Positions 1 to 64,000 of a stretch of DNA of 64,000 nt are shown here, piece after piece (position 1 is the stretch's first letter; each line of letters begins with the position of its first letter). Source of the DNA: Prosthecobacter debontii (GTDB lineage: Bacteria > Verrucomicrobiota > Verrucomicrobiia > Verrucomicrobiales > Verrucomicrobiaceae); assembly GCF_900167535.1 (NCBI RefSeq), contig NZ_FUYE01000009.1:186001-250000 (forward strand). The letters are read 5' to 3'. The notes below the pieces were generated by a model, which was not told where the DNA came from, ran no database searches, and worked only from the letters and a program-made list of their open reading frames with translations. Position numbers and translations under genes: made by a program.

Positions 1-1
1 T

Positions 2-415
2 CAGAAGCCCATGCAGGAGTTCAACGCTCTGCAGGATTACTTTGAAAATGCTTCGAAGCGTCCGAGCGAAAAGCCCAAGTCCAACTTCGGTTTCTTCAAG
101 CGCATGTTCAGCAAGGACTTCCGCGAGGCAGAAAAAGAGGCTTTGCGTGAGGAAGGTGCCCGCCGCGCTTTCACCGAAGCTCAGGGCAAATTTGAAACCG
201 TGTATGCCTCCGCTCAGCGCTCCATGCGTGGGGTGAATCTGGATGCGGATGCTCAGGTCAAGAAGCTGAACGAGCTGATCGAAGACAAGAAAGTGGCCAA
301 CGCTGAGGACCTGACGAGCTTCTTCGATAAAGCCCGCCAAGCCCTGCGCACCCACCAGGACGTGCTCGACTTCGAGCCAGACTCGGTCCCGCAAACTCCC
401 AAGGTGCAGCCGTGA
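2..415 (+). CDS. Hypothetical protein, C-terminal part (gene cut by window edge)
   Basis: The reading frame is open from the first bases of the window to a TGA at 413-415, so this is probably the end of a longer gene; an ATG at 11 is a possible start but no upstream context is visible. The product is strongly charged (many K, E, D, R), with stretches likely to be alpha-helical and no membrane segment or signal peptide in the visible part. The tail is proline-rich (PDSVPQTPKVQP). I do not recognise a family. A hairpin follows the stop directly, so transcription probably ends here. Confidence 0.6.
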   Translation, partial: QKPMQEFNALQDYFENASKRPSEKPKSNFGFFKRMFSKDFREAEKEALREEGARRAFTEAQGKFETVYASAQRSMRGVNLDADAQVKKLNELIEDKKVANAEDLTSFFDKARQALRTHQDVLDFEPDSVPQTPKVQP

Positions 416-417
416 TT

Positions 418-452
418 TTGGGCAAGTTTAGCTTGCTCAAATCCGTATTTTT
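418..452 (+). terminator. Candidate intrinsic terminator of the first gene
   Basis: Nine-base-pair stem TTGGGCAAG (418-426) / CTTGCTCAA (432-440) with one G-T pair and a 5-nt loop. A short T run (about 447-452) follows after a 6-nt gap, so it is weaker than the other terminators in the window. Confidence 0.45.
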
Positions 453-474
453 CTGCCACGCTTAAATCCTTTTT

Positions 475-1860
475 ATGGAAACCAACCCATCTGCCTCCTC
501 GCGTCGCGAGTTTCTGAAGTCCACCGGCAAGACCGTTGCCGGGCTGTCGGTGCTGTCCGGTATCACCCTGCCTCATGTTCATGCCGCTGGAGATGACACC
601 ATTGATATTGCCCTGGTGGGTTGCGGTGGTCGTGGCACTGGCGCTGCCAGCAACGCCATGGGCGTGAAACAGCGCACTCGCTTGGTGGCGATGGCAGACG
701 TGCAGGAAAACCGCCTCGAAGCCAGCTTCAACGGCCTGAGCAACAAGCACCCGGATCGCTTCTCCGTCTCGGCGGATTCGAAGTTCATCGGCTTTGATGC
801 TTACAAGCATGCCATCGACATGCTCAAGCCAGGTGATGTGGTCGTGCTGGCCACACCTCCAGCTTTCCGTTGGGTGCAGTTCAAATACGCCATCGAAAAA
901 GGCGTGAACGTCTTCATGGAAAAGCCCATTTGCGTGGATGGCCCGAGCGGCAAGCGCATGCTGGAACTCGGCAAAGAAGCCGAAGCTAAAGGCCTGAAAG
1001 TGGGTGTCGGCCTCATGTGCCGCCACTGCCGTGTGCGTGGTGAGCTTTTCGATCGCATCCAACAGGGGGAGATCGGCGATATCATCCTCGGTCGTGCGTA
1101 TCGTCTGCAAGGCCCAGTGGGCACCTGCTTTACGCTGCCTCGCGATAAAGAGACGGAGAAGAGCGAACTGATCTGGCAGATCAAAAACTTCCACTCCTTC
1201 CTCTGGGCCAGCGGTGGTGCTTTCAGTGACTTCAACATCCACAACATCGATGAAATCTGCTGGATGAAGAACGACTTCCCGATCGAAGCCAAGGCCACCG
1301 GTGGCCGCACGGATCGCGGTGACTACATCGATCAGAACTTCGATCACTACAGTGTGGAATACACCTTCCGCGATGGTAGCAAGTTCTGGCTGGAAGGTCG
1401 CAATGCCATGAAGACGCACAACGAGTTTGCCTCCTATGTGCATGGTTCCAAAGGCATGGCCGTCATCTCCACCGCCGGTCACTTCCCATCTCGTGCCATG
1501 ACCTTCAAAGGTCAGAACAAAGATCCGAAGGAAATTATCTGGCGTGGTCCGAAGCAGGAGCCCAACCCCTATGACATGGAGTGGGAAGACCTGATCGATG
1601 CCATCGTGAACAACAAGCCTTACAACGAAGTCGAGCGCGGTGCCAAAGCCAGCCTCGTCACCGTCATGGGCCGTATGTCCGCTCACACCGGTCAGCTCGT
1701 GACTTATGATCAAGTCGTGAACCACGACCAGGAGTTCGCTCCGAATGTGGATAAACTCACCCTGGATGGCCCTGCGCCTATCCTGGCGGATGCCAACGGC
1801 AAGTATCCGATCCCTTACCCAGGTGCCAACGGCATGTATGAGTATGTGGTGAAGGCGTAA
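475..1860 (+). CDS. Tat-exported Gfo/Idh/MocA family oxidoreductase
   Basis: Predicted NAD(P)-dependent sugar or polyol oxidoreductase of 461 residues. The N-terminus carries a twin-arginine signal (SRREFLKSTGK, residues 9-19) followed by a hydrophobic stretch, so it is expected to be exported folded with its cofactor. The Rossmann dinucleotide motif VGCGGRG is at about residues 48-54 and the family EKP motif (MEKP) at 148-151. An N-terminal Tat signal on this family is common in Verrucomicrobia and Planctomycetes, where it is linked to degradation of modified sugars; the substrate here cannot be read from sequence. The gene stands alone, with a strong terminator after it. A large antisense frame over it is a coding shadow. 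Confidence 0.93.
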   Translation: METNPSASSRREFLKSTGKTVAGLSVLSGITLPHVHAAGDDTIDIALVGCGGRGTGAASNAMGVKQRTRLVAMADVQENRLEASFNGLSNKHPDRFSVSADSKFIGFDAYKHAIDMLKPGDVVVLATPPAFRWVQFKYAIEKGVNVFMEKPICVDGPSGKRMLELGKEAEAKGLKVGVGLMCRHCRVRGELFDRIQQGEIGDIILGRAYRLQGPVGTCFTLPRDKETEKSELIWQIKNFHSFLWASGGAFSDFNIHNIDEICWMKNDFPIEAKATGGRTDRGDYIDQNFDHYSVEYTFRDGSKFWLEGRNAMKTHNEFASYVHGSKGMAVISTAGHFPSRAMTFKGQNKDPKEIIWRGPKQEPNPYDMEWEDLIDAIVNNKPYNEVERGAKASLVTVMGRMSAHTGQLVTYDQVVNHDQEFAPNVDKLTLDGPAPILADANGKYPIPYPGANGMYEYVVKA

Positions 1861-1913
1861 CTTTGAGTGATGTCGGTGGTGGGTCTCTCGCCACCGATTT
1901 CCCAACGATTCAC

Positions 1914-1950
1914 AAAAAAGGCACCGAGGTTTTCTCGGTGCCTTTTTTGT
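1914..1950. terminator. Bidirectional intrinsic terminator
   Basis: Perfect 15-bp stem AAAAAAGGCACCGAG (1914-1928) / CTCGGTGCCTTTTTT (1934-1948) with loop GTTTT. The T run on the plus strand and the A run at the 5' base make it work in both directions. It ends the upstream oxidoreductase gene and could also stop transcripts from the minus-strand gene ending at 2189. Confidence 0.9.
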
Positions 1951-2013
1951 TTGGAGGAATAATACCAGCCTAACGAAATGGTGAGTTAAATTTGATTCCT
2001 GAAATCAGGCTTG

Positions 2014-2147
2014 CCCCTCCCCCAACCCTTTCGCTTAGAGGGTTTTACCCCCGCAAGCGGGGTGAGGGGGATGTCTTCAGGCCCTTCAATACAGCAGCCC
2101 AAAGGACAGTTCCTCTCCCCGCTTGCGGGGAGAGGTTAGGTGAGGGG
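2014..2147. repeat. Intergenic palindromic repeat (CCCCTCACC / CCCCGCTTGCGGGG type)
   Basis: Holds a near-perfect palindrome CCTCTCCCCGC (2112-2122), TT, GCGGGGAGAGG (2125-2135), a second half-copy in opposite orientation around 2051-2070 (CCCCCGCAAGCGGGGTGAGG) and outer arms CCCCTCCCCCAACCC and GGTTAGGTGAGGGG. The whole is an imperfect inverted repeat. Elements with this consensus are widespread between genes in many bacteria; it is not coding. Confidence 0.75.
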
Positions 2148-2188
2148 CCGAGACGCGATGACTCCACCAACTTGAACGTCGTGAAGAA

Positions 2189-3352
2189 TCAAGCCTCCAC
2201 CTTCGTCCAGCTTGCATTGGCTTTGCTGGAGGCGACGACGGCTTCGATGAAGGCCATGCCACGCACGCCGTCTTCGATCTTCGGATAGTCGTTCTCGATG
2301 GCGGTCGGTTCGCGACCTTCCAGGCGGGCGCGGATGGCGTTGGCGAAGTTTTTGTAAACGTTCGCAAAAGCTTCCAGATAACCTTCCGGGTGAGCGGGTG
2401 GGGTGCGTCCTGCGGCAGCAGCTGCGGCGCCGAGGTAGCCGTTGGCGGTGCGATAGACCTGCATCGGTTGATCCAGCCACTTCACCAGCATGGTGTTCGG
2501 CTCTTTCTGGTGCCATTCGAGGCCGCCCTTCTCACCATAGACGCGGATGTTGAGGTTATTTTCCTCACCCACGCTGATCTGGGAGCTGTGCAGCACGCCT
2601 TTCGCGCCGTTGTCAAAGCGGAGCAGGATGTTGGCATCGTCATCGAGCAGACGGCCTTCGACGAAGGCGGTGATGTCCGCTGCCAGTTCACTGATCTTCA
2701 GACCGGTGATGTATTCGGCCAGGTTTTCAGCATGCGTGCCGATGTCACCCACGCAACCAGCAGCGCCAGACTTGGTGGGGTCGGTGCGCCAGGAGGCCTG
2801 CTTCTGACCGCTTTCCTCGACCCGGGTGGCCAGCCAGCCCTGGGGGTATTCCACCACGACTTTGCGGATCTTACCCAGGGTGCCATTGTGCACCATTTCA
2901 CGGGCTTGCTTCACCAGTGGGTAGCCGGTGTAGTTGTGGGTCAGGCCGTAGAGCAGGCCGGTCTTCTTTACCAGTTCAGCCAGTTGCTTGGCTTCATTGA
3001 GATCAAAGGTCGCGGGCTTGTCACTCAGCACATGGAAGCCGTTTTCCAGAGCCATCTTGGCGGGGGGAAAGTGAACGTGGTTCGGGGTGACGATGGCGAT
3101 GAAGTCCATGCGCTCACCTTCGGGAAGGGCGGCTTCGGCCTTGATCATCTCCTCATAGCTGCCGTAGCAGCGATTCGCTGGCAGGAAGAGATCGGCTCCG
3201 CTCGCCTTGGACTTCTCAGGATCGGAGGAGAAAGCGCCACAAACGAGTTCGATCTGCTGATCAATCGCGGCTGCGATACGGTGAACAGCTCCGATGAAGG
3301 CGCCGCGTCCGCCGCCGACCATGCCATAACGAATTTTCCGGCTCATAAACAA
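2189..3352 (-). CDS. Gfo/Idh/MocA family oxidoreductase (cytoplasmic)
   Basis: Predicted NAD(P)-dependent dehydrogenase of 387 residues without an export signal. The N-terminal Rossmann motif is [11 protein letters not shown] (about residues 11-21). The family EKP signature appears as DKP, inside [20 protein letters not shown] later segment [13 protein letters not shown] holds the histidine expected near the active site. The start at 3352 ([10 protein letters not shown]) gives the usual N-terminus; an ATG two codons inside is equally possible. It faces the large gene starting at 3551 across about 200 bp. It is not in an operon with the Tat-type paralogue at 475, and the two are distinct subfamilies. 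Substrate unknown. Confidence 0.93.
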
Positions 3353-3550
3353 TTTCTAGGGTTCTGGGGTTGGATTGAAAAAGAGGTGCGGAGTGTGGCG
3401 CAGACGCACGGGGCGGGTCAAGCGCAGAGCGGAGCTTTCGAAATCGGAGGTGGGCTGGTGGATTCTGTGCTGGGCATGAACAAAAAAGCCTGCGGTGAGA
3501 CTCGAAAAAGCGAGCGAGTTTCCACCGTTGTCCTACATTCCCCTTTCTCG

Positions 3551-6500
3551 ATGAATCTTTCCCTCCGTCCCGCGACCCTGCAGGCGCTCCAGGCCTTTCA
3601 CAGCCGTCGTCAGCGTCTTTTGGGCCTTCGTGGCTGTTTGGGGTTCGGATTGATCCTTTTAGGCGTGTGCGGAGTGATCGCTCTTTTGGATCGTGCCTGG
3701 CTCATGCCTGAGGGGCTGCGACCTTGGCTGAGTGTCGCCGTTTATTTGACCGGGGCCTATGTGGCCTGGCGAACTGCTTTGCATCATCTTTCGTTAGGTC
3801 GGGAGCTTGCCGAGACGGCGCGGCTCATGGAAAGAGCGGCTCCTTCACTGCGCGAGCGGCTGGTGTCGGCAGTGGAACTCTCGGATGGTCATGCGGCGGA
3901 TTCATCGGAGTTTCGTGCGCGGCTTCAAGACGAGGTCGCGGAACAGCTGAAGACGCTGAATGTGACGGAGCTTCTGCCGACGCGAGCTTTGAAGCCGTGG
4001 CTCAATGCCGCAGCGGTGCTCCTGGTGGTGGTGGCTGGATTGTCTGCGGTGCCGATGCTGCATTTTCCAGGATTCCTGCTGCGTGCGGCGGTTCCTTTTG
4101 TCAATTTCGCCCGGCCATCCACCATCAAGATCGCCATCATCGAACCAAGCCCAGCAGATAAGCGGGTGCCCTTCGCATCAGACCTGGAAATCGTGGCCGA
4201 AATCACCGGTGGGGTGCCTGAGGCCGTGATCCTGGAGACCGAGACTGCGGGGAGCAAAACCCGCCGGACAGAGATGGTGCGGAGCTATGAGACTCGCTAT
4301 GCAGGGCAGGCCGCTATCGGCCAGGGAGATGTGAGCTATCGCATCCTGGCCGGAGATGCCATTTCATCGTGGTTCACGCTGTCGGCCCGTGCTCGGCCAC
4401 GCGCTGTCGAGTTTGTCAAAACCATCGTGCCGCCTGCTTACACAGGCTTACCGGAAACGGTGCTGACGGAAGAAAATGGGGACCTCGAGGCACTGGACGG
4501 TAGTGTGGTGAAGCTCAAGCTGAAGCCTAACCAGAAGATTCAAAAAGGCGATCTGCTCATCAATCCTGATCTCGCCGATCATCCGGAGGCGGTGCCGATG
4601 ACGTTGGCTGCCGATGGCACTCTGGAGGGCGAGATTTCCGTTGTCTCGGAGCATGAGTCCTGGCGCAGTGCGCTGACGGCAGAAGAGACGGGTTTCACGA
4701 ATGAAGAAAGCTCCCCCTGGAGGATCATGAGCATTCCCGATTTGCCACCTGTGGTGCAGATCCTCGAACCCCAAGAACAACTCTCGATGATGGCGGATGA
4801 AACGGTCCGTCTCACTGGCAGGGCAGGGGATGATGTGGGACTGGCTTCCATCCATCTCACTCATGCCGTCAATGGTGCCAATTGGGAGGAGCGGGAGCTC
4901 AAAGTGTCGCCGGGTAAAGAGATCACCGTTCAGGAAAGTTTAGCGCTAGGTCCCCTGCAGGCAGGCCCTGGAGACGCGGTTTTGATCAAGCTAGTGGCCA
5001 AGGATCTCAAAGGGCAGAGCGCCGAATCTCCGGTGGTGCGCATCATCATCCTGGAACAGACGGTGGACCCGCAGCAGAGGCAGTGGGCGCAAGAGATGCG
5101 TCGATTGGCTCAGCAAGCCACGACTCTGTCCGAGCAGACCCGTGAGCTGAAACAGGCGGTGGATAAGATTCCCAAAAAGGAAAAAGACTCGGCCAAGGAA
5201 GAAGCCAAGTCGGCTCTGGCACGTGCGCAGACGGAACTGCAACAGGTCACAGAACGTAGCGAAGACCTGTGGAATCAGCTCAAGCAGGCCGCGACGACAG
5301 CGCCCTCGCATCTGGACAGCATGAAAGTGCAGCTCCTGGGAGAGAAGCTCCTGCACATGCGTCATGAGGCCTTGGCCAATCTGAAGAGTCTATCACAAGG
5401 CCTACCGGAAAATGTGGATGGCCTGCGACGCTCTGCCAGTGAGGCTCATGGAGATGCGGATGTCATCGAGCAAGCCGCACGCGCTTTTGCCACCGAGGAT
5501 AACGCCAAAGTCGTGGCTCAGATCGCTCAGCAGCTCAGTCGCCAAGAAGCTCTGCTGACCGAGCAATCTCTGGCCTCCAATCGCGACAGCAGCCAGCGTC
5601 CCAAATGGCACGAACAGCAGAGAGCGGCGGTGGTGGCCAGTGAAGCTCTGCGGCAAGAGCTGGAGAGCCTGAAGCCCGTGCTGGATGGCGGGCAACAAAA
5701 GCAGGTGGAGGAGCTGAAAAAGCAGATTGCTGAAACGTCGGCGGACTTGAGTGCCAGTCTGGACAAACCGGACCAGACCAAAAGCCCGGAGCATCTCTAT
5801 GGTGCAGCTGATAATCACCGGCAGCGTCTTGGCCGAGCCGCCGACACGCTGCTATCCGTGGCTGAGAATGCGGGTAATAAGGCCGCCCAATTTCGGGACA
5901 AACTGGCGCGTCAGGAAAATCCTGCCCTGGTGGCCCTCAATGATGCGCGGGGTGCCTTAGCTCAAGCAGCTGCGGAGGCGAAGGATCCCAAGCGTCAGGC
6001 CAAGACCGATCGGGAAGGACGCACGGCGACCGAACAAGCTCAGAAGAAGCTCGCGGAAGCGACCCAGCAACTCGAAGATCAAGCGGTGCTCCGCGAGCAG
6101 AATGCGCGGACAAACACGCAAGCTGCTCTCGATGCGAATCGCGCCAGCCGAGCCGCGGGCCAACTCGCCCGGGAGGTAGCGGATCTGCCGAAAGAGCAAG
6201 CCACCATCCAAGCAGTGCAGGCGAAGGTGGAGTCTCTCGCTCAAGCCACCCGAGCCTTGGAGACAGACGCCCAGGCGCAGACGGCGGCCGAAGCTATCGC
6301 CGAGGCCGTGGCGAATCCCGATCCCTCCGAAAACGTGACTCCTGCTCGCGCTGCGGAACAGGCACGAGCCGCCTCCGAGGCTCTGCGCCAGTTGCCCGAT
6401 CAGCTACGTCGAGCGAAGACTCCTGAATCTCAAGGATTGGCCAGTGCCTTCCAGCAAGCGGCAGATGCAAGCCGCCAAACGGCCGATCATTTGCAAGCTT

Positions 6501-8110
6501 TGGGGCGGCAGTTCGCTCGACAGCCCGGAACACCTATGGATGTCGAAGGCGGACGACGGCTGGCGGCTGAGGCCGAACAAAAAGTGGCGCAAGCCATGGA
6601 TGGGTTACAGAGTCAGACTGCCGCTGCGCGTGGCACCCTGGAACAACTCACTCCGGATGTGAGTGACATGATGAAAGCCGTGGCTCAAGACCTGAAGCAG
6701 ACACAGCAAAGCACTCAGCAAGCTGCGTCTCAAGCCGAGGCCAATCAGCCGGTCGACGAAGTCGCTCAAAAGGCGAGGGACTTGCAAGAGGAAGCCGAGG
6801 CCAACGCCGCGAAGATGGCGTCGCTCCAGGCAGCGCTTCGACAGGAAGCCAATGCCGCAGATCTTGAAAAAATGGATGAGAGGCAAATGGCGCGGATGGC
6901 CGATGTGGCTCTGGCGCAGATGCAGCAAAAGAGCCCGCAGATCTCTCAGAATCTCAAGCAGGCAGCGGAGGCCAGTCAAAGCCAGCCTCAGGCCCAGAAT
7001 CTGAATCAAGCGGCTCAGGCCCAGCAAGAAACCTCCGAGTCTCTGGATCAGTTGGCTCAAAACATGGCCAAGGTGGAAGATGGTCAGTCTCTCACCGAGG
7101 AGGAACTGGCTGCGATGCAGAATCGCGAGAAGGAACTTGGTGTCGATGAAGCTCTCGAAGAGGCCTATAAGCGCGCGCAGGAATTGGCTCAGATGGCCCA
7201 AGATGCCGGTCAGAACCCGGCGGCAGTCTTGGCGGAATTGGAAAAGGAATTGCCCAAGAATCCCGCCATGCAAAAGTCACTCGCGGAGCTTTCCAAACAA
7301 ACCGCTCAGGCGAGTGAGCAAGCTGTGTCGGCCGAAGCTCAGCAGCCCAGTAACATCGGTCTGGCCGCGGAGCAGGCGGCGCATGATCTGGCGCGTGTGG
7401 CTCGCCATCAGCAGCGCCTAGGACAGCAGGATGCGGCCCGGCAGGTGGCCCAGGCCAGCAGCCAGCTTCAGCAGCAGGCCCAGGCAGCGAAAGGACGTCC
7501 AGGAACTCCTCAAAAACCCGTCGGTCCAGAAGCTCAAACCATGGCCGCAGAAGCGGCCAAAACAGCGGGGTCTTTGGCTGCTGCCACACCGCCCGCCATT
7601 TCAGCCAATCCCTTTTACGATATCCAGGGAGCTCTGCTCGCGCAGGCTTTGGACCAGCTCGATCAGACGGTGAATCCCAAGCAGGCTCAATCGGGGCAGC
7701 AGGATGGCTCTCAGTCGGGTCAACAGCAACCAAGCGGCAGCCAGCAGCAGAAAGCTCAGCAAAACTTAGCCGATGCCAAGCAGAGCCAGCAGCAGTCCAT
7801 GGCCAATCAGCGCAATCAAGGACAGACCCCAGGTGCTCAAAAACCCGGTCAGCAGCAGGCCCAAAACCAAAATCAGCCTAACCCAAATGATCCTTCACAG
7901 CCTTCCGACAGCGAGGGAGGCAATCAATCCATGAAAGTGGTGGAAGGGGTCTTGGGGGGGGAATTGATCATGATCAATGGCGACTGGGGCCACCTCCCCT
8001 CCAAGATGGCGGCGGATCTCACGGAAGCGACGCGGGGTGAGGCGGCTCCTGAATACCGTGCAGCCATTGAGAATTACTACAAAGCCATCGCCACCAAGGC
8101 GAAGAAGTAG
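3551..8110 (+). CDS. Very large DUF4175-like membrane protein with Ala/Gln-rich coiled coil
   Basis: A 1519-residue protein. The frame is open far upstream, but that part is antisense to the oxidoreductase; I start at ATG 3551 (MNLSLRPATLQ). Two hydrophobic helices lie near residues 28-50 and 58-78 and a third near 155-175. Then comes a predicted extracytoplasmic beta-rich region (to about residue 480, with a VQILEPQEQLSMMADETVRL Ig-like entry). About 900 residues of A/Q/E/K-rich coiled coil follow, then a very Gln/Ser/Asn-rich low-complexity stretch and a short conserved tail (GVLGGELIMINGDWGHLP). This layout matches the DUF4175 proteins of Verrucomicrobia, often found near MoxR/DUF58/BatA genes; no such partners are seen here. 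It may have a structural or envelope role, but no function is established. Confidence 0.85.
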   Translation: MNLSLRPATLQALQAFHSRRQRLLGLRGCLGFGLILLGVCGVIALLDRAWLMPEGLRPWLSVAVYLTGAYVAWRTALHHLSLGRELAETARLMERAAPSLRERLVSAVELSDGHAADSSEFRARLQDEVAEQLKTLNVTELLPTRALKPWLNAAAVLLVVVAGLSAVPMLHFPGFLLRAAVPFVNFARPSTIKIAIIEPSPADKRVPFASDLEIVAEITGGVPEAVILETETAGSKTRRTEMVRSYETRYAGQAAIGQGDVSYRILAGDAISSWFTLSARARPRAVEFVKTIVPPAYTGLPETVLTEENGDLEALDGSVVKLKLKPNQKIQKGDLLINPDLADHPEAVPMTLAADGTLEGEISVVSEHESWRSALTAEETGFTNEESSPWRIMSIPDLPPVVQILEPQEQLSMMADETVRLTGRAGDDVGLASIHLTHAVNGANWEERELKVSPGKEITVQESLALGPLQAGPGDAVLIKLVAKDLKGQSAESPVVRIIILEQTVDPQQRQWAQEMRRLAQQATTLSEQTRELKQAVDKIPKKEKDSAKEEAKSALARAQTELQQVTERSEDLWNQLKQAATTAPSHLDSMKVQLLGEKLLHMRHEALANLKSLSQGLPENVDGLRRSASEAHGDADVIEQAARAFATEDNAKVVAQIAQQLSRQEALLTEQSLASNRDSSQRPKWHEQQRAAVVASEALRQELESLKPVLDGGQQKQVEELKKQIAETSADLSASLDKPDQTKSPEHLYGAADNHRQRLGRAADTLLSVAENAGNKAAQFRDKLARQENPALVALNDARGALAQAAAEAKDPKRQAKTDREGRTATEQAQKKLAEATQQLEDQAVLREQNARTNTQAALDANRASRAAGQLAREVADLPKEQATIQAVQAKVESLAQATRALETDAQAQTAAEAIAEAVANPDPSENVTPARAAEQARAASEALRQLPDQLRRAKTPESQGLASAFQQAADASRQTADHLQALGRQFARQPGTPMDVEGGRRLAAEAEQKVAQAMDGLQSQTAAARGTLEQLTPDVSDMMKAVAQDLKQTQQSTQQAASQAEANQPVDEVAQKARDLQEEAEANAAKMASLQAALRQEANAADLEKMDERQMARMADVALAQMQQKSPQISQNLKQAAEASQSQPQAQNLNQAAQAQQETSESLDQLAQNMAKVEDGQSLTEEELAAMQNREKELGVDEALEEAYKRAQELAQMAQDAGQNPAAVLAELEKELPKNPAMQKSLAELSKQTAQASEQAVSAEAQQPSNIGLAAEQAAHDLARVARHQQRLGQQDAARQVAQASSQLQQQAQAAKGRPGTPQKPVGPEAQTMAAEAAKTAGSLAAATPPAISANPFYDIQGALLAQALDQLDQTVNPKQAQSGQQDGSQSGQQQPSGSQQQKAQQNLADAKQSQQQSMANQRNQGQTPGAQKPGQQQAQNQNQPNPNDPSQPSDSEGGNQSMKVVEGVLGGELIMINGDWGHLPSKMAADLTEATRGEAAPEYRAAIENYYKAIATKAKK

Positions 8111-8114
8111 GGAG

Positions 8115-8177
8115 CTTGGTTCTTGGTTCTTGGTTCTTGGTTCTTGGTTCTTGGTTCTTGGTTCTTGGTTCTTGGTT
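8115..8177. repeat. Heptanucleotide tandem repeat, 9 copies
   Basis: Nine perfect head-to-tail copies of the 7-mer CTTGGTT, beginning four bases after the TAG of the large coiled-coil gene. No variation between copies is seen, which suggests recent slippage expansion. Because 7 is not a multiple of 3, length changes would shift any reading frame across it. The rest of 8178-8310 is plain intergenic sequence with no feature I can support. Confidence 0.97.
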
Positions 8178-8310
8178 TGCGAGGCGGTGTGGAAGGGGCG
8201 GGCGCAGGCCTCATCCGTAACTGGCTGAGACATCACCATTTCTTGTTGGTTTGTGACCAGTTGGGGCGGCGGAGTCTAGCCCGGCATGTGGACTGCTGAG
8301 GCTTCATGGT

Positions 8311-9117
8311 ATGTCCCCCCATCCCCCCTGTTTGAAAAAGTGGTCTGCCGGTCTGGTGCTTGGCTTGGCCCTGGTGATAGGCGTGCCCAAGGTTTCTTCG
8401 GCTTCGACTTTGCTCTTATCCCACACGGGAGCCGCCAATCCGACCACGGAAGGATGGACCTTCAGTGGAACCGTCGAGACAGGTGCCATCACCAATGACC
8501 AAGACAGTGGCGTGGATGCATGGCGGGTGTATGAGCAGGGTGGGGGAGTTTCCCATGCAGGAACATACAATAAGACGCTCACCACCACCCAACTTTCGGA
8601 TGCTGTCCTGACAGGGTGGACCATGGACGCTACGATCCGGTTTGTGCCCCCGGATTCACTGGCCAATACTCCCTTGAGCAACAATGCCTGGTGCACCTTT
8701 TTAGTGGACGAAGGGGTGGCTGGAAAACGCGATCTCTATGGCATCTACTTTGGCAGCGATACCTCCGGCAATACGCTGGTGAGACTTTACAGTTTTGGGT
8801 CCACCTACACCGTTTCTCCTGGCTACCACGACTATAAGCTTTCGTGGGACCCTGAAACGGGTTTGGCCTCTTTCTTCATCGATGGTGAGTTTAAGACCAG
8901 TTACTCCGGCACCACGATTGATAACACCGGCACGAGCCGTGTGTATTGGGGCGATAACACCACGACGGTGGCGGATGACGGGCGCGGTGCCCACTACGCT
9001 TACGTTGGTTTGACGGTGGGGACTGCGGCTGCCATGGCACCCGAACCCACGCGGGTAGCTTTCTTTGTATTAGCTTCGCTGGGCTGTCTGCTGCGGCGTC
9101 AACGCATGATTTGTTAG
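8311..9117 (+). CDS. Secreted LamG-like protein with PEP-CTERM-type C-terminal anchor
   Basis: A 268-residue exported protein. A signal peptide (about residues 9-31, WSAGLVLGLALVIGVPKVSS) precedes a beta-rich body typical of concanavalin/LamG-type folds (GWTFSGTVETGAI; YHDYKLSWDPETGLASFFID). The C-terminus has the three-part PEP-CTERM layout: APEP, a hydrophobic helix (VAFFVLASLGCLL) and a basic end RRQR. In bacteria with an exosortase this tail is cleaved and the protein is sorted to the surface; no exosortase gene is in the window. The start at 8311 puts the signal peptide closest to the N-terminus; ATGs at 8286 and 8306 are in other frames. Confidence 0.8.
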   Translation: MSPHPPCLKKWSAGLVLGLALVIGVPKVSSASTLLLSHTGAANPTTEGWTFSGTVETGAITNDQDSGVDAWRVYEQGGGVSHAGTYNKTLTTTQLSDAVLTGWTMDATIRFVPPDSLANTPLSNNAWCTFLVDEGVAGKRDLYGIYFGSDTSGNTLVRLYSFGSTYTVSPGYHDYKLSWDPETGLASFFIDGEFKTSYSGTTIDNTGTSRVYWGDNTTTVADDGRGAHYAYVGLTVGTAAAMAPEPTRVAFFVLASLGCLLRRQRMIC

Positions 9118-9130
9118 GTTGGAAAAGTCG

Positions 9131-9168
9131 AAAGGCACGGATGATGCAGTATCATCCGTGCCTTTTTC
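9131..9168. terminator. Bidirectional intrinsic terminator between convergent genes
   Basis: Perfect 15-bp stem AAAGGCACGGATGAT (9131-9145) / ATCATCCGTGCCTTT (9151-9165), loop GCAGT, then TT. It sits between the ends of the PEP-CTERM-like gene and the minus-strand dehydrogenase. Confidence 0.92.
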
Positions 9169-9189
9169 TTTGGGATAAACGGGAGGTTG

Positions 9190-10392
9190 TTATTCCCCTG
9201 GCAGCGGCTCCGTGGGCCAGGTTTCCACCCAGGGCAGGCCGTGCTCGTTCAGGTCAGCCATGAAGGGATCGGGATTGAGCTGCTCCACATTCCAGACGCC
9301 GGGTTGGCGATACTCGGGGTTCGTGAGCAGCTGTTTGGCCGCGATCATGGCAGGCACACCGGTGGTGTAGCTCACGCCTTGGCTATTCGTTTCCGTGTAG
9401 CAGTCTTCGTGAGACTTGATGTTGTAAACGTAGTAGCGCTTGAATTCGCCGTCTTTACCGGTGCCTTCGATCCAGTTGCCGATGCAGGTCTTGCCCTTGG
9501 TATCGGGACCCAGGGTGCCGGGCTCAGGCAGGAGCGTCTTCAGGAACTCGATCGGGATGATCGGCACGCCTTTGTGCATGACGGGATCGATGCGGGTCAT
9601 GCCCACATTCACCAGCACTTCCATGTGCTTGATGTATTGATCGCCAAAGGTCATCCAGAAGCGGGCGCGACGGATGTCGAAGTGCTTGGTCAGGGACTCC
9701 AGCTCTTCGTGGTAGAGGCAATAGATGTTCTTCGGCCCGATGCCATCTGGGAAGTCGAAGCTGCGCTTGATCTCCAGCGGCTTGGTTTCCACCCAGGCAC
9801 CGTTTTCCCAGTAGCGACCGTTGGCGGTGACTTCGCGCAGGTTGATCTCAGGATTGAAGTTGGTGGCGAAAGCCTTGCCATGGTCACCGGCATTGCAGTC
9901 GATGATGTCCAGCGTGTCGATCTTGCTGAAGTGATGCTTCAGGGCGTAGGCGGTATAAACATTGGTCACGCCGGGGTCGAAACCGCAGCCGAGAAGCGCG
10001 GTCAGACCGGCGGCCTTGAACTTCTCCTGATAGGCCCACTGCCAGTGGTATTCAAACTTGGCCACATCGCGCGGTTCATAGTTGGCGGTATCGATGTAAT
10101 GCACGCCTGCTTCCAGGCAGGCATCCATGATGGTGAGATCCTGGTAGGGCAGGGCCACATTGATCACCACTTCCGGCTGGAAAGACTTCAGGAGCGCGAC
10201 CAACTCTGGCACGTTGTCGGCGTCCACCGCGGCGGTCTGGATGGGGCGCTTCAGCTCAGCGGCGATGCTGTCGCACTTCGACTTGGTCCGGGAGGCGAGC
10301 ATGATCTCGCTGAACACGTCAGGGAGCTGCGCGCATTTGTGTGTAACCACGCGGCCAACGCCGCCTGCACCGATGATGAGAACTTTTGCCAT
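9190..10392 (-). CDS. Saccharopine dehydrogenase family protein, probable carboxynorspermidine dehydrogenase
   Basis: A 400-residue reductase starting MAKVLIIGAGGVGRVV, with the GxGGVG Rossmann motif at residues 8-13. Features shared with the carboxynorspermidine/carboxyspermidine dehydrogenase branch include VINVALPYQDLTIMDACLEA, HYIDTANYEP and GCGFDPGVTNVYTAYALKHH. That enzyme condenses aspartate semialdehyde with a diamine to make a carboxy-polyamine, the first step of the alternative spermidine route. The decarboxylase (NspC type) that should follow is not nearby. A saccharopine-type lysine enzyme is the alternative but fits the conserved segments less well. Monocistronic. Confidence 0.85.
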   Translation of the reverse strand: MAKVLIIGAGGVGRVVTHKCAQLPDVFSEIMLASRTKSKCDSIAAELKRPIQTAAVDADNVPELVALLKSFQPEVVINVALPYQDLTIMDACLEAGVHYIDTANYEPRDVAKFEYHWQWAYQEKFKAAGLTALLGCGFDPGVTNVYTAYALKHHFSKIDTLDIIDCNAGDHGKAFATNFNPEINLREVTANGRYWENGAWVETKPLEIKRSFDFPDGIGPKNIYCLYHEELESLTKHFDIRRARFWMTFGDQYIKHMEVLVNVGMTRIDPVMHKGVPIIPIEFLKTLLPEPGTLGPDTKGKTCIGNWIEGTGKDGEFKRYYVYNIKSHEDCYTETNSQGVSYTTGVPAMIAAKQLLTNPEYRQPGVWNVEQLNPDPFMADLNEHGLPWVETWPTEPLPGE

Positions 10393-10568
10393 AGAGGGTA
10401 AGGCGCAAGGGTGGCGGTGATGCTCCGGGAGTCAAGCGATGCGGTGTGAAAGAAGAGTTTAAGGTTTTCGAGGTCCGAGGCTCTCTGGCGGTTAAGAACT
10501 TGCGGTGTGAGGGTGTATTCTGATACCCCTCTATCCCCACATCTATAAACTTTCGCCCTCCCTCGTTC

Positions 10569-11342
10569 ATGTTCTCCCTTTCCCATAAAACCGCCGTCGT
10601 TACGGGTGCTGGCTCTGGCATCGGTCAGGCCATTGCCCTGCTTTTTGCCCGACAGGGAGCGCATGTGGAGGTGCTGGACCTCACTGTCGAGGCCGCTCAG
10701 GTTACGGTGGATCAGATCATCGAAGCGGGGGGCAGTGCACGCGCGGTGGCCTGCGATGTGTCTGATCATGTCGGCGTGAAAAAGGTGTTTGAGGAGATCA
10801 GCATCCGGCGGCCTCGTTTGGACATTCTGGTCAATAACGCGGGCATTGCCCACATCGGTAGCGTTTTGACCACGACTGAGGGAGACATGGACCGTCTGTA
10901 TCAGGTGAATATCAAAGGCGTGTATAACTGCGCCCAGGCCGCTGTGGAGCGGATGCTGCCGCAGGGGGGGGGCGTGATCCTGAACATGTGCTCCATTGCG
11001 GCCCAGATGGGGCTCGCGGATCGTTTCGCCTATTCCATGACCAAGGGCGCGGTGCTGATGATGACCTATTCGATGGCGAAGGACTTCATCAAGCAGGGCA
11101 TCCGCTGCAACTGCATCAATCCAGCACGGGTTCACACGCCCTTCGTGGATGGTTACCTTGCGAAAACCTATCCCGGTCAAGAAGCGGAGATGTTCCAGAA
11201 GCTCAGTGAAGCCCAACCTATCGGTCGCATGGCGAGCCCGGATGAAATCGCCGCGCTGGCGCTGTATCTGTGCAGTGATGAGGCGGGCTTCATCACTGGT
11301 AGTGCCTACCCCATCGATGGGGGCGCGGTGAACCTGCGCTAA
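10569..11342 (+). CDS. Short-chain dehydrogenase/reductase (SDR)
   Basis: A classical SDR of 257 residues. TGAGSGIGQA (residues 11-20) binds the dinucleotide, VNNAGIA is the structural NNAG motif, and the catalytic Ser, Tyr and Lys are in CSIAAQ and YSMTK. Asp in the segment VEVLDL at the end of the second beta strand suggests NAD(H) preference. The C-terminus (GFITGSAYPIDGGAVNLR) is typical of sugar/alcohol-oxidising and FabG-like SDRs. Substrate unknown. It is followed after about 70 bp by a secreted beta-propeller gene on the same strand, which may be co-transcribed but has no clear functional link. Confidence 0.93.
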   Translation: MFSLSHKTAVVTGAGSGIGQAIALLFARQGAHVEVLDLTVEAAQVTVDQIIEAGGSARAVACDVSDHVGVKKVFEEISIRRPRLDILVNNAGIAHIGSVLTTTEGDMDRLYQVNIKGVYNCAQAAVERMLPQGGGVILNMCSIAAQMGLADRFAYSMTKGAVLMMTYSMAKDFIKQGIRCNCINPARVHTPFVDGYLAKTYPGQEAEMFQKLSEAQPIGRMASPDEIAALALYLCSDEAGFITGSAYPIDGGAVNLR

Positions 11343-11414
11343 GAAAAGATCCCCGCCAGTGTTGGCCGAAACATCTCGACAAGCTGGGTCGTTTTGATTT
11401 CTCTGCCCCTACGC

Positions 11415-12761
11415 ATGAAACCGCCCGCCTTTCTCGCTCTCGCCCTCTCTCTTGCCGCATCCTTTGCCCAGGCTGAAAACTGGCCCAACTGGCGTGGCCC
11501 CCATCAAGACGGTGCCAGCACGGAAAAGAACCTGCCGGCAAAGTTCAGCCCTACGGAAAAGGTGAAGTGGGCGGCCGATGTGCCCTCCATCTCCGCCTCC
11601 GTGCCCGTGGTGTGGGGAGACAAGGTTTTCCTCACGGCTCCGATCCAGGATAAGCAGCAGCTCGTCGGCCTCTGCTACGATGCGAAGACGGGCAAGGAAC
11701 TGTGGCGCAAGGTGGTGTCTGAAGGAGGCCTGCAATGGGATAATAAGAGCAATCTGGCCAGCCCCTCTCCGGTGACGGATGGGGAGCGTGTGGTGTTCCT
11801 CTTCGCCGATGCGGTAGCGGCGAGTTTCGATCTCGAAGGGAACCTGCAATGGAAGCGCGACTTTAAAGAATCTCACGGTGCCTTTGCTACCCAGTGGACG
11901 TATGGCAGCAGCCCCGTGCTGGATAGCGGCAAGCTCTACATCCAGGTGCTGCAACGCAATGAGACCTTCGAGTTTCAGGGCTTCCCAAAAGGCACGCCAG
12001 GGAAGGACATGAGCAGCTACATCCTGGCTGTAGACCCAGCGACAGGCAAAGACCTCTGGAAGCACATCCGCCCCACCGAGGCTCAGGTCGAGTCCCTGGA
12101 ATCCTTCAGCACGCCGGTGTTCTGTGATCATAACGGCAAGCGCGTCATGCTGATCTCCGGTGGCGATACCCTGTCCCTGCACGATGCGGCTACCGGCGAT
12201 GAATACGCACGTCTCGCTACCTGGAACCTTCCTGGCGATGGCTACAACAAGTTCTATCGCCTCGTGCCCTCTCCTGTGGTGGGTGATGGCGTCGCACTCG
12301 TCTGTGCGCCGAAGAAATCCTCGGTCTATGCGATGTCTCTCGATAGCAAGGGCAAGGACGTGCAGCCGCTGTGGGTGAGTGACTCCAAGGTGGTGAGCAG
12401 TGATGTCTCCACCCCCGCTTTCTATGAAGGCAGCTTCTATGTTCTGGATAGCGACCGCCGCACGGTGAGCCGTGTCGAGCCGAAGACTGGCAAGGTTCTC
12501 TGGATCGGCGAAACCGGCAGCAAGGCTAAGTTTGAAGGCAGCCCAACCGTGGTGGATGGCAAGATCTACATGATCAACTTCTGGGGAGATGTGTATGTGG
12601 TCAAAGCCGGCGGCGATAGCTTTGAGCTTCTGAGCGTGAACTCCATGGGCAATGGCAGCAAGCCGAACGGTGATGCCGCAAGCTGCCGCAGCAGCATCGC
12701 CGCAGCCAATGGCTGCCTCTTTATCCGCACACAGGAGAAGCTGTATTGTGTGGGAGAGTGA
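11415..12761 (+). CDS. Secreted PQQ-like beta-propeller repeat protein
   Basis: A 448-residue exported protein. I use ATG 11415 (MKPPAFLALALSLAASFAQA), which begins a clear signal peptide, rather than a TTG seven codons earlier. The mature N-terminus NWPNWRGPHQDGAS is the standard opening of the PQQ-like propeller proteins abundant in Verrucomicrobia and Planctomycetes. Blades are marked by repeated A.TGKELW / DLWKH / GKVLW segments. Most members of this group are not proven quinoproteins and may be scaffolds or bind other ligands. A strong terminator follows. Confidence 0.9.
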   Translation: MKPPAFLALALSLAASFAQAENWPNWRGPHQDGASTEKNLPAKFSPTEKVKWAADVPSISASVPVVWGDKVFLTAPIQDKQQLVGLCYDAKTGKELWRKVVSEGGLQWDNKSNLASPSPVTDGERVVFLFADAVAASFDLEGNLQWKRDFKESHGAFATQWTYGSSPVLDSGKLYIQVLQRNETFEFQGFPKGTPGKDMSSYILAVDPATGKDLWKHIRPTEAQVESLESFSTPVFCDHNGKRVMLISGGDTLSLHDAATGDEYARLATWNLPGDGYNKFYRLVPSPVVGDGVALVCAPKKSSVYAMSLDSKGKDVQPLWVSDSKVVSSDVSTPAFYEGSFYVLDSDRRTVSRVEPKTGKVLWIGETGSKAKFEGSPTVVDGKIYMINFWGDVYVVKAGGDSFELLSVNSMGNGSKPNGDAASCRSSIAAANGCLFIRTQEKLYCVGE

Positions 12762-12789
12762 GTTCTCGATACCTTGGATTCGATACAAG

Positions 12790-12821
12790 ACAGGCCTTCT
12801 GATGAAGGCCTGTTTTTTTTG
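12790..12821 (+). terminator. Intrinsic terminator
   Basis: Ten-bp stem ACAGGCCTTC (12790-12799) / GAAGGCCTGT (12804-12813), loop TGAT, followed by a run of T to 12820. It ends the beta-propeller gene. Confidence 0.92.
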
Positions 12822-12904
12822 TGCTTCAATGCAGGAATAAATTTTCGCTGAGGACGTGTGGCTTGCTGTAACTGGTGGATGGAAAAGGGGATCATTCTTT
12901 AGTC

Positions 12905-15900
12905 ATGTCCTCCCGATTCTTTACCGTTCTCGCGTTACTCATTCTTCCCTTCTTCTCACAAGCTCAGACCCAAGTATCCCAAGAGCCCGTGCTGGGCTTT
13001 GAGGTGGGAGCCAGCCTTCAGTCTCGCTATGGACTTTATTACCGTGCCTCGACGGGCAAGTTCTACGGCACTTCGTCCCGGGGCGGGGCCTATGGGGCCG
13101 GGACAGTTTTTGAAATGGATGCGACGGGAGCCTTCCAGAATTTATCATTTTCCGCTGTTGGCGAAGCTGAGGCTTTTCCAGGGGCTTGGCCGATGAGCGA
13201 ATTGGCGGAAAGCTCGGATGGCTGGTTGTGGACGACGGTCGGTAACAAGGAGGCGCTGGCTGCACAGCAACTTGGTAGTATTGTGAGGTTAAGGCCGGAG
13301 ACTGGTGAATGCCAAGTGATGGCTAGATTCACGGGGAACACGGGGCTGATCGAAGGTAGCTTTCCTCAGGCTGGCTTGGTCAATGATGGGAATGGTTTCT
13401 TTTGGGGAAGCACAATGTATTCGAATGCCGCTCAAAATTCGGGGTTAGGCACGTTATTCAAAATTAATGAAATCACCGGGCAGTTCACCAAGATGTTCAG
13501 CTTCACGGGCGGCACGGGTCTGTATAAAGGCAAGAAGCCAGTGGGCACGATGTATAAAGATGGTTCCGGAAACCTGTGGGGGGTGACGGAAGAAGGGGGC
13601 GCATTAGATCGCGGCACGATCTTTAAATATGACATCGCCTCGGGCACCTTCACAAACATCACCGACTTTTCCGGCAGCACCTCACCGACCGGTAACCAGA
13701 TCACAGGCACCTTTCCCAATTCACGTCTGGTGCCTGATGGTGCAGGATACCTTTGGGGCACCACGCGCACGGGCGCAACGAATGGCAATGGCACCATCTT
13801 TAAGGTGGAGATGGCAACGGGGACCGCCACGCATGTGACGGAGTTTAACAACAATGGTGCTATTCAAAGCGGCATGCTGACTCCCGATGGGCAAGGTTAT
13901 CTGTGGGGGTTCACCAATGCCGGAGGGACCAGCAACAAAGGCACGATCTTCAAAATTGAAGCAGCGAGCGGAACCCTGACTACCGTTTTGCAATTCGCTA
14001 CCCTTAGCGGAACCAATGCCGGGATCTCGGGGCCTTCATCAGCGCTGGTGCGCACGCCCGATGGTTACATGTGGGGCACGGCAGGCACAGGGACCAGTTG
14101 GATCGTGTATAAGCTGAAGATCAGCGATAACACTTTCACCAAAGTGGCTGAGGGCCTGTCATCAGGGCAGACCCTTTATGGCAAGAGCCCTCTCGCGGGG
14201 GTGGTGGGGAGTGAAGGTAGCCCGTGGCTCTGGGGCACGACCTCGTCGGGCGGGAACGCCGGTTTAGGCACCTTGTATCGAGTCAATCCAGAAAGCGGAC
14301 AGGTGGAGGTGTTGAAACACTTCACCGGCACCTCAGGCAGCGTTCTCGGCTCGAAGCCCTCCGGTAAACTGACCATCGCATCCAATGGTGTGCTCTGGGG
14401 CACTACCGAAGAAGGTGGCACTGGCAACTTTGGCACGATCTTTAAGTATGATCCCAGCACGGCGACTTTTTCCGCAGTCTACTCCTTTACTGCTAATGGC
14501 AACGGAGCCAGTCCGCTCGGTTTAACGTTAGGTGCCAATGGAGTCTTGTGGGGAGTCGCTAGAAGTGGCTCCGACGGTATCCTTTTCAGCTACAACCCAA
14601 GCACCAATGTGTTCACCAAGGTGTATGGCTTTACGGCTCTTACCGATGCCAATGCACTCGGGCGCTATCCGGATTGCAAGCTAGTGTCAGATGGCAATGG
14701 CTACCTCTGGGGAGCGACCACGGAACGTGGCCAGAACAACGACGGAACCATCTTCAAAGTCGAGGAGGCGACAGGCACCGTTACGCTGGTTTATCGTTTG
14801 AACAATGATTCGGCTTTGCCGCTCTCCACACGGGCGGCCGCAGTGAAAGGTGAGCTTTACTTCGATGGCTCCGGTTACCTGTGGGGCATGTGGGGGAATG
14901 AAGTGACGGGCGGTGTATTCCGTTTCAATACGGCTACGAGCACGTTCGAAAATGTGTTTGTGAATCAGAGCAGTTCTTACCCGTATCAAACGAGTTACCC
15001 TGGCACACTCGGCAAGGCAACGAATGGCACCTTTTGGTTTGCAGGTACGGAGACGACTCAGGCCACTTCTGCCCCCATCTATGCCACGGGAAGAGATGTG
15101 GTGTGGCAGATTGACCCGACTGCCCAGACTCCAGCAGCGACGAAGCGTTGGTCCCTTGCAGAGGGCCTGACTTCGTCATTCGCTCCTTCCAACTATCCCA
15201 CAGGTGCGCTCTACGAACATTCGGATGGCTATCTCTATGGGGTCAATCGTGACAAGGGAACCACTCGTGATCTCCGTCCGGCGGGTGGCGGTATGCTTTA
15301 TCGCATTCGGTCAGGACCCGCAGTGACCACGATGCCGATCGGCACTGCTGGGGTGTTTTCTTCTGTCTCTGGGACAACAGCCACTCTGCGAGCGAACGTC
15401 AACCCGAACGGTCTTACCGTTACACCCGAGTTTGAGTGGGGCCCCACCAGCGCCTTGGGTCAAGTGGCCAGTGCTTCAGCGGCCACCCCTGGTAGTATCG
15501 GCAGCATTGTGACGGGCACGGTGACAGGATTGGCTCCAGCCACCACTTACTACTACCGCTCTCGGGTCCAGACTGAGACAGGGTATGCCTATGGAAATAT
15601 GCTCACTTTCCTAACAGGAAGTGTCACTGCGGTTCAAGGTCCCGAGATCGCGGTAGAGTCGCCCTTGGCAGTTCCTCTGGTGAATAATTCGGGCACGGTG
15701 AGTTTAGGGCGTGTGCCCGTGGGACAAAATCGCAAGCAGCCCGTAGTGGTTCGTAATGAGGGACAGAGCACCCTGTCGGGACTTACCGCCAGCATCTCCG
15801 GGTCTTCGGATTTTACCATCGTGAGCGATGTCTCTCCCACCTCATTGCTGAGCACGTTTCATCGTGCAGGTTTGATGGTGCTCTTTACACCGAGCGGAGC

Positions 15901-18900
15901 AGGCGTGCGCACTGCGACTCTGACCATCACCAGCAATGATAGCAACGAAGGCAGCTTTGAGATCCATCTATCGGCTGAAGGAGTGGTGGAGCCAGATATT
16001 GAGGTCACCACCAACGGTGGAGCTGGAATTGAGGTCGGCAGTTGGGTCGATTTCGGTAGCACTGCGATGGGGGTGGCGACCAACCAAACACTCCTCATTA
16101 AAAATGTGGGTAATGCCACTCTAACCGGCATCTCCTTCGAGATCATTGGTTCGGCTAAGGATGATTATGGTTTTGGCTCGGTTCCTGGGGCTTCACTGCT
16201 GGATGGGGGAAGTAGCAATCTGATCCTGTCGTTTACTCCATCTGAGATGGGGGCTCGTGACGCAACGCTGCGTATCCGCAGTGATGATCCTGATGAAAGC
16301 GTCTATGAGATCAAACTCACAGGCAAGGCGATTTCAGCCCCTGAGATCGTGGTGGAATATCCGGCGCAAACCGATCTCACCGATGGGGTGAGCACCGTGA
16401 GCTTTGGCAATGTGCCCGTGGGGGCCTCCGTAACCCGAGAGTTGGTGATCAAGAACATCGGCTCGGCTCCCTTGACCGGTGTTTCGGCCAGCGTCGTGGG
16501 TCAGCCTCAGTATGTGGTGACCACTGCACCGCTGGCGACGATTGCCCCGGGAAGCAGCAGCACTTGCGTAATTACTTTGACGCCCCTCGCTGCGACATCC
16601 GTGATTGCTCAATTTCAGATCACCAGCAATGATAGTGATGAAAATCCCTTCAATCTGACCTTGAGCGGTGCGGGCACGACCTCTCCTGAAATCTCGGTCG
16701 AAGTTGGAGCCACGGTTCTGATCGATGGAGAATCCGAATTGGATTACGGGATGGTGAACATGGGGGCTACCGGTTCAAAAACCATCACGATCAAAAACCT
16801 GGGGAATACTACGCTCAACAGCCTAGCTGTGAATATCGGCGGAGCAGATGAGGCGAGCTTCTTCGCAACGGCTCTCAGCCAAACCAGCCTGGCTCCGAAT
16901 GGCAGCGTGGCTTTTGTGCTGACTTTCTCACCTGACGCGGAGCGGGCCTTTGCCTCGACCCTCCAGATCTCCAGCAACGATGCCGATGAAGCTTCATTTG
17001 ATGTGGGTCTCACGGGTGAGGGTGTCATGCCTCAGAGCCCCTTGTTCCCTGAGCAGGAGCTTTCGCGCTTGGTTCTGATCGGGGACACGACGACCTTCGA
17101 GCCTGAAGTGAATGGTGCGGTGCCGATGACTTTTCAATGGAGGAAAAATGGAACGGTGATCCGCAATGCAACTCAGGCCTCATTCACAGTTTCCAATCTT
17201 TCAAAAGCCAGCATTGGCGCTTACAGCCTGCTGGCTGAAAACAGTGAAGGGTCTTCCACCTCATCACCTTTCTATCTGGGTGCGGTAATGCTTCGCCAAG
17301 GCTCCCTGCCATTCAAGGTCGGCACGAAGCTGACGCTGAAAAACACCTCTTATCTTCCACAGGCCGCAGGTGTGAGCTACCGCTATCAATGGAAGCGATC
17401 CGGCAATGTCTTGCAGGATGGAGAAACGATCACCGGTAGCGAGATCAGCGGTGCCAGCAGCCCTGTTTTGACTGTGAATAACCTTCAAGTCGCCGATAGC
17501 GGTAACTACACCTGTGTAGTCACGATGATGGCACCCGATCGCACTGATGAGATTGCTGACGGCGATACGGTTGTACAAGTGGTTGAAAAACCTGTTTTTG
17601 AGCCAATTGAACTCGGGCCGACAAACGTTGCGGAGGCTGTGCATGAAGTCATTGAGGCCTCGTTCAGCCCAACCAAATATTCGGCAAAGGGTCTGCCCCC
17701 TGGGGTGAAGCTAAACGCCGTCACCGGTGAGCTGACGGGGGCTCCTACAGCACCTAGGCTGGTGAAAGGGGTGCTCATCCCTTATCAGGTGATCTTTACC
17801 GCCACGAACTTGGCGGGTTCGACCTCGACACCCGTGCTCGACTGGCTGGTCAATCCGCTCCCAGTAGGCGTGGTGGGCACTTTCAATGGCCTCGTGGCTC
17901 GCAATGCGTTGAATGCTTCCGTGGAAGGGGACGCCGGTTTGGGCGGTTCGATCAAAGTCGTGACAACCAGCTCAGGGAGCTTGAGTGGAACCTTGAAATG
18001 GGGGGCCTTATCCTACGGGTTCAAAGGCGTTCTTGTGATGCCGAATGGCGAAGGCAATCCGACGGCTGAGGTGACCATTCCACGGAAGAGCCCCTTGGAA
18101 CCCTTGGAGTTGAGCTTTACCGTGAATGCCTTGGGTGAAGATCCTGAAACCAGTGGACGCTTGGCGGGCTCCGTCTCAGCCGATGGTGCCCCCGTGACCG
18201 TTGACGCGTGGTTGGCCTCAACCACTGATCTGACGTTAGGGCTCTACAATTTGGCGCTGCGGCCCAGTGAGCCATTAGACCCAGAAGTCGCTCCGGCTGG
18301 ATTCAGCTATGCGACCCTGAAAGTGGGGGCCAAAGGAGCCGTGACATGGACGGGGCTGCTGGCAGATGGAACCAAGATCACAGGTAGCAACACGACCGGG
18401 CCGAGCGGGCAAATCTCCCTCTATCAACTGCTCTATAAGAACACCGGGAGCCTGCAAGTGGCTGTGACGGCCGATCCCGCCGATGGGGTGGATGGTGCTG
18501 CTGAGTGGCTCAAATACGAACAGACCAAGACTCGCAGTTATGCCGACGGCTTTTATGTGGAATCGGAGGTCACAGGCGGGCTTTATATCCCTCAAATCAT
18601 CTCGGCTGATTTGACGCTGAAAGCCAGGAGCGGTGGACTTGAAAGCACGCTGGAATATCCGGCGGCTTTTGATTCCAAGAATGTCCTGATCGTGACCGAT
18701 GAGGGTGAGAAGTTCTCGCTCAAGCTGAATGTGAAGACGGGACTTATCACGGGTAGTTTCGAGCAACCCGGCATCCCGAAAGTTCGCAAGGCAGTGTCTT
18801 ATGCTACTTGGGTTCCTGGGCTCGGTGGCATCGGCTTCTTCCTCCTGCCTGAAGATACCTCCACCACTTCGCCGATCTACTCCGGCGCTTTGGAAATCCA

Positions 18901-18919
18901 CGAAGAGTCCGATCTCTGA
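12905..18919 (+). CDS. Giant secreted multidomain protein (TIGR03803-like, choice-of-anchor D, Ig-like)
   Basis: A 2004-residue exported protein. The start at ATG 12905 gives a good signal peptide (MSSRFFTVLALLILPFFSQA); a GTG ten codons upstream is less likely. Residues about 25-800: repeats with G.LWGTT..GG..G.GTIFK, matching the Gloeo/Verruco repeat (TIGR03803). About 815-900: a fibronectin-like module (ATLRANVNPNG, YYYRSRVQTETG). About 915-1370: four choice-of-anchor D (ASH-like) domains with FGNVPVG and ITSNDSDE.PF motifs. About 1375-1660: two Ig-like domains (TFQWRKNG, YQWKRSG) and a putative-Ig module (GLPPGVKLNAVTGELTG). The last 350 residues form a beta-rich module shared with the protein at 35118-40187. 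No C-terminal anchor is visible. Probable surface or matrix adhesin; no enzymatic site seen. Confidence 0.88.
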   Translation: MSSRFFTVLALLILPFFSQAQTQVSQEPVLGFEVGASLQSRYGLYYRASTGKFYGTSSRGGAYGAGTVFEMDATGAFQNLSFSAVGEAEAFPGAWPMSELAESSDGWLWTTVGNKEALAAQQLGSIVRLRPETGECQVMARFTGNTGLIEGSFPQAGLVNDGNGFFWGSTMYSNAAQNSGLGTLFKINEITGQFTKMFSFTGGTGLYKGKKPVGTMYKDGSGNLWGVTEEGGALDRGTIFKYDIASGTFTNITDFSGSTSPTGNQITGTFPNSRLVPDGAGYLWGTTRTGATNGNGTIFKVEMATGTATHVTEFNNNGAIQSGMLTPDGQGYLWGFTNAGGTSNKGTIFKIEAASGTLTTVLQFATLSGTNAGISGPSSALVRTPDGYMWGTAGTGTSWIVYKLKISDNTFTKVAEGLSSGQTLYGKSPLAGVVGSEGSPWLWGTTSSGGNAGLGTLYRVNPESGQVEVLKHFTGTSGSVLGSKPSGKLTIASNGVLWGTTEEGGTGNFGTIFKYDPSTATFSAVYSFTANGNGASPLGLTLGANGVLWGVARSGSDGILFSYNPSTNVFTKVYGFTALTDANALGRYPDCKLVSDGNGYLWGATTERGQNNDGTIFKVEEATGTVTLVYRLNNDSALPLSTRAAAVKGELYFDGSGYLWGMWGNEVTGGVFRFNTATSTFENVFVNQSSSYPYQTSYPGTLGKATNGTFWFAGTETTQATSAPIYATGRDVVWQIDPTAQTPAATKRWSLAEGLTSSFAPSNYPTGALYEHSDGYLYGVNRDKGTTRDLRPAGGGMLYRIRSGPAVTTMPIGTAGVFSSVSGTTATLRANVNPNGLTVTPEFEWGPTSALGQVASASAATPGSIGSIVTGTVTGLAPATTYYYRSRVQTETGYAYGNMLTFLTGSVTAVQGPEIAVESPLAVPLVNNSGTVSLGRVPVGQNRKQPVVVRNEGQSTLSGLTASISGSSDFTIVSDVSPTSLLSTFHRAGLMVLFTPSGAGVRTATLTITSNDSNEGSFEIHLSAEGVVEPDIEVTTNGGAGIEVGSWVDFGSTAMGVATNQTLLIKNVGNATLTGISFEIIGSAKDDYGFGSVPGASLLDGGSSNLILSFTPSEMGARDATLRIRSDDPDESVYEIKLTGKAISAPEIVVEYPAQTDLTDGVSTVSFGNVPVGASVTRELVIKNIGSAPLTGVSASVVGQPQYVVTTAPLATIAPGSSSTCVITLTPLAATSVIAQFQITSNDSDENPFNLTLSGAGTTSPEISVEVGATVLIDGESELDYGMVNMGATGSKTITIKNLGNTTLNSLAVNIGGADEASFFATALSQTSLAPNGSVAFVLTFSPDAERAFASTLQISSNDADEASFDVGLTGEGVMPQSPLFPEQELSRLVLIGDTTTFEPEVNGAVPMTFQWRKNGTVIRNATQASFTVSNLSKASIGAYSLLAENSEGSSTSSPFYLGAVMLRQGSLPFKVGTKLTLKNTSYLPQAAGVSYRYQWKRSGNVLQDGETITGSEISGASSPVLTVNNLQVADSGNYTCVVTMMAPDRTDEIADGDTVVQVVEKPVFEPIELGPTNVAEAVHEVIEASFSPTKYSAKGLPPGVKLNAVTGELTGAPTAPRLVKGVLIPYQVIFTATNLAGSTSTPVLDWLVNPLPVGVVGTFNGLVARNALNASVEGDAGLGGSIKVVTTSSGSLSGTLKWGALSYGFKGVLVMPNGEGNPTAEVTIPRKSPLEPLELSFTVNALGEDPETSGRLAGSVSADGAPVTVDAWLASTTDLTLGLYNLALRPSEPLDPEVAPAGFSYATLKVGAKGAVTWTGLLADGTKITGSNTTGPSGQISLYQLLYKNTGSLQVAVTADPADGVDGAAEWLKYEQTKTRSYADGFYVESEVTGGLYIPQIISADLTLKARSGGLESTLEYPAAFDSKNVLIVTDEGEKFSLKLNVKTGLITGSFEQPGIPKVRKAVSYATWVPGLGGIGFFLLPEDTSTTSPIYSGALEIHEESDL

Positions 18920-18951
18920 GTTGGGATACCTGATCGTAGGCTAACCTCTTT

Positions 18952-18990
18952 CGAGCCCGCAGAGTGAACCTCTGCGGGCTCGATGCGTTT
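18952..18990 (+). terminator. Strong hairpin after the giant secreted protein
   Basis: Perfect 13-bp GC-rich stem CGAGCCCGCAGAG (18952-18964) / CTCTGCGGGCTCG (18970-18982), loop TGAAC. The downstream sequence ATGCGTTTGG has only a short T tract, so it may act as a terminator or as an mRNA 3'-end stabiliser. Confidence 0.7.
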
Positions 18991-19138
18991 GGAGCTGTTG
19001 CGCGAGGCCAAAAAAGCATGCGGTGGAGAACACGATGATGCACGGCACCTCTTAGGATGCTTTTTCTGATGGGTGCATCCTTAATTCTTATTGATCCGAA
19101 TCAGCCTGTCTTTACCCTCTCTGGGCTCATGCTTAGCC

Positions 19139-20008
19139 ATGCCGTTGATCTCGATTGTCATTCCCACCTTTAACCGAGCGCAGGCTTTGCAGGCTTGTTT
19201 GGAGAGCCTGTATGCGTTGGATGCGGTTCCGGGCGGGTTTGAGATCATCGTGGTCGATGACGGCTCTCAGGATACGACGCGGCAAGTCTGCCAGGCATGG
19301 CCTCAGATCAGATATGAATGGCAGGCCAATCAAGGCGTGGCCAGAGCGCGGAATCGAGGTGTGGAATTGGCACAGGGGGAATGGATTGCCTTCATCGACG
19401 ACGACTGCCAAGCTCGGCAGGGGTGGTTGACTGCATTGTGGAAGGCTTGCGGAGGAGATGAATCCGTGATGGCGGCATCACCGCTGATCAATGCACTCAA
19501 GCAAAACCCTTTTGCGGAGGCCAGTCAGTCTCTCTTGGACTATGTGTATTCCTGTTACAATACGGAGGCCGAGAGCGCTCACTTTGTTGCAGGAGCCAAT
19601 TTCATGGTTTCCAAAAAGCGATTTCTGACCCTCGGCGGGTCGGATGGACGCTACGCCGGAGCGGGGGCTGAAGATCGCGATTTCTGCGCCCGCTGGCTCG
19701 AAGCGAACGGTCGCATCGTGTGTTTAGCGGAGGCGAAGGTTGAGCACTCGCATCACATGGGATTGCGGGAGTTTTGCCGCCAACATTACTCTTACGGGTT
19801 AGGCGCTTGGCGTTTTCATCAACAAGCTCCTGTGGGGAAGGGGGGGCGGGGCATGCGCACGCCGGGTTACTACTGGAACATGCTCACTCATCCGATGCAG
19901 AAGCCGGGTGGATGGGAAAGACTGAGACTGACGGGGCTCATCGTCTTATCCCAAGTGATGTCCACGCTCGGTTATGCCAGGGCGACCTTACAGACTCCGA
20001 GGTCCTAA
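19139..20008 (+). CDS. Family 2 glycosyltransferase
   Basis: A 289-residue GT2 enzyme. ATG 19139 gives the standard N-terminus MPLISIVIPTFNRAQAL; a TTG 16 codons upstream is not needed. The nucleotide-sugar binding DDGSQD follows the second strand, and IAFIDDDCQA carries the metal-binding DxD-type motif. A later EDRDFCARW corresponds to the catalytic base region (ED). No membrane helix. First gene of a three-gene plus-strand unit (GT2, acyltransferase-like, GT2). The neighbours suggest assembly or decoration of a cell-surface glycan. Donor and acceptor unknown. Confidence 0.9.
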   Translation: MPLISIVIPTFNRAQALQACLESLYALDAVPGGFEIIVVDDGSQDTTRQVCQAWPQIRYEWQANQGVARARNRGVELAQGEWIAFIDDDCQARQGWLTALWKACGGDESVMAASPLINALKQNPFAEASQSLLDYVYSCYNTEAESAHFVAGANFMVSKKRFLTLGGSDGRYAGAGAEDRDFCARWLEANGRIVCLAEAKVEHSHHMGLREFCRQHYSYGLGAWRFHQQAPVGKGGRGMRTPGYYWNMLTHPMQKPGGWERLRLTGLIVLSQVMSTLGYARATLQTPRS

Positions 20009-20015
20009 GACACGT

Positions 20016-20894
20016 ATGGAACATCTGCAGGCTTTTTATCAGCGCACCGGGCAATCCTCTTCTCAAATGGCGGGTGGTGTCTGGCTGGTGGAAACGCGAC
20101 TCAGTGTTTTTAGCACACCGGGGAGCATTCCTTTACGACCGACGAAGTCCGAGATTGTGAATCTCCTTCAGAGGACGGGTCGCATCGCTGCTATTTTTGG
20201 CAGTGGATTTGAAACGGGCAAAGAGGTCAATTCCTTCGTGGTGCGTGATCGCTCGTATGGCATGCAGTCTTTGCAGCGACAGTTTCGGCAGCAGGTGAAA
20301 ATCGCTTTGCAGCATTGCCATTGTCGCCCGGTGGAGTGGCATGAGATGGCTAGGCTGGCCCTGCCTGTGAATCAATCAACGATGGCTCGACGTGGCGTCC
20401 ATGCCCCACGTTATACGGATCCGATGTGCTGGGCCGCCTATTGTGAGGCGGCATCTCTGCTGCCAGGGTGCGAGGCCATCGGCTGCTTCGTGGGTGGGGA
20501 GTTGGCGGCTTACATGATCACTTGGCTGCATGCGGGCGTTTGTTATGGCTTGTATATGCTGTGGACGGAAAGCTTGCGAGCCGCTCATCCGACGCATGCC
20601 CTGTATTATGAAACCGTGCGCGATCGCATGAGTCGGCCGGAGGTCGAAGCCATGTGTGTGGGACGGCAAACCGTGCCGGCGATGACTTCGGTGGATCGTT
20701 TCAAACGGCATGCCGGGTTTATGCCGGAGCCCTGTCATGTGGGAGTCATCCTGCGCCCAGGTGTCTCTTCGATCATGACGCATCCGTGGTCCGTGCGCGC
20801 ACTTCGCTCCATACGTCAGCGTGCCGGGCATCGCTGGCCCAAGCTTCATCACGCCGAGGTCTTTGAGGTGGCTGCGGAAACACACCTGTCATAA
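20016..20894 (+). CDS. GNAT/FemAB-like acyltransferase domain protein
   Basis: A 292-residue protein. I use ATG 20016, seven bases after the upstream stop; an ATG at 19974 would overlap that gene by 35 bp. The central segment CEAIGCFVGGELAAYMITWL followed by YGLYMLWTESLRAAHPTHALYYE resembles the second half of the FemAB/GNAT fold, in which the protein checks and transfers an acyl or aminoacyl group. Such proteins occur often in exopolysaccharide clusters. There is no signal peptide and no membrane segment. The role, perhaps amino-acylation of a glycan precursor, is inferred from the fold and from lying between two GT2 genes. Confidence 0.65.
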   Translation: MEHLQAFYQRTGQSSSQMAGGVWLVETRLSVFSTPGSIPLRPTKSEIVNLLQRTGRIAAIFGSGFETGKEVNSFVVRDRSYGMQSLQRQFRQQVKIALQHCHCRPVEWHEMARLALPVNQSTMARRGVHAPRYTDPMCWAAYCEAASLLPGCEAIGCFVGGELAAYMITWLHAGVCYGLYMLWTESLRAAHPTHALYYETVRDRMSRPEVEAMCVGRQTVPAMTSVDRFKRHAGFMPEPCHVGVILRPGVSSIMTHPWSVRALRSIRQRAGHRWPKLHHAEVFEVAAETHLS

Positions 20895-20910
20895 GTTATC
20901 GATTAAGGCC

Positions 20911-21849
20911 ATGAATCCCAGCATCACCATCATCATCACGCAGCGTGAGGCTTTTGCTCCCAGTCGAGAGAGCTTGGAAAGTGTGCTGGCTCATACCCCC
21001 GCACCCTTTGATTTGATTTATATCGATGGAGCCTCTCCTCCGACGGTGCGTGATCACCTGCGCATGATGGCCGAGAAATATGGATTTCGGCTTTTACGTC
21101 AGGAGCGTTTTCTATCACCCAATGAGGCGAAATGTTTGGCGTTGCCCCTTATTCAATCCGACTACGCGGTGTTCATCGACAACGACGTCTTGGTGCAGCC
21201 CGGCTGGCTAGAGGCTCTGGTCAATTGTGCTGAAGAGACACAGGCTGGAGCTGTGGCACCCCTCTATCAGGAGAGGCTGGGCTCGGAAGAAAAACTGCAC
21301 ATGCTGGGGGGGCGTTGCTACATCAAGGACGATAACCAGCAGCGGTGTTTTGTCTTAACGCACGATCAGCGTAAGGGCAGTTTAAAGTTTGCCGCCACCT
21401 CACGCTTCCAGACAGAACATATCGAGATGCACGCATTTCTCGTGCGAGCGGACTTGCTCCAAAAGCATGAACTTTTTGACCCCCAGATTCCCTCATTACC
21501 CGAGAATGGCGATTTTTGTCTCACGTTGTTAAAAGCGTCGGTCGAGATCTGGATCGAGCCTAAGGCGCGTGTCACGGTGCTTCTCCCGGAGAGAGTGCAT
21601 GACGACGATCGCGCCTTTTTTACCACTCGCTGGAGCGATGCCTGGGTCGATCAAGGATTCCAGCGTTTCACTGAAAAGTGGCAGCTTCGCGGGGCTCAGC
21701 CTGTCTTAGAAAGTCAACGACGCTGGAGCGTGGCTCATCGGGTCATCGCTTATCCTGATTCGTGGCATCGACGATTGAAGGTGAAAAGTGATTCCATTCT
21801 CAATCGCCGTCTGCTGGCACCTTTGGAGCATCATTGGTTAAACCGTTGA
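20911..21849 (+). CDS. Family 2 glycosyltransferase
   Basis: A 312-residue GT2-type protein. ATG 20911 (MNPSITIIITQREAFAPSRE) gives the expected first beta strand; the open frame reaches 30 codons further upstream but into the previous gene. YIDGASPP takes the place of the DDGS motif and YAVFIDNDVLVQPGW carries the DxD-type metal site. Its end overlaps by 50 bp the 3' end of the minus-strand gene 21800-22987, so the two glycan units converge and overlap. Confidence 0.85.
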   Translation: MNPSITIIITQREAFAPSRESLESVLAHTPAPFDLIYIDGASPPTVRDHLRMMAEKYGFRLLRQERFLSPNEAKCLALPLIQSDYAVFIDNDVLVQPGWLEALVNCAEETQAGAVAPLYQERLGSEEKLHMLGGRCYIKDDNQQRCFVLTHDQRKGSLKFAATSRFQTEHIEMHAFLVRADLLQKHELFDPQIPSLPENGDFCLTLLKASVEIWIEPKARVTVLLPERVHDDDRAFFTTRWSDAWVDQGFQRFTEKWQLRGAQPVLESQRRWSVAHRVIAYPDSWHRRLKVKSDSILNRRLLAPLEHHWLNR

Positions 21850-22987
21850 GACGCTTCAGGGAGGCTAAGGTGAGGTAGAGAAGGGCGAGAGGCCAGATGA
21901 TTAGACGCAAGGACCGACCGGGTATCTCGACCAGGAAGACCTGAGGGGTCCAAACGGTGATGCCTACCGCCAAGACGATCCCCCAAGCGACGGAGCTACG
22001 TTGTCGCAAGGCGTTCTCGATCAAACCCAGGAGCAAGAAGGTCAGCATGACATCATCCACGTGGAGATGATAAAAACCGAGCCTGCCAGCGACCCCGGCG
22101 GCGGCCAAATGCACCAGGATCGGGAGATCCTTGCAGGGAGATAGCAGGTAAGGAAAGAGGATGGCCATGGCCGTCATGGCGCTCACGATGACGGCGGCTC
22201 GATGGCTGAACTCCAGGCGAGTCAAAACGTGCACGAGAGTATCACCCAGCGAGGCATAGCTGAGAGATGATTTGACATAGCTCGCCTCGAGCACCTGCAT
22301 CAACGTATGTCCGGTGTAAGCGCAGGCCCCCCAGCCGAGCATTCCCATCACCACGAGTCCCGTGGCCAGTGCCAGCCATTGGCGTCGTGCAGCCAACACG
22401 GCGGCGAAGGATAGCCCGACGTGCGGTTTGATCATGGCTCCAGTCCAGGCCAGGCCTGCCCAGAGGCCTCGCCTCTGCATCACCGCGCTCGACATGAGGA
22501 TGAGCAAGGCATTGATCATCAATCCATGATGCCCTGACTTCACGGAGGACAACGTCGCTGACATGGCCCAAACGGCACTCATGGTAAAGAGTGCTCCAGA
22601 TCGGCCCGCCAAACTGCCGAGCCGCCAAGCGTAAAGACTGATGCCAATGAACGCCAGAGTGTTCAAGGCCATGAATAGCCGGACGTTGGTGGCAAAGGAT
22701 TTGAAGGGAGAGACTAGCCAGAGTTGAACCAGAGATGTGGGTGGATAAACCGTGTGCGCTCCGGGTTCGACCACGCCGGGGGCATAGAGATGTGTGTTCG
22801 GATAGACTCCCTTTTCCCAGCAGCGCAGTTCTTGCTGTCTTAGCTTGAGGTCAAAAAAACGGTTCTCTTTTGGCAAATGGGCGAAGGCCAGAATGTAGGC
22901 TCCAAACAAGAGGAGCAGACCGCAGGTGGCCCAAGGTAACCAAACTCGGTCAGCCATGAAGGTGGAGAGCCTGAGTCGGTGATTCAT
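21800..22987 (-). CDS. GT87 (DUF2029) family polyprenol-dependent glycosyltransferase, integral membrane
   Basis: A 395-residue membrane protein with about ten hydrophobic helices. It matches the GT87/DUF2029 alpha-mannosyltransferase type: a first helix (LPWATCGLLLLFGAYILAFA), then an extracytoplasmic loop with DLKLRQQELRCWEKGVYPN and YPPTSLVQLWL, and a central GAMIKPHVGLSF. These enzymes use polyprenyl-phospho-sugars outside the cytoplasmic membrane. The start at 22987 overlaps the upstream stop as ATGA, so it is translationally coupled to the FAD oxidoreductase. An ATG ten codons inside (MADRV) is possible. Confidence 0.82.
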   Translation of the reverse strand: MNHRLRLSTFMADRVWLPWATCGLLLLFGAYILAFAHLPKENRFFDLKLRQQELRCWEKGVYPNTHLYAPGVVEPGAHTVYPPTSLVQLWLVSPFKSFATNVRLFMALNTLAFIGISLYAWRLGSLAGRSGALFTMSAVWAMSATLSSVKSGHHGLMINALLILMSSAVMQRRGLWAGLAWTGAMIKPHVGLSFAAVLAARRQWLALATGLVVMGMLGWGACAYTGHTLMQVLEASYVKSSLSYASLGDTLVHVLTRLEFSHRAAVIVSAMTAMAILFPYLLSPCKDLPILVHLAAAGVAGRLGFYHLHVDDVMLTFLLLGLIENALRQRSSVAWGIVLAVGITVWTPQVFLVEIPGRSLRLIIWPLALLYLTLASLKRLNGLTNDAPKVPADGD

Positions 22988-24423
22988 GGGCTTGCTCCGA
23001 CAATGGTATTGACTGAGGACTTGAGCACCTGCTCCTCATGCCCGCTGCGCTCTGTATTGACGGCCCAAGGGTCCGCATTGGGATCTCCCAGCATGCGCTG
23101 CACCGCAGCCATCGCGCTGAGCATGGAGTGATCCTGATTATTGTAACGGTGCATGCCGCTCCGACCCACCGTGGCGAGATTAGTCAGGGTTTCCAAATAC
23201 CTGCGAACGATCGCCAAATTTTCGGCATAAGTGGAATCATAGACGGGATAGGCATTGAGTTGCCGGATGACCATTCCGTTTTTCACAGCATCGGCGGCGG
23301 CTAGGCCTAGAGATGCCATTTCTTCCGTGGCTAGGCGGATCAGTTCCTCATCCGTCATTTCCCATAAGGAGTCTCCCCGTGAGCAAAAATACTCCATGCC
23401 AAGGGTGCTCAGTTCAGGATCGCCCACCATCTCGGCCGACCAATTGCGAAAATTTTGCACCCGCCCGACTTTGTACTGCGGATCATGGATGTAGAGCCAG
23501 TTGTCCGGAAAAAGATTCTGGGCTCGCACTGCCAAAGTGACGATGAGGAAATCGCGATGCTTGAGGTTATTCGAGGCCGTCAGGACTTCCTCAGGAGGTT
23601 GCGGACGTAAGGCTCGAATCAGGTGTCCGAGGGGCATGGTCGAGACGATTTCATCGGCTTCGACACCGACCGTTTGGCCTTCTTTGAGAATCAGGACCTC
23701 AGTCACTTTGCCATGGGCATGGTGGAGTTCGATCGCTTCAGATTGAGTCCAGGTCTGCCCTCCTCGTGAGGTCACGGAGCGGGCGACACGCTCCCACATC
23801 ATTCCTGGGCCAAGCCGAGGATAACGAAAAGTTTTGATCAAAGAACGCACATTGCGTTTGAGCGATAGGCTATTCAAAACGGCAGCTCCAAGGCTTAACC
23901 CATGAATGCGCTGGGCGGCCCAGTCCGCCCGGATTTCCGTGCAGGGAATGCCCCACACTTTTTCGGTATAGCTTTTGAAGAAAGTCCGATAAAGATGCCA
24001 GCCAAAGCGATTGCTCACCCAGTCTTCGAAGGACACTTCCGGATGCACAGGCACCAAGCGAGCGCGAAGATAACTGAGCATGGCCCGGACACTGCCGACC
24101 AAACCAAAGTTTTTCAGGGTTTCCACCAGCTTCAGAGGGTAGGAATAAAAGTGCCCTTGATAGAAGATTCGGGACAGTCGTGGAACCTCGATCATATCGG
24201 CGGCCAGCCACTCCTGCCAACGCTTCTCCACGGTTTCGTCTTTGGTGAAAAAGCGGTGCCCACCGATATCCACACGATGCCCCTGCCATTTCACCGTTCG
24301 GGCGATGCCACCCCATTCCAATGAAGCCTCGATGACCAGAGGCAGTCTGCCATGCCTGAGACATTCATCGGCCGCTGTCAGCCCGGAGGGACCACCCCCG
24401 ATGATTAAAACATCCACCTTCAT
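22984..24423 (-). CDS. FAD-dependent NAD(P)-binding oxidoreductase (UDP-galactopyranose mutase/amine-oxidase fold)
   Basis: A 479-residue flavoprotein. ATG 24423 (MKVDVLIIGGGPSGLTAADE) starts directly at the FAD dinucleotide motif GGGPSGLTA; a longer in-frame start would run antisense-like into the previous gene. VIEASLEWGGIARTVKWQGHRVDIGGHRFF is the second FAD contact region and the motif pair WGGIA / GGHRFF is typical of the UGM-like branch seen with GT2 genes. The C-terminal VGRSGMHRYNNQDHSMLSA closes the FAD site. It overlaps both neighbours by ATGA. It probably modifies or isomerises a sugar used by the flanking transferases; the reaction is not certain. Confidence 0.85.
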   Translation of the reverse strand: MKVDVLIIGGGPSGLTAADECLRHGRLPLVIEASLEWGGIARTVKWQGHRVDIGGHRFFTKDETVEKRWQEWLAADMIEVPRLSRIFYQGHFYSYPLKLVETLKNFGLVGSVRAMLSYLRARLVPVHPEVSFEDWVSNRFGWHLYRTFFKSYTEKVWGIPCTEIRADWAAQRIHGLSLGAAVLNSLSLKRNVRSLIKTFRYPRLGPGMMWERVARSVTSRGGQTWTQSEAIELHHAHGKVTEVLILKEGQTVGVEADEIVSTMPLGHLIRALRPQPPEEVLTASNNLKHRDFLIVTLAVRAQNLFPDNWLYIHDPQYKVGRVQNFRNWSAEMVGDPELSTLGMEYFCSRGDSLWEMTDEELIRLATEEMASLGLAAADAVKNGMVIRQLNAYPVYDSTYAENLAIVRRYLETLTNLATVGRSGMHRYNNQDHSMLSAMAAVQRMLGDPNADPWAVNTERSGHEEQVLKSSVNTIVGASP

Positions 24424-25457
24424 GCGACTTCGTTCTTCGCGGTGGATTTCATCACGGGAGTCGGGTGATCGATGTGTTGGAATGATCGGCGGAGTCGTTC
24501 GGAGATATGGATCACTGAGGCCCACATGAAGCCAGTGCCACAGATGATGTTGTAGGCCACCAAAAGGGGCACACACTGCAGTGCAAACCGTCCACCATAG
24601 CGTTTGGATAAGAAGGTCAGAAATCCGTAGTGACCAAGCACAGCCAAAACTTGCCACCACAAGGTCAGCCAAATGAACTGGCTGATGCCGCAGGCGGCCC
24701 CAGCAGAGACGAGCGTTAAACCTTGCGCTGCCACAGCGATCCTGGCTGCCCAGGGCGTGTTCAGCCCTTGCGGCATCTGCGCCGAGCGTAAGATCAGCCG
24801 AGACCAGGGAACTGCCCGTTGTAGGAGGTCGGTCTGCCACATGGCCAGCAGAGGCCATCGTTTGAGATGCTTACCCTGCAGGTCAGCGTCGAGAATGATC
24901 CGATGCCCCTTGTTTGCCAACCGCACACCGAGTTCGATGTCTTCAATCGACGGTAAGCGATAGTTCTCATCAAACCCGCCGGATTGAATGAAGACGTTTT
25001 TTTGAATCGCTCCACAGCCCGCCCAAAAGGTCGCTGCGGGCCCCGCATTGGTCCAGTGCACATAGTGATGCATTAGATTGCGAAATCGAGACGTTAGTCC
25101 CGGCTCGGAAGGGCTGTCGTCGTAACAACCGAAAACGGCGTCACCTTTCTGTTCTGCAAAGAAATCACGCACCCTCTCCAGAGCGCCTTCATGCACCTCA
25201 ACGTCGGCATCGACAAAGAAGATGACCTCCCCCTGAGCATAGCTCGCGCCCCAGTTCCGCATGACGGCGGGTCCGCGGCGCACGGCTGACTGATGCACTT
25301 GGATTTGAGGCCCGAGGTCCGCAGCTTCGGCATGACCATCCAGCATCAATAAAAACTCATCGGATCGGCGAAGTTGCCTGTGTATCGCTGCAATGCAATG
25401 TCGCGCCTTATCATCGAGATTGGCACAAGGCATGATGACCGTGACCCTGGGAGGCAT
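24420..25457 (-). CDS. Membrane-associated family 2 glycosyltransferase
   Basis: A 345-residue GT2 enzyme beginning MPPRVTVIMPCANLDDKA. The catalytic half has GEVIFFVDADVEVHEGAL (DxD) and a later GGFDENYRLPSIEDIELGVRL with the catalytic ED pair. The C-terminal third holds two to three hydrophobic helices (AAQGLTLVSAGAACGISQFI; LTLWWQVLAVLGHYGF), which should place it at the membrane. First gene of a minus-strand operon whose three genes overlap by 4 bp at each junction, so tightly co-translated with the FAD oxidoreductase and GT87. Confidence 0.88.
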   Translation of the reverse strand: MPPRVTVIMPCANLDDKARHCIAAIHRQLRRSDEFLLMLDGHAEAADLGPQIQVHQSAVRRGPAVMRNWGASYAQGEVIFFVDADVEVHEGALERVRDFFAEQKGDAVFGCYDDSPSEPGLTSRFRNLMHHYVHWTNAGPAATFWAGCGAIQKNVFIQSGGFDENYRLPSIEDIELGVRLANKGHRIILDADLQGKHLKRWPLLAMWQTDLLQRAVPWSRLILRSAQMPQGLNTPWAARIAVAAQGLTLVSAGAACGISQFIWLTLWWQVLAVLGHYGFLTFLSKRYGGRFALQCVPLLVAYNIICGTGFMWASVIHISERLRRSFQHIDHPTPVMKSTAKNEVA

Positions 25458-25595
25458 TGGCTTAGATGTCTTGGATGGTTAAACCCTTCAATCGATGAGG
25501 CAAATGATCTGAGCCATTGAGATAGGATGATGGGAGAGGCGCAGGCGCATAAGGGCTATTAATTCCGCTACCTAACATGCGCAAATTTTTTCCAA

Positions 25596-25626
25596 GGTCT
25601 CGAAGAGATGCATCTTCTACGAGACC
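25596..25626. repeat. Inverted repeat downstream of the sialidase gene
   Basis: Arms GGTCTCG (25596-25602) and CGAGACC (25620-25626) with a partly self-complementary middle (AGATGCATCT). It lies between the stop of the sialidase at 25643 and the start of the glycan operon at 25457. There is no proper T run in the sialidase direction, so I do not call it a terminator with confidence. Confidence 0.4.
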
Positions 25627-25642
25627 CGGTTGAACACTGACG

Positions 25643-28342
25643 TTATGGCGTGGATTCCATCCAGAAAGCGTAGAGGCTTCCGTCTCGGAGGTGGAAGCGG
25701 AATTTCACAGGGGTGCCACGCACGGCATCCAGGGTTTCGGTGCCTTTCCAGCGGATGAGAGTGCGGGTTTGATCTCCCTGGAAGACTTCACAGTTCTCCT
25801 GAGTGTAGGGGGAGATGACCTGCCCATTTTCATCGAGGACTTCCACCGTGAGACTGCCTTTCACAGCGGCATTCACATGCAGACAGCGGCCATTGAAAGC
25901 GACAGCTTCGGTCGTTAGGGTGCCGCCTGTCTCCGCAGCATCCATGGAGGCGAAGCCGTCTCGACGCAGGATGGCCATGCCGATGGCGGCTCCGCTATAC
26001 ATTCCCCGGTGGCCATTGGGGGCGCTGCCTGAGTAGCCGGTGTAGGGGAACCAAATCTCGTCGTCCTTGACGACGCAGACGCCAGTCGTGCCGTGGATGT
26101 AGGCCCGATCCCAATCTCCTTCCTTGCGAGTGGCAGCGATGAATGGCTGACGGTCGGGGCGATCCCAGTGAAAGCCATCCCGGCTGAAGCCCAGTTTGAT
26201 CTCGGTGATCTTGGGGAATTTGCCTTGATCACAAATTTTGTTATTCGGCCCGAGGTGGATGTAAAACTCTCCCAGCATGAGGCTTTCATAGGCCACGGCA
26301 TTGAGGCTGTAGAGCTGAGCGGGATCACCGACTTCAGGATCGGGTTGATCGAGGTGATCGGCATTGCACCAATAGACCGAGTTGGACCAGTCGGCTCCTT
26401 TGAGGAAGTCGCTGTTTTCCGCATACCAGCGGCTGCGCCCATGGGGGCCATCTTGTTTGATGCTGTAGCACCAAACCTTGCGGAAGGGATTGTAGAAGAA
26501 AGAGCAGTAGTCGCCTGCTTTACCCGTGCTCACGCCTTGGGACCACACCTGGCCGTTCGGCGAGACATGCAGGGTGTGGGGACGGCGGTCGGTCATCAGC
26601 TTCACACGCTCTAGGGGATTGCGTGCATTCACATCCAGCCAAACGCTGTTGTCTCCACCCGCCCAATCCCGCCCGGATGGCAGCAGCAGGTTTCCAGTGA
26701 GCGTGTCGCTTTTCGGCCTTTGCCAATTCAAGAGATCCGTGCTGGTGGCGAGGGCGAGACCGCCGCGCCATCCTGCGGTGTAAAACATCTTGTAGAGGTT
26801 CTCCTCCGGATCATGGAAGACACCGCCATGACCGAGGTAACAAACAGCTTGTTCATTCCCCTCTAAACCCGTGGATGCGAGTTCCTCGGCGGTTTCTGGT
26901 TTGAACACGGGATTGGCTTCATGCTTGCGAGCCTGATGCCAGGTGCGTTTTAAACTGGTGCTTTCGATCAGGAAGTCATCCACGAAGAGCTGCCTGCCAC
27001 GATCAATCGGGATCACCTTGGGTTTGTGCTGGAGATAGGGCACCGGCATGGGGGCGTAGCTTTTCGGGTCGCCATTCTTCGGGGGCCATTCGGGCGGGAG
27101 TTCGATGCCGTTGTAAAGCCTGCCTGTAATGACTGGCCCGGTGGCTTTGCTCACCATCATTTTGATTTCACTGCCTGGCGTGATCAGTTTTCCTGCCAGA
27201 ATGTCAGCCTCGGTAAAACGATGCATGAGGATCTCCCGCTCGCTCGCTCTGCCACGATCATGAACGATATGGATGACCCCATCCGGTGACTGAAAGCCAT
27301 CGGGATAGGACACGCCGTTGCGCTCATCCAGCAGCAGACCGCCTTGCCATGTTTGCCCATCATCTTTCGAGAGGAAAGCCATCATGTGACTGCGGCTTTT
27401 CAAGCGCTGATCCAACGGGCCGTTCTTCACCAGCAGCAGATTTCCTGAAGCCAGTCGGCGTAGGAAAAAACGAGCGCTGACATTTTGAATGGAGGAAGGC
27501 TTGGGCGCACTCCAAGTGCGACCCTGATCGCTGGAGAAGCTTTCGGCGATGCCATACTTGGTGCGGGCCATCATCCAGAGACGGCCATCTTTGAGTTCCA
27601 CCACCATGTGTTCATCGAAGTCCGTCTCAGGAAACATCACCCCGCCACGGCGTGTCCAGGTGGTGCCTTGGTCTGTGGAGACGAAGACATTGGCCATTCT
27701 CACCGCATCGAGATCGGCATAACCCTTCTCTCTCAGTTCAGGCACGCCGATACGGTCGCGTGTCCATAACGAGATGGGGAGCAGCCATTCACCATTGCTC
27801 AGCACGGTGGGTTTGTTCAAGGTCATGCCGTGCCAGATGCGGCGGGGCTCAGACCACACGGGGTTTTCGTCGTCTGGATTGTCGCAGGTGATCGCCCACA
27901 AGCCGGCGCGGCCATCGAACATGTGCAGGGACTGATCATAAAACAGCCACAGCCGCCCGGTGGGATCGGTCCAAAAGTTACCCACCAGCACACTGGCCTC
28001 CAAGCCCGTGGGGGCGTCAGGCGCATCAATCACCAGCCGTGGCTCTGACCAGGTCTTGCCATCATCATCACTGCTGGCGGCGACGAAGTAGGCCCGCGGG
28101 CTGTCTCCTCCGGCGACCCAAGCGGCCCAGATGCGGCCTTTCGCCGTGCGGTCAGCACCGATGACCATGGCATAATCACGCTGCGCGTCGGAATACTCGG
28201 GACCGGGGTTGGTATTGATCTTCACCGGTTGCAGCGGCAGATCCAAAATCGACTGAGGCAGGGGGCCCTCATTCTGGGCCACGAGAAAGCCGGGAAGAAA
28301 AGACAGGAGCGCGGTTAGGCAAAGCTTCTTGGGTTGGAGCAT
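25643..28342 (-). CDS. Secreted two-domain protein: sialidase-fold (BNR) plus GH43/GH32-like propeller
   Basis: An 899-residue exported protein with signal peptide MLQPKKLCLTALLSFLPGFL. Residues about 30-400 are a sialidase-superfamily six-bladed propeller with Asp-box repeats (SSDDDGKTWSEP, STDQGTTWTR, SSDQGRTWSAP, SKDDGQTWQGG). Residues about 440-899 start KPKVIPIDRGRQLFVDDFLI and look like a five-bladed-propeller glycosidase-type domain (GNEQAVCYLGHGGVFHDP, LATSTDLLNWQRP). The canonical sialidase FRIP motif is not obvious, so true sialidase activity is unproven; the first domain may act on another acidic sugar. A 16-bp inverted-repeat motif lies 53 bp upstream, identical to that before the second sialidase-like gene at 33357. 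Confidence 0.88.
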   Translation of the reverse strand: MLQPKKLCLTALLSFLPGFLVAQNEGPLPQSILDLPLQPVKINTNPGPEYSDAQRDYAMVIGADRTAKGRIWAAWVAGGDSPRAYFVAASSDDDGKTWSEPRLVIDAPDAPTGLEASVLVGNFWTDPTGRLWLFYDQSLHMFDGRAGLWAITCDNPDDENPVWSEPRRIWHGMTLNKPTVLSNGEWLLPISLWTRDRIGVPELREKGYADLDAVRMANVFVSTDQGTTWTRRGGVMFPETDFDEHMVVELKDGRLWMMARTKYGIAESFSSDQGRTWSAPKPSSIQNVSARFFLRRLASGNLLLVKNGPLDQRLKSRSHMMAFLSKDDGQTWQGGLLLDERNGVSYPDGFQSPDGVIHIVHDRGRASEREILMHRFTEADILAGKLITPGSEIKMMVSKATGPVITGRLYNGIELPPEWPPKNGDPKSYAPMPVPYLQHKPKVIPIDRGRQLFVDDFLIESTSLKRTWHQARKHEANPVFKPETAEELASTGLEGNEQAVCYLGHGGVFHDPEENLYKMFYTAGWRGGLALATSTDLLNWQRPKSDTLTGNLLLPSGRDWAGGDNSVWLDVNARNPLERVKLMTDRRPHTLHVSPNGQVWSQGVSTGKAGDYCSFFYNPFRKVWCYSIKQDGPHGRSRWYAENSDFLKGADWSNSVYWCNADHLDQPDPEVGDPAQLYSLNAVAYESLMLGEFYIHLGPNNKICDQGKFPKITEIKLGFSRDGFHWDRPDRQPFIAATRKEGDWDRAYIHGTTGVCVVKDDEIWFPYTGYSGSAPNGHRGMYSGAAIGMAILRRDGFASMDAAETGGTLTTEAVAFNGRCLHVNAAVKGSLTVEVLDENGQVISPYTQENCEVFQGDQTRTLIRWKGTETLDAVRGTPVKFRFHLRDGSLYAFWMESTP

Positions 28343-28394
28343 GAGGAGAAAACGACGTGAAGGGGAGCACTCGTTATCTCAAAGTAGGCTTTGC

Positions 28395-28410
28395 GATGTT
28401 ATGTTAACAA
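28395..28410 (-). promoter_or_regulatory. Candidate operator, copy 1 (upstream of two-domain sialidase)
   Basis: Plus-strand sequence GATGTTATGTTAACAA. It contains the perfect inverted repeat TGTTA-TGT-TAACA. The identical 16 bases occur at 33420-33435. Both copies are 50-65 bp upstream of, and in the same orientation relative to, a sialidase-fold gene. Copy 1 lies in the 72-bp gap between the MarR gene stop and the sialidase start. Confidence 0.7.
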
Positions 28411-28414
28411 TCGA

Positions 28415-28855
28415 CTAAACGATCTCATTTAAATCGCCCAATAATCTGCGTAGTTCGGCCAAGCTGCCTTTGGGCATCTTGGCTGCCGCTTCGTGCTCCA
28501 TCTCTTGACTGATGCGCAAGGCAGCCTGGATGCAGCGGCGGCCTTTGGCCGTGAACACCACGCGTTTGGCTCGTCCATCCGCCGGATCGGCCTGGATGCG
28601 CAGATAGCCATGATCGGTGAGGGATTCGACCAGATACGCCATGCTTTGTTTGGTCATGCCCGCAGCCGTGGCGAGATCTGTCAAGCGGCCGCCCTCTGTT
28701 GGGAGATGGCGAAACACGGCGCTGTGGGCGCTGCGGATTTCAGGAAAGCCTTCGGCTGCCAGCCGCTCATAAAGGCGAGCTTGCAGCCTTGCGTAGGGGC
28801 GGCGCAAGAGCGAGCCGAGGGTTTCGGCGAGGTCAGGAAAAGGAGCTGAAGCCAT
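28415..28855 (-). CDS. MarR family transcriptional regulator
   Basis: A 146-residue winged-helix regulator. The recognition region is GGRLTDLATAAGMTKQSMAYLVESLTDHGYL, followed by the wing segment DPADGRAKRVVFTAKG, which is the MarR signature. It is divergent from the cupin gene at 28938 and the 82-bp gap holds two inverted repeats, so it probably represses itself and the cupin gene. It also lies upstream of the sialidase gene on the same strand, but that gene has its own candidate operator. Ligand unknown. Confidence 0.92.
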   Translation of the reverse strand: MASAPFPDLAETLGSLLRRPYARLQARLYERLAAEGFPEIRSAHSAVFRHLPTEGGRLTDLATAAGMTKQSMAYLVESLTDHGYLRIQADPADGRAKRVVFTAKGRRCIQAALRISQEMEHEAAAKMPKGSLAELRRLLGDLNEIV

Positions 28856-28878
28856 GACAAAGGAAATAAATTGACTTG

Positions 28879-28919
28879 GTCAGTTTATCTGACGAATTAT
28901 AGTCAGTCAAACTGACTAT
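28879..28919. promoter_or_regulatory. Two candidate MarR operators in the divergent promoter
   Basis: Operator 1: GTCAG-N5-CTGAC (28879-28893). Operator 2: ATAGTCAGT-CAA-ACTGACTAT (28899-28919), a perfect 9-bp inverted repeat. Both share the GTCAG/CTGAC half-site. A TTGACT box at 28871-28876 and AATTAT at 28895-28900 (spacing 18) could be the cupin promoter. TATAAT on the minus strand at 28896-28901 could be the marR -10 box, overlapped by operator 2. Confidence 0.75.
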
Positions 28920-28937
28920 TGAACTCAATCACGAAGT

Positions 28938-29390
28938 ATGAATCCTGCTGCTTGCCTCATTTCGTCTTGGGCGGACCTGCCTGCTCATAACGTCCTCGGT
29001 GTGGAGGTTGCCATCCTCACTGGAGGTGCCGAGACCCAGGGGGCCATGGCCTCTTATCATGCGCGTTGTGTGCCAGGGGCTGGGGCACCACCGCATCTTC
29101 ATCGGGATGCCGATGAGGCTTTCTTCGTGCTTGAAGGTGAGTTTGAGATTCTTTGCGGAGAGGAAACTCGGAAGGCAGTGCCAGGGGATCACGTCTTCAT
29201 CCCACGTGGGGTGGTGCACGCTTTCAAGGGAGTCTCTGAGCAGCCCGCGCGGCTTCTCGGGATGTGCACTCCCGCTGGGCATGAGAACTTCTTCCGTGAT
29301 GCAGCAGATCTGGCTGCGAGTGGGGAGATGAATCCAGACAGCATCACTGCGCTCTGTGAGCGGCACCACATCGAACTGATCCATGGGTAG
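28938..29390 (+). CDS. Cupin domain protein
   Basis: A 150-residue single-cupin protein. The first cupin motif is present as PGAGAPPHLHRDADEAFFVL, with the metal ligands H, H and E in HLHRDADEAF. The second is PGDHVFIPRGVVHAFKG with the C-terminal histidine. This fits a small metal-dependent dioxygenase, isomerase or ligand-binding protein; the substrate is not readable. It is divergent from marR and likely controlled by it. Its stop is 6 bp from the end of the convergent aldolase gene. Confidence 0.88.
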   Translation: MNPAACLISSWADLPAHNVLGVEVAILTGGAETQGAMASYHARCVPGAGAPPHLHRDADEAFFVLEGEFEILCGEETRKAVPGDHVFIPRGVVHAFKGVSEQPARLLGMCTPAGHENFFRDAADLAASGEMNPDSITALCERHHIELIHG

Positions 29391-29396
29391 CGGGAA

Positions 29397-30125
29397 TCAC
29401 CCGCGGATGGACTGCACATTTCGGCGGAAGCCTTCCCGCAGGAGCGCGAGATCGGAGTCCATGGCGATCCATTGAAAACCCAGCTCGCTCATCGCCGGGA
29501 GGTCCTGAGACTGGCGCACGAGAATCCCGGTCTGCTTGCCATGCTGAGCCGCGGCTTGGGCGACTCGCTGCAGGCAGCTTTCATAGCTCAGATCGGTGCC
29601 CCGAGCTCGGAGATCATGACCGAGATCGGCTGGACCGACGAACAGAACATCAATGCCTTCCACGGCGGCAATCGCCTCGGCATTTTCCACCCCTTGGAGA
29701 GTTTCAATCTGCGCGAGAATCAGAGGCTGCTCCTGAGTTTCGGGAAGGGGTGGGTTTAAACCATAGTCATACACTCGCACCGTCCGTGAAAAACCCCGAT
29801 GACCGCGTGGCGAGTAATGAGCTGCCTGGATGATGGCCTTCGCCTCATCGGCGGTATTCACATGAGGCACCATGAGGCCTCTAGCACCCCAGTCCAGCAC
29901 ACGGCCGATCAGATCGGGATACGGCGCTCCGACCCGCACGACCCCGCGCGTGGATGAGCCGCGCAGAGCACGCAGTTGGTTGGGCAGGGCGGCTTCGGAT
30001 TCACAGCCATGCTCCAGGTCAAGCAGCACCCAATCGTAGCCACAGGCGGCGGCCAGTTCGGCGATGACTGGTGAGCCGATGGAAAGCCAGGTGCCGAGTT
30101 GAAGCGAAGGGGAAGGGGAGTTCAT
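29397..30125 (-). CDS. HpcH/HpaI family class II aldolase
   Basis: A 242-residue metal-dependent aldolase of the pyruvate-releasing type. The fold signature is seen as LGTWLSIGSPVIAELAAACG, DWVLLDLEHG (catalytic-region Asp/Glu/His), VVRVGAPYPDLIGRVLDWGA and the metal ligands E in AQIETLQGVENAEAI and D in VLFVGPADLGHD. Family members cleave 2-keto-3-deoxy sugar acids or 4-hydroxy-2-keto acids to pyruvate and an aldehyde. It is the last gene of a four-gene minus-strand operon (sialidase-like, BASS symporter, APH-fold kinase, aldolase), which suggests it finishes breakdown of an imported acid released by the secreted enzyme. Confidence 0.92.
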   Translation of the reverse strand: MNSPSPSLQLGTWLSIGSPVIAELAAACGYDWVLLDLEHGCESEAALPNQLRALRGSSTRGVVRVGAPYPDLIGRVLDWGARGLMVPHVNTADEAKAIIQAAHYSPRGHRGFSRTVRVYDYGLNPPLPETQEQPLILAQIETLQGVENAEAIAAVEGIDVLFVGPADLGHDLRARGTDLSYESCLQRVAQAAAQHGKQTGILVRQSQDLPAMSELGFQWIAMDSDLALLREGFRRNVQSIRG

Positions 30126-30134
30126 GGGGAAAAA

Positions 30135-31208
30135 TTACTGCAAGGTGGAGATCTCGGCATCTTCACGCAGGCCTTGCATGGCGGCATGAAGTTTGGCCAT
30201 GGTGAGTTGACGTAGATCGTCACCGCTGCGCCCGGCACCGATCAAGAAGAAGCCATCGTTACGATCAAAATACCCGGCTCCGACACGGATCACCGCTTTC
30301 ACGATCATGTTACGCAGCAAATGCAGCCAAAAGCGGCGGCGATGTTCCGGGGGTAAGTTTGAAACTTTAGCATAGCCCTCGACGGCGGCTGCGACGGCTT
30401 CGCCCGAATGAAAACACCCAAGCAAGGAGAGATCATCCATGGCATCTCCTGCAATGGCGTCATCCCAATCGATGTAAGCCGCGATCTCGGTGGCACTGCC
30501 CAGGATGTTCCAGAGTGCGAGGTCCTTGTGCACGAGACAGCCCTTGGGAAGTTCTAACAGATGAGCGTAGTCGTCGATCAATCGTTGAATTTGGTGGACC
30601 TGTGCCAGGGTTAGAAACTGACGCTCCAGCAAGAAGCCGAGATGCTTGTCGAGATTCAGCCGGAAGTAGTCGGCGTATCGGCTGTGATAGCCTCTGAAAC
30701 TCGGGGTGTCCGATTGAAAAGGACCGTAGCCCTGGACCGGTATCCCCTGCCAGGTGGCGATGGCCTTGCCGATCTCATGGAAGGTCGAGCTTAACGAGAG
30801 CTGCCCGGCTTTATGCCAATGATTGAGATCAGGATGCGGAATCACCTGCATGAGTTGCCAGGCAAAAGGAACCTGCGTGCGACTGGCGTCGGCGGCGTGG
30901 ATCTGAGGAGTGGGAAGGCCCAGAGCACGCACGGCTTCTTGCACTCGGGATTCGGTTTCCAAATGCGTATCTTGTTCTGGACCGTCTTCGATCCTAACAA
31001 AAAGCGTCTCTGATCCAATGTCGGCCAGAAAGGTGCGGTGATTGCCTTGTCCAGGGCCTGGGTGGAGCGTGATGGTTCGATCAGGGTAATGTTGGCGCAA
31101 GACGGTCGTCATCGGCTCTTGGAGTTGCGCGGCAGAGACTTGCTCGGCTGTGCCGTGAAAGGCTGCGGGCCGGTCGCACTTCCAATAATAGATGTGCTGT
31201 CGGCTCAT
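30135..31208 (-). CDS. Aminoglycoside-phosphotransferase-fold kinase
   Basis: A 357-residue kinase of the APH/choline-kinase superfamily. LVHKDLALWNILG is the catalytic HxDxxxxN loop and AYIDWDDAIAGD the metal-binding DxD segment. The N-terminal lobe includes RTFLADIGSETLFVRIEDG. The ATG overlaps the symporter stop (ATGA) and the aldolase starts nine bases after its end. In this operon the natural reading is phosphorylation of a small imported metabolite before aldol cleavage, not antibiotic resistance. The substrate is unknown. Confidence 0.85.
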   Translation of the reverse strand: MSRQHIYYWKCDRPAAFHGTAEQVSAAQLQEPMTTVLRQHYPDRTITLHPGPGQGNHRTFLADIGSETLFVRIEDGPEQDTHLETESRVQEAVRALGLPTPQIHAADASRTQVPFAWQLMQVIPHPDLNHWHKAGQLSLSSTFHEIGKAIATWQGIPVQGYGPFQSDTPSFRGYHSRYADYFRLNLDKHLGFLLERQFLTLAQVHQIQRLIDDYAHLLELPKGCLVHKDLALWNILGSATEIAAYIDWDDAIAGDAMDDLSLLGCFHSGEAVAAAVEGYAKVSNLPPEHRRRFWLHLLRNMIVKAVIRVGAGYFDRNDGFFLIGAGRSGDDLRQLTMAKLHAAMQGLREDAEISTLQ

Positions 31209-32164
31209 GCGGATGGCGTTTCATCCTTTCCATCGGAGGGCACCGGTCTGGCACGCCACCAGGTGGCCAAGAGACTGCCGAGAAGATTTTGCATCACGGC
31301 ACTGAAGATGGCGGGGAGGGCTGAAAGGGGTTCGGTGGGGAAATGCTTCGTCGCGAGCGTTGCGGCCATGCCGCCATTCTGCATGCCGACTTCGATGGAG
31401 ACGGTGCGGGCCGTATCTTCCGAATAGCCGAGAAGGCGAGTGACACCATGCCCCAGCAGGAAGCCCAGGACGTGGAGCAAAAAGACCGCGAGGGTCATCA
31501 TGCCCGCATGATTTGACAAGACCTCGGCCTTGGAGGCGACGATGCCGCCGGTGATGAAGCAGATGGCGATCACTGAAACCACCGGCCCCAGCCAGGCGAT
31601 ACGTGCGACCGTTTTGGGAAAGCGCCAGTTCAGCAACACACCGATCACAACTGGCACCACCACCGCTTGCAGTGTGGTCTTGCACAACCCCCAGGCATCC
31701 ACGGGCACATAGGTGCCGGCCAGCGTTTCGCACCAGAGCGGGGTCATGATGAAGGCGAGCAAGGTGGAGGCCAAAGTGAGCACCACGGAGAGCGCGACAT
31801 TGGCCCGTGCCAGATAGCAGATCATGTTAGACGCCGTGCCGCCCGGGCAGCTTGCCACCAGGATGAGACCCACGGCGAATCCCGGTTCCAAATTTAGTAG
31901 CTTAGCGATGCCCCAGCCGATCAAAGGCATGAGCGTGTATTGCGCAGCGAAACCGAGAGTCACGCAGCCGGGCATCTTCAACAGACGGCGGAAATCTCCC
32001 ATGGTTAAAGTGATGCCCATCCCGAGCATCACGGTCGTGAGAGCCGCCAGGATCCACTGGCCGGAAAACCAGCTCAGCAGATCGGGCTTCAGGTAGCCGG
32101 TGATGGCAAACAGCACCAACCACAGCATGTAGAGATTGGTGAAGCGATGGAGCAGCGCTTGCAT
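31205..32164 (-). CDS. Bile acid:sodium symporter (BASS/SBF) family transporter
   Basis: A 319-residue inner-membrane protein with about nine to ten helices. I use ATG 32164 (MQALLHRFTNLYMLWLVLFA), 17 bases after the upstream stop; a longer in-frame start would overlap that gene. LILVASCPGGTASNMICYLA is the diagnostic BASS sodium-site motif. Family members move organic anions such as bile acids, pyruvate, pantoate or glucosinolate chain elongation acids with sodium. In this operon it probably imports the acid used by the kinase and aldolase. Confidence 0.9.
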   Translation of the reverse strand: MQALLHRFTNLYMLWLVLFAITGYLKPDLLSWFSGQWILAALTTVMLGMGITLTMGDFRRLLKMPGCVTLGFAAQYTLMPLIGWGIAKLLNLEPGFAVGLILVASCPGGTASNMICYLARANVALSVVLTLASTLLAFIMTPLWCETLAGTYVPVDAWGLCKTTLQAVVVPVVIGVLLNWRFPKTVARIAWLGPVVSVIAICFITGGIVASKAEVLSNHAGMMTLAVFLLHVLGFLLGHGVTRLLGYSEDTARTVSIEVGMQNGGMAATLATKHFPTEPLSALPAIFSAVMQNLLGSLLATWWRARPVPSDGKDETPSA

Positions 32165-32181
32165 GCTAGGAGGAGGCGAGA

Positions 32182-33357
32182 TTACGGCAGCGGAGGCAGT
32201 TTGGCACTGTAGTGAACGGCACGGTGGCGATTGTCGTCGTAAGCGAAGTGCAGCCATTCCTTGTCCTCGCTGACAAAGCCGTCTGGATAGTTGAGGCGGC
32301 CCTTCGGCCCATCGCTGGATTCCTGCACCAGCACGCGCTGGTAGGGCCAGGTCTTCATGCCATCGAAGCTGATCCACAGCGCCAGCGGGCTGCGGTGTTT
32401 GGGGTTCGGATTGTGCAGCAGCGCTACGGTATCGCCGCCGAGAGGATACAAGGTGGCCTTGCTGCCGGGATTCGGGATGTCGGTCTTTTCAGCGAACTCA
32501 GGCCAGGTTTTGCCTCCATCTTTAGACTCGGCATAGAAGAGCACACCTCCCAAACGGTCCGCACGGATGATCATCGCAATGCGGCCATCACTGAGTTCGA
32601 CGATGTTATTTTCTGCCCACCCATGGTAGCGGTCATTGTCAGAGATGCGGATGTTCCCATGCTCTTCCCAGGTTTTTCCACCATCGCTACTGATGAGCAC
32701 CCCATTGCGTGGATTGCTCACGTAATGAACCAGCGCTTTATGCCAAGGCTTCTCTTCAGCAGGCGGCGGCGGCACCTCCGGGCCTGGGCCTTCATAGTGC
32801 TGGAATGGAATCATGATCCGGCCATCTTTGGTGACGATGTGATTGCGAATGAAGGTGAAGTTAGCCAAGCGGCCCGGCATTGGTTCGGGCTTCGACCACG
32901 TTTTGCAGTTGTCATCGCTGTGGATCATCCATGATTTCCAATGGCGGCCCCAGGTCTCAGAGTGGGTGGAAAAGAACGCGGTGCAGCGATTTCCCCGCAC
33001 CATGAGCTCAGTGACGCCTTGCCCCACTGTCAAACCCGCGCGAGGCAGCCCTGTATTCACGGCTTCCAACGGCGTCCAGGTCAGGCCTTGATCACTACTC
33101 CGGGTTATCCCGACATAGTTATTCGGAGAGGGCTCGAAGTCATCCCCAGCCAAAATCATCAAAGCCCAACTGCCATCCGGAAGCTGCCTCAGCGTGGTGT
33201 CACAGACCATTTTATTGGGGCTGATTCCGTCGTAGGGGATGCTCGTGCGATCTTGCTTGGCATCTTCTGCGGCCTGCTGAGCCCAGTCCTTGGCAGGGCA
33301 GGGGAGGCTGTTCGCAAGCAGGGCGGCGGTGGCAAAGAATATGGATAGGCGGATCAT
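32182..33357 (-). CDS. Secreted sialidase-superfamily (BNR/Asp-box) protein
   Basis: A 391-residue exported propeller with signal peptide MIRLSIFFATAALLANSLPC. Four Asp-box motifs are visible (SSDQGLTWTP, SDDNCKTWSKP, SSDGGKTWEEH, SKDGGKTWPEF). Segments such as CDTTLRQLPDGSWALMIL and LNYPDGFVSEDKEWLHFAYD are typical of the BNR sialidase-like group in Verrucomicrobia. No clear FRIP motif is seen, so the hydrolysed bond is uncertain. It heads the four-gene operon and is preceded 63 bp upstream by the 16-bp inverted-repeat element also found before the gene at 28342. Confidence 0.88.
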   Translation of the reverse strand: MIRLSIFFATAALLANSLPCPAKDWAQQAAEDAKQDRTSIPYDGISPNKMVCDTTLRQLPDGSWALMILAGDDFEPSPNNYVGITRSSDQGLTWTPLEAVNTGLPRAGLTVGQGVTELMVRGNRCTAFFSTHSETWGRHWKSWMIHSDDNCKTWSKPEPMPGRLANFTFIRNHIVTKDGRIMIPFQHYEGPGPEVPPPPAEEKPWHKALVHYVSNPRNGVLISSDGGKTWEEHGNIRISDNDRYHGWAENNIVELSDGRIAMIIRADRLGGVLFYAESKDGGKTWPEFAEKTDIPNPGSKATLYPLGGDTVALLHNPNPKHRSPLALWISFDGMKTWPYQRVLVQESSDGPKGRLNYPDGFVSEDKEWLHFAYDDNRHRAVHYSAKLPPLP

Positions 33358-33419
33358 AGGCTGGTGAGGCTTATCAACGCTGCCACAGCCTGCGTTCCTC
33401 AGGAGGAAGCGATGAAGTT

Positions 33420-33435
33420 GATGTTATGTTAACAA
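33420..33435 (-). promoter_or_regulatory. Candidate operator, copy 2 (upstream of sialidase-symporter-kinase-aldolase operon)
   Basis: Exact second copy of GATGTTATGTTAACAA, again with TGTTA-TGT-TAACA. It lies 63 bp before the operon's first start codon, in the same orientation as copy 1. Confidence 0.7.
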
Positions 33436-33540
33436 GGTGAGCAGATCCGAGGAATGCCACGCAGGGGCTGAGGAATGCTTTTTCCAGGTCAAGCCCCGCT
33501 TGCCAGAGGCGGAAAGGGATTCCAATGTCCAGGCTTCCCC

Positions 33541-35010
33541 ATGCCCAAGTATATCGTCACCATCGGTCTTGAAGTCCACGCGCAGCTCACCACGCAGAGC
33601 AAGATGTTTTGTGGCTGCCCTGTGGAAGTCGGCGCTGAGCCCAACTCGAATACTTGCCCGACCTGTTTAGGCCTCCCTGGGGCACTGCCCGTGCTGAACG
33701 AAGCGGCGATCGAAAAGACCATCCTGACCGGGATGATGCTGGGCTGCTCGACTCCTCCCGTCGTGAGCTGGGACCGGAAAAACTACTTCTATCCGGACAT
33801 GCCGAAGAACTACCAGATCACCCAGATGCCGTTCCCGCTCTGCTTGGGCGGTGGCGTGCCGCTGTATGATGTGGCCTACCCGAAAGATGCGCAAAAGAGC
33901 ATCGCCAATCCCGGCAAGGTGGTGCAACTGACCCGCATTCACTTGGAGGAAGACGTGGGCAAAAGCACCCACCACGACAAGTTTACGAGCCTCGATTTCA
34001 ATCGAGCTGGCACCCCGCTGATGGAGATCGTCAGTGAGCCGGACATCGACAGCGCGGAGGAAGCGGTGGCTTACCTGAACAGCCTGCGCCAGATCCTCAT
34101 CTATGGCGGAGTCAGTGATGCCGACATGGAAAAGGGCCAAATGCGTGCCGATGTGAACATTAGCGTGCGTCCGGAAGGGCAAAAGGAACTGGGCGTGAAG
34201 ATCGAGCTCAAGAACATCAACTCCATGAGCGCGATCCGCCGGGCCATCAAGGCGGAGACGGAGCGCCAGATCGATGTGCTGGAAGGGCGCAATCCCGAAA
34301 AATTGGTGCAGAGCACCCGTCGCTGGGATGATGATCGTGGCGAAACCACCCCTATGCGTACCAAAGAAGACGCCCATGACTATCGCTACTTCCCCGATCC
34401 GGATCTGATCCCTCTACGCACGGAAAAGATTGTCGAGCGAGTCCGCCCTCTGGTGCCTGAGCTGCCACATGAGAAGCGGGCTCGCTTTGAGTCCGATTAC
34501 GGTTGCAGTCCCTATGACGCGGGCGTGCTCGTCAGTGACAAATTCCTGGCGGATTATTATGAAGCCGCTGTTGGCGCTGATACCAAGGTGCCTGCGAAAA
34601 AAATCGCCAACTGGGTGATCAACGATCTCCTCGGCCTGCTGAAGGATACCGAAGACGGCATCAAAGCCTGCCCGGTCAAACCTGAAATCTTGAGCGAACT
34701 CGTGGCCATTGTGGAGTCCGGCAAGATCAGCAACAACCAAGCGAAGGAAGTCTTTGCCGAGATGTTTGCCACCGGTCAATCCGCAGCCCCGATCATCAAA
34801 GCCAAGGGCTTCGAGCAGGTGAGCGACACCGGCGCTCTGGAAGCCATCGTGGAGCAGATCCTGGCGGCAAATCCCGAAAAGGTGGCCGAGGTCAAAGGTG
34901 GCAATGAAAAAGCCATGAACTGGTTCACCGGTCAGGCCATGAAAGCCAGCCAAGGCAAAGCCAACCCGAAGATCGTTACTGAGATCGTGCGGAAGAAGCT
35001 GCTGTCCTAA
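33541..35010 (+). CDS. gatB: Aspartyl/glutamyl-tRNA(Asn/Gln) amidotransferase subunit B
   Basis: A 489-residue GatB. With GatA and GatC it converts mischarged Glu-tRNA(Gln) or Asp-tRNA(Asn) to the amide form. ATG 33541 (MPKYIVTIGLEVHAQLTTQS) is the family start; the open frame runs 22 codons further up without support. Diagnostic parts are GLEVHAQL, the zinc-binding cysteines in MFCGCP and NTCPTCLGLPG, RKNYFYPDMPKNYQI and the tRNA-binding YqeY-like C-terminal domain ending KANPKIVTEIVRKKLL. gatA and gatC are not in the window. Confidence 0.97.
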   Translation: MPKYIVTIGLEVHAQLTTQSKMFCGCPVEVGAEPNSNTCPTCLGLPGALPVLNEAAIEKTILTGMMLGCSTPPVVSWDRKNYFYPDMPKNYQITQMPFPLCLGGGVPLYDVAYPKDAQKSIANPGKVVQLTRIHLEEDVGKSTHHDKFTSLDFNRAGTPLMEIVSEPDIDSAEEAVAYLNSLRQILIYGGVSDADMEKGQMRADVNISVRPEGQKELGVKIELKNINSMSAIRRAIKAETERQIDVLEGRNPEKLVQSTRRWDDDRGETTPMRTKEDAHDYRYFPDPDLIPLRTEKIVERVRPLVPELPHEKRARFESDYGCSPYDAGVLVSDKFLADYYEAAVGADTKVPAKKIANWVINDLLGLLKDTEDGIKACPVKPEILSELVAIVESGKISNNQAKEVFAEMFATGQSAAPIIKAKGFEQVSDTGALEAIVEQILAANPEKVAEVKGGNEKAMNWFTGQAMKASQGKANPKIVTEIVRKKLLS

Positions 35011-35058
35011 GGGGCTGAACACCCCGCTGCGCTTCATCTGCGAGATGTCAGAAAAGAA

Positions 35059-35090
35059 AAAGGCCTGAAGAGAAACTCTTCAGGCCTTTG
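35059..35090. terminator. Bidirectional intrinsic terminator between convergent genes
   Basis: Fourteen-bp stem AAAGGCCTGAAGAG (35059-35072) / CTCTTCAGGCCTTT (35076-35089) with a 3-nt loop, between the end of gatB and the end of the minus-strand giant protein. A tract on the left and T tract on the right allow function both ways. Confidence 0.88.
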
Positions 35091-35117
35091 GATTGATGGT
35101 CGTGAGCTTAACCGAGC

Positions 35118-38100
35118 TTAGGGAAGCTCGGCAGGTTTCAGTTCGACATGACCCGCGAAGATTGGGCTGGTCTTCAGCGTCTCACCCTCACCTGGTTCTT
35201 GAGGTAGAGTGAAGAAGCCGATGCCTTTCTCAACGCCGCCATCGGTGATCAACTGACCGAAGAAGGAGGACTTCCGCGCCGTAGCACCGGTGCCCAAGGC
35301 AAAGCTGCCGCTGAGGGCTCCTGTGCTGGCATTGACAGAGGCCAGTTTAGTTGCCGTGGTGGTGTCTGGATCTTGAGTGAGCTTGTTACCCGTGTTCAGC
35401 GCGATCGTCGCATCCGCCGAGTTATCGGTCAGGCCCCCAAAGGTGAAGCTTAGCTGCAAGTCGCCAGGCTCAGTTAGGCCAAGCACGAGCCCTGTTGGCT
35501 TGACATAGATTGCACCTCTTGCGTCCAGAGGCACTGGGCTATCTACTTCCATGCTAGGCATGCCAAAGCCTGCCACATAGGTGCGGGTCTTGGATTTGCT
35601 GTCAGCAGGTTTGACCCATTGGACTTGACCGGTGAGGGTGTTGTCGGTGGCTGCCTCTTCCCCATCGGTGTCCTGCGGATCAATGGTTAAGCTGCCAACG
35701 ATGGAGCCAGGAAGCGGCTTATACATGGTCTGGTAGAAGACGACCTTGCCGCCGACACCAACGAAGCTTGCGCAGGTGATTTTGTCCCCATCGGCGGTGC
35801 GACCGGCGATCTTCAGAGCGCCCTTGGCACTCTTGAAGGTGCCGAAGCTCCAGCCTTGCGGGATGAGGTCTTCGTAATCGACGTGCTGCTGTTCAGGATC
35901 CCCCAGCTTGAGGCCGAAGTTGTAAGCGCCGTCGTAGGCGGCTGCCGTGACGAGGTCCAGTTTACGCCAACCTTCGATGAGAGCTTCTTCACCTCCTGCG
36001 CTCAGTTTGCTGACATTGGTTAAAAGACCTGTTTCTCTGTCAATTTCAATGACAAGCTTGATGACTGAAGGCAGGCCTGTTTTCGCCGAGGGCTTGAGGT
36101 CGAATTCCGCCGTGGGATTTCTATTTTCCGAGTCTCTGAAAACGTTGATGGCACCTTTGAAGGCCAGCTTGGTAATCCCGAGCATGACACTGCCGCTGAC
36201 TGCACCCGTCTTCGTGATGGTGGCATCCAGGCGCCCGCCCAAGTTGCCATTCAGCACCGCATTGTGAGCAATCGTTCCTGCATAAATTCCCTCAACCCCA
36301 GAAGGGAATGGCTCAATATTAACGGATGGACTGACGACGTAGGAGCCTTCGCCCTCAGTGTTTTTGGCATAAAGCTCGACTGCATAGTCGCCGTCTTTGG
36401 TCGGACGACCCGTGATCTCGCCGGTTTTAGCATTCAGCTTGAGACCTGGTGGCAGGAACTTGGCTCGATAAGTCAAAGCCGCTTTGAAGGGATCTGGATC
36501 GATCTTGATCGTGTGTTCATAGATCCCTCCGACAACGCCGTCAGGCATATCTTGCGCCGACAGGACGATGGGGGTTTCTCCATAGACATTGAGCTGGGTG
36601 CTCGCGCCGCTTTGACTGCCTCCGGGGTTGGTCACTCGGCATGTGTAGAGGCCCGTGTCATCTGCGGTGAGTCCTTTGATGGTGAGGACTTTCGCGCGTG
36701 TGCCAACGAATTTAGTGCTTTCCGTTAACTCAGTGACACCATCTTTAATCCATTGGTAAGTCAACTGGTTGCCCGAGGCGTTGACTTTAAAGACGGCAGA
36801 TTTACCCAAGCCTTGCACGGATACTAGAGCGGGTGAAAAATCTTCAACGACCCCGAGTTCTGCTGCATTGCTTAGGGCCGTGAGAAGCGGGCCTTTGACA
36901 AAGTAGCTGTAAGCGCCGCCATCTTTGATGGTCACGGAAGGGATCGTCAATGTTTCGCCCGTTTCGGTCTTGAGTGTGGAAGAGCCTTTTTTCCAGTTTG
37001 GAAGCAGTGGGAGAGTGCCCGTTGCTTCTGCCTCGAAGGTGGCTGGTTGACCGACTTTGACCATCAACGATTCGGGATGGTTGGTAATCGTCGGGTCCTT
37101 ATCACCAGTGCCTGCCAACTGGAGGACAAAGGGATTTTCATCGGAGTCGTTGCTCAAAATCGAGAGCGTGGCACTCCTTGGGCCTCCTTCTTTGGGGGTG
37201 AACTTGAGGATCAGTTCGCTGGTCGCACCGCTCGAAAGCGTGGCGGGAATTTTCGAACCTAAGGTGAATTCGGCCGCGTTCACACCACTGATCAAAGGCT
37301 TGATCCCGGTCAAAGTATTCAAACCCGTATTGGTGATGGTGATGGTTAAGGTGGCGCTTACGACTGGTTTTTTATATTCAATCGAAACCGATCCAAGATC
37401 CAATGTGTCATTGATGGCCAAGACTGCATTTTCAATCTTACGGCGGACTTCAATGTCTGAGCCAATGAAGACCATTCGGAGTTCATCTCCTGTCTCGAGA
37501 TCTGCTGCTGAAAACAGCATTTGATTTTTGAAGGCGGAAAAATTTGCCGGATTGGAAGAGGCCGAGGACGGGGCAATGTTACCGAGCATTGTTGTGCCGG
37601 CTGCAGTGCCATCGGAGATCCAGACTTCATTGCCGTTCACCCCGTCATCCGCCGAAAAGCACAGAATCCCATCCACATTGCGCATGTTGGAGATGTTTGA
37701 GCTCTCAATGCCTGGGCGGATGTTTTTGACCATGATGGTGTTTCCTGCGGCACCGCTGCTCACCCAGAGTTCGCGGCCATTTTTACCGTCGTCGGCAGTG
37801 AAAAAGAGTTTGCCCCCGACCTCGATGAGGTCTTCGGGATTTGAACTGCCTGATCCGGCGACGATATCTTTGACGATGGCTGCCGTCGCAGAGGTGCCAC
37901 CTAGGCGCCACAGCTCTCGGCCCGTTGTGCCATTATTGGCGGAGAAATACACAAAGGAACCCACCACCGTAAGCTCCTGCGGATCGGACGATGAATTCGG
38001 GTTAATGTCGATAATCTGGGTTCCGGCAGACGTGCCATTGCTCTTCCACAGTTCCTTGCCTTTACTCGAGTTCCCGTTGAGGATGAGTGCGGAACTGCTG

Positions 38101-40187
38101 CCCGTGCCCAGAACGACCACCTCCGTGGGAGATGTCGGACCGTCAAGCCCGTTGGCAGTGGTGCGAATGGTTACCGACGGGTTACTAATCTCCCTCAAGC
38201 TCTGTGAGGCCACGAAGTAAACCTTGGATTGATAACCGACGAAATTGGTCGGTGAGGACGAGTTACCCCCAGCACCGATATTGGCAATCAAAGTGGCAAT
38301 CCCGGTGGCTGGATCAGCGACCCACGGTTCTACCCCGATGCTGTCATCGCTTTCGTCAGTGCCTCTGGCGGCAAAATAGAGCAATCCGTTGATGCTGGCG
38401 AGGTGTTCGGGATTGCTCGCTCCCGTACTATGAATCTCGCTGTCATCGCTTTTCTTAACGAGCACTGTTCCGCCTTCAGTGCCGTCTGTGAGCCACAGCT
38501 CACGATTCGCACCCGTATCATCCGCAGTGAAGAATACTTTATCGTCAACGGGCGTGATGAGTTGAGGCTCTGAACTTTCACTCCCGGGCCGGATATCCTT
38601 GATCAAACTCGTGCCTTCTTCGCTTCCATCCGTTTTCCAGAGTTCTTCTCCCTGGACTCCGTCAGTCGCTGAGAAGTAGGCTTCTTCAGCATTCACGACC
38701 CGAAGCTCTTTGGGGGATGAACCTGCATTGCCTGTTTGGAAGGCCTTGACCCGATTTGTTGCATTCGCATTTTCGCCGTCCGTGACCCAAAGTTCGGTGA
38801 CGTAAGCTTGGTCTGTTTCAACCGGAGTTTTTAAGAGGAAATAGAGCAAGCCTCCGATTTCAGTGAAGTGTGAAGCCGTGGCACCCACGTCAAATTGTTT
38901 GATCTGTTTGATACTGCCAGTGGGCGCTGGACAATTGTATAAAAAGAGGTTTCCCGCAGAATTAACGGCGGTGAAAACAAGCTTGCTGCCAAAGGGGGTG
39001 AGGTTGCTTGGATTCGAATCGGATTCCCCTGCCGCATTATTGATATCTGTGACGCGTGTGGCGTCGGTGGTCCGACCGGTGCTACGAAATAGTTCTATAC
39101 CGGTGCCATCATTGGCGGTGAAAAAGAGAGTATTATCAACAACCGTGAGATCACCAGGATTTGAACCGATGCCGTTGCCTCCGCGAATGTCTTTGATCAA
39201 TTCCGTCTTGCCCGCCAAGCCCGTAATCCCATCACTCCTCCAGAGTTCTCGCCCGTTCGTGCCGTCATTGGCCGAGAAATAGATGTAAGTTCCCGCCTGT
39301 GAGCCGGCCACGGTCATGACTGCTAGCGACTGAGGGGATGAACTGGCCGTGCCGGGAATGAGATCTTTGACAATCTGGGCTCCCGTGGCCGTGCCGTCGG
39401 TCACCCACAGCTCAGCCCCTTCGACGCCGACTGTATCGGCCACGAAATAAATCTTGCCGTTCATGCCCGTGAATTCCGGGTCGAGGTTAAGAAACGGGGT
39501 GTCACTGCCTGGCCGAATGTCTTGAAGAAGAGAAGCTCCGTTGACTCCGTCGGTTTTCCAAATCTCCCGTCCGCGGTTCCCGTCAGTTGCCGTAAAATAC
39601 AGGGTGTTGCCGAACGCAAAAAAGTGGTTAACGGCTGATCCTAGGCCGTTCGCCTCGTTAATGTTTTGGACTTGGACGGTCCCCGCTGTCGTTCCGTTGG
39701 AGCGCCAGAGTTCACGGCCGAAGCCATTGCTAAACCCTTCGAAAAAGAGATTCCCATTGAACGAGGTCAATCGATCCGGGCCATTGTTCGTCGTGAACTC
39801 CATGAGCTTTGTCGTGCCACTGAACTGGCCATCGGTCACCCAGAGGCTCGGCTTGTTGCTTGGTTGCGTCGTGGTGAAGTAAACACGATTACCGACGGTG
39901 GTCAGGGATACAGGTGCCGAGCCATTTGAACCTGTCACAATATCACGAACTTGGGTCGTGCCTCCTTCTGTGCCATCACTGCGCCAGATCTCGGAGCCGC
40001 TTAAGGGATCATCAATGGCAATGATCAGGATTTCACCTGAACCAGGGTTCACCTTGACCATGGATTTAGCTGAATTGTTGGCGGCAGGAGGCTGCGTATT
40101 GATGTCGGCAACCTGCCCAAATCCTGGCTGTGAATGGAACAGAGCCAGAGCTGCGAAGGCCGACATGAATAAGTGGGTTTTTTTCAT
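35118..40187 (-). CDS. Giant secreted ELWxxDGT-repeat protein with choice-of-anchor D and Ig-like domains
   Basis: A 1689-residue exported protein. I use ATG 40187 (MKKTHLFMSAFAALALFHSQ), which starts the signal peptide, rather than a GTG four codons upstream. Residues about 40-930 are well over ten repeats of the ELWxxDGT type (ELWRSDGT, ELWVTDGT, ELWKTDGS) alternating with LYFTAxDG, the repeat known as TIGR04534. One choice-of-anchor D domain (about 940-1045, SNDSDENPF), two Ig-like domains (QWIKDG) and a putative-Ig module (FLPPGLKLNAKTGEITG) follow. The final 400 residues match the C-terminal module of the 12905-18919 protein. Probably a surface-associated propeller/adhesin; no catalytic residues recognised. 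Confidence 0.88.
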   Translation of the reverse strand: MKKTHLFMSAFAALALFHSQPGFGQVADINTQPPAANNSAKSMVKVNPGSGEILIIAIDDPLSGSEIWRSDGTEGGTTQVRDIVTGSNGSAPVSLTTVGNRVYFTTTQPSNKPSLWVTDGQFSGTTKLMEFTTNNGPDRLTSFNGNLFFEGFSNGFGRELWRSNGTTAGTVQVQNINEANGLGSAVNHFFAFGNTLYFTATDGNRGREIWKTDGVNGASLLQDIRPGSDTPFLNLDPEFTGMNGKIYFVADTVGVEGAELWVTDGTATGAQIVKDLIPGTASSSPQSLAVMTVAGSQAGTYIYFSANDGTNGRELWRSDGITGLAGKTELIKDIRGGNGIGSNPGDLTVVDNTLFFTANDGTGIELFRSTGRTTDATRVTDINNAAGESDSNPSNLTPFGSKLVFTAVNSAGNLFLYNCPAPTGSIKQIKQFDVGATASHFTEIGGLLYFLLKTPVETDQAYVTELWVTDGENANATNRVKAFQTGNAGSSPKELRVVNAEEAYFSATDGVQGEELWKTDGSEEGTSLIKDIRPGSESSEPQLITPVDDKVFFTADDTGANRELWLTDGTEGGTVLVKKSDDSEIHSTGASNPEHLASINGLLYFAARGTDESDDSIGVEPWVADPATGIATLIANIGAGGNSSSPTNFVGYQSKVYFVASQSLREISNPSVTIRTTANGLDGPTSPTEVVVLGTGSSSALILNGNSSKGKELWKSNGTSAGTQIIDINPNSSSDPQELTVVGSFVYFSANNGTTGRELWRLGGTSATAAIVKDIVAGSGSSNPEDLIEVGGKLFFTADDGKNGRELWVSSGAAGNTIMVKNIRPGIESSNISNMRNVDGILCFSADDGVNGNEVWISDGTAAGTTMLGNIAPSSASSNPANFSAFKNQMLFSAADLETGDELRMVFIGSDIEVRRKIENAVLAINDTLDLGSVSIEYKKPVVSATLTITITNTGLNTLTGIKPLISGVNAAEFTLGSKIPATLSSGATSELILKFTPKEGGPRSATLSILSNDSDENPFVLQLAGTGDKDPTITNHPESLMVKVGQPATFEAEATGTLPLLPNWKKGSSTLKTETGETLTIPSVTIKDGGAYSYFVKGPLLTALSNAAELGVVEDFSPALVSVQGLGKSAVFKVNASGNQLTYQWIKDGVTELTESTKFVGTRAKVLTIKGLTADDTGLYTCRVTNPGGSQSGASTQLNVYGETPIVLSAQDMPDGVVGGIYEHTIKIDPDPFKAALTYRAKFLPPGLKLNAKTGEITGRPTKDGDYAVELYAKNTEGEGSYVVSPSVNIEPFPSGVEGIYAGTIAHNAVLNGNLGGRLDATITKTGAVSGSVMLGITKLAFKGAINVFRDSENRNPTAEFDLKPSAKTGLPSVIKLVIEIDRETGLLTNVSKLSAGGEEALIEGWRKLDLVTAAAYDGAYNFGLKLGDPEQQHVDYEDLIPQGWSFGTFKSAKGALKIAGRTADGDKITCASFVGVGGKVVFYQTMYKPLPGSIVGSLTIDPQDTDGEEAATDNTLTGQVQWVKPADSKSKTRTYVAGFGMPSMEVDSPVPLDARGAIYVKPTGLVLGLTEPGDLQLSFTFGGLTDNSADATIALNTGNKLTQDPDTTTATKLASVNASTGALSGSFALGTGATARKSSFFGQLITDGGVEKGIGFFTLPQEPGEGETLKTSPIFAGHVELKPAELP

Positions 40188-40364
40188 GGTTGTAAACACA
40201 GCGTATGGACACGCGGCTTCGAAGGCAATCCTAAAATGTCGGAAGCTCAGTGTATGTTAGGCCGATCGAGGGGCGGTTAGACGGTGGTTGGGGTAAATCA
40301 CCGCTACCTCTCTCTGCCCTTGCCGGAGACACGATCCTCGTCCATAAACCCCGCCCCAATTATT

Positions 40365-41471
40365 ATGAGTCGCACGTTTAAACTCGCAGTCCTCCCCGGT
40401 GACGGCATTGGCCCTGAAGTCATGGCTGAGGCTATTCATGTTCTCGATACCCTGTCTGCTAAGGCGGATTTTAAGTTCGAGTATAACCGCCAACTCGTCG
40501 GCGGTGCTGCCATCGACGCTGTGGGCAAGGCCTTGCCTGCGGAAACGGTCGCTGCCTGTGAAGCGAGCGACGCGATTTTGTTCGGCTCTGTCGGTGGTCC
40601 GAAGTGGGAAAAGCTGCCCCCCAATGAGCAGCCTGAGCGCGGTGCTCTTCTGCCTCTGCGTAAGCACTTCGGTCTTTTCGCCAATCTGCGCCCAGGGATT
40701 TGTTACCCTGCGCTGACCGCTTCCTCTCCCATTCGGCCTGATCTGGTGGAGGGTGGTTTCGACGTGCTTTGCGTACGCGAGTTGACGGGTGGTCTTTACT
40801 TCGGTCAGCCGAAGAGCCGCACCGAGTTGGCGGATGGTGACATCGAGGTCATCGACACGATGGTTTATAAGAAGAGCGAAATCGAGCGCATTGCTCACGT
40901 CGCCTTCAAGGCCGCTCAGCTTCGTCGTAAACAGGTGGTGTCTGTCGATAAGGCCAACGTTCTCACGAACAGTGTGCTGTGGCGGGAAACGATGGTGGAA
41001 ATCGCCAAGCAGTATCCCGATGTCACACTCTCTCATCTGTATGTGGACAATGCGGCCATGCAGCTCATCAAGGCTCCTCGCAGCTTTGACGTGATGGTGA
41101 CAGAAAACCTCTTTGGCGATATCCTCAGTGATGAGATGGCCATGATCTGCGGCAGCCTCGGCATGCTGGCCAGCGCCAGCTTGGGTAAGCCGAAAGGTGA
41201 TGGTCTTTACTTCGGTCTCTTTGAGCCAAGCGGCGGCACCGCTCCCGACATCGCGGGACAAGGCATTGCGAATCCGATCGCTCAGATTCTTTCCGCAGCT
41301 CTTCTCCTGCGCTTCTCTCTGGGGATGGAGAAAGAAGCCGTCGCGATTGAAAATGCGGTGCGCAAAGTCATCGAAGACGGTCTGCGCACGGGTGATATCT
41401 ACACCGGTGTCGAAGGCACCCGTAAAGTGGGCACTCGCGAAATCGGTGCGGCCATTGCAGCAGCTTTGTAA
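40365..41471 (+). CDS. leuB: 3-isopropylmalate dehydrogenase
   Basis: A 368-residue LeuB, which oxidises and decarboxylates 3-isopropylmalate to 2-ketoisocaproate with NAD in leucine synthesis. ATG 40365 ([20 protein letters not shown]) is the family start. Also visible are GGPKWEKLP, the substrate arginines in [29 protein letters not shown], the KANVL lysine region, the metal-binding aspartates in [12 protein letters not shown] and [13 protein letters not shown], and the NAD loop [19 protein letters not shown]. Single gene, followed by a terminator; no other leu genes nearby. Confidence 0.97.
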
Positions 41472-41501
41472 TTCTTGCGGCCTCAAAACGCCTGACGCTT
41501 T

Positions 41502-41533
41502 AACGGGGGACCTGATCGGGTTCCCCGTTTTGG
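41502..41533 (+). terminator. Intrinsic terminator of leuB
   Basis: Nine-bp stem AACGGGGGA (41502-41510) / TTCCCCGTT (41521-41529) with one G-T pair, loop of ten, then a short T tract. Confidence 0.75.
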
Positions 41534-41611
41534 TTGGAGACGAACCTGAGTGAGGCGGTGGAATCACCTTGCGCGAGTTGCATGCCGCGTTTCCTCTGTG
41601 CGCATCATCGT

Positions 41612-42196
41612 ATGACTGATTGGGAAAGTTGTTATGTCGAAGGACACACCCCCTGGGATAAAGGTATCCCATCGCCCCCCTTAACAGCCTGGGTGGGGAA
41701 ATATCGACCTGAGGGAAAGGCACTCGTTCCAGGATGTGGCATCGGCCATGATGTGGTGATGCTGGCGCAGGCGGGGATGGATGCTCATGGGGTGGACATT
41801 GCGACGACCGCAGTGCAGCGCGCTCAGGCAACGCATCCTGATCATGCCGCACGTTTTCATTTGGGGGACCTCTTTGCGCTGCCACAGTGGCGGGCTTCAT
41901 TCGACTATGTCTTCGAGCACACATGCTTGTGTGCACTGCCACCGTCGATGCGTCAGGATTATGTGCGTGCGGTGCATGCGCTGCTGAAGCCCGGTGGTTT
42001 GTTGGTGGGCGTATGGTTTATCAATCCGGACATGGAGCCTGGAGAAAGTGGCCCGCCCTTTGGGTTGCCTGTGCCTGAGCTGGATCAGCTTTTTTTCAGT
42101 TCTGAGTGGACGGTGATTGAGGATTATGTGCCTGAGTCGGCTTATGAGGGACGTGCAGGACGTGAACGTTTGCGTGTGTTACGGAAGCAATCGTGA
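41612..42196 (+). CDS. Thiopurine-methyltransferase-like SAM methyltransferase
   Basis: A 194-residue methyltransferase of the TPMT type. ATG 41612 (MTDWESCYVEGHTPWDKGIP) gives the usual WDKGIPSPPLTAWV entry; an ATG ten codons upstream is possible. LVPGCGIGHDVVMLAQAG is SAM motif I and VDIATTAVQRA the acidic motif. FDYVFEHTCLCALPP matches the TPMT-family motif found in bacterial enzymes that methylate selenium, tellurium, thiol or halide substrates. Substrate unknown. It overlaps alr by one base at its stop (TGATG). Confidence 0.88.
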   Translation: MTDWESCYVEGHTPWDKGIPSPPLTAWVGKYRPEGKALVPGCGIGHDVVMLAQAGMDAHGVDIATTAVQRAQATHPDHAARFHLGDLFALPQWRASFDYVFEHTCLCALPPSMRQDYVRAVHALLKPGGLLVGVWFINPDMEPGESGPPFGLPVPELDQLFFSSEWTVIEDYVPESAYEGRAGRERLRVLRKQS

Positions 42197-43350
42197 TGAG
42201 TCCTCCCGCGACGATCTTTGCTGACGAAGAAGCCGTTAGGCCCACGCATGTGGAGGTGGATCTCACGACGCTGGCGGAAAACCTCGCAGCGATCCGCACG
42301 CATGTGGCAGGAGCCAAGGTCATGACCATTTTAAAAGCCAATGCGTATGGACATGGCTTGGTGCCGGTGGCTCAGCACATGGTCCGATGTGGAGCAGACT
42401 ATTTAGGCGTGGCCTTTTTGGAGGAGGGCATTCTTCTTCGGCGGGAAGGCATCACGACGCCCATTCTGGTGCTAGGCGGGATAGCCGGGGAGCAGATTCC
42501 ACTCTTTCTTAAATACAACCTGACGCTGACAGCGCCATCCGTGGAAAAGCTGCGCCTCATTGATGAAGTGGCTTCCATGCTTGGGGAGCGTGCGCGTGTG
42601 CATCTGAAAGTGGATACCGGCATGGAGCGCATCGGCATCCACTATTACAATGCGGAGACGCTGCTGGAGGCGGCACTGAGTTGTCAGCACGTGGAGGTGG
42701 AAGGCATTTTTTCTCACTTTGCTAATGCCGACGCTGAGGATCTCGGTCACGCGCGTTTGCAGGTGGAGCGCTTTCAGGAAGTGCTGTCTTTTTATGAGCG
42801 GCGCAGCTTACCCACGCCGATGCGGCACATGGCCAACAGTGCAGGAATCCTGCAACTCCCCGAGAGTCATTTCGATCTCGTTCGCCCTGGCATCCTGTTG
42901 TATGGAGTTTACCCCAGCCAAGAATGCTTGCGCACCATCACGGTGAAACCGGCACTGACATGGAAAAGCCGAGTGGCTTATTTTAAAGTGGTCCAGGCCG
43001 GGCATCCGGTAAGCTACGGCTCGACTTGGCAGAGTGATCATCCGGTGCGCATGATCACCGTGCCTGTGGGTTACGGTGATGGATATTTTCGAGCGCTTTC
43101 CAGCAAGTCGGAAGTGATCGTGCGTGGTCAGCGTTACCCTGTCGTGGGGCGGGTCTGCATGGATCAACTCATGGTGAATCTGGAGCAAGGCACCGCATAC
43201 AATGGCGATGAGGTTGTTTTGCTTGGTAGCTCAGGCGGGCAATGTATCTCCGCTGAGGAAATCGCCTCGTGGGCTGGCACCATCCCGTATGAAGTGCTGA
43301 CCAATATCAACACACGGGTTCCGCGACTCTACCGCAGTGAAGATGCGTGA
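42196..43350 (+). CDS. alr: Alanine racemase
   Basis: A 384-residue PLP enzyme that makes D-alanine for peptidoglycan. MTILKANAYGHGLVPVA holds the PLP-binding lysine in KANAYGHG. VKPALTWKSRV and GHPVSYGSTW carry the second-subunit catalytic tyrosine region. YGDGYFRALSSKSEVIVRG and VCMDQLMVNL are further family motifs. ATG 42196 overlaps the upstream stop; a GTG one codon earlier is also usable. Probably co-transcribed with the methyltransferase gene, though they have no known functional tie. Confidence 0.96.
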   Translation: MSPPATIFADEEAVRPTHVEVDLTTLAENLAAIRTHVAGAKVMTILKANAYGHGLVPVAQHMVRCGADYLGVAFLEEGILLRREGITTPILVLGGIAGEQIPLFLKYNLTLTAPSVEKLRLIDEVASMLGERARVHLKVDTGMERIGIHYYNAETLLEAALSCQHVEVEGIFSHFANADAEDLGHARLQVERFQEVLSFYERRSLPTPMRHMANSAGILQLPESHFDLVRPGILLYGVYPSQECLRTITVKPALTWKSRVAYFKVVQAGHPVSYGSTWQSDHPVRMITVPVGYGDGYFRALSSKSEVIVRGQRYPVVGRVCMDQLMVNLEQGTAYNGDEVVLLGSSGGQCISAEEIASWAGTIPYEVLTNINTRVPRLYRSEDA

Positions 43351-43365
43351 TGAAAGGAAAATAAA

Positions 43366-43397
43366 AAACGCCGCCAAGATGAACTCAGGCGGCGTTT
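43366..43397. terminator. Bidirectional intrinsic terminator between alr and the pseudopilin gene
   Basis: Ten-bp stem AAACGCCGCC (43366-43375) / GGCGGCGTTT (43388-43397) with a 12-nt loop, between convergent genes. The A tract at its left base gives a T tract for the minus-strand gene. Confidence 0.8.
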
Positions 43398-43424
43398 GAA
43401 AGGGGCTGAAGTTTTTAACAAGGC

Positions 43425-44069
43425 TCAGCGCCAGGAGACGATATCGTCTTTGGTGAACTCTTGGCGGTCTGGACCGAAGCTGTAGATGGCAGAGGTGCTG
43501 TTGAGATATTCGGGAGCATCGGTGGAGATGCGCTGATCGTTGTTGGATTTGTCAGGATTCTGAATGCGATTGTCGTAGTTGGTATCCAGCAGGACTTTGT
43601 AAGGTAGCCCCCAAGTATCCACGAGCTGCACAGGCGTTCCGTCATTGGCGCCGCCGCTCGGATCAATGATTCCAAACAGATTGTTTTTTGCCGAGGGGAG
43701 ATCAATGAATTTGATGGCCTTAGGATTCATGTTTGTGGAGGCTCCGCTGGAATCGACATTCGCAGTCAGGATGTTGACCATCGGCTGAGATGTGCCGTCG
43801 GTCAGGAATGGTTCAATGTCTGAATCACCTCCACCCAGATCATCGGGGTTGATGGGGAACCGATTGTATTCCGTGCGATAGTGACCGATGGCGACCTGAA
43901 GATCTTTCAGGACGGTTTTGATCTTCAGATCTTGAGCACGCTTCATCACCAAGTTGGTGGCTGGAACCGCGAGAGAAACGAGGATGGCGATGATGACGAT
44001 TACGACGAGCAACTCGATCAGAGTGAAGCCGCGGCGGAGGAGAGATAGACTAAGGGGGGGCGTTTTCAT
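43425..44069 (-). CDS. Type II secretion/type IV pilin-like prepilin (GspG-type)
   Basis: A 214-residue pseudopilin. LRRGFTLIELLVVIVIIAIL is the class III signal: the prepilin peptidase cuts after RRG and methylates the Phe, with Glu at +5. The helix continues into AVPATNLVMKRAQDLKIKTV. The globular part has the GspG-like YNRFPINPDDLGGGDSD and a VDTWGLPYKVLLDTNYD segment. Verrucomicrobia carry many orphan genes of this kind, so it need not belong to a complete secretion system; no gsp or pil genes are adjacent. It is divergent from ppdK across about 310 bp. Confidence 0.9.
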   Translation of the reverse strand: MKTPPLSLSLLRRGFTLIELLVVIVIIAILVSLAVPATNLVMKRAQDLKIKTVLKDLQVAIGHYRTEYNRFPINPDDLGGGDSDIEPFLTDGTSQPMVNILTANVDSSGASTNMNPKAIKFIDLPSAKNNLFGIIDPSGGANDGTPVQLVDTWGLPYKVLLDTNYDNRIQNPDKSNNDQRISTDAPEYLNSTSAIYSFGPDRQEFTKDDIVSWR

Positions 44070-44281
44070 GGAATAAAAAGTTGGTGGTGGCGATCAACGG
44101 TTGGCGCTCGCGATCAGTCGCGAAAAGCCTCGGTGGATGTTTTTATGTTAAATCAAAAACGCGTTCGCCCGTCAATAAGTCATCCATCAAAGACGTGTGT
44201 TTGGGCGCTCAGACATGACACGTTTGGCGTTATGCTCGGATCAATTGCACGTCAGTCCGCGCGTCGCTCTCCAACTTTTCA

Positions 44282-44309
44282 TTGTCAACTAATGCTTGCA
44301 TCCTATAAT
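44282..44309 (+). promoter_or_regulatory. Sigma-70-type promoter of ppdK
   Basis: TTGTCA (44282-44287), 16-bp spacer, TATAAT (44304-44309). The predicted transcript start near 44316 leaves a leader of about 64 nt. The leader ends in the A/C-rich sequence AAAGAACAACAACCTCT just before ATG 44380, without a clear Shine-Dalgarno. The remainder of 44070-44281 shows no gene. Confidence 0.7.
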
Positions 44310-44379
44310 CGCACGACAATTATCGGCGCTCAGTCAGTTTATCTAACCCCTAAAGACCCGATAAAGAACAACAACCTCT

Positions 44380-47412
<3,033 letters not shown>

Positions 47413-47462
47413 TTGGAAGAGTCTCCCTGAGACTCCTCACCACGGCGAAGTGATTCGCTTTC

Positions 47463-47498
47463 AAAAGCCCTGCGAGGAAATACCTCGCAGGGCTTTTT
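47463..47498 (+). terminator. Intrinsic terminator of ppdK
   Basis: Fifteen-bp perfect stem AAAAGCCCTGCGAGG (47463-47477) / CCTCGCAGGGCTTTT (47483-47497), loop AAATA, then T. Confidence 0.94.
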
Positions 47499-47971
47499 GT
47501 TGTTTTGATTCTGGGGCTCGGTCGATGGAGGAAAGCTGCGAGATCTAACCCAGCGTCACGTGGCGCAGCGAATCCCAACCGGAATAGGTAGAAACCGCCT
47601 CCAGGCTCTCTGCTGATGAGCTGTAGGAATGCCCGCTCACGATCAGAGTTTGGAGACCCGGCTCAAGGCGGGAAGGGGGGAGCGCTTTGAAAGGTCAGCG
47701 ATTCCGGTGGAAGTTGGGGATCCGACCCGACGGAGCCTATCGCGGAGCGCCGTCGATCTCTGGAAGGAGCTTAACCCAAGGCAAGCCATGCCGTAATTTT
47801 GCGAGCGCTTTCCATTATTTTGTTTGGAAAGCTCAATGAATACCGATAATCTCTAGCTTATCGTAGAGCTTCAACGAGGGATAGAGTGACTCAGCACCGA
47901 GTTTTCGTGCAGCTTGGGATCATTCTTGCTAACAGCCATCTCAGCCATATTTGCCCCAACCTCTCGTTTCC
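47499..47971. other. Long non-coding upstream region of the tubulin operon
   Basis: About 470 bp with no open frame I can support on either strand and no tRNA-like fold recognised. The first two thirds are GC-rich and may hold decayed intergenic repeats (for example GAGACCCGGCTCAAGGCGGG near 47657). From about 47800 it becomes AT-rich toward the btubA promoter. Confidence 0.5.
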
Positions 47972-48005
47972 GAGAACATTTCTTGCAAATATTCTCATTT
48001 ATAAT
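47972..48005 (+). promoter_or_regulatory. btub operon promoter: inverted repeat plus -10 box
   Basis: Inverted repeat GAGAACATTT (47972-47981), CTTGC, AAATATTCTC (47987-47996), matching at 9 of 10 pairs. It is followed by TATAAT at 48000-48005. The -35 position (about 47977-47982) lies inside the left arm and is a poor match to TTGACA, so expression may need an activator or be blocked by a repressor at the repeat. The predicted transcript start is about 22 bases before the btubA ATG. Confidence 0.6.
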
Positions 48006-48033
48006 AGAAACCGTTGAAATTTAAAGCCGCTTA

Positions 48034-49446
48034 ATGAAGGTTAATAACACCATTGTCGTCTCCATCGGCCAAGCTGGTAATCAGATTGCCGCTTCGTTTT
48101 GGAAAACCATCTGTCAGGAACACGGGATCGATCCCCTCACGGGTCAGACCGCAGGAGGAGCGACGCCACGTGGAAATTGGAGTGCTTTCTTTTCGAGCCT
48201 TGGCGACTCTGGAGGCGGTAGCTTCGTGCCAAGAGCGGTGATGGTGGATTTGGAGCCCAGCGTCATCAATCAAGTGAAGTCCACCAGTGGGTCTTTGTTT
48301 AACCCGGCGAATTTGATCTCGCGCACGGAAGGTGCGGGGGGAAACTTCGCCGTGGGGTATCTCGGAGCCGGCCGTGAGGTGCTGCCTGAGGTCATGAGCC
48401 GCTTGGACTTCGAGATCGATAAGTGTGACAATGTCGGCGGCATCATTGTGCTGCATGCCATCGGCGGCGGTTCCGGCTCAGGGTTGGGCTGCTTGCTCAT
48501 CGAGTCTTTGAAGGAAAAGTATCCTGAATATCCGGTGTTGAGCTGCGCGGTATTGCCCTCGCCGCAGGTCTCCTCCGTGGTGACGGAGCCCTACAATACG
48601 GTCTTTGCCCTCAACACGCTGCGCCGTGCTGCCGATGCGTGTTTGATCTTTGATAACGAGGCCCTGTTTGATTTGGCCCACCGTAAGTGGAACATCGAAA
48701 GCCCGACGGTGGATGACCTGAACCTGCTCATTACCGAGGCCTTGGCGGGCATCACGGCGTCCATGCGTTTCAGCGGTTTCTTGACGGTGGAAATCAGTCT
48801 GCGTGAGCTGCTCACCAATCTGGTGCCGCAGCCCTCTCTGCACTTCCTGATGTGCGCCTTCGCCCCGCTGACGGCTCCTGACCGGAGCAAGTTCGAGGAG
48901 ATGGGCATCGAGGATATGATCAGATCTCTCTTCGATAACGACTCGGTTTACGCCGCATGTTCACCCATGGAAGGCCGTTTCCTTAGCACCGCGGTTCTGT
49001 ATCGCGGCATCATGGAGGATAAGCCGCTGGCAGATGCTGCGCTCGCGGCGATGCGTGAGAAGCTGCCGCTGACTTACTGGATCCCGACCGCTTTCAAAAT
49101 TGGTTATGTGGAGCAGTCCGGTATTTCTCACCGGAAGAGCATGGTGCTGCTGGCGAACAACACGGAGATTGCCCGCGTGCTGGATCGGATCTGCCACAAC
49201 TTTGACAAGCTCTGGCAGCGCAAAGCCTTTGCCAATTGGTATCTGAACGAGGGCATGTCCGAAGAGCAGATCAATGGCCTTCGAGCCTCGGCTCAGGAGT
49301 TGATCCAGAGCTACCAAGTGGCGGAAGAAAGCGGGGCCAAAGCGAAGATCCAAGACGTGTCTGGGGAGACGGTTTCCCGTTCCAGTTCCATGGATGACCC
49401 ACGCAGCACCATGAGCTTGCGCGATCTGGTAGAGCGCCGTCGCTGA
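48034..49446 (+). CDS. btubA: Bacterial tubulin BtubA
   Basis: A 470-residue tubulin-family GTPase that co-polymerises with BtubB into bacterial mini-microtubules. The T1 loop is VSIGQAGNQIAASFW, the T4 signature HAIGGGSGSGLG (about residues 142-153) and the T7 region SLRELLTNLVPQPSLHF, with Glu four residues before NLVP as in alpha-tubulin, consistent with GTPase activation of the partner. The serine in GGGSGSG replaces the usual threonine of the tubulin signature. The C-terminus (MSLRDLVERRR) is basic and lacks the acidic eukaryotic tail. The close match along its length to the BtubA of Prosthecobacter that I remember makes the assignment firm. No clear Shine-Dalgarno precedes the ATG. First gene of the operon. 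Confidence 0.98.
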   Translation: MKVNNTIVVSIGQAGNQIAASFWKTICQEHGIDPLTGQTAGGATPRGNWSAFFSSLGDSGGGSFVPRAVMVDLEPSVINQVKSTSGSLFNPANLISRTEGAGGNFAVGYLGAGREVLPEVMSRLDFEIDKCDNVGGIIVLHAIGGGSGSGLGCLLIESLKEKYPEYPVLSCAVLPSPQVSSVVTEPYNTVFALNTLRRAADACLIFDNEALFDLAHRKWNIESPTVDDLNLLITEALAGITASMRFSGFLTVEISLRELLTNLVPQPSLHFLMCAFAPLTAPDRSKFEEMGIEDMIRSLFDNDSVYAACSPMEGRFLSTAVLYRGIMEDKPLADAALAAMREKLPLTYWIPTAFKIGYVEQSGISHRKSMVLLANNTEIARVLDRICHNFDKLWQRKAFANWYLNEGMSEEQINGLRASAQELIQSYQVAEESGAKAKIQDVSGETVSRSSSMDDPRSTMSLRDLVERRR

Positions 49447-49493
49447 TCTGTATCGCCAATCATCAGCATCAATAGATTTCAAAGAACCATCCC

Positions 49494-49508
49494 GGAGGAA
49501 ACATAGTG
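49494..49508 (+). promoter_or_regulatory. Strong ribosome binding site that fixes the GTG start of btubB
   Basis: GGAGG at 49494-49498 is seven bases from GTG 49506. btubA, at the head of the operon, has no comparable site, so BtubB may be initiated more efficiently per transcript. Confidence 0.85.
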
Positions 49509-50786
49509 AGAGAGATTTTGAGCATTCACGTCGGTCAGTGTGGCAACCAAATCGCCGATCGGTTTTGGCGTTTGGCTTTGCGTGAGCATGGCTTGACGGA
49601 GGCGGGAACGCCTAAAGATGGCGCCGCCGTCGCAGCTAATACCAACATGGAAGTCTTCTTCCACAAGGTGCGTGATGGGAAGTATGTGCCCCGCGCCGTT
49701 TTGGTGGACCTTGAGCCTGGAGTCATCGCCCGAATCGAGGGCGGGGACATGTCCCAGCTCTTCGATGAAAGCAGCATCGTCCGGAAGATCCCAGGGGCCG
49801 CGAACAATTGGGCTCGCGGTTACAATGTGGAAGGTGAGCGCGTGATCGATCAGATCATGAACGTGATCGATAGTGCCGTGGAGAAGACCAAAGGATTGCA
49901 AGGCTTCCTGATGACGCATTCCATCGGTGGCGGTTCGGGCTCGGGATTGGGCTCGCTCATTCTAGAGCGTCTTCGTCAGGCTTATCCGAAGAAGCGCATC
50001 TTCACCTTTTCGGTGGCCCCCTCGCCCCTCATCTCCGATTCAGCCGTCGAGCCTTACAACGCCATCCTGACGCTTCAGCGCATCTTGGATCATGCGGATG
50101 GCGCGGTCATTTTGGATAACGAGGCGCTCTTCCGCATCGCGAAAGCCAAGCTGAATCGCAGCCCGAATTACATGGACTTGAATCACATCATCGCGCTGAT
50201 CGTCAGCTCGGTGACGGCTTCACTCCGCTTCCCTGGTAAGCTGAATACGGATCTCAGTGAGTTCGTGACCAACCTCGTGCCCTTCCCTGGCAACCACTTC
50301 CTGACCGCCAGCTTCGCTCCCATGCGTGGCCCCGGGCAGGAGGGGCAACTCCGCCCGAATTTCCCTGAATTAGCTCGTGAGACCTTTGCCCAAGACAACT
50401 TCACTGCGGCCATCGATTGGCAGCAGGGGGTTTACCTCGCCGCCAGCGCCCTCTTCCGTGGGGATGTGAAGGCGAAGGAAGTGGATGAAAACATGGCCAG
50501 CATCCGCAAGTCTTTGAACTACGCCAGCTACATGCCCGCCTCTGGCGGTCTGAAACTTGGTTATGCCGAGACAGCCCCGGAAGGCTTTGCCTCCAGTGGT
50601 CTCGCTTTGGTCAATCACACCGGGATTGCCGCTGTCTTTGAGCGTTTGATCTCTCAGTTTGACATCATGTTCGACAATCATGCCTACACCCATTGGTATG
50701 AGAATGCAGGGGTGTCTCGCGAGATGATGGCTCAAGCCCGCAATCAGATCGCCCAACTTGCTCAATCTTATCGCGATGCCAGTTAG
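49506..50786 (+). CDS. btubB: Bacterial tubulin BtubB
   Basis: A 426-residue tubulin-family GTPase, partner of BtubA. It begins MREILSIHVGQCGNQIADRF, which resembles beta-tubulin. T4 is HSIGGGSGSGLGS (about residues 139-151), again with Ser for Thr. The T7 region LNTDLSEFVTNLVPFP carries the alpha-type catalytic Glu, so both chains have the residue that only alpha-tubulin has in eukaryotes. The product is about 44 residues shorter than BtubA and ends at IAQLAQSYRDAS, without an acidic tail. It starts with GTG behind a strong SD, 59 bp after btubA. Confidence 0.98.
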   Translation: MREILSIHVGQCGNQIADRFWRLALREHGLTEAGTPKDGAAVAANTNMEVFFHKVRDGKYVPRAVLVDLEPGVIARIEGGDMSQLFDESSIVRKIPGAANNWARGYNVEGERVIDQIMNVIDSAVEKTKGLQGFLMTHSIGGGSGSGLGSLILERLRQAYPKKRIFTFSVAPSPLISDSAVEPYNAILTLQRILDHADGAVILDNEALFRIAKAKLNRSPNYMDLNHIIALIVSSVTASLRFPGKLNTDLSEFVTNLVPFPGNHFLTASFAPMRGPGQEGQLRPNFPELARETFAQDNFTAAIDWQQGVYLAASALFRGDVKAKEVDENMASIRKSLNYASYMPASGGLKLGYAETAPEGFASSGLALVNHTGIAAVFERLISQFDIMFDNHAYTHWYENAGVSREMMAQARNQIAQLAQSYRDAS

Positions 50787-50820
50787 TAGAAAACTTGGCC
50801 TCGTGTAGCCCTTTAAAGCC

Positions 50821-51591
50821 GTGGACTCCCCTCTCGATCGTCAGCTCGCTGCCGCCTCTCGCAGTGTCGAAGAGGCGCGGAGAATGGCTTATCACGACGA
50901 TTCGAAGATCGGGTATCTGGTGGAGCAGATCAGCGTGCTGGCAGATCTGCGGCAGAAAGAGGGAGACTTCCGCAAGGCCGAGTCGCTGTATCGTGAGGCG
51001 CTATTCAGCGCTCAGGAGCAGCGTAAGCCGGACCCGGAGTTGCTGACGGGCATCCATTCCTTGCTGGCGCATCTGTATGATCGCTGGGGCCGGATGGATC
51101 TCGCCTCGCAGTTTTATGAGAAAGCCCTGAAGATCGCCGAGCGAGGCGGCATCGCCCAGAGTGATAAGGTGGCGATCATCAAAAACAATCTGGCGATGAT
51201 CTTCAAGCAGCTCCGTGACTACACCCGTGCGGAGCAGCACTACCAAGAGGCGCTGGAAATCTTCCGCAAAACGGATGGTGAATACAGCGCTCGGGTGGCT
51301 AGCGTTTTTAACAATCTCGGGGTGCTATATTACAGCAACCTGGAGGTCGAGCAGGCGCAGGAGATGCATGAGCATGCGTTGACGATTCGGCAGAGCCTTT
51401 CGAATGATCAGGCGGACTCGGGGGATCTCTCACAGACCTACATCAATCTCGGCGCTGTTTATAAAGCGGCGGGAGATTTTCAGAAAGCTGAGGCCTGTGT
51501 GGATCGTGCTAAGAAGCTGCGGGCCAGCATGAATGGCTACCACCCGCAGCCGCGCCGTGCGGCGTCTTTGCTTGTCGATAAATCCCTGTGA
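50821..51591 (+). CDS. bklc: Bacterial kinesin-light-chain-like TPR protein
   Basis: A 256-residue tetratricopeptide protein. After a helical N-terminus (about residues 1-40) come four to five repeats of about 42 residues, the kinesin-light-chain spacing: LYREALFSAQE, FYEKALKIAERGG, HYQEALEIFRKTDG, MHEHALTIRQSL, CVDRAKKLRASM. In Prosthecobacter the third gene of the btub operon encodes this protein, reported to bind BtubAB filaments; there is no motor domain. I use GTG 50821, 34 bp after btubB; an ATG at 50884 is an alternative. Its stop overlaps the next small gene by 4 bp. Confidence 0.95.
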   Translation: MDSPLDRQLAAASRSVEEARRMAYHDDSKIGYLVEQISVLADLRQKEGDFRKAESLYREALFSAQEQRKPDPELLTGIHSLLAHLYDRWGRMDLASQFYEKALKIAERGGIAQSDKVAIIKNNLAMIFKQLRDYTRAEQHYQEALEIFRKTDGEYSARVASVFNNLGVLYYSNLEVEQAQEMHEHALTIRQSLSNDQADSGDLSQTYINLGAVYKAAGDFQKAEACVDRAKKLRASMNGYHPQPRRAASLLVDKSL

Positions 51592-51827
51592 ATCCTGAGT
51601 TTTCCCATCTCCACCAGTTGCTGCGCCAGCGGCTGGACCTCATTGCTGACCACGCTTTTCGTGATCGTGATCCCTCGGCCCATCTGGCTGAGCTTCAGCG
51701 GCTGTCGGAGGCTCTCGCGGCGGAGCATCAGCGTCTCAAGCCCAAGCTCCCGCCACGACTGAATCATTATCTGGTGCAATCGAGCCTGGTGAAGGCCCTG
51801 GATTTCCTCGAAGGGCGGGCCGAGTGA
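51588..51827 (+). CDS. Small helical protein, fourth gene of the btub operon (unknown function)
   Basis: A 79-residue protein whose GTG start overlaps the bklc stop in GTGA, the usual layout for translational coupling. Codon third positions are GC-rich (roughly two thirds by eye), as expected for a real gene here. The protein is Leu/Glu/Arg-rich and probably all-helical: FSHLHQLLRQRLDLI, LAELQRLSEALAAEHQRL, then HYLVQSSLVKALDFLEGR. The heptad-like leucines allow a short coiled coil. No signal peptide, membrane segment or known domain. About 98 bp separates it from the next gene, which is an unrelated secreted enzyme. By position it is a candidate accessory factor of BtubAB or Bklc; this is inference only. 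Confidence 0.75.
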   Translation: MNPEFSHLHQLLRQRLDLIADHAFRDRDPSAHLAELQRLSEALAAEHQRLKPKLPPRLNHYLVQSSLVKALDFLEGRAE

Positions 51828-51925
51828 CCTGAGCAGCGAGGCTTTAAGGCCGGAAGTTCACGGAGTTTTACTTGCTGCTGCCGGGGCTTTCTGGTGCAAT
51901 ACCTTGTCCCCCAAAGCTCTGGCTC

Positions 51926-54400
51926 ATGAATCTTTTGCGCTGCCTCGCCTTCAGTCTCTTTTTACCCATGGGGTTATGGGGGGCGTTTCCCTCGCTGTAT
52001 CTGAAGAACATCTGTGATGGCCAGATCCACGCCCCCACCAACATCACCCACGCCGGGGATGGCAGCGGGCGGCTTTTCATCTGTGATCAGATCGGCAAGA
52101 TCTACATCTTCAGCCAGGGGATGCTCCAGCCCAAGCTGTTCCTCGATCTCTCCGCGAGCGGATTGAACCGTGTGTTTGTCGGCACCAACCTGAACAGCTA
52201 TTCGGAGCGTGGTTTGTTAGGCATGACCTTTCATCCCGATTATGAGCATCCCTTCGCACCGGGGTATCGGCGGTTTTATGTGAACTACACCGCTCCTGCG
52301 AGCACTGCGACGGATCATTCTTCGGACCCGCAGAACTGTGTCACCGTGATTGCGGAGTTCCGCGTGTCTGAGGACGATCCCAATCTCGCCGATGTCACCA
52401 CCGAGCGCCTCGTGCTGAGTTACGGCCAGCCGCAGCCCAATCACAATGGCGGCCAGCTCGCCTTCGGGCCAGATAAGATGCTCTACATCGGCAGCGGGGA
52501 TGGCGGCAGCGCCAATGACAATGCTGAGGGGCATACGGGCGGCAGTGGCACTTCCAGTCCTGGTCGGGTGACGGGAACCCTCGGCAACGCCCAAGACAAG
52601 ACCAAGCTGCTGGGCAAGATCCTGCGCATCGACCCGCTCGGCACCAACGGCCCAGGCGGCGCATATGGCATCCCAACGGATAACCCGTTCGCCAATTCGG
52701 TGGGCATGGAGCGAAAGGAGATTTATGCCTGGGGGCTGCGCAACCCTTGGCGCCTCTCGTTCGATACGCCTGAAGAGGGACCTGCCCGATTGTTCTGCGC
52801 GGATGTGGGGCAAAATGATGTGGAAGAGGTGGATCTCATCACCTCCGGTGGAAACTATGGCTGGCGCGTGAAGGAGGGGAGCTTGGACTTTGACAACACC
52901 ACGCCCTATGGCGGTGGCAGCCTCATTGGCCCGATTGCCGAATATGCGCATCCGAGTGCGAGCTTGGAGGGCACGGATTCGATGCCGAAATACGGCACCT
53001 CCATCACCGGAGGGTATGTCTATCGTGGCACTGCGATTCCTGGTTTGCAGGGGAAGTATCTCTTCGGAGACTATGCCGAGAATGGCATCGGTAACGGTGG
53101 CGGAGTGCTTTTGGGATTGGAGGAAACCACCCCGGGGGTGTTTGCTCTGAGTGAAGTCACGCCATTCAATAGCTTACCCGCTTCCGCTCGCATCTACGCC
53201 TTTGGCGAGGATGAAGCGGGAGAGCTTTACATCGCCGTGAAAACGACCTCAGGCGTCACCTCATTGAGCGGCGGTCGGCCAGCCGGTATCCTTTATAAAG
53301 TGCAGCCTGTCGCTGAAACCCCGATCCAACTGACAGCGGTGGCGGACAATACCCTGTATGAGCCGAACGGATCGGTCACGAGCAATGCCAAGGGCATCTA
53401 TCTTTTTGCCGGAAAGACCGGGGAAAGCGCCAATTACAAGGTCCGGCGTGCGGTTATGAAGTTCGATGTCAGTGGTCTGCCTTCGGATGTGACCTTCACC
53501 TCAGCGGCGTTACGTCTGCATCTGAATATGCAAGTGGGGCAGGACTTCACGATGAATTTGCATCGACTGTCTGAAAGTTGGGGGGAAGGCACCTCCAATG
53601 CAGGCTCACCAGGAGGTAATGGGATTACGGCAACCACCGGAGACGCCACCTGGAACCATCGTTTTTACAACACCACCGCCTGGACGAATCCAGGGGGAGA
53701 CTATGAGGCGCAGGCCTCGGCCAGTTACGTGATTGGTTCGTCCCTTTCAGATCCCTATCCCACTTGGCAGAGTGCTAAATTGCTTGAAGACGTTTTGGAT
53801 TGGAAAGCCACTCCGAGCAGCAATCAGGGCTGGATCTTGATCGGGGATGAGAACCAAACTTTCACGGCCCAGCGTTTCTCCAGCCGAGAAAACACCACCG
53901 CAGGCAATCGCCCGACGCTCATCGTCAACTATGCCTCGGCCCCCAGCCCAACCCATTATGAAGCCTGGTTGGCAGAACATTTCCCGGAAGAGCCCGTCGG
54001 TTTCTATCTGGATCCCTATGGCGACTTGGATAACGACGGTATTTTCAATCTCCATGAATACGCCTTTGGCCGCAGTCCCTGGGTGAAGGATGAAGAACCG
54101 GGACTCACCACCAGCACTCAGCCCGGTTCCGCAGGCAGCACGCTGCACATTTTAAGATTCTGGCGAGACAGCGCGGCGACCGATCTCAGTTATCAGCTCC
54201 AGACCAGTGCCGACCTCGTGACTTGGAAAACCATCGCTACCAGCCTCGCTGGCACCACCGCCATTGGGAGCAACGGCGGGGTGGTGCTTTCAGATACTCC
54301 AGGCACAGGCACCCTGCGCCTCGTCACCGTGCGGGAGACGCTGGCTGCCGGGGCCAACTCTCGGCGCTTTGTCCGGCTGCATGTGACTCGGTCGTATTGA
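51926..54400 (+). CDS. Secreted PQQ-dependent sugar dehydrogenase with DNRLRE-like domain
   Basis: An 824-residue exported protein. ATG 51926 (MNLLRCLAFSLFLPMGLWGA) begins the signal peptide; 18 more codons are open upstream without support. Residues about 20-460 are the glucose/sorbosone dehydrogenase propeller: HAGDGSGRLFICDQIGKIYI, SERGLLGMTFHPDY, HNGGQLAFGPDKMLYIGSGD and ADVGQNDVEEVDLI. Residues about 480-670 are a beta-sandwich of the DNRLRE type (FDVSGLPSDVTFTSAALRLH; DATWNHRFY). The C-terminal part has a Verrucomicrobia tail module (DLDNDGIFNLHEYAFGRSP) and a jelly-roll-like end. Likely oxidises aldoses outside the cytoplasmic membrane. Confidence 0.88.
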   Translation: MNLLRCLAFSLFLPMGLWGAFPSLYLKNICDGQIHAPTNITHAGDGSGRLFICDQIGKIYIFSQGMLQPKLFLDLSASGLNRVFVGTNLNSYSERGLLGMTFHPDYEHPFAPGYRRFYVNYTAPASTATDHSSDPQNCVTVIAEFRVSEDDPNLADVTTERLVLSYGQPQPNHNGGQLAFGPDKMLYIGSGDGGSANDNAEGHTGGSGTSSPGRVTGTLGNAQDKTKLLGKILRIDPLGTNGPGGAYGIPTDNPFANSVGMERKEIYAWGLRNPWRLSFDTPEEGPARLFCADVGQNDVEEVDLITSGGNYGWRVKEGSLDFDNTTPYGGGSLIGPIAEYAHPSASLEGTDSMPKYGTSITGGYVYRGTAIPGLQGKYLFGDYAENGIGNGGGVLLGLEETTPGVFALSEVTPFNSLPASARIYAFGEDEAGELYIAVKTTSGVTSLSGGRPAGILYKVQPVAETPIQLTAVADNTLYEPNGSVTSNAKGIYLFAGKTGESANYKVRRAVMKFDVSGLPSDVTFTSAALRLHLNMQVGQDFTMNLHRLSESWGEGTSNAGSPGGNGITATTGDATWNHRFYNTTAWTNPGGDYEAQASASYVIGSSLSDPYPTWQSAKLLEDVLDWKATPSSNQGWILIGDENQTFTAQRFSSRENTTAGNRPTLIVNYASAPSPTHYEAWLAEHFPEEPVGFYLDPYGDLDNDGIFNLHEYAFGRSPWVKDEEPGLTTSTQPGSAGSTLHILRFWRDSAATDLSYQLQTSADLVTWKTIATSLAGTTAIGSNGGVVLSDTPGTGTLRLVTVRETLAAGANSRRFVRLHVTRSY

Positions 54401-54486
54401 GGTGAGCAAAGGGGGGGACGGTTAAATTGGTAGTGATCTCGATTCTGCTTGGAAAGCTTGGGCGTGTCTCGTTACGTTTGATCCTC

Positions 54487-55383
54487 ATGAACCCCGTCTC
54501 CATCCCCCGTCGTCAGTTTTTCAATCGCTCCCTCGGTGTCGCAGCCGTGGTGGCCATGCTGCAGGAGCAAGCTTGGGCGGCAGATGCCACAGCAGGCAAG
54601 GTGAAGCACTCCGTTTGCAAATGGTGCTACAAGGACATCCCGCTGGAGACGATGTGTGAAGCCGCGAAGGAGATCGGGCTGGAGTCCATCGAGCTGCTGG
54701 ATCCACCAGACTTTGCCACCCTGAAGAAACACGGGCTGCACTGCGCCATGGTCAGCTTCCCCACGGCGAAGGGACCGGATAACAAAAAGATTGGCAGCAT
54801 CCCGCATGGGTTCAATCGGCTGGAGAATCACGATCTATTGGTCGAGGCCTATGAACCGCTGCTGAAGACCAGCGCGGAGGCGGGTTTCAAGCAAGTCATC
54901 TGCTTCAGCGGTAACCGCGATGGCATGGATGATGAGCAGGGGCTGGAGAACTGCGTGGTTGGCTTGAAGCGGCTGATGCCTCTGTGTGAAAAGCTGGGCG
55001 TGACGCTGGTGATGGAGCTGCTGAACAGCAAGGTGAATCACCCAGATTACATGTGTGATCACAGTGCCTGGGGTGTGGCCTTGTGTGAAAAGCTCGGATC
55101 ACCGCATTTCAAGCTGCTCTATGACATCTATCACATGCAGATCATGGAGGGAGATGTCATGGCCACCATTCGCAAGCAGCACCCTTACTTTGCCCATTAC
55201 CACACTGGCGGTGTGCCCGGACGGGCGGAGATTGATGAGACGCAGGAGCTGAACTATCCCGCCATCATCAAGGCCATCCAGGAGACGGGTTATACCGGAT
55301 ACCTCGGTCAAGAGTTCATCCCGAAACGGCCAGATAAACTGGCTTCACTGAAGCAGGCCGTGGGCATCTGCTCGGTCGGTTAA
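54487..55383 (+). CDS. Tat-exported hydroxypyruvate-isomerase-like TIM-barrel protein
   Basis: A 298-residue sugar-phosphate-isomerase-fold (AP endonuclease 2-type) protein. ATG 54487 gives a Tat signal (PRRQFFNRSLG, then a hydrophobic stretch ending AWAAD). The barrel has KHSVCKWCYKDIPLETMCEA, the metal-ligand region VMELLNSKVNHPDYMCD, LLYDIYHMQIMEGD (His/Asp) and HYHTGGVPGRAEIDETQELN, followed by Glu in GYLGQEFIPKRPD. These match Hyi-type isomerases. Tat-exported versions are common in Verrucomicrobia and Planctomycetes, where they accompany Gfo/Idh/MocA enzymes; substrate unknown. The VOC gene follows 29 bp later. Confidence 0.9.
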   Translation: MNPVSIPRRQFFNRSLGVAAVVAMLQEQAWAADATAGKVKHSVCKWCYKDIPLETMCEAAKEIGLESIELLDPPDFATLKKHGLHCAMVSFPTAKGPDNKKIGSIPHGFNRLENHDLLVEAYEPLLKTSAEAGFKQVICFSGNRDGMDDEQGLENCVVGLKRLMPLCEKLGVTLVMELLNSKVNHPDYMCDHSAWGVALCEKLGSPHFKLLYDIYHMQIMEGDVMATIRKQHPYFAHYHTGGVPGRAEIDETQELNYPAIIKAIQETGYTGYLGQEFIPKRPDKLASLKQAVGICSVG

Positions 55384-55412
55384 CGAAGATCCACTTTTTC
55401 ACTTCACTCGCT

Positions 55413-55784
55413 ATGTCAGCTTCGCGCATCAAACACATCAGTCCGATCCTGGCAGCAGCGTCGGTGGAGGAAACGGTGTCCTTTTATGGGGAGGTGTTGG
55501 GCTTTCAGGTGGTGCTGCAGTCGGCGGACTACGGCATCGTCGAGAAGGATGGCTGCACGATCCACTTCACCAAAGCGCATGATGAATCCGTGATGGAGGC
55601 CGTGCGGGGTCATGCGGAGATTTACATCGAGGTGGAGGACATCCAGGAGATCTGGCAGCGGGTGCAGCCGTTTCGGGATCGGTATAAGATCACGGAGCTG
55701 GCCGAACGGCCCTACGGCATGACGGAGTTTCACGTGATTGATCCGAATGACTGCCTGATCTTCGTCGGGCAGGAGACGCGGTGA
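55413..55784 (+). CDS. VOC family (glyoxalase/bleomycin-resistance fold) protein
   Basis: A 123-residue single-module VOC protein. Its pattern is ISPILAAASVEETVSFYGEVLGF, IVEKDGCTIHFTKA, AEIYIEVEDIQEIWQRV and TEFHVIDPNDCLIFVGQE. The C-terminal FHVIDPNDCLIFVG matches the usual F.DPDGN.I.F strand. It is close behind the TIM-barrel gene and probably in the same transcript. Members include glyoxalases, dioxygenases and bleomycin-binding proteins; function is not resolvable here. Confidence 0.88.
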   Translation: MSASRIKHISPILAAASVEETVSFYGEVLGFQVVLQSADYGIVEKDGCTIHFTKAHDESVMEAVRGHAEIYIEVEDIQEIWQRVQPFRDRYKITELAERPYGMTEFHVIDPNDCLIFVGQETR

Positions 55785-55847
55785 TGAGCCCTGGAGCGAT
55801 GAGCTTCCAACCCCGCAGCCGTGAGCCCCAAGCGCGGTATTCCTCAG

Positions 55848-55999
55848 CCTGGGGTGCAACCCCAGGATCATGGCATTCCGAGTCGTTTGTTTTCACAGAG
55901 AGCCCCACAGGGGCGGCGCATGAGTCGAGTTCCGCCCTTGGCAGGGCTCTACCGTTTCGAAGGACATCTTATTGCAGGAACCCAGGGTTACACCCTGGG
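55848..55999. repeat. Palindromic intergenic repeats upstream of glpK
   Basis: Two hairpins of the family found again at 57.8-58.0 kb: CCTGGGGT-GCA-ACCCCAGG (55848-55866) and CCCAGGGT-TAC-ACCCTGGG (55981-55999). The region 55785-56128 has no supportable gene. Confidence 0.75.
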
Positions 56000-56128
56000 C
56001 TAAGGGGCGTCGCGCCTATGGCGCTGCACAAGAGACACGAAGATGGATCCTAAAGCGCAGGTTTGGAAACCCGCGCTCCATGATGCATGCAGTCTTGTCA
56101 TCTGGGCTCTGATATGAAGAATCGAGGC

Positions 56129-57607
56129 ATGAAATACGTCCTCGCGCTTGATCAGGGAACCACCAGCAGCCGGAGCATTCTGTTTGATAAGAAGGGCAAG
56201 GTCATTGCCACGGCGCAGAAAGAGTTTACCCAGCATTATCCGCAGCCCGGATGGGTGGAGCACGATGCGGAGGAAATCTGGACCACCCAGCTCCGCACCA
56301 TGAAGGAGGTGCTGAAGAAGGCCAAAGCCACCGCCAAAGACATCGCGGCCATAGGCATCACCAATCAGCGCGAGACGACTGTGGCCTGGAACAAGAAGAC
56401 CGGCAAGCCGGTGGGCAAGGCCATCGTCTGGCAGGACCGCCGCACCGCCGCTTTTTGTGATAAGCTCAAGGCCAAAGGCGCGGAGGCGATGATCCGGCAC
56501 AAGACCGGTCTCGTGGTGGACGCTTACTTTTCCGCCACCAAGATGCACTGGATGCTGAAGCATGTGCCTCAGGCGAAAGAGCTGGCTAAGGCTGGTGATC
56601 TGGCTTTCGGCACCGTGGATTCCTGGTTGCTCTGGAAGCTCACGGAGGGGGCGGTGCATGCCACGGATGTGAGCAATGCCTCCCGCACCATGCTGTATGA
56701 CATCGCGTCAGGATCTTGGGATGCGGAGTTGATGAAACTCTTCGGCGTGCCTGCCACCGCCCTGCCTGATGTGCGGCCTTCTAGCGGCGTGTTTGGTGAG
56801 ACTTCCTTGTTAGGCGGCAGCATCCCGATTGCCGGGATTGCGGGAGACCAGCAGGCGGCGTTGTTCGGTCAGGTGTGCACAAAGCCGGGCATGGTGAAGA
56901 ACACCTATGGCACCGGTTGTTTCATGCTCATGCATACCGGCACCAAGCGCATCGCCTCAGGCAACAATCTGCTGACCACCGTGGCGTGGCAGATCGGCGA
57001 TGGCCCGTTGGAATACGCCGTGGAAGGCAGCGTCTTCATTGCCGGAGCGGTGGTGCAGTGGCTGCGGGATGGGCTGGGCCTCATCAAGAAATCCTCTGAG
57101 GTGGAGGCGCTCGCTGCGCAAGTGCCAGACACCGGGGGCGTGTATCTCGTGCCCGCCTTTGCCGGTCTGGGGGCTCCGCATTGGGATCCGTATGCGCGCG
57201 GTCTCATGTGTGGCATCACCCGTGGCACCACGAAGGCCCACATTGCCCGGGCGGCGTTGGAGGGCATCGCTTATCAGGTCACGGATATCCTCCATGCCAT
57301 GCAGGCTGATGCCGGAGTCAAGCTGCGCGAGCTGCGGGTGGATGGCGGGGCCAGCAACAACAACCTCATGATGCAGTTCCAGGCCGATCTTCTGGGCGTG
57401 CCGGTCGTGCGTCCGACGGTGACGGAGACGACCGCTCTCGGTGCCGCTTATTTAGCGGGCTTAGCCACGGGCTTCTGGAAAAACCAGGCCGAGATTGCAA
57501 CCCAATGGCAGAGTGACTGCCGCTTTGAACCCGCCATGAAAGCCGCCCAAAGGAAGGCTCTGATGGCAGGCTGGAATCGAGCGCTGGAGCGGACGAAGGG
57601 CGAGTAA
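56129..57607 (+). CDS. glpK: Glycerol kinase
   Basis: A 492-residue FGGY kinase that makes glycerol-3-phosphate with ATP. ATG 56129 ([20 protein letters not shown]) is the family start; ATGs at 56114 and 56087 are in frame but add non-conserved residues. Other family parts are [51 protein letters not shown], the ATP loop [14 protein letters not shown] and [20 protein letters not shown]. No glpF or glpD is adjacent. The gene is flanked on both sides by islands of palindromic repeats. Confidence 0.97.
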
Positions 57608-57637
57608 AGGCCGGTTGAGAAGGCGTGGATTGTTTTG

Positions 57638-58149
57638 GACAGGATTTACAGGATGACAGGATTAACAAACTTTAGATCGAGTCTGTAAATACGGTGCATC
57701 TCTCTCCCAGACCCTCATGAGTTTGGTCGATAAACCTTGGGGCTTTGATAAACGGGCAGCCCGTAGAATGGGGAACCCCAACGGGGTTGCGGCATTGAGC
57801 CCAGGGTTGGCACAACCCTGGGTAGGCCATGTCATCTCCCGCCGCATGTCGGCAAACCCCAACGGGGTTTCGTCCATGCAGGATGTTCAACGGCATGGAT
57901 AGGGGTGTCCCAAACGGACATTCGGGTGAGCCTTCGACGATGGACATAACCCCGTTGGGGTTGCATTACGAATGATGCGATTTCGTGCCTACATCCCAGG
58001 GTTCAGAGAACCCTGGGCTCAGAGACACAATGCCGTTGGCATTGATTGAAGAGCAGAATCAGCGTTGAATGTGACCCACGGGATTCCACCAAAATTGAGG
58101 ATGGTTTTTTACCTCTCCTGTAAATCCTGAGAATCTTGTCAATCCTGTC
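57638..58149. repeat. Palindrome-rich repeat island bounded by inverted AGGATTTACAGGA copies
   Basis: About 510 bp. The outer boxes are AGGATTTACAGGA (57641-57653) and its exact reverse complement TCCTGTAAATCCT (58117-58129), each followed by a further ACAGGATT-type half-copy. Inside are AACCCC-AAC-GGGGTT (57774-57788), CCCAGGGTT-GGCAC-AACCCTGGG (57800-57822), AAACCCC-AAC-GGGGTTT (57854-57870), AACCCC-GTT-GGGGTT (57948-57962) and CCCAGGGTT-CAGAG-AACCCTGGG (57995-58017). No coding frame is convincing. It fills the gap between glpK and the convergent YqeY gene. Confidence 0.85.
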
Positions 58150-58192
58150 TCACTCGGCCTGATGAAACCGAGTGGCATTGCTTGCTCTGAGA

Positions 58193-58645
58193 TCAAGCCA
58201 GTCGCTTGCCCACTTCGCTGGAGAGGGTGCGGTTATCCACGCGGCCTTCGGCGCGTTCGCCGAGGACTTTCATGACGGCGCCCATGTCTTTCTTGCTGGT
58301 GGCTCCCAGCTCGAGGATCACGCTGTTGACCAGCTTTTCCACCTCGTCGGCGCTCATGGCGGCAGGGAGGTATTTTTCCAGGACAGCGATTTCGGCCTTT
58401 TCGGTTTCGGCGAGGTCAGCACGGTTGGCGGCCTCGTAGCTGGCCACGGAGTCTTGGCGCTTTTTCACTTCCTTACGCACCACGGCGATGGCTTCGGCCT
58501 CTTCCAGTTCACCTTCAGCGCCATGCTTTTCGATGGCGGCGTATTTGATCGCCGACTTCAGGCCCCGGACCACATTGAGGGTCACAGTGTCTTTGGCCTT
58601 CATGGCGGTTTTCATGTCTTCGGTGAGTTGGGCGGAGATGGGCAT
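58193..58645 (-). CDS. yqeY: GatB/YqeY domain protein
   Basis: A 150-residue YqeY protein: MPISAQLTEDMKTAMKAKDT, then LNVVRGLKSAIKYAAIEK, ARADLAE-type linker (ANRADLAETEKAEIAVLEKYLP) and the C-terminal helical bundle ending GRVDNRTLSSEVGKRLA. The domain is the same fold as the tRNA-binding tail of GatB and usually occurs free-standing near rpsU and primase genes; no such neighbour is seen. Function is unproven; tRNA-linked roles are assumed from the fold. Confidence 0.94.
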   Translation of the reverse strand: MPISAQLTEDMKTAMKAKDTVTLNVVRGLKSAIKYAAIEKHGAEGELEEAEAIAVVRKEVKKRQDSVASYEAANRADLAETEKAEIAVLEKYLPAAMSADEVEKLVNSVILELGATSKKDMGAVMKVLGERAEGRVDNRTLSSEVGKRLA

Positions 58646-58764
58646 GGGGAAAAGGAAATTCGAGTTGGTCTTAGCGTGGCGTGGGAGTGGGGGCTTGTCC
58701 AGAGGCGGGCCGTGAAGAATGTGAGAGCAGGCACATACCGCACGCCCCCTCTGTGAGGCTCGGT

Positions 58765-61236
58765 TTACTCAGAGATCAAGGCGGCGATGGCCTGCTGAAG
58801 CTGCTCAAACTTCACCGGCTTGACGAGGTGGCTGGCAAACCCGGCCTCACGACTGCGGCGGAGGTCTTCTTCCATGCCATAGCCGGAGAGGGCGATGCCG
58901 GTGGGCACGAGATGCTGAGCTTTCAATCGCTGCATCAGCTCCAGACCGGACCCATCGGGCAGACCCAGATCGGAGATCACGAGGTTGAGTGGAGAATCGC
59001 TCTTTTGTGCCAGCTCCAGGCCCTGCTGGATGCTCTCCGCCGTGAGGATCTGATGCCCGGCGCGCCGCAGCATTTGGGCGAGCACGAGGCGGGTCGGCTC
59101 GTGATCTTCCACCAGGAGGATGTGCAGGGATTGGCCGGTGGGCGGGCGGAGGGACTTCTCTTCGGCGGGGTGGTCGTGAATCAGGGAAATAGAATCCTGA
59201 GCGATGAGGCTGACGCTAAAGACGGAGCCTTGTCCCAGACCCGGGCTGCGGGCGGAGATGGTGCCTCCATGCAGATGAACGATGGCCTGGGCGATGGCCA
59301 GCCCGAGGCCAAGGCCACCGAACTGATGGGAGCCGTTGGTCTTTTCCTGCTCGAAGGGGAGGAAGAGCTGATCCGCTCTCTCCTGGGGAAAACCGACCCC
59401 GGTGTCACGGACCTCGATGACCAGCGTATTGGCCTCGTGATCCTGAAAGGAGTGGACGCTGATGGTGCCTCCCTCGGGGGTAAATTTGACCGCGTTTTTC
59501 AGCAGGTTCCAGAACACCTGCTGAAGCCGTGCCGGGTCCCCCATCTGGCGGGAGGCGCGTGCGGTGAGATTGACGGAAAGCGTGAGGGATTTGGCCGCTG
59601 CATCGTCTTGGATGATGCCCAGGGCGTGACAGACCACCTCGTGCACGTCACAGGGCTCGGGTTTCAGGTGCAGCTTGCCACGGGAGATGCGGGTGAGGTC
59701 GAGGAGGTCGTCAATGAGCCGTGCCTCCAGGGTGACATGCCGCTCGATCATGGCGAGGGAGTTCCGGACATCATCGGAGACCAGGGGATCGTGGGCCAGC
59801 TCGGCAGCGGTGAGCAGCACGGGGGTCAGCGGGGTGCGCAGCTCATGGGAGAGAGCGGCGAGGAAGTCGTCTTTGGCTTGGCTGGCTTTCTCGGCCTGTT
59901 CTTTGGCTTCCCGCAGCGCGCGCTCCGCATTTTTCCGTGTGGTGATGTCGCGGATGATGATCACAAACATCGGCGGGTCGGCGGAGGTTACCGCATTGAT
60001 GCTGAATTCCACCGGGAACTCGGTGCCATCCCGATACAGCGCGGTCATTTCTAAGCGGTGGCCGATGACCTTGCTGATGCCCGTGTCCAGGTAGGTTTTT
60101 AACTCCTGATGATGGAGTTCACGCAGAGGTTCCGGCAGGATGCAGTCGGCCAGATTGCGCCCCATGATTTCATGCCGCCGCCAACCAAAGGTGTGTTCTG
60201 CGGCGACGTTCCAGTCCATCACGGCACCATCGTCACTCATCAGGATCACGGCATCCAGGGAGGTTTTGAGGAGGGACTGATTGCGCCGTTCTTCCTCCCG
60301 CAGAGCGGACCAGGCATCCCGGGCGCGGAGCTCCTGCACATCCAGGGCACGGCTGGCGGAGACGATGAGCGCGTAGAGCAGGATGAGCCCGCCGAAGAGC
60401 ATGAAGGCGGTGCCTTCCCCCGGTGCCACCAGGCCCCAGGAGCGGCCTTTTCCCACCAGCCAGGCCAGGACGATGAGGGAGATGGTGGAGCCGGGTAACA
60501 GCCAGCGCAGCAGGGTGCCTCCTGCGCCCTGCGACAGGATGCGCCGGATGGGCTGCCGATCTCCACGCAGAGCGAGCACCCCCATGGCGCCTAAGACGAG
60601 ACTGACCGCCACATGCAGCAAGACATTGGTGGAGCGCAGAATGCCTGTGAAGCCCGATGACCCGGTGAGGTAGCCGACCAGGGCAAAGCACGCGGGCAAA
60701 GCGGATAGAACAGCCAGAATGGGGGCTGCAAACACTCGCCGCACACGCCCGATGTCCAGGCTCCAGTCGAGCCCGATGAGGGCCAGGCCTAACATGAAGA
60801 ATGATAAGGCGGCGTTCAGACTCATGCGACCGGGGGCCACCACAATGCGGTTGGCTTGGTCCTCAGGGAAGGTGGCTGGGGCAAACCATTCATCGAAACC
60901 CAAGGTCAAGCCTGCCAGATCCTGAAACGCGCTGACACCTCCGAGGATGGTGACGAAGACGCCGAAGGTCATCGCCAGGGTGCGCAGGCGGTGAGGACCG
61001 GTGCGTGGTGCCCGCAGCCAGGTGAGCAGGGAGAGGGCACTGAAGAGAAGACCCAGCGCCGTATTGGCCCGCATGATCATGATCCCCGGCCACGTGGCGA
61101 TGAAGCGCAACGGCGGTAGCCACCACATCGCCAGATTACTCAAGGCAATGACGAGGATCACCAGGCCCGTGATGCGCACCGTCCACTCACAGATGCGCTG
61201 TGCCGAAACGAGTGGCACCTCGGCTTCAGATGCCAT
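58765..61236 (-). CDS. Hybrid sensor histidine kinase/response regulator with membrane N-terminus and PAS
   Basis: An 823-residue signalling protein. Residues about 1-290 hold seven or so hydrophobic helices (for example ITGLVILVIALSNLAMWWL), a membrane sensor of the MASE-like type without a large loop. A PAS domain follows (about 310-430, LMSDDGAVMDWNVAAEHTFGW). Then HisKA with the phospho-acceptor in LAALSHELRTPLTP, HATPase with VFWNLLKNAVKFTPEGG, VRDTGVGFP and GGLGLGLAIA, and a C-terminal receiver (HILLVEDHEPTR, phospho-Asp in LVISDLGLPDGSG, Lys in LVKPVKF). ATG 61236 (MASEAEVPLV) is used; a GTG nine codons earlier is possible. No separate response regulator is adjacent, so signalling may pass through a phosphotransfer protein elsewhere. 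Confidence 0.94.
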   Translation of the reverse strand: MASEAEVPLVSAQRICEWTVRITGLVILVIALSNLAMWWLPPLRFIATWPGIMIMRANTALGLLFSALSLLTWLRAPRTGPHRLRTLAMTFGVFVTILGGVSAFQDLAGLTLGFDEWFAPATFPEDQANRIVVAPGRMSLNAALSFFMLGLALIGLDWSLDIGRVRRVFAAPILAVLSALPACFALVGYLTGSSGFTGILRSTNVLLHVAVSLVLGAMGVLALRGDRQPIRRILSQGAGGTLLRWLLPGSTISLIVLAWLVGKGRSWGLVAPGEGTAFMLFGGLILLYALIVSASRALDVQELRARDAWSALREEERRNQSLLKTSLDAVILMSDDGAVMDWNVAAEHTFGWRRHEIMGRNLADCILPEPLRELHHQELKTYLDTGISKVIGHRLEMTALYRDGTEFPVEFSINAVTSADPPMFVIIIRDITTRKNAERALREAKEQAEKASQAKDDFLAALSHELRTPLTPVLLTAAELAHDPLVSDDVRNSLAMIERHVTLEARLIDDLLDLTRISRGKLHLKPEPCDVHEVVCHALGIIQDDAAAKSLTLSVNLTARASRQMGDPARLQQVFWNLLKNAVKFTPEGGTISVHSFQDHEANTLVIEVRDTGVGFPQERADQLFLPFEQEKTNGSHQFGGLGLGLAIAQAIVHLHGGTISARSPGLGQGSVFSVSLIAQDSISLIHDHPAEEKSLRPPTGQSLHILLVEDHEPTRLVLAQMLRRAGHQILTAESIQQGLELAQKSDSPLNLVISDLGLPDGSGLELMQRLKAQHLVPTGIALSGYGMEEDLRRSREAGFASHLVKPVKFEQLQQAIAALISE

Positions 61237-61494
61237 GAGTTTCGGAGGGGAAGGAAAGGACACGGAAATGAATGCGAATGCTAATGCAAGGTTCTCTCAC
61301 AGAGCTGACGGTTTCCAAAGTGGATTTTCGTGGAATCGCAGGTCCATAAGCTTCGGATCAGCTTGCAGGATGCACACTTGAGGAGAAGTCGGAAACCTCA
61401 GAGCAAGCCGCGCGCCAGACCTGCGGATGCGGGCCCCGTCTCTGACGAATTCTTTGCACGAAGGAACCTGCCAGGGGCAGGGAGTGCGGTTTGA

Positions 61495-62691
61495 GTGAAG
61501 GTCATGCTCGCGCAAAAGCCCCCCAGAACGCCCTTCACCCATCGTGCCCACGATGTCATCTTCAACCGGGTGCATGGGGGAAACTTGGTTTATAATACCT
61601 GCTGGGAAGACCCTCGGCTGGATCGCGAGATGATGAATCTCCAGGCGGATAGCCGTGTGGTGATGATCACCAGTGCAGGGTGCAATGCCCTGGATTATCT
61701 GCTGGAGGGTCCGGCGGAGATTCACGCGGTGGATATGAACCCGCGCCAGAACGCCCTGCTGCAACTGAAGCTGGCCATGATTCAGCGCGGGCAGTTTGAG
61801 GATCTGTTTCGTCTCTTCGGTTATGGGGAGCATCCCGAGTTCCGACGCCTCCTCAGTGAGGTGAAGGATCAGCTTCACCCCTATGCGCTGCGTTACTGGA
61901 GCTCGAAGCATTATTACTTTCAGAAGTCGGCCTTAAACCCATCCTTCTACTATCGCGGCACGGCGGGACAGATGGCCTGGATCGCCTTGCAAACGTTCCT
62001 GCGCAGCCCCCGTGTGCGTGACTATGTGGAGGCTCTCCTGCATGCCCCAGATCTCCACGCTCAGCAGGCCCTCTATGAGCATGTGAAACCTGCCCTGTGG
62101 AATGGTCTCGTGTCCTGGCTGGTGCGTCAGCCCATGGCCATGACCATGCTGGGGGTGCCACGCGCCCAGATTCGGCTCATCGAGGCGCAGTTCCCCGGTG
62201 GGCTCAAAGGTTACATCCAGTCCAAGCTGTCCCAGGTGCTCACGGAGGTGCCGTTTCAGGACAACTACTTCTGGCGCGTCTATCTGACCGGTCACTACAC
62301 CCGCGACTGCTGCCCGAATTATCTCCGCGAAGAGCACCAGTCCGCCCTGGTCGCCGGGGCAGGGCGCCTCGCCACCCACAGCACCACCGTCGCCAATTTC
62401 CTGCGTGAAAATCCCGGCCCGTATTCCCACTACGTGCTGCTGGATCATCAGGACTGGCTGGCGGCGCATAAGCCTCAAGCGCTGGCTGAAGAGTGGCAGC
62501 TCATTTTGGAAAACAGCCGCCCCGGCACCCGCATCCTCATGCGCTCTGCCAGCCCGGTCATTGATTTCATCCCGCCTTTCGCCCGGGAGCGCCTGCAGAT
62601 GACTCACACCCAACCCCTGGCCGATTACCTGCATCTGCAGGACCGCGTGGGCACTTACGGTTGCACCTTATTAGCCGATGTGATCGCATGA
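61495..62691 (+). CDS. btaA: SAM:diacylglycerol 3-amino-3-carboxypropyltransferase (BtaA-type, DUF3419)
   Basis: A 398-residue DUF3419 protein. BtaA moves the 3-amino-3-carboxypropyl group of SAM to diacylglycerol, giving diacylglyceryl-homoserine, the first step of betaine lipid (DGTS) synthesis. Family segments are GGNLVYNTCWEDPRLDREMM, VVMITSAGCNALDYLLEGP (SAM site), IHAVDMNPRQNALLQLKLA, YWRVYLTG-like FWRVYLTGHYTRDCCPNYL and SHYVLLDHQDWL. Start is GTG 61495 (GGAG ten bases before) or ATG 61504. It overlaps the next gene by ATGA; that gene encodes the expected methyltransferase BtaB. Confidence 0.9.
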   Translation: MKVMLAQKPPRTPFTHRAHDVIFNRVHGGNLVYNTCWEDPRLDREMMNLQADSRVVMITSAGCNALDYLLEGPAEIHAVDMNPRQNALLQLKLAMIQRGQFEDLFRLFGYGEHPEFRRLLSEVKDQLHPYALRYWSSKHYYFQKSALNPSFYYRGTAGQMAWIALQTFLRSPRVRDYVEALLHAPDLHAQQALYEHVKPALWNGLVSWLVRQPMAMTMLGVPRAQIRLIEAQFPGGLKGYIQSKLSQVLTEVPFQDNYFWRVYLTGHYTRDCCPNYLREEHQSALVAGAGRLATHSTTVANFLRENPGPYSHYVLLDHQDWLAAHKPQALAEEWQLILENSRPGTRILMRSASPVIDFIPPFARERLQMTHTQPLADYLHLQDRVGTYGCTLLADVIA

Positions 62692-63308
62692 GCTCAGACA
62701 CGACGAACCAAAAGTCACTCAACGGCTATTACCGCTGGCATGCGCGCATCTATGACCTCACGCGCTGGGCCTTCCTGTTTGGCCGGAAGTCCATCATCCA
62801 GCGGGCCGCCACCCAGATGCTGGTGCCTGAGCGCATCCTCGAGATCGGCTGCGGCACCGGGCAAAACCTCGTGGAACTGGCCGAGCGCTTCCCCAGGGCC
62901 CAGATCGTCGGACTGGACCTGTCAAAGGACATGCTGGACCAAGCCCGGCCCAAACTGAAGCGTTATGGCGGCCGTGTCGGGCTGCTGCATCAGGCTTATG
63001 ACCAACCCATCGCGGTGAACACCAAGTTTGACCTCGTGGTCTTCAGCTACTGCCTGACGATGATCAACCCCGGCTTCGAGCAGGTGATCTCCCTGTGTCG
63101 GCAAGACCTCAGCGAGCGCGGCGTCATCGCCGTCGTGGACTTTCATGAGAGCCGCTGGGCCTGGTTCCGCCGCTGGATGGGCGTGAATCATGTCCGCATG
63201 GACGGGCAGGTGATGGAGCAGCTGCGCCAGCACTTCCAGCCCCTCATCTGCCAGATCAGCCACGGCTACGGCGACCTCTGGCGCTACCTGCTGTTTGTGG
63301 GCAAGTGA
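62688..63308 (+). CDS. btaB: Probable BtaB N-methyltransferase of betaine lipid synthesis
   Basis: A 206-residue class I SAM methyltransferase. ATG 62688 overlaps the btaA stop (ATGA). LNGYYRWHARIYDLTRWAFL is the typical BtaB opening, ILEIGCGTGQNLVELAERFP is SAM motif I, IVGLDLSKDMLDQA the acidic strand, and VVFSYCLTMINPGFEQVI motif IV. BtaB adds three methyl groups to diacylglyceryl-homoserine to give DGTS, a phosphorus-free membrane lipid. The coupling to btaA strongly supports the role over a generic ubiquinone/menaquinone-type methyltransferase. Confidence 0.88.
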   Translation: MSSDTTNQKSLNGYYRWHARIYDLTRWAFLFGRKSIIQRAATQMLVPERILEIGCGTGQNLVELAERFPRAQIVGLDLSKDMLDQARPKLKRYGGRVGLLHQAYDQPIAVNTKFDLVVFSYCLTMINPGFEQVISLCRQDLSERGVIAVVDFHESRWAWFRRWMGVNHVRMDGQVMEQLRQHFQPLICQISHGYGDLWRYLLFVGK

Positions 63309-63907
63309 TTGCCTGATGGAGAGGCGTGCGGACACTGTTGTCCGCCTTCTTCAAAGGGTGGTGAAGTCCGGAAGGAATGCCCCGGCTCCGCCCACGTTCG
63401 GAGCCCCGGCTTCAGTCGGATCAGAGGCTAACCAACGATGTGTTGATTCTCTGAGGTCCGCCTCAAGGCGCTGCTCCGAACCCTGCTCTCAAGAGAAAAC
63501 GGGACAACCCCAGACACGGGCCGTCTGGAAGAGGTGTGATCTCCCACAGATTCGGGGAGGCCAGCAGATGGGGATGGATTGACCTCAATCTGCTGGCCTC
63601 CTTGAATCGGCTGGAGATCCTCTGAGTGAGACGGATGAGGCCAATGTGGTGCCCTCTCTTTCAGATTTCCCTCGGCACGACTCCCGGGGCTGAAAAAACC
63701 GTCTTCGCTCTTGACAAACCCTTGGTTAATCCCATCCGCCGACCGGGGTTTGATCCACTCAGATCGGGTTAAAAAAATCGCGTTTTTTTGAATTAGTCTA
63801 ACGCCTTATTCATCAATGAATTACGCTCCTCTGCTTGAGCCACTTCCGTGACCTCTTTGAAAAAAGAAGTTGCGTCTTGCCACGGTGATTCATCCGGTCC
63901 TCATCGC
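63309..63907. other. Non-coding region before the last gene
   Basis: About 600 bp without a supportable gene. It contains GC-rich palindromic pieces (GGCTCCG...CGGAGCC near 63384-63405) and an A7-TCGCG-T7 symmetric element near 63771-63789. A 95-codon open frame here has biased, low-complexity composition and no family features. From about 63700 the sequence is AT-richer and probably carries the promoter of the gene at 63908; TTGACA occurs at 63711 without a well-placed -10. Confidence 0.5.
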
Positions 63908-64000
63908 ATGAAAGATGCGAATACACACACAACAGCCGGGCAGCCCGAGTGGCTGCGAGTCAAAGAGGCCTGCGACTACAGCCGCCTCACCAAAGCCAAA
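63908..64000 (+). CDS. HTH DNA-binding protein, excisionase/MerR-like (N-terminal part, cut by window edge)
   Basis: ATG 63908 opens a frame of 31 codons that runs off the window. The visible product ends WLRVKEACDYSRLTKAK, which matches the start of the HTH_17/excisionase-family winged helix (W.xVKEAxxYxxxSxxTxY). In Verrucomicrobia such short proteins often border integrated or mobile elements, so an accessory region may lie to the right. The assignment rests on about 17 residues. Confidence 0.65.
   Translation, partial: MKDANTHTTAGQPEWLRVKEACDYSRLTKAK

Follow-up and report, generated by a model that had tools for sequence, protein, structure and literature searches.

A fourth gene behind bklc in the bacterial tubulin operon of one Prosthecobacter clade is very probably a core gene captured by the operon rather than a tubulin partner

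The bacterial tubulin (btub) operon of Prosthecobacter has been described as a unit of three genes, btubA-btubB-bklc, and two such operons have been reported for P. debontii (PMC3232192, PMC5372463). The product of the third gene, Bklc (bacterial kinesin light chain), needs no fourth protein to bind Btub filaments and lipid vesicles in vitro (PMC5372463). The operon analyzed here has the same first three genes in the same order, but it differs from the described one in a fourth, coupled gene after bklc, which is found in one clade only and which belongs to an older family that is independent of btub.

The analyzed window is the whole stretch of 64,000 nucleotides from the P. debontii genome, and the operon lies on its forward strand. 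The genes btubA (48034..49446, + strand, 470 aa) and btubB (49506..50786, + strand, 426 aa, GTG start) encode bacterial tubulins A and B, both with matches to Pfam Tubulin and Tubulin_C, and bklc (50821..51591, + strand, 256 aa) encodes a protein with matches to Pfam TPR families and 66-84% identity to its full-length relatives. The fourth gene, here called orf4 (51588..51827, + strand, 79 aa, 9.2 kDa), begins with a GTG at 51588, so that it shares the four nucleotides GTGA (51588..51591, + strand) with the bklc stop codon TGA (51589-51591); it ends with a TGA at 51827, and 98 bp separate it from the ATG of the next gene at 51926. The first-pass annotation had placed this frame, its start inside the bklc stop and the following gap in the same way, and its remark on gene-like codon use is borne out by the G+C content at the three codon positions, which is similar in orf4 (0.79/0.36/0.66) and bklc (0.64/0.38/0.70). 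The promoter scan gave no signal above shuffles. A second btub operon of the same genome, in agreement with the reports for P. debontii, was located outside the window (G000:C9:13216-16908, locus L090). It is diverged, with BtubA 79% and Bklc 69% identical, and no same-strand frame of at least 50 codons starts within about 150 bp of its bklc stop.

orf4 is a genuine gene. Homologs without in-frame stops (E<=1e-19) were found in 47 of the 48 Prosthecobacter genomes, and the sole genome without one (G009) is 81% complete. The purifying selection for which the annotation had suggested a check was found, and it is strong: pairwise dN/dS is mostly 0.02-0.2, not near 1, where dS is measurable, the silent sites being saturated in many pairs of the core clade. 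The AlphaFold2 model, built with 7 sequences from the window and other loci, has a mean pLDDT of 93.4 and a pTM of 0.80. The helical character proposed earlier is right, but the model consists of five helices (residues 3-20, 22-27, 29-53, 56-63 and 67-74) separated by DSSP breaks, and two of the helices are short. The best-conserved part covers residues L54-L71 (51747..51800, + strand) with the motif LPxRLxH[FY]LxQxSxxKAL, as seen in alignments A2 and A5, in the conservation analysis and in the class-level matches, and its residues L54, L58, H60, L62, Q64, S66, K69, A70 and L71 lie in a region that is nearly invariant among 62 family sequences. It is this part, too, through which the weakly similar families of the class match. 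One in-frame stop each was observed in two homologs from the order (G108:C26:16849-17076 and G240:C117:3906-4127), possibly due to decay or sequencing errors.

Searches with orf4 (A2 members and class-level relatives) gave no significant Pfam or NCBIfam match at curated cut-offs and no significant PDB sequence match, and searching with the model through Foldseek and VIA-align returned generic helical matches only, none of them significant, with uS15 at the top. The best structural alignments are with the uS15 family (Z of about 7 over 67 residues at 2.8-3.1 A, VIA-align 2), but the Foldseek E-value is about 3 and the Z score is below the tool's meaningful level for helical bundles. There is also no sequence relation to uS15, with an hhalign probability of 0.4% against one S15 sequence and no Pfam match, and the pI of the window orf4 protein is near-neutral. 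None of the searched family libraries has a model for this family of small proteins, which is uncharacterised and almost universal in Verrucomicrobiaceae.

Within the family orf4 was found by profile A1 in 67 of 68 genomes, including all 47 high-quality genomes and all 11 genera, with one copy per genome except for a second partial match in G012. Within the order profile A2 matched 232 of 387 genomes; as just 14 candidates per genome were scored, the absences at this level are soft, and no copy was found by profiles A2 and A5 in any listed case of genus g12, which has genomes of 2.2-3.5 Mb and is probably Akkermansia. In other families of the class, profile A5 matched 8 genomes nearly over the full length (E<=1e-19) and gave many further matches mainly through the C-terminal half. 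Among the same 48 Prosthecobacter genomes orf4 is present in 47, bklc in 36 and btubA in 34. The genomes having orf4 without any bklc or btubA match are G002, G003, G015, G016, G020, G031, G032, G037, G039, G042, G045 and G046, of which G020, G032, G039, G042 and G045 are less than 90% complete, and gaps in incomplete assemblies can mimic the absence of btub.

The position directly behind bklc is far more restricted. The 4-nt overlap (GTGA or ATGA) occurs in 11 genomes of the genus, this one and 10 relatives, and the remaining bklc-bearing genomes have other sequence behind bklc and orf4 elsewhere. The coupled fourth gene which the annotation had added to the three-gene operon is real in this lineage, and its expected presence after bklc in close relatives fails in most of the genus. 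In the rpoB tree the genus falls into two well-supported halves, and all 11 linked copies belong to one of them (clade I). No orf4 follows bklc in the clade II genomes, in G006, G017 and G019, or in the second operon of this genome. The tree of BtubA, BtubB and Bklc agrees with rpoB in broad outline and holds the clade II copies in one supported group, with limited support inside clade I. These patterns fit a btub operon inherited vertically within the genus with several losses, and they likewise fit one origin of the orf4-bklc linkage, inside clade I or at its base, with a later reversal in the G006/G017/G019 group; independent gains may also have occurred.

One genome has preserved orf4 after the decay of its neighbour. 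In G002 a bklc stub of 41 residues (193-233) stands just upstream of an intact orf4, no full bklc and no btubA match were found, and orf4 has a dN/dS of 0.035-0.045 against the bklc-linked sisters G027 and G028. Apart from G002, no bklc or btub relics were found upstream of orf4 in btub-less genomes. The C-terminal motif QSSLQKALDW is common to G007, where orf4 is linked, and its btub-less rpoB sister G031, and G002 and G027/G028 also have the same orf4 C-terminal motif. As the motif is the same with and without btub, it gives no sign of adaptation to tubulin.

Since orf4 occurs across the order and also in relatives without tubulin, it is most likely a passenger that joined the btub operon. 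The gene is a real, clade-specific fourth gene of this operon, and we consider it very likely that it is a conserved core gene captured behind bklc, with a role independent of tubulin, and not a partner of tubulin. It belongs, as a single copy, to the core genes of Verrucomicrobiaceae and of much of Verrucomicrobiales, and its product would be a small, soluble and compact helical protein whose housekeeping role requires no tubulin; near-universal presence in the family and retention without btub argue for such a role. Its older position in the family would be divergent from dnaA, and in Prosthecobacter it has left dnaA and, in one clade, has come to stand directly behind bklc. Given the stop/start overlap, orf4 of this clade is very probably co-transcribed with the btub operon and translationally coupled to it, and the linkage may last owing to a need for the captured gene itself rather than to any service to BtubAB. 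Against this account stand the persistence of the overlap in species of the clade that have diverged far (dS high to saturated), which a functional coupling would explain also, and the faster change of orf4, measured against rpoB, within the linked core clade. Knocking out the btub operon in P. debontii or P. dejongeii-type strains could also delete or silence a conserved core gene of which the cell has no other copy, and this would confound the phenotypes.

The neighbours of orf4 outside Prosthecobacter offer some hints on its role. Of 20 family genomes outside Prosthecobacter, 17 have orf4 and dnaA in divergent orientation with gaps of 186-345 bp, and dnaN often stands after dnaA; of 20 sampled loci from other families, 11 have dnaA on the opposite strand no more than about 2.5 kb away, and a sodium-solute-symporter-like gene often stands in between, these three gene names being read from the sequence without a family search. 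In Opitutales-like families (L304-L308, L310-L313, L321-L323) most relatives of orf4 stand in divergent orientation to a sucA-like gene. A SUI1-like (SUI1-domain) gene comes after the relative in seven of these loci, with a 4-nt overlap in two. Several of the Opitutales-like relatives have a Cys/Gly-rich C-terminal tail. A partnership of orf4 with a SUI1 protein, as these neighbours may suggest, does not carry over here, as no SUI1 match was found in G000, G001 and G004. Because dnaA, and in other families SUI1 and genes of a ribosomal-protein region, are found next to orf4, the likeliest guess, which we hold with low confidence, is that the product acts in information processing (replication or translation), as an adaptor that binds proteins and docks through its conserved C-terminal helical hairpin.

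A special case of the housekeeping role is that of a lineage-specific partner or regulator of DnaA or of helicase loading, which we regard as rather unlikely. The frequent dnaA neighbourhood speaks for it, and mapping in another verrucomicrobium placed the origin of replication 250 nt upstream of dnaA (PMC2474590). In Prosthecobacter, however, the linkages of dnaA with orf4 and with dnaN are both lost, and no dnaN was found near dnaA in the sampled loci of the genus (L299-L303, L202-L231), unlike in many other family genomes. The 17 gaps between dnaA and orf4 contained a single DnaA box, a one-mismatch site in G052, and no GC-skew switch was seen at the gap in a sample that included G011, whose neighbour is not that dnaA; a position of orf4 at the origin, or an origin between the two genes, is therefore unsupported. 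The A/T-rich gap has shared words which are mostly A/T-rich, as compared with mononucleotide shuffles only. The different neighbours in the Opitutales-like relatives and the lack of a copy in the Akkermansia-like genomes also speak against a replication role, and the dnaA neighbourhood may be an old synteny without functional meaning. The helicase operator DciA, likewise a small protein, was considered in view of this neighbourhood. It has no sequence match to orf4, PF05258 gave no Pfam match among 23 orf4 members, and a DciA gene is separately present in this genome, as in 44 of the 48 genomes of the genus, so orf4 is not its replacement. The dnaA neighbourhood makes a replication role of the family testable.

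Besides the captured core gene, a co-option may be considered, in which the ancient core protein of the bklc-coupled clade would in addition have come to serve the Btub cytoskeleton, for example as a partner of Bklc or by connecting microtubules to the cell cycle. In its favour are the retention of the overlap by 11 genomes of a single clade and the rate of change: the median orf4/rpoB rate ratio is 6.0 for the linked core, against 4.0 for unlinked clade I and 3.0 for clade II, about twofold faster in the linked core than in clade II (pairs not independent), which could reflect an altered function. The linked group also includes G004, whose BtubB is identical over 426 residues to that of PDB 2btq/5o09, which we take to be P. 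dejongeii. On the other side, the motif is unchanged by the presence of btub in sister genomes, strong constraint persists in G002 after the loss of bklc, the second btub operon has no orf4, and Bklc reaches filaments and vesicles in vitro unaided (PMC5372463), so that a co-option appears distinctly unlikely. Still more specific, and quite improbable, is a wiring in the one clade that includes the species with crystallised BtubAB, where this ancient neighbour of dnaA would be tied by translation to the btub operon and would couple microtubule production or Bklc anchoring to the chromosome or the cell cycle.

The annotation had favoured orf4 as a part of the tubulin system, and a dedicated fourth component that was acquired and inherited together with btubAB is indeed what its position and coupling in the window would suggest. 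Such a component should be absent without btub, whereas orf4 is near-universal in the family and stands in btub-less genomes. Most of the genus carries it apart from btub, it follows bklc neither in the other clade nor in the second operon, and it survived the loss of bklc in G002. As a general statement, a dedicated component is refuted by this distribution, and we consider it scarcely credible. Finding a fourth gene in the btub operon is no evidence for a new tubulin partner, and this tempting reading is corrected here. A chance open frame downstream of bklc, to which the short length and the lack of a match in Pfam or NCBIfam might point, is refuted by the order-wide homologs, a dN/dS well below 1 and the confident fold.

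Upstream of btubA, a frame resembling pyruvate phosphate dikinase was observed at 44380-47412 of the window. It continues in frame into a lysine/alanine/proline-rich, histone-H1-like tail with KKAAPA repeats. This tail opens with a candidate start of its own ([10 protein letters not shown]), and the frame may be a fusion or two genes. Between this dikinase-like gene and btubA, at 47463-47497, lies a terminator-like stem-loop of 15 pairs with a T-rich tail.
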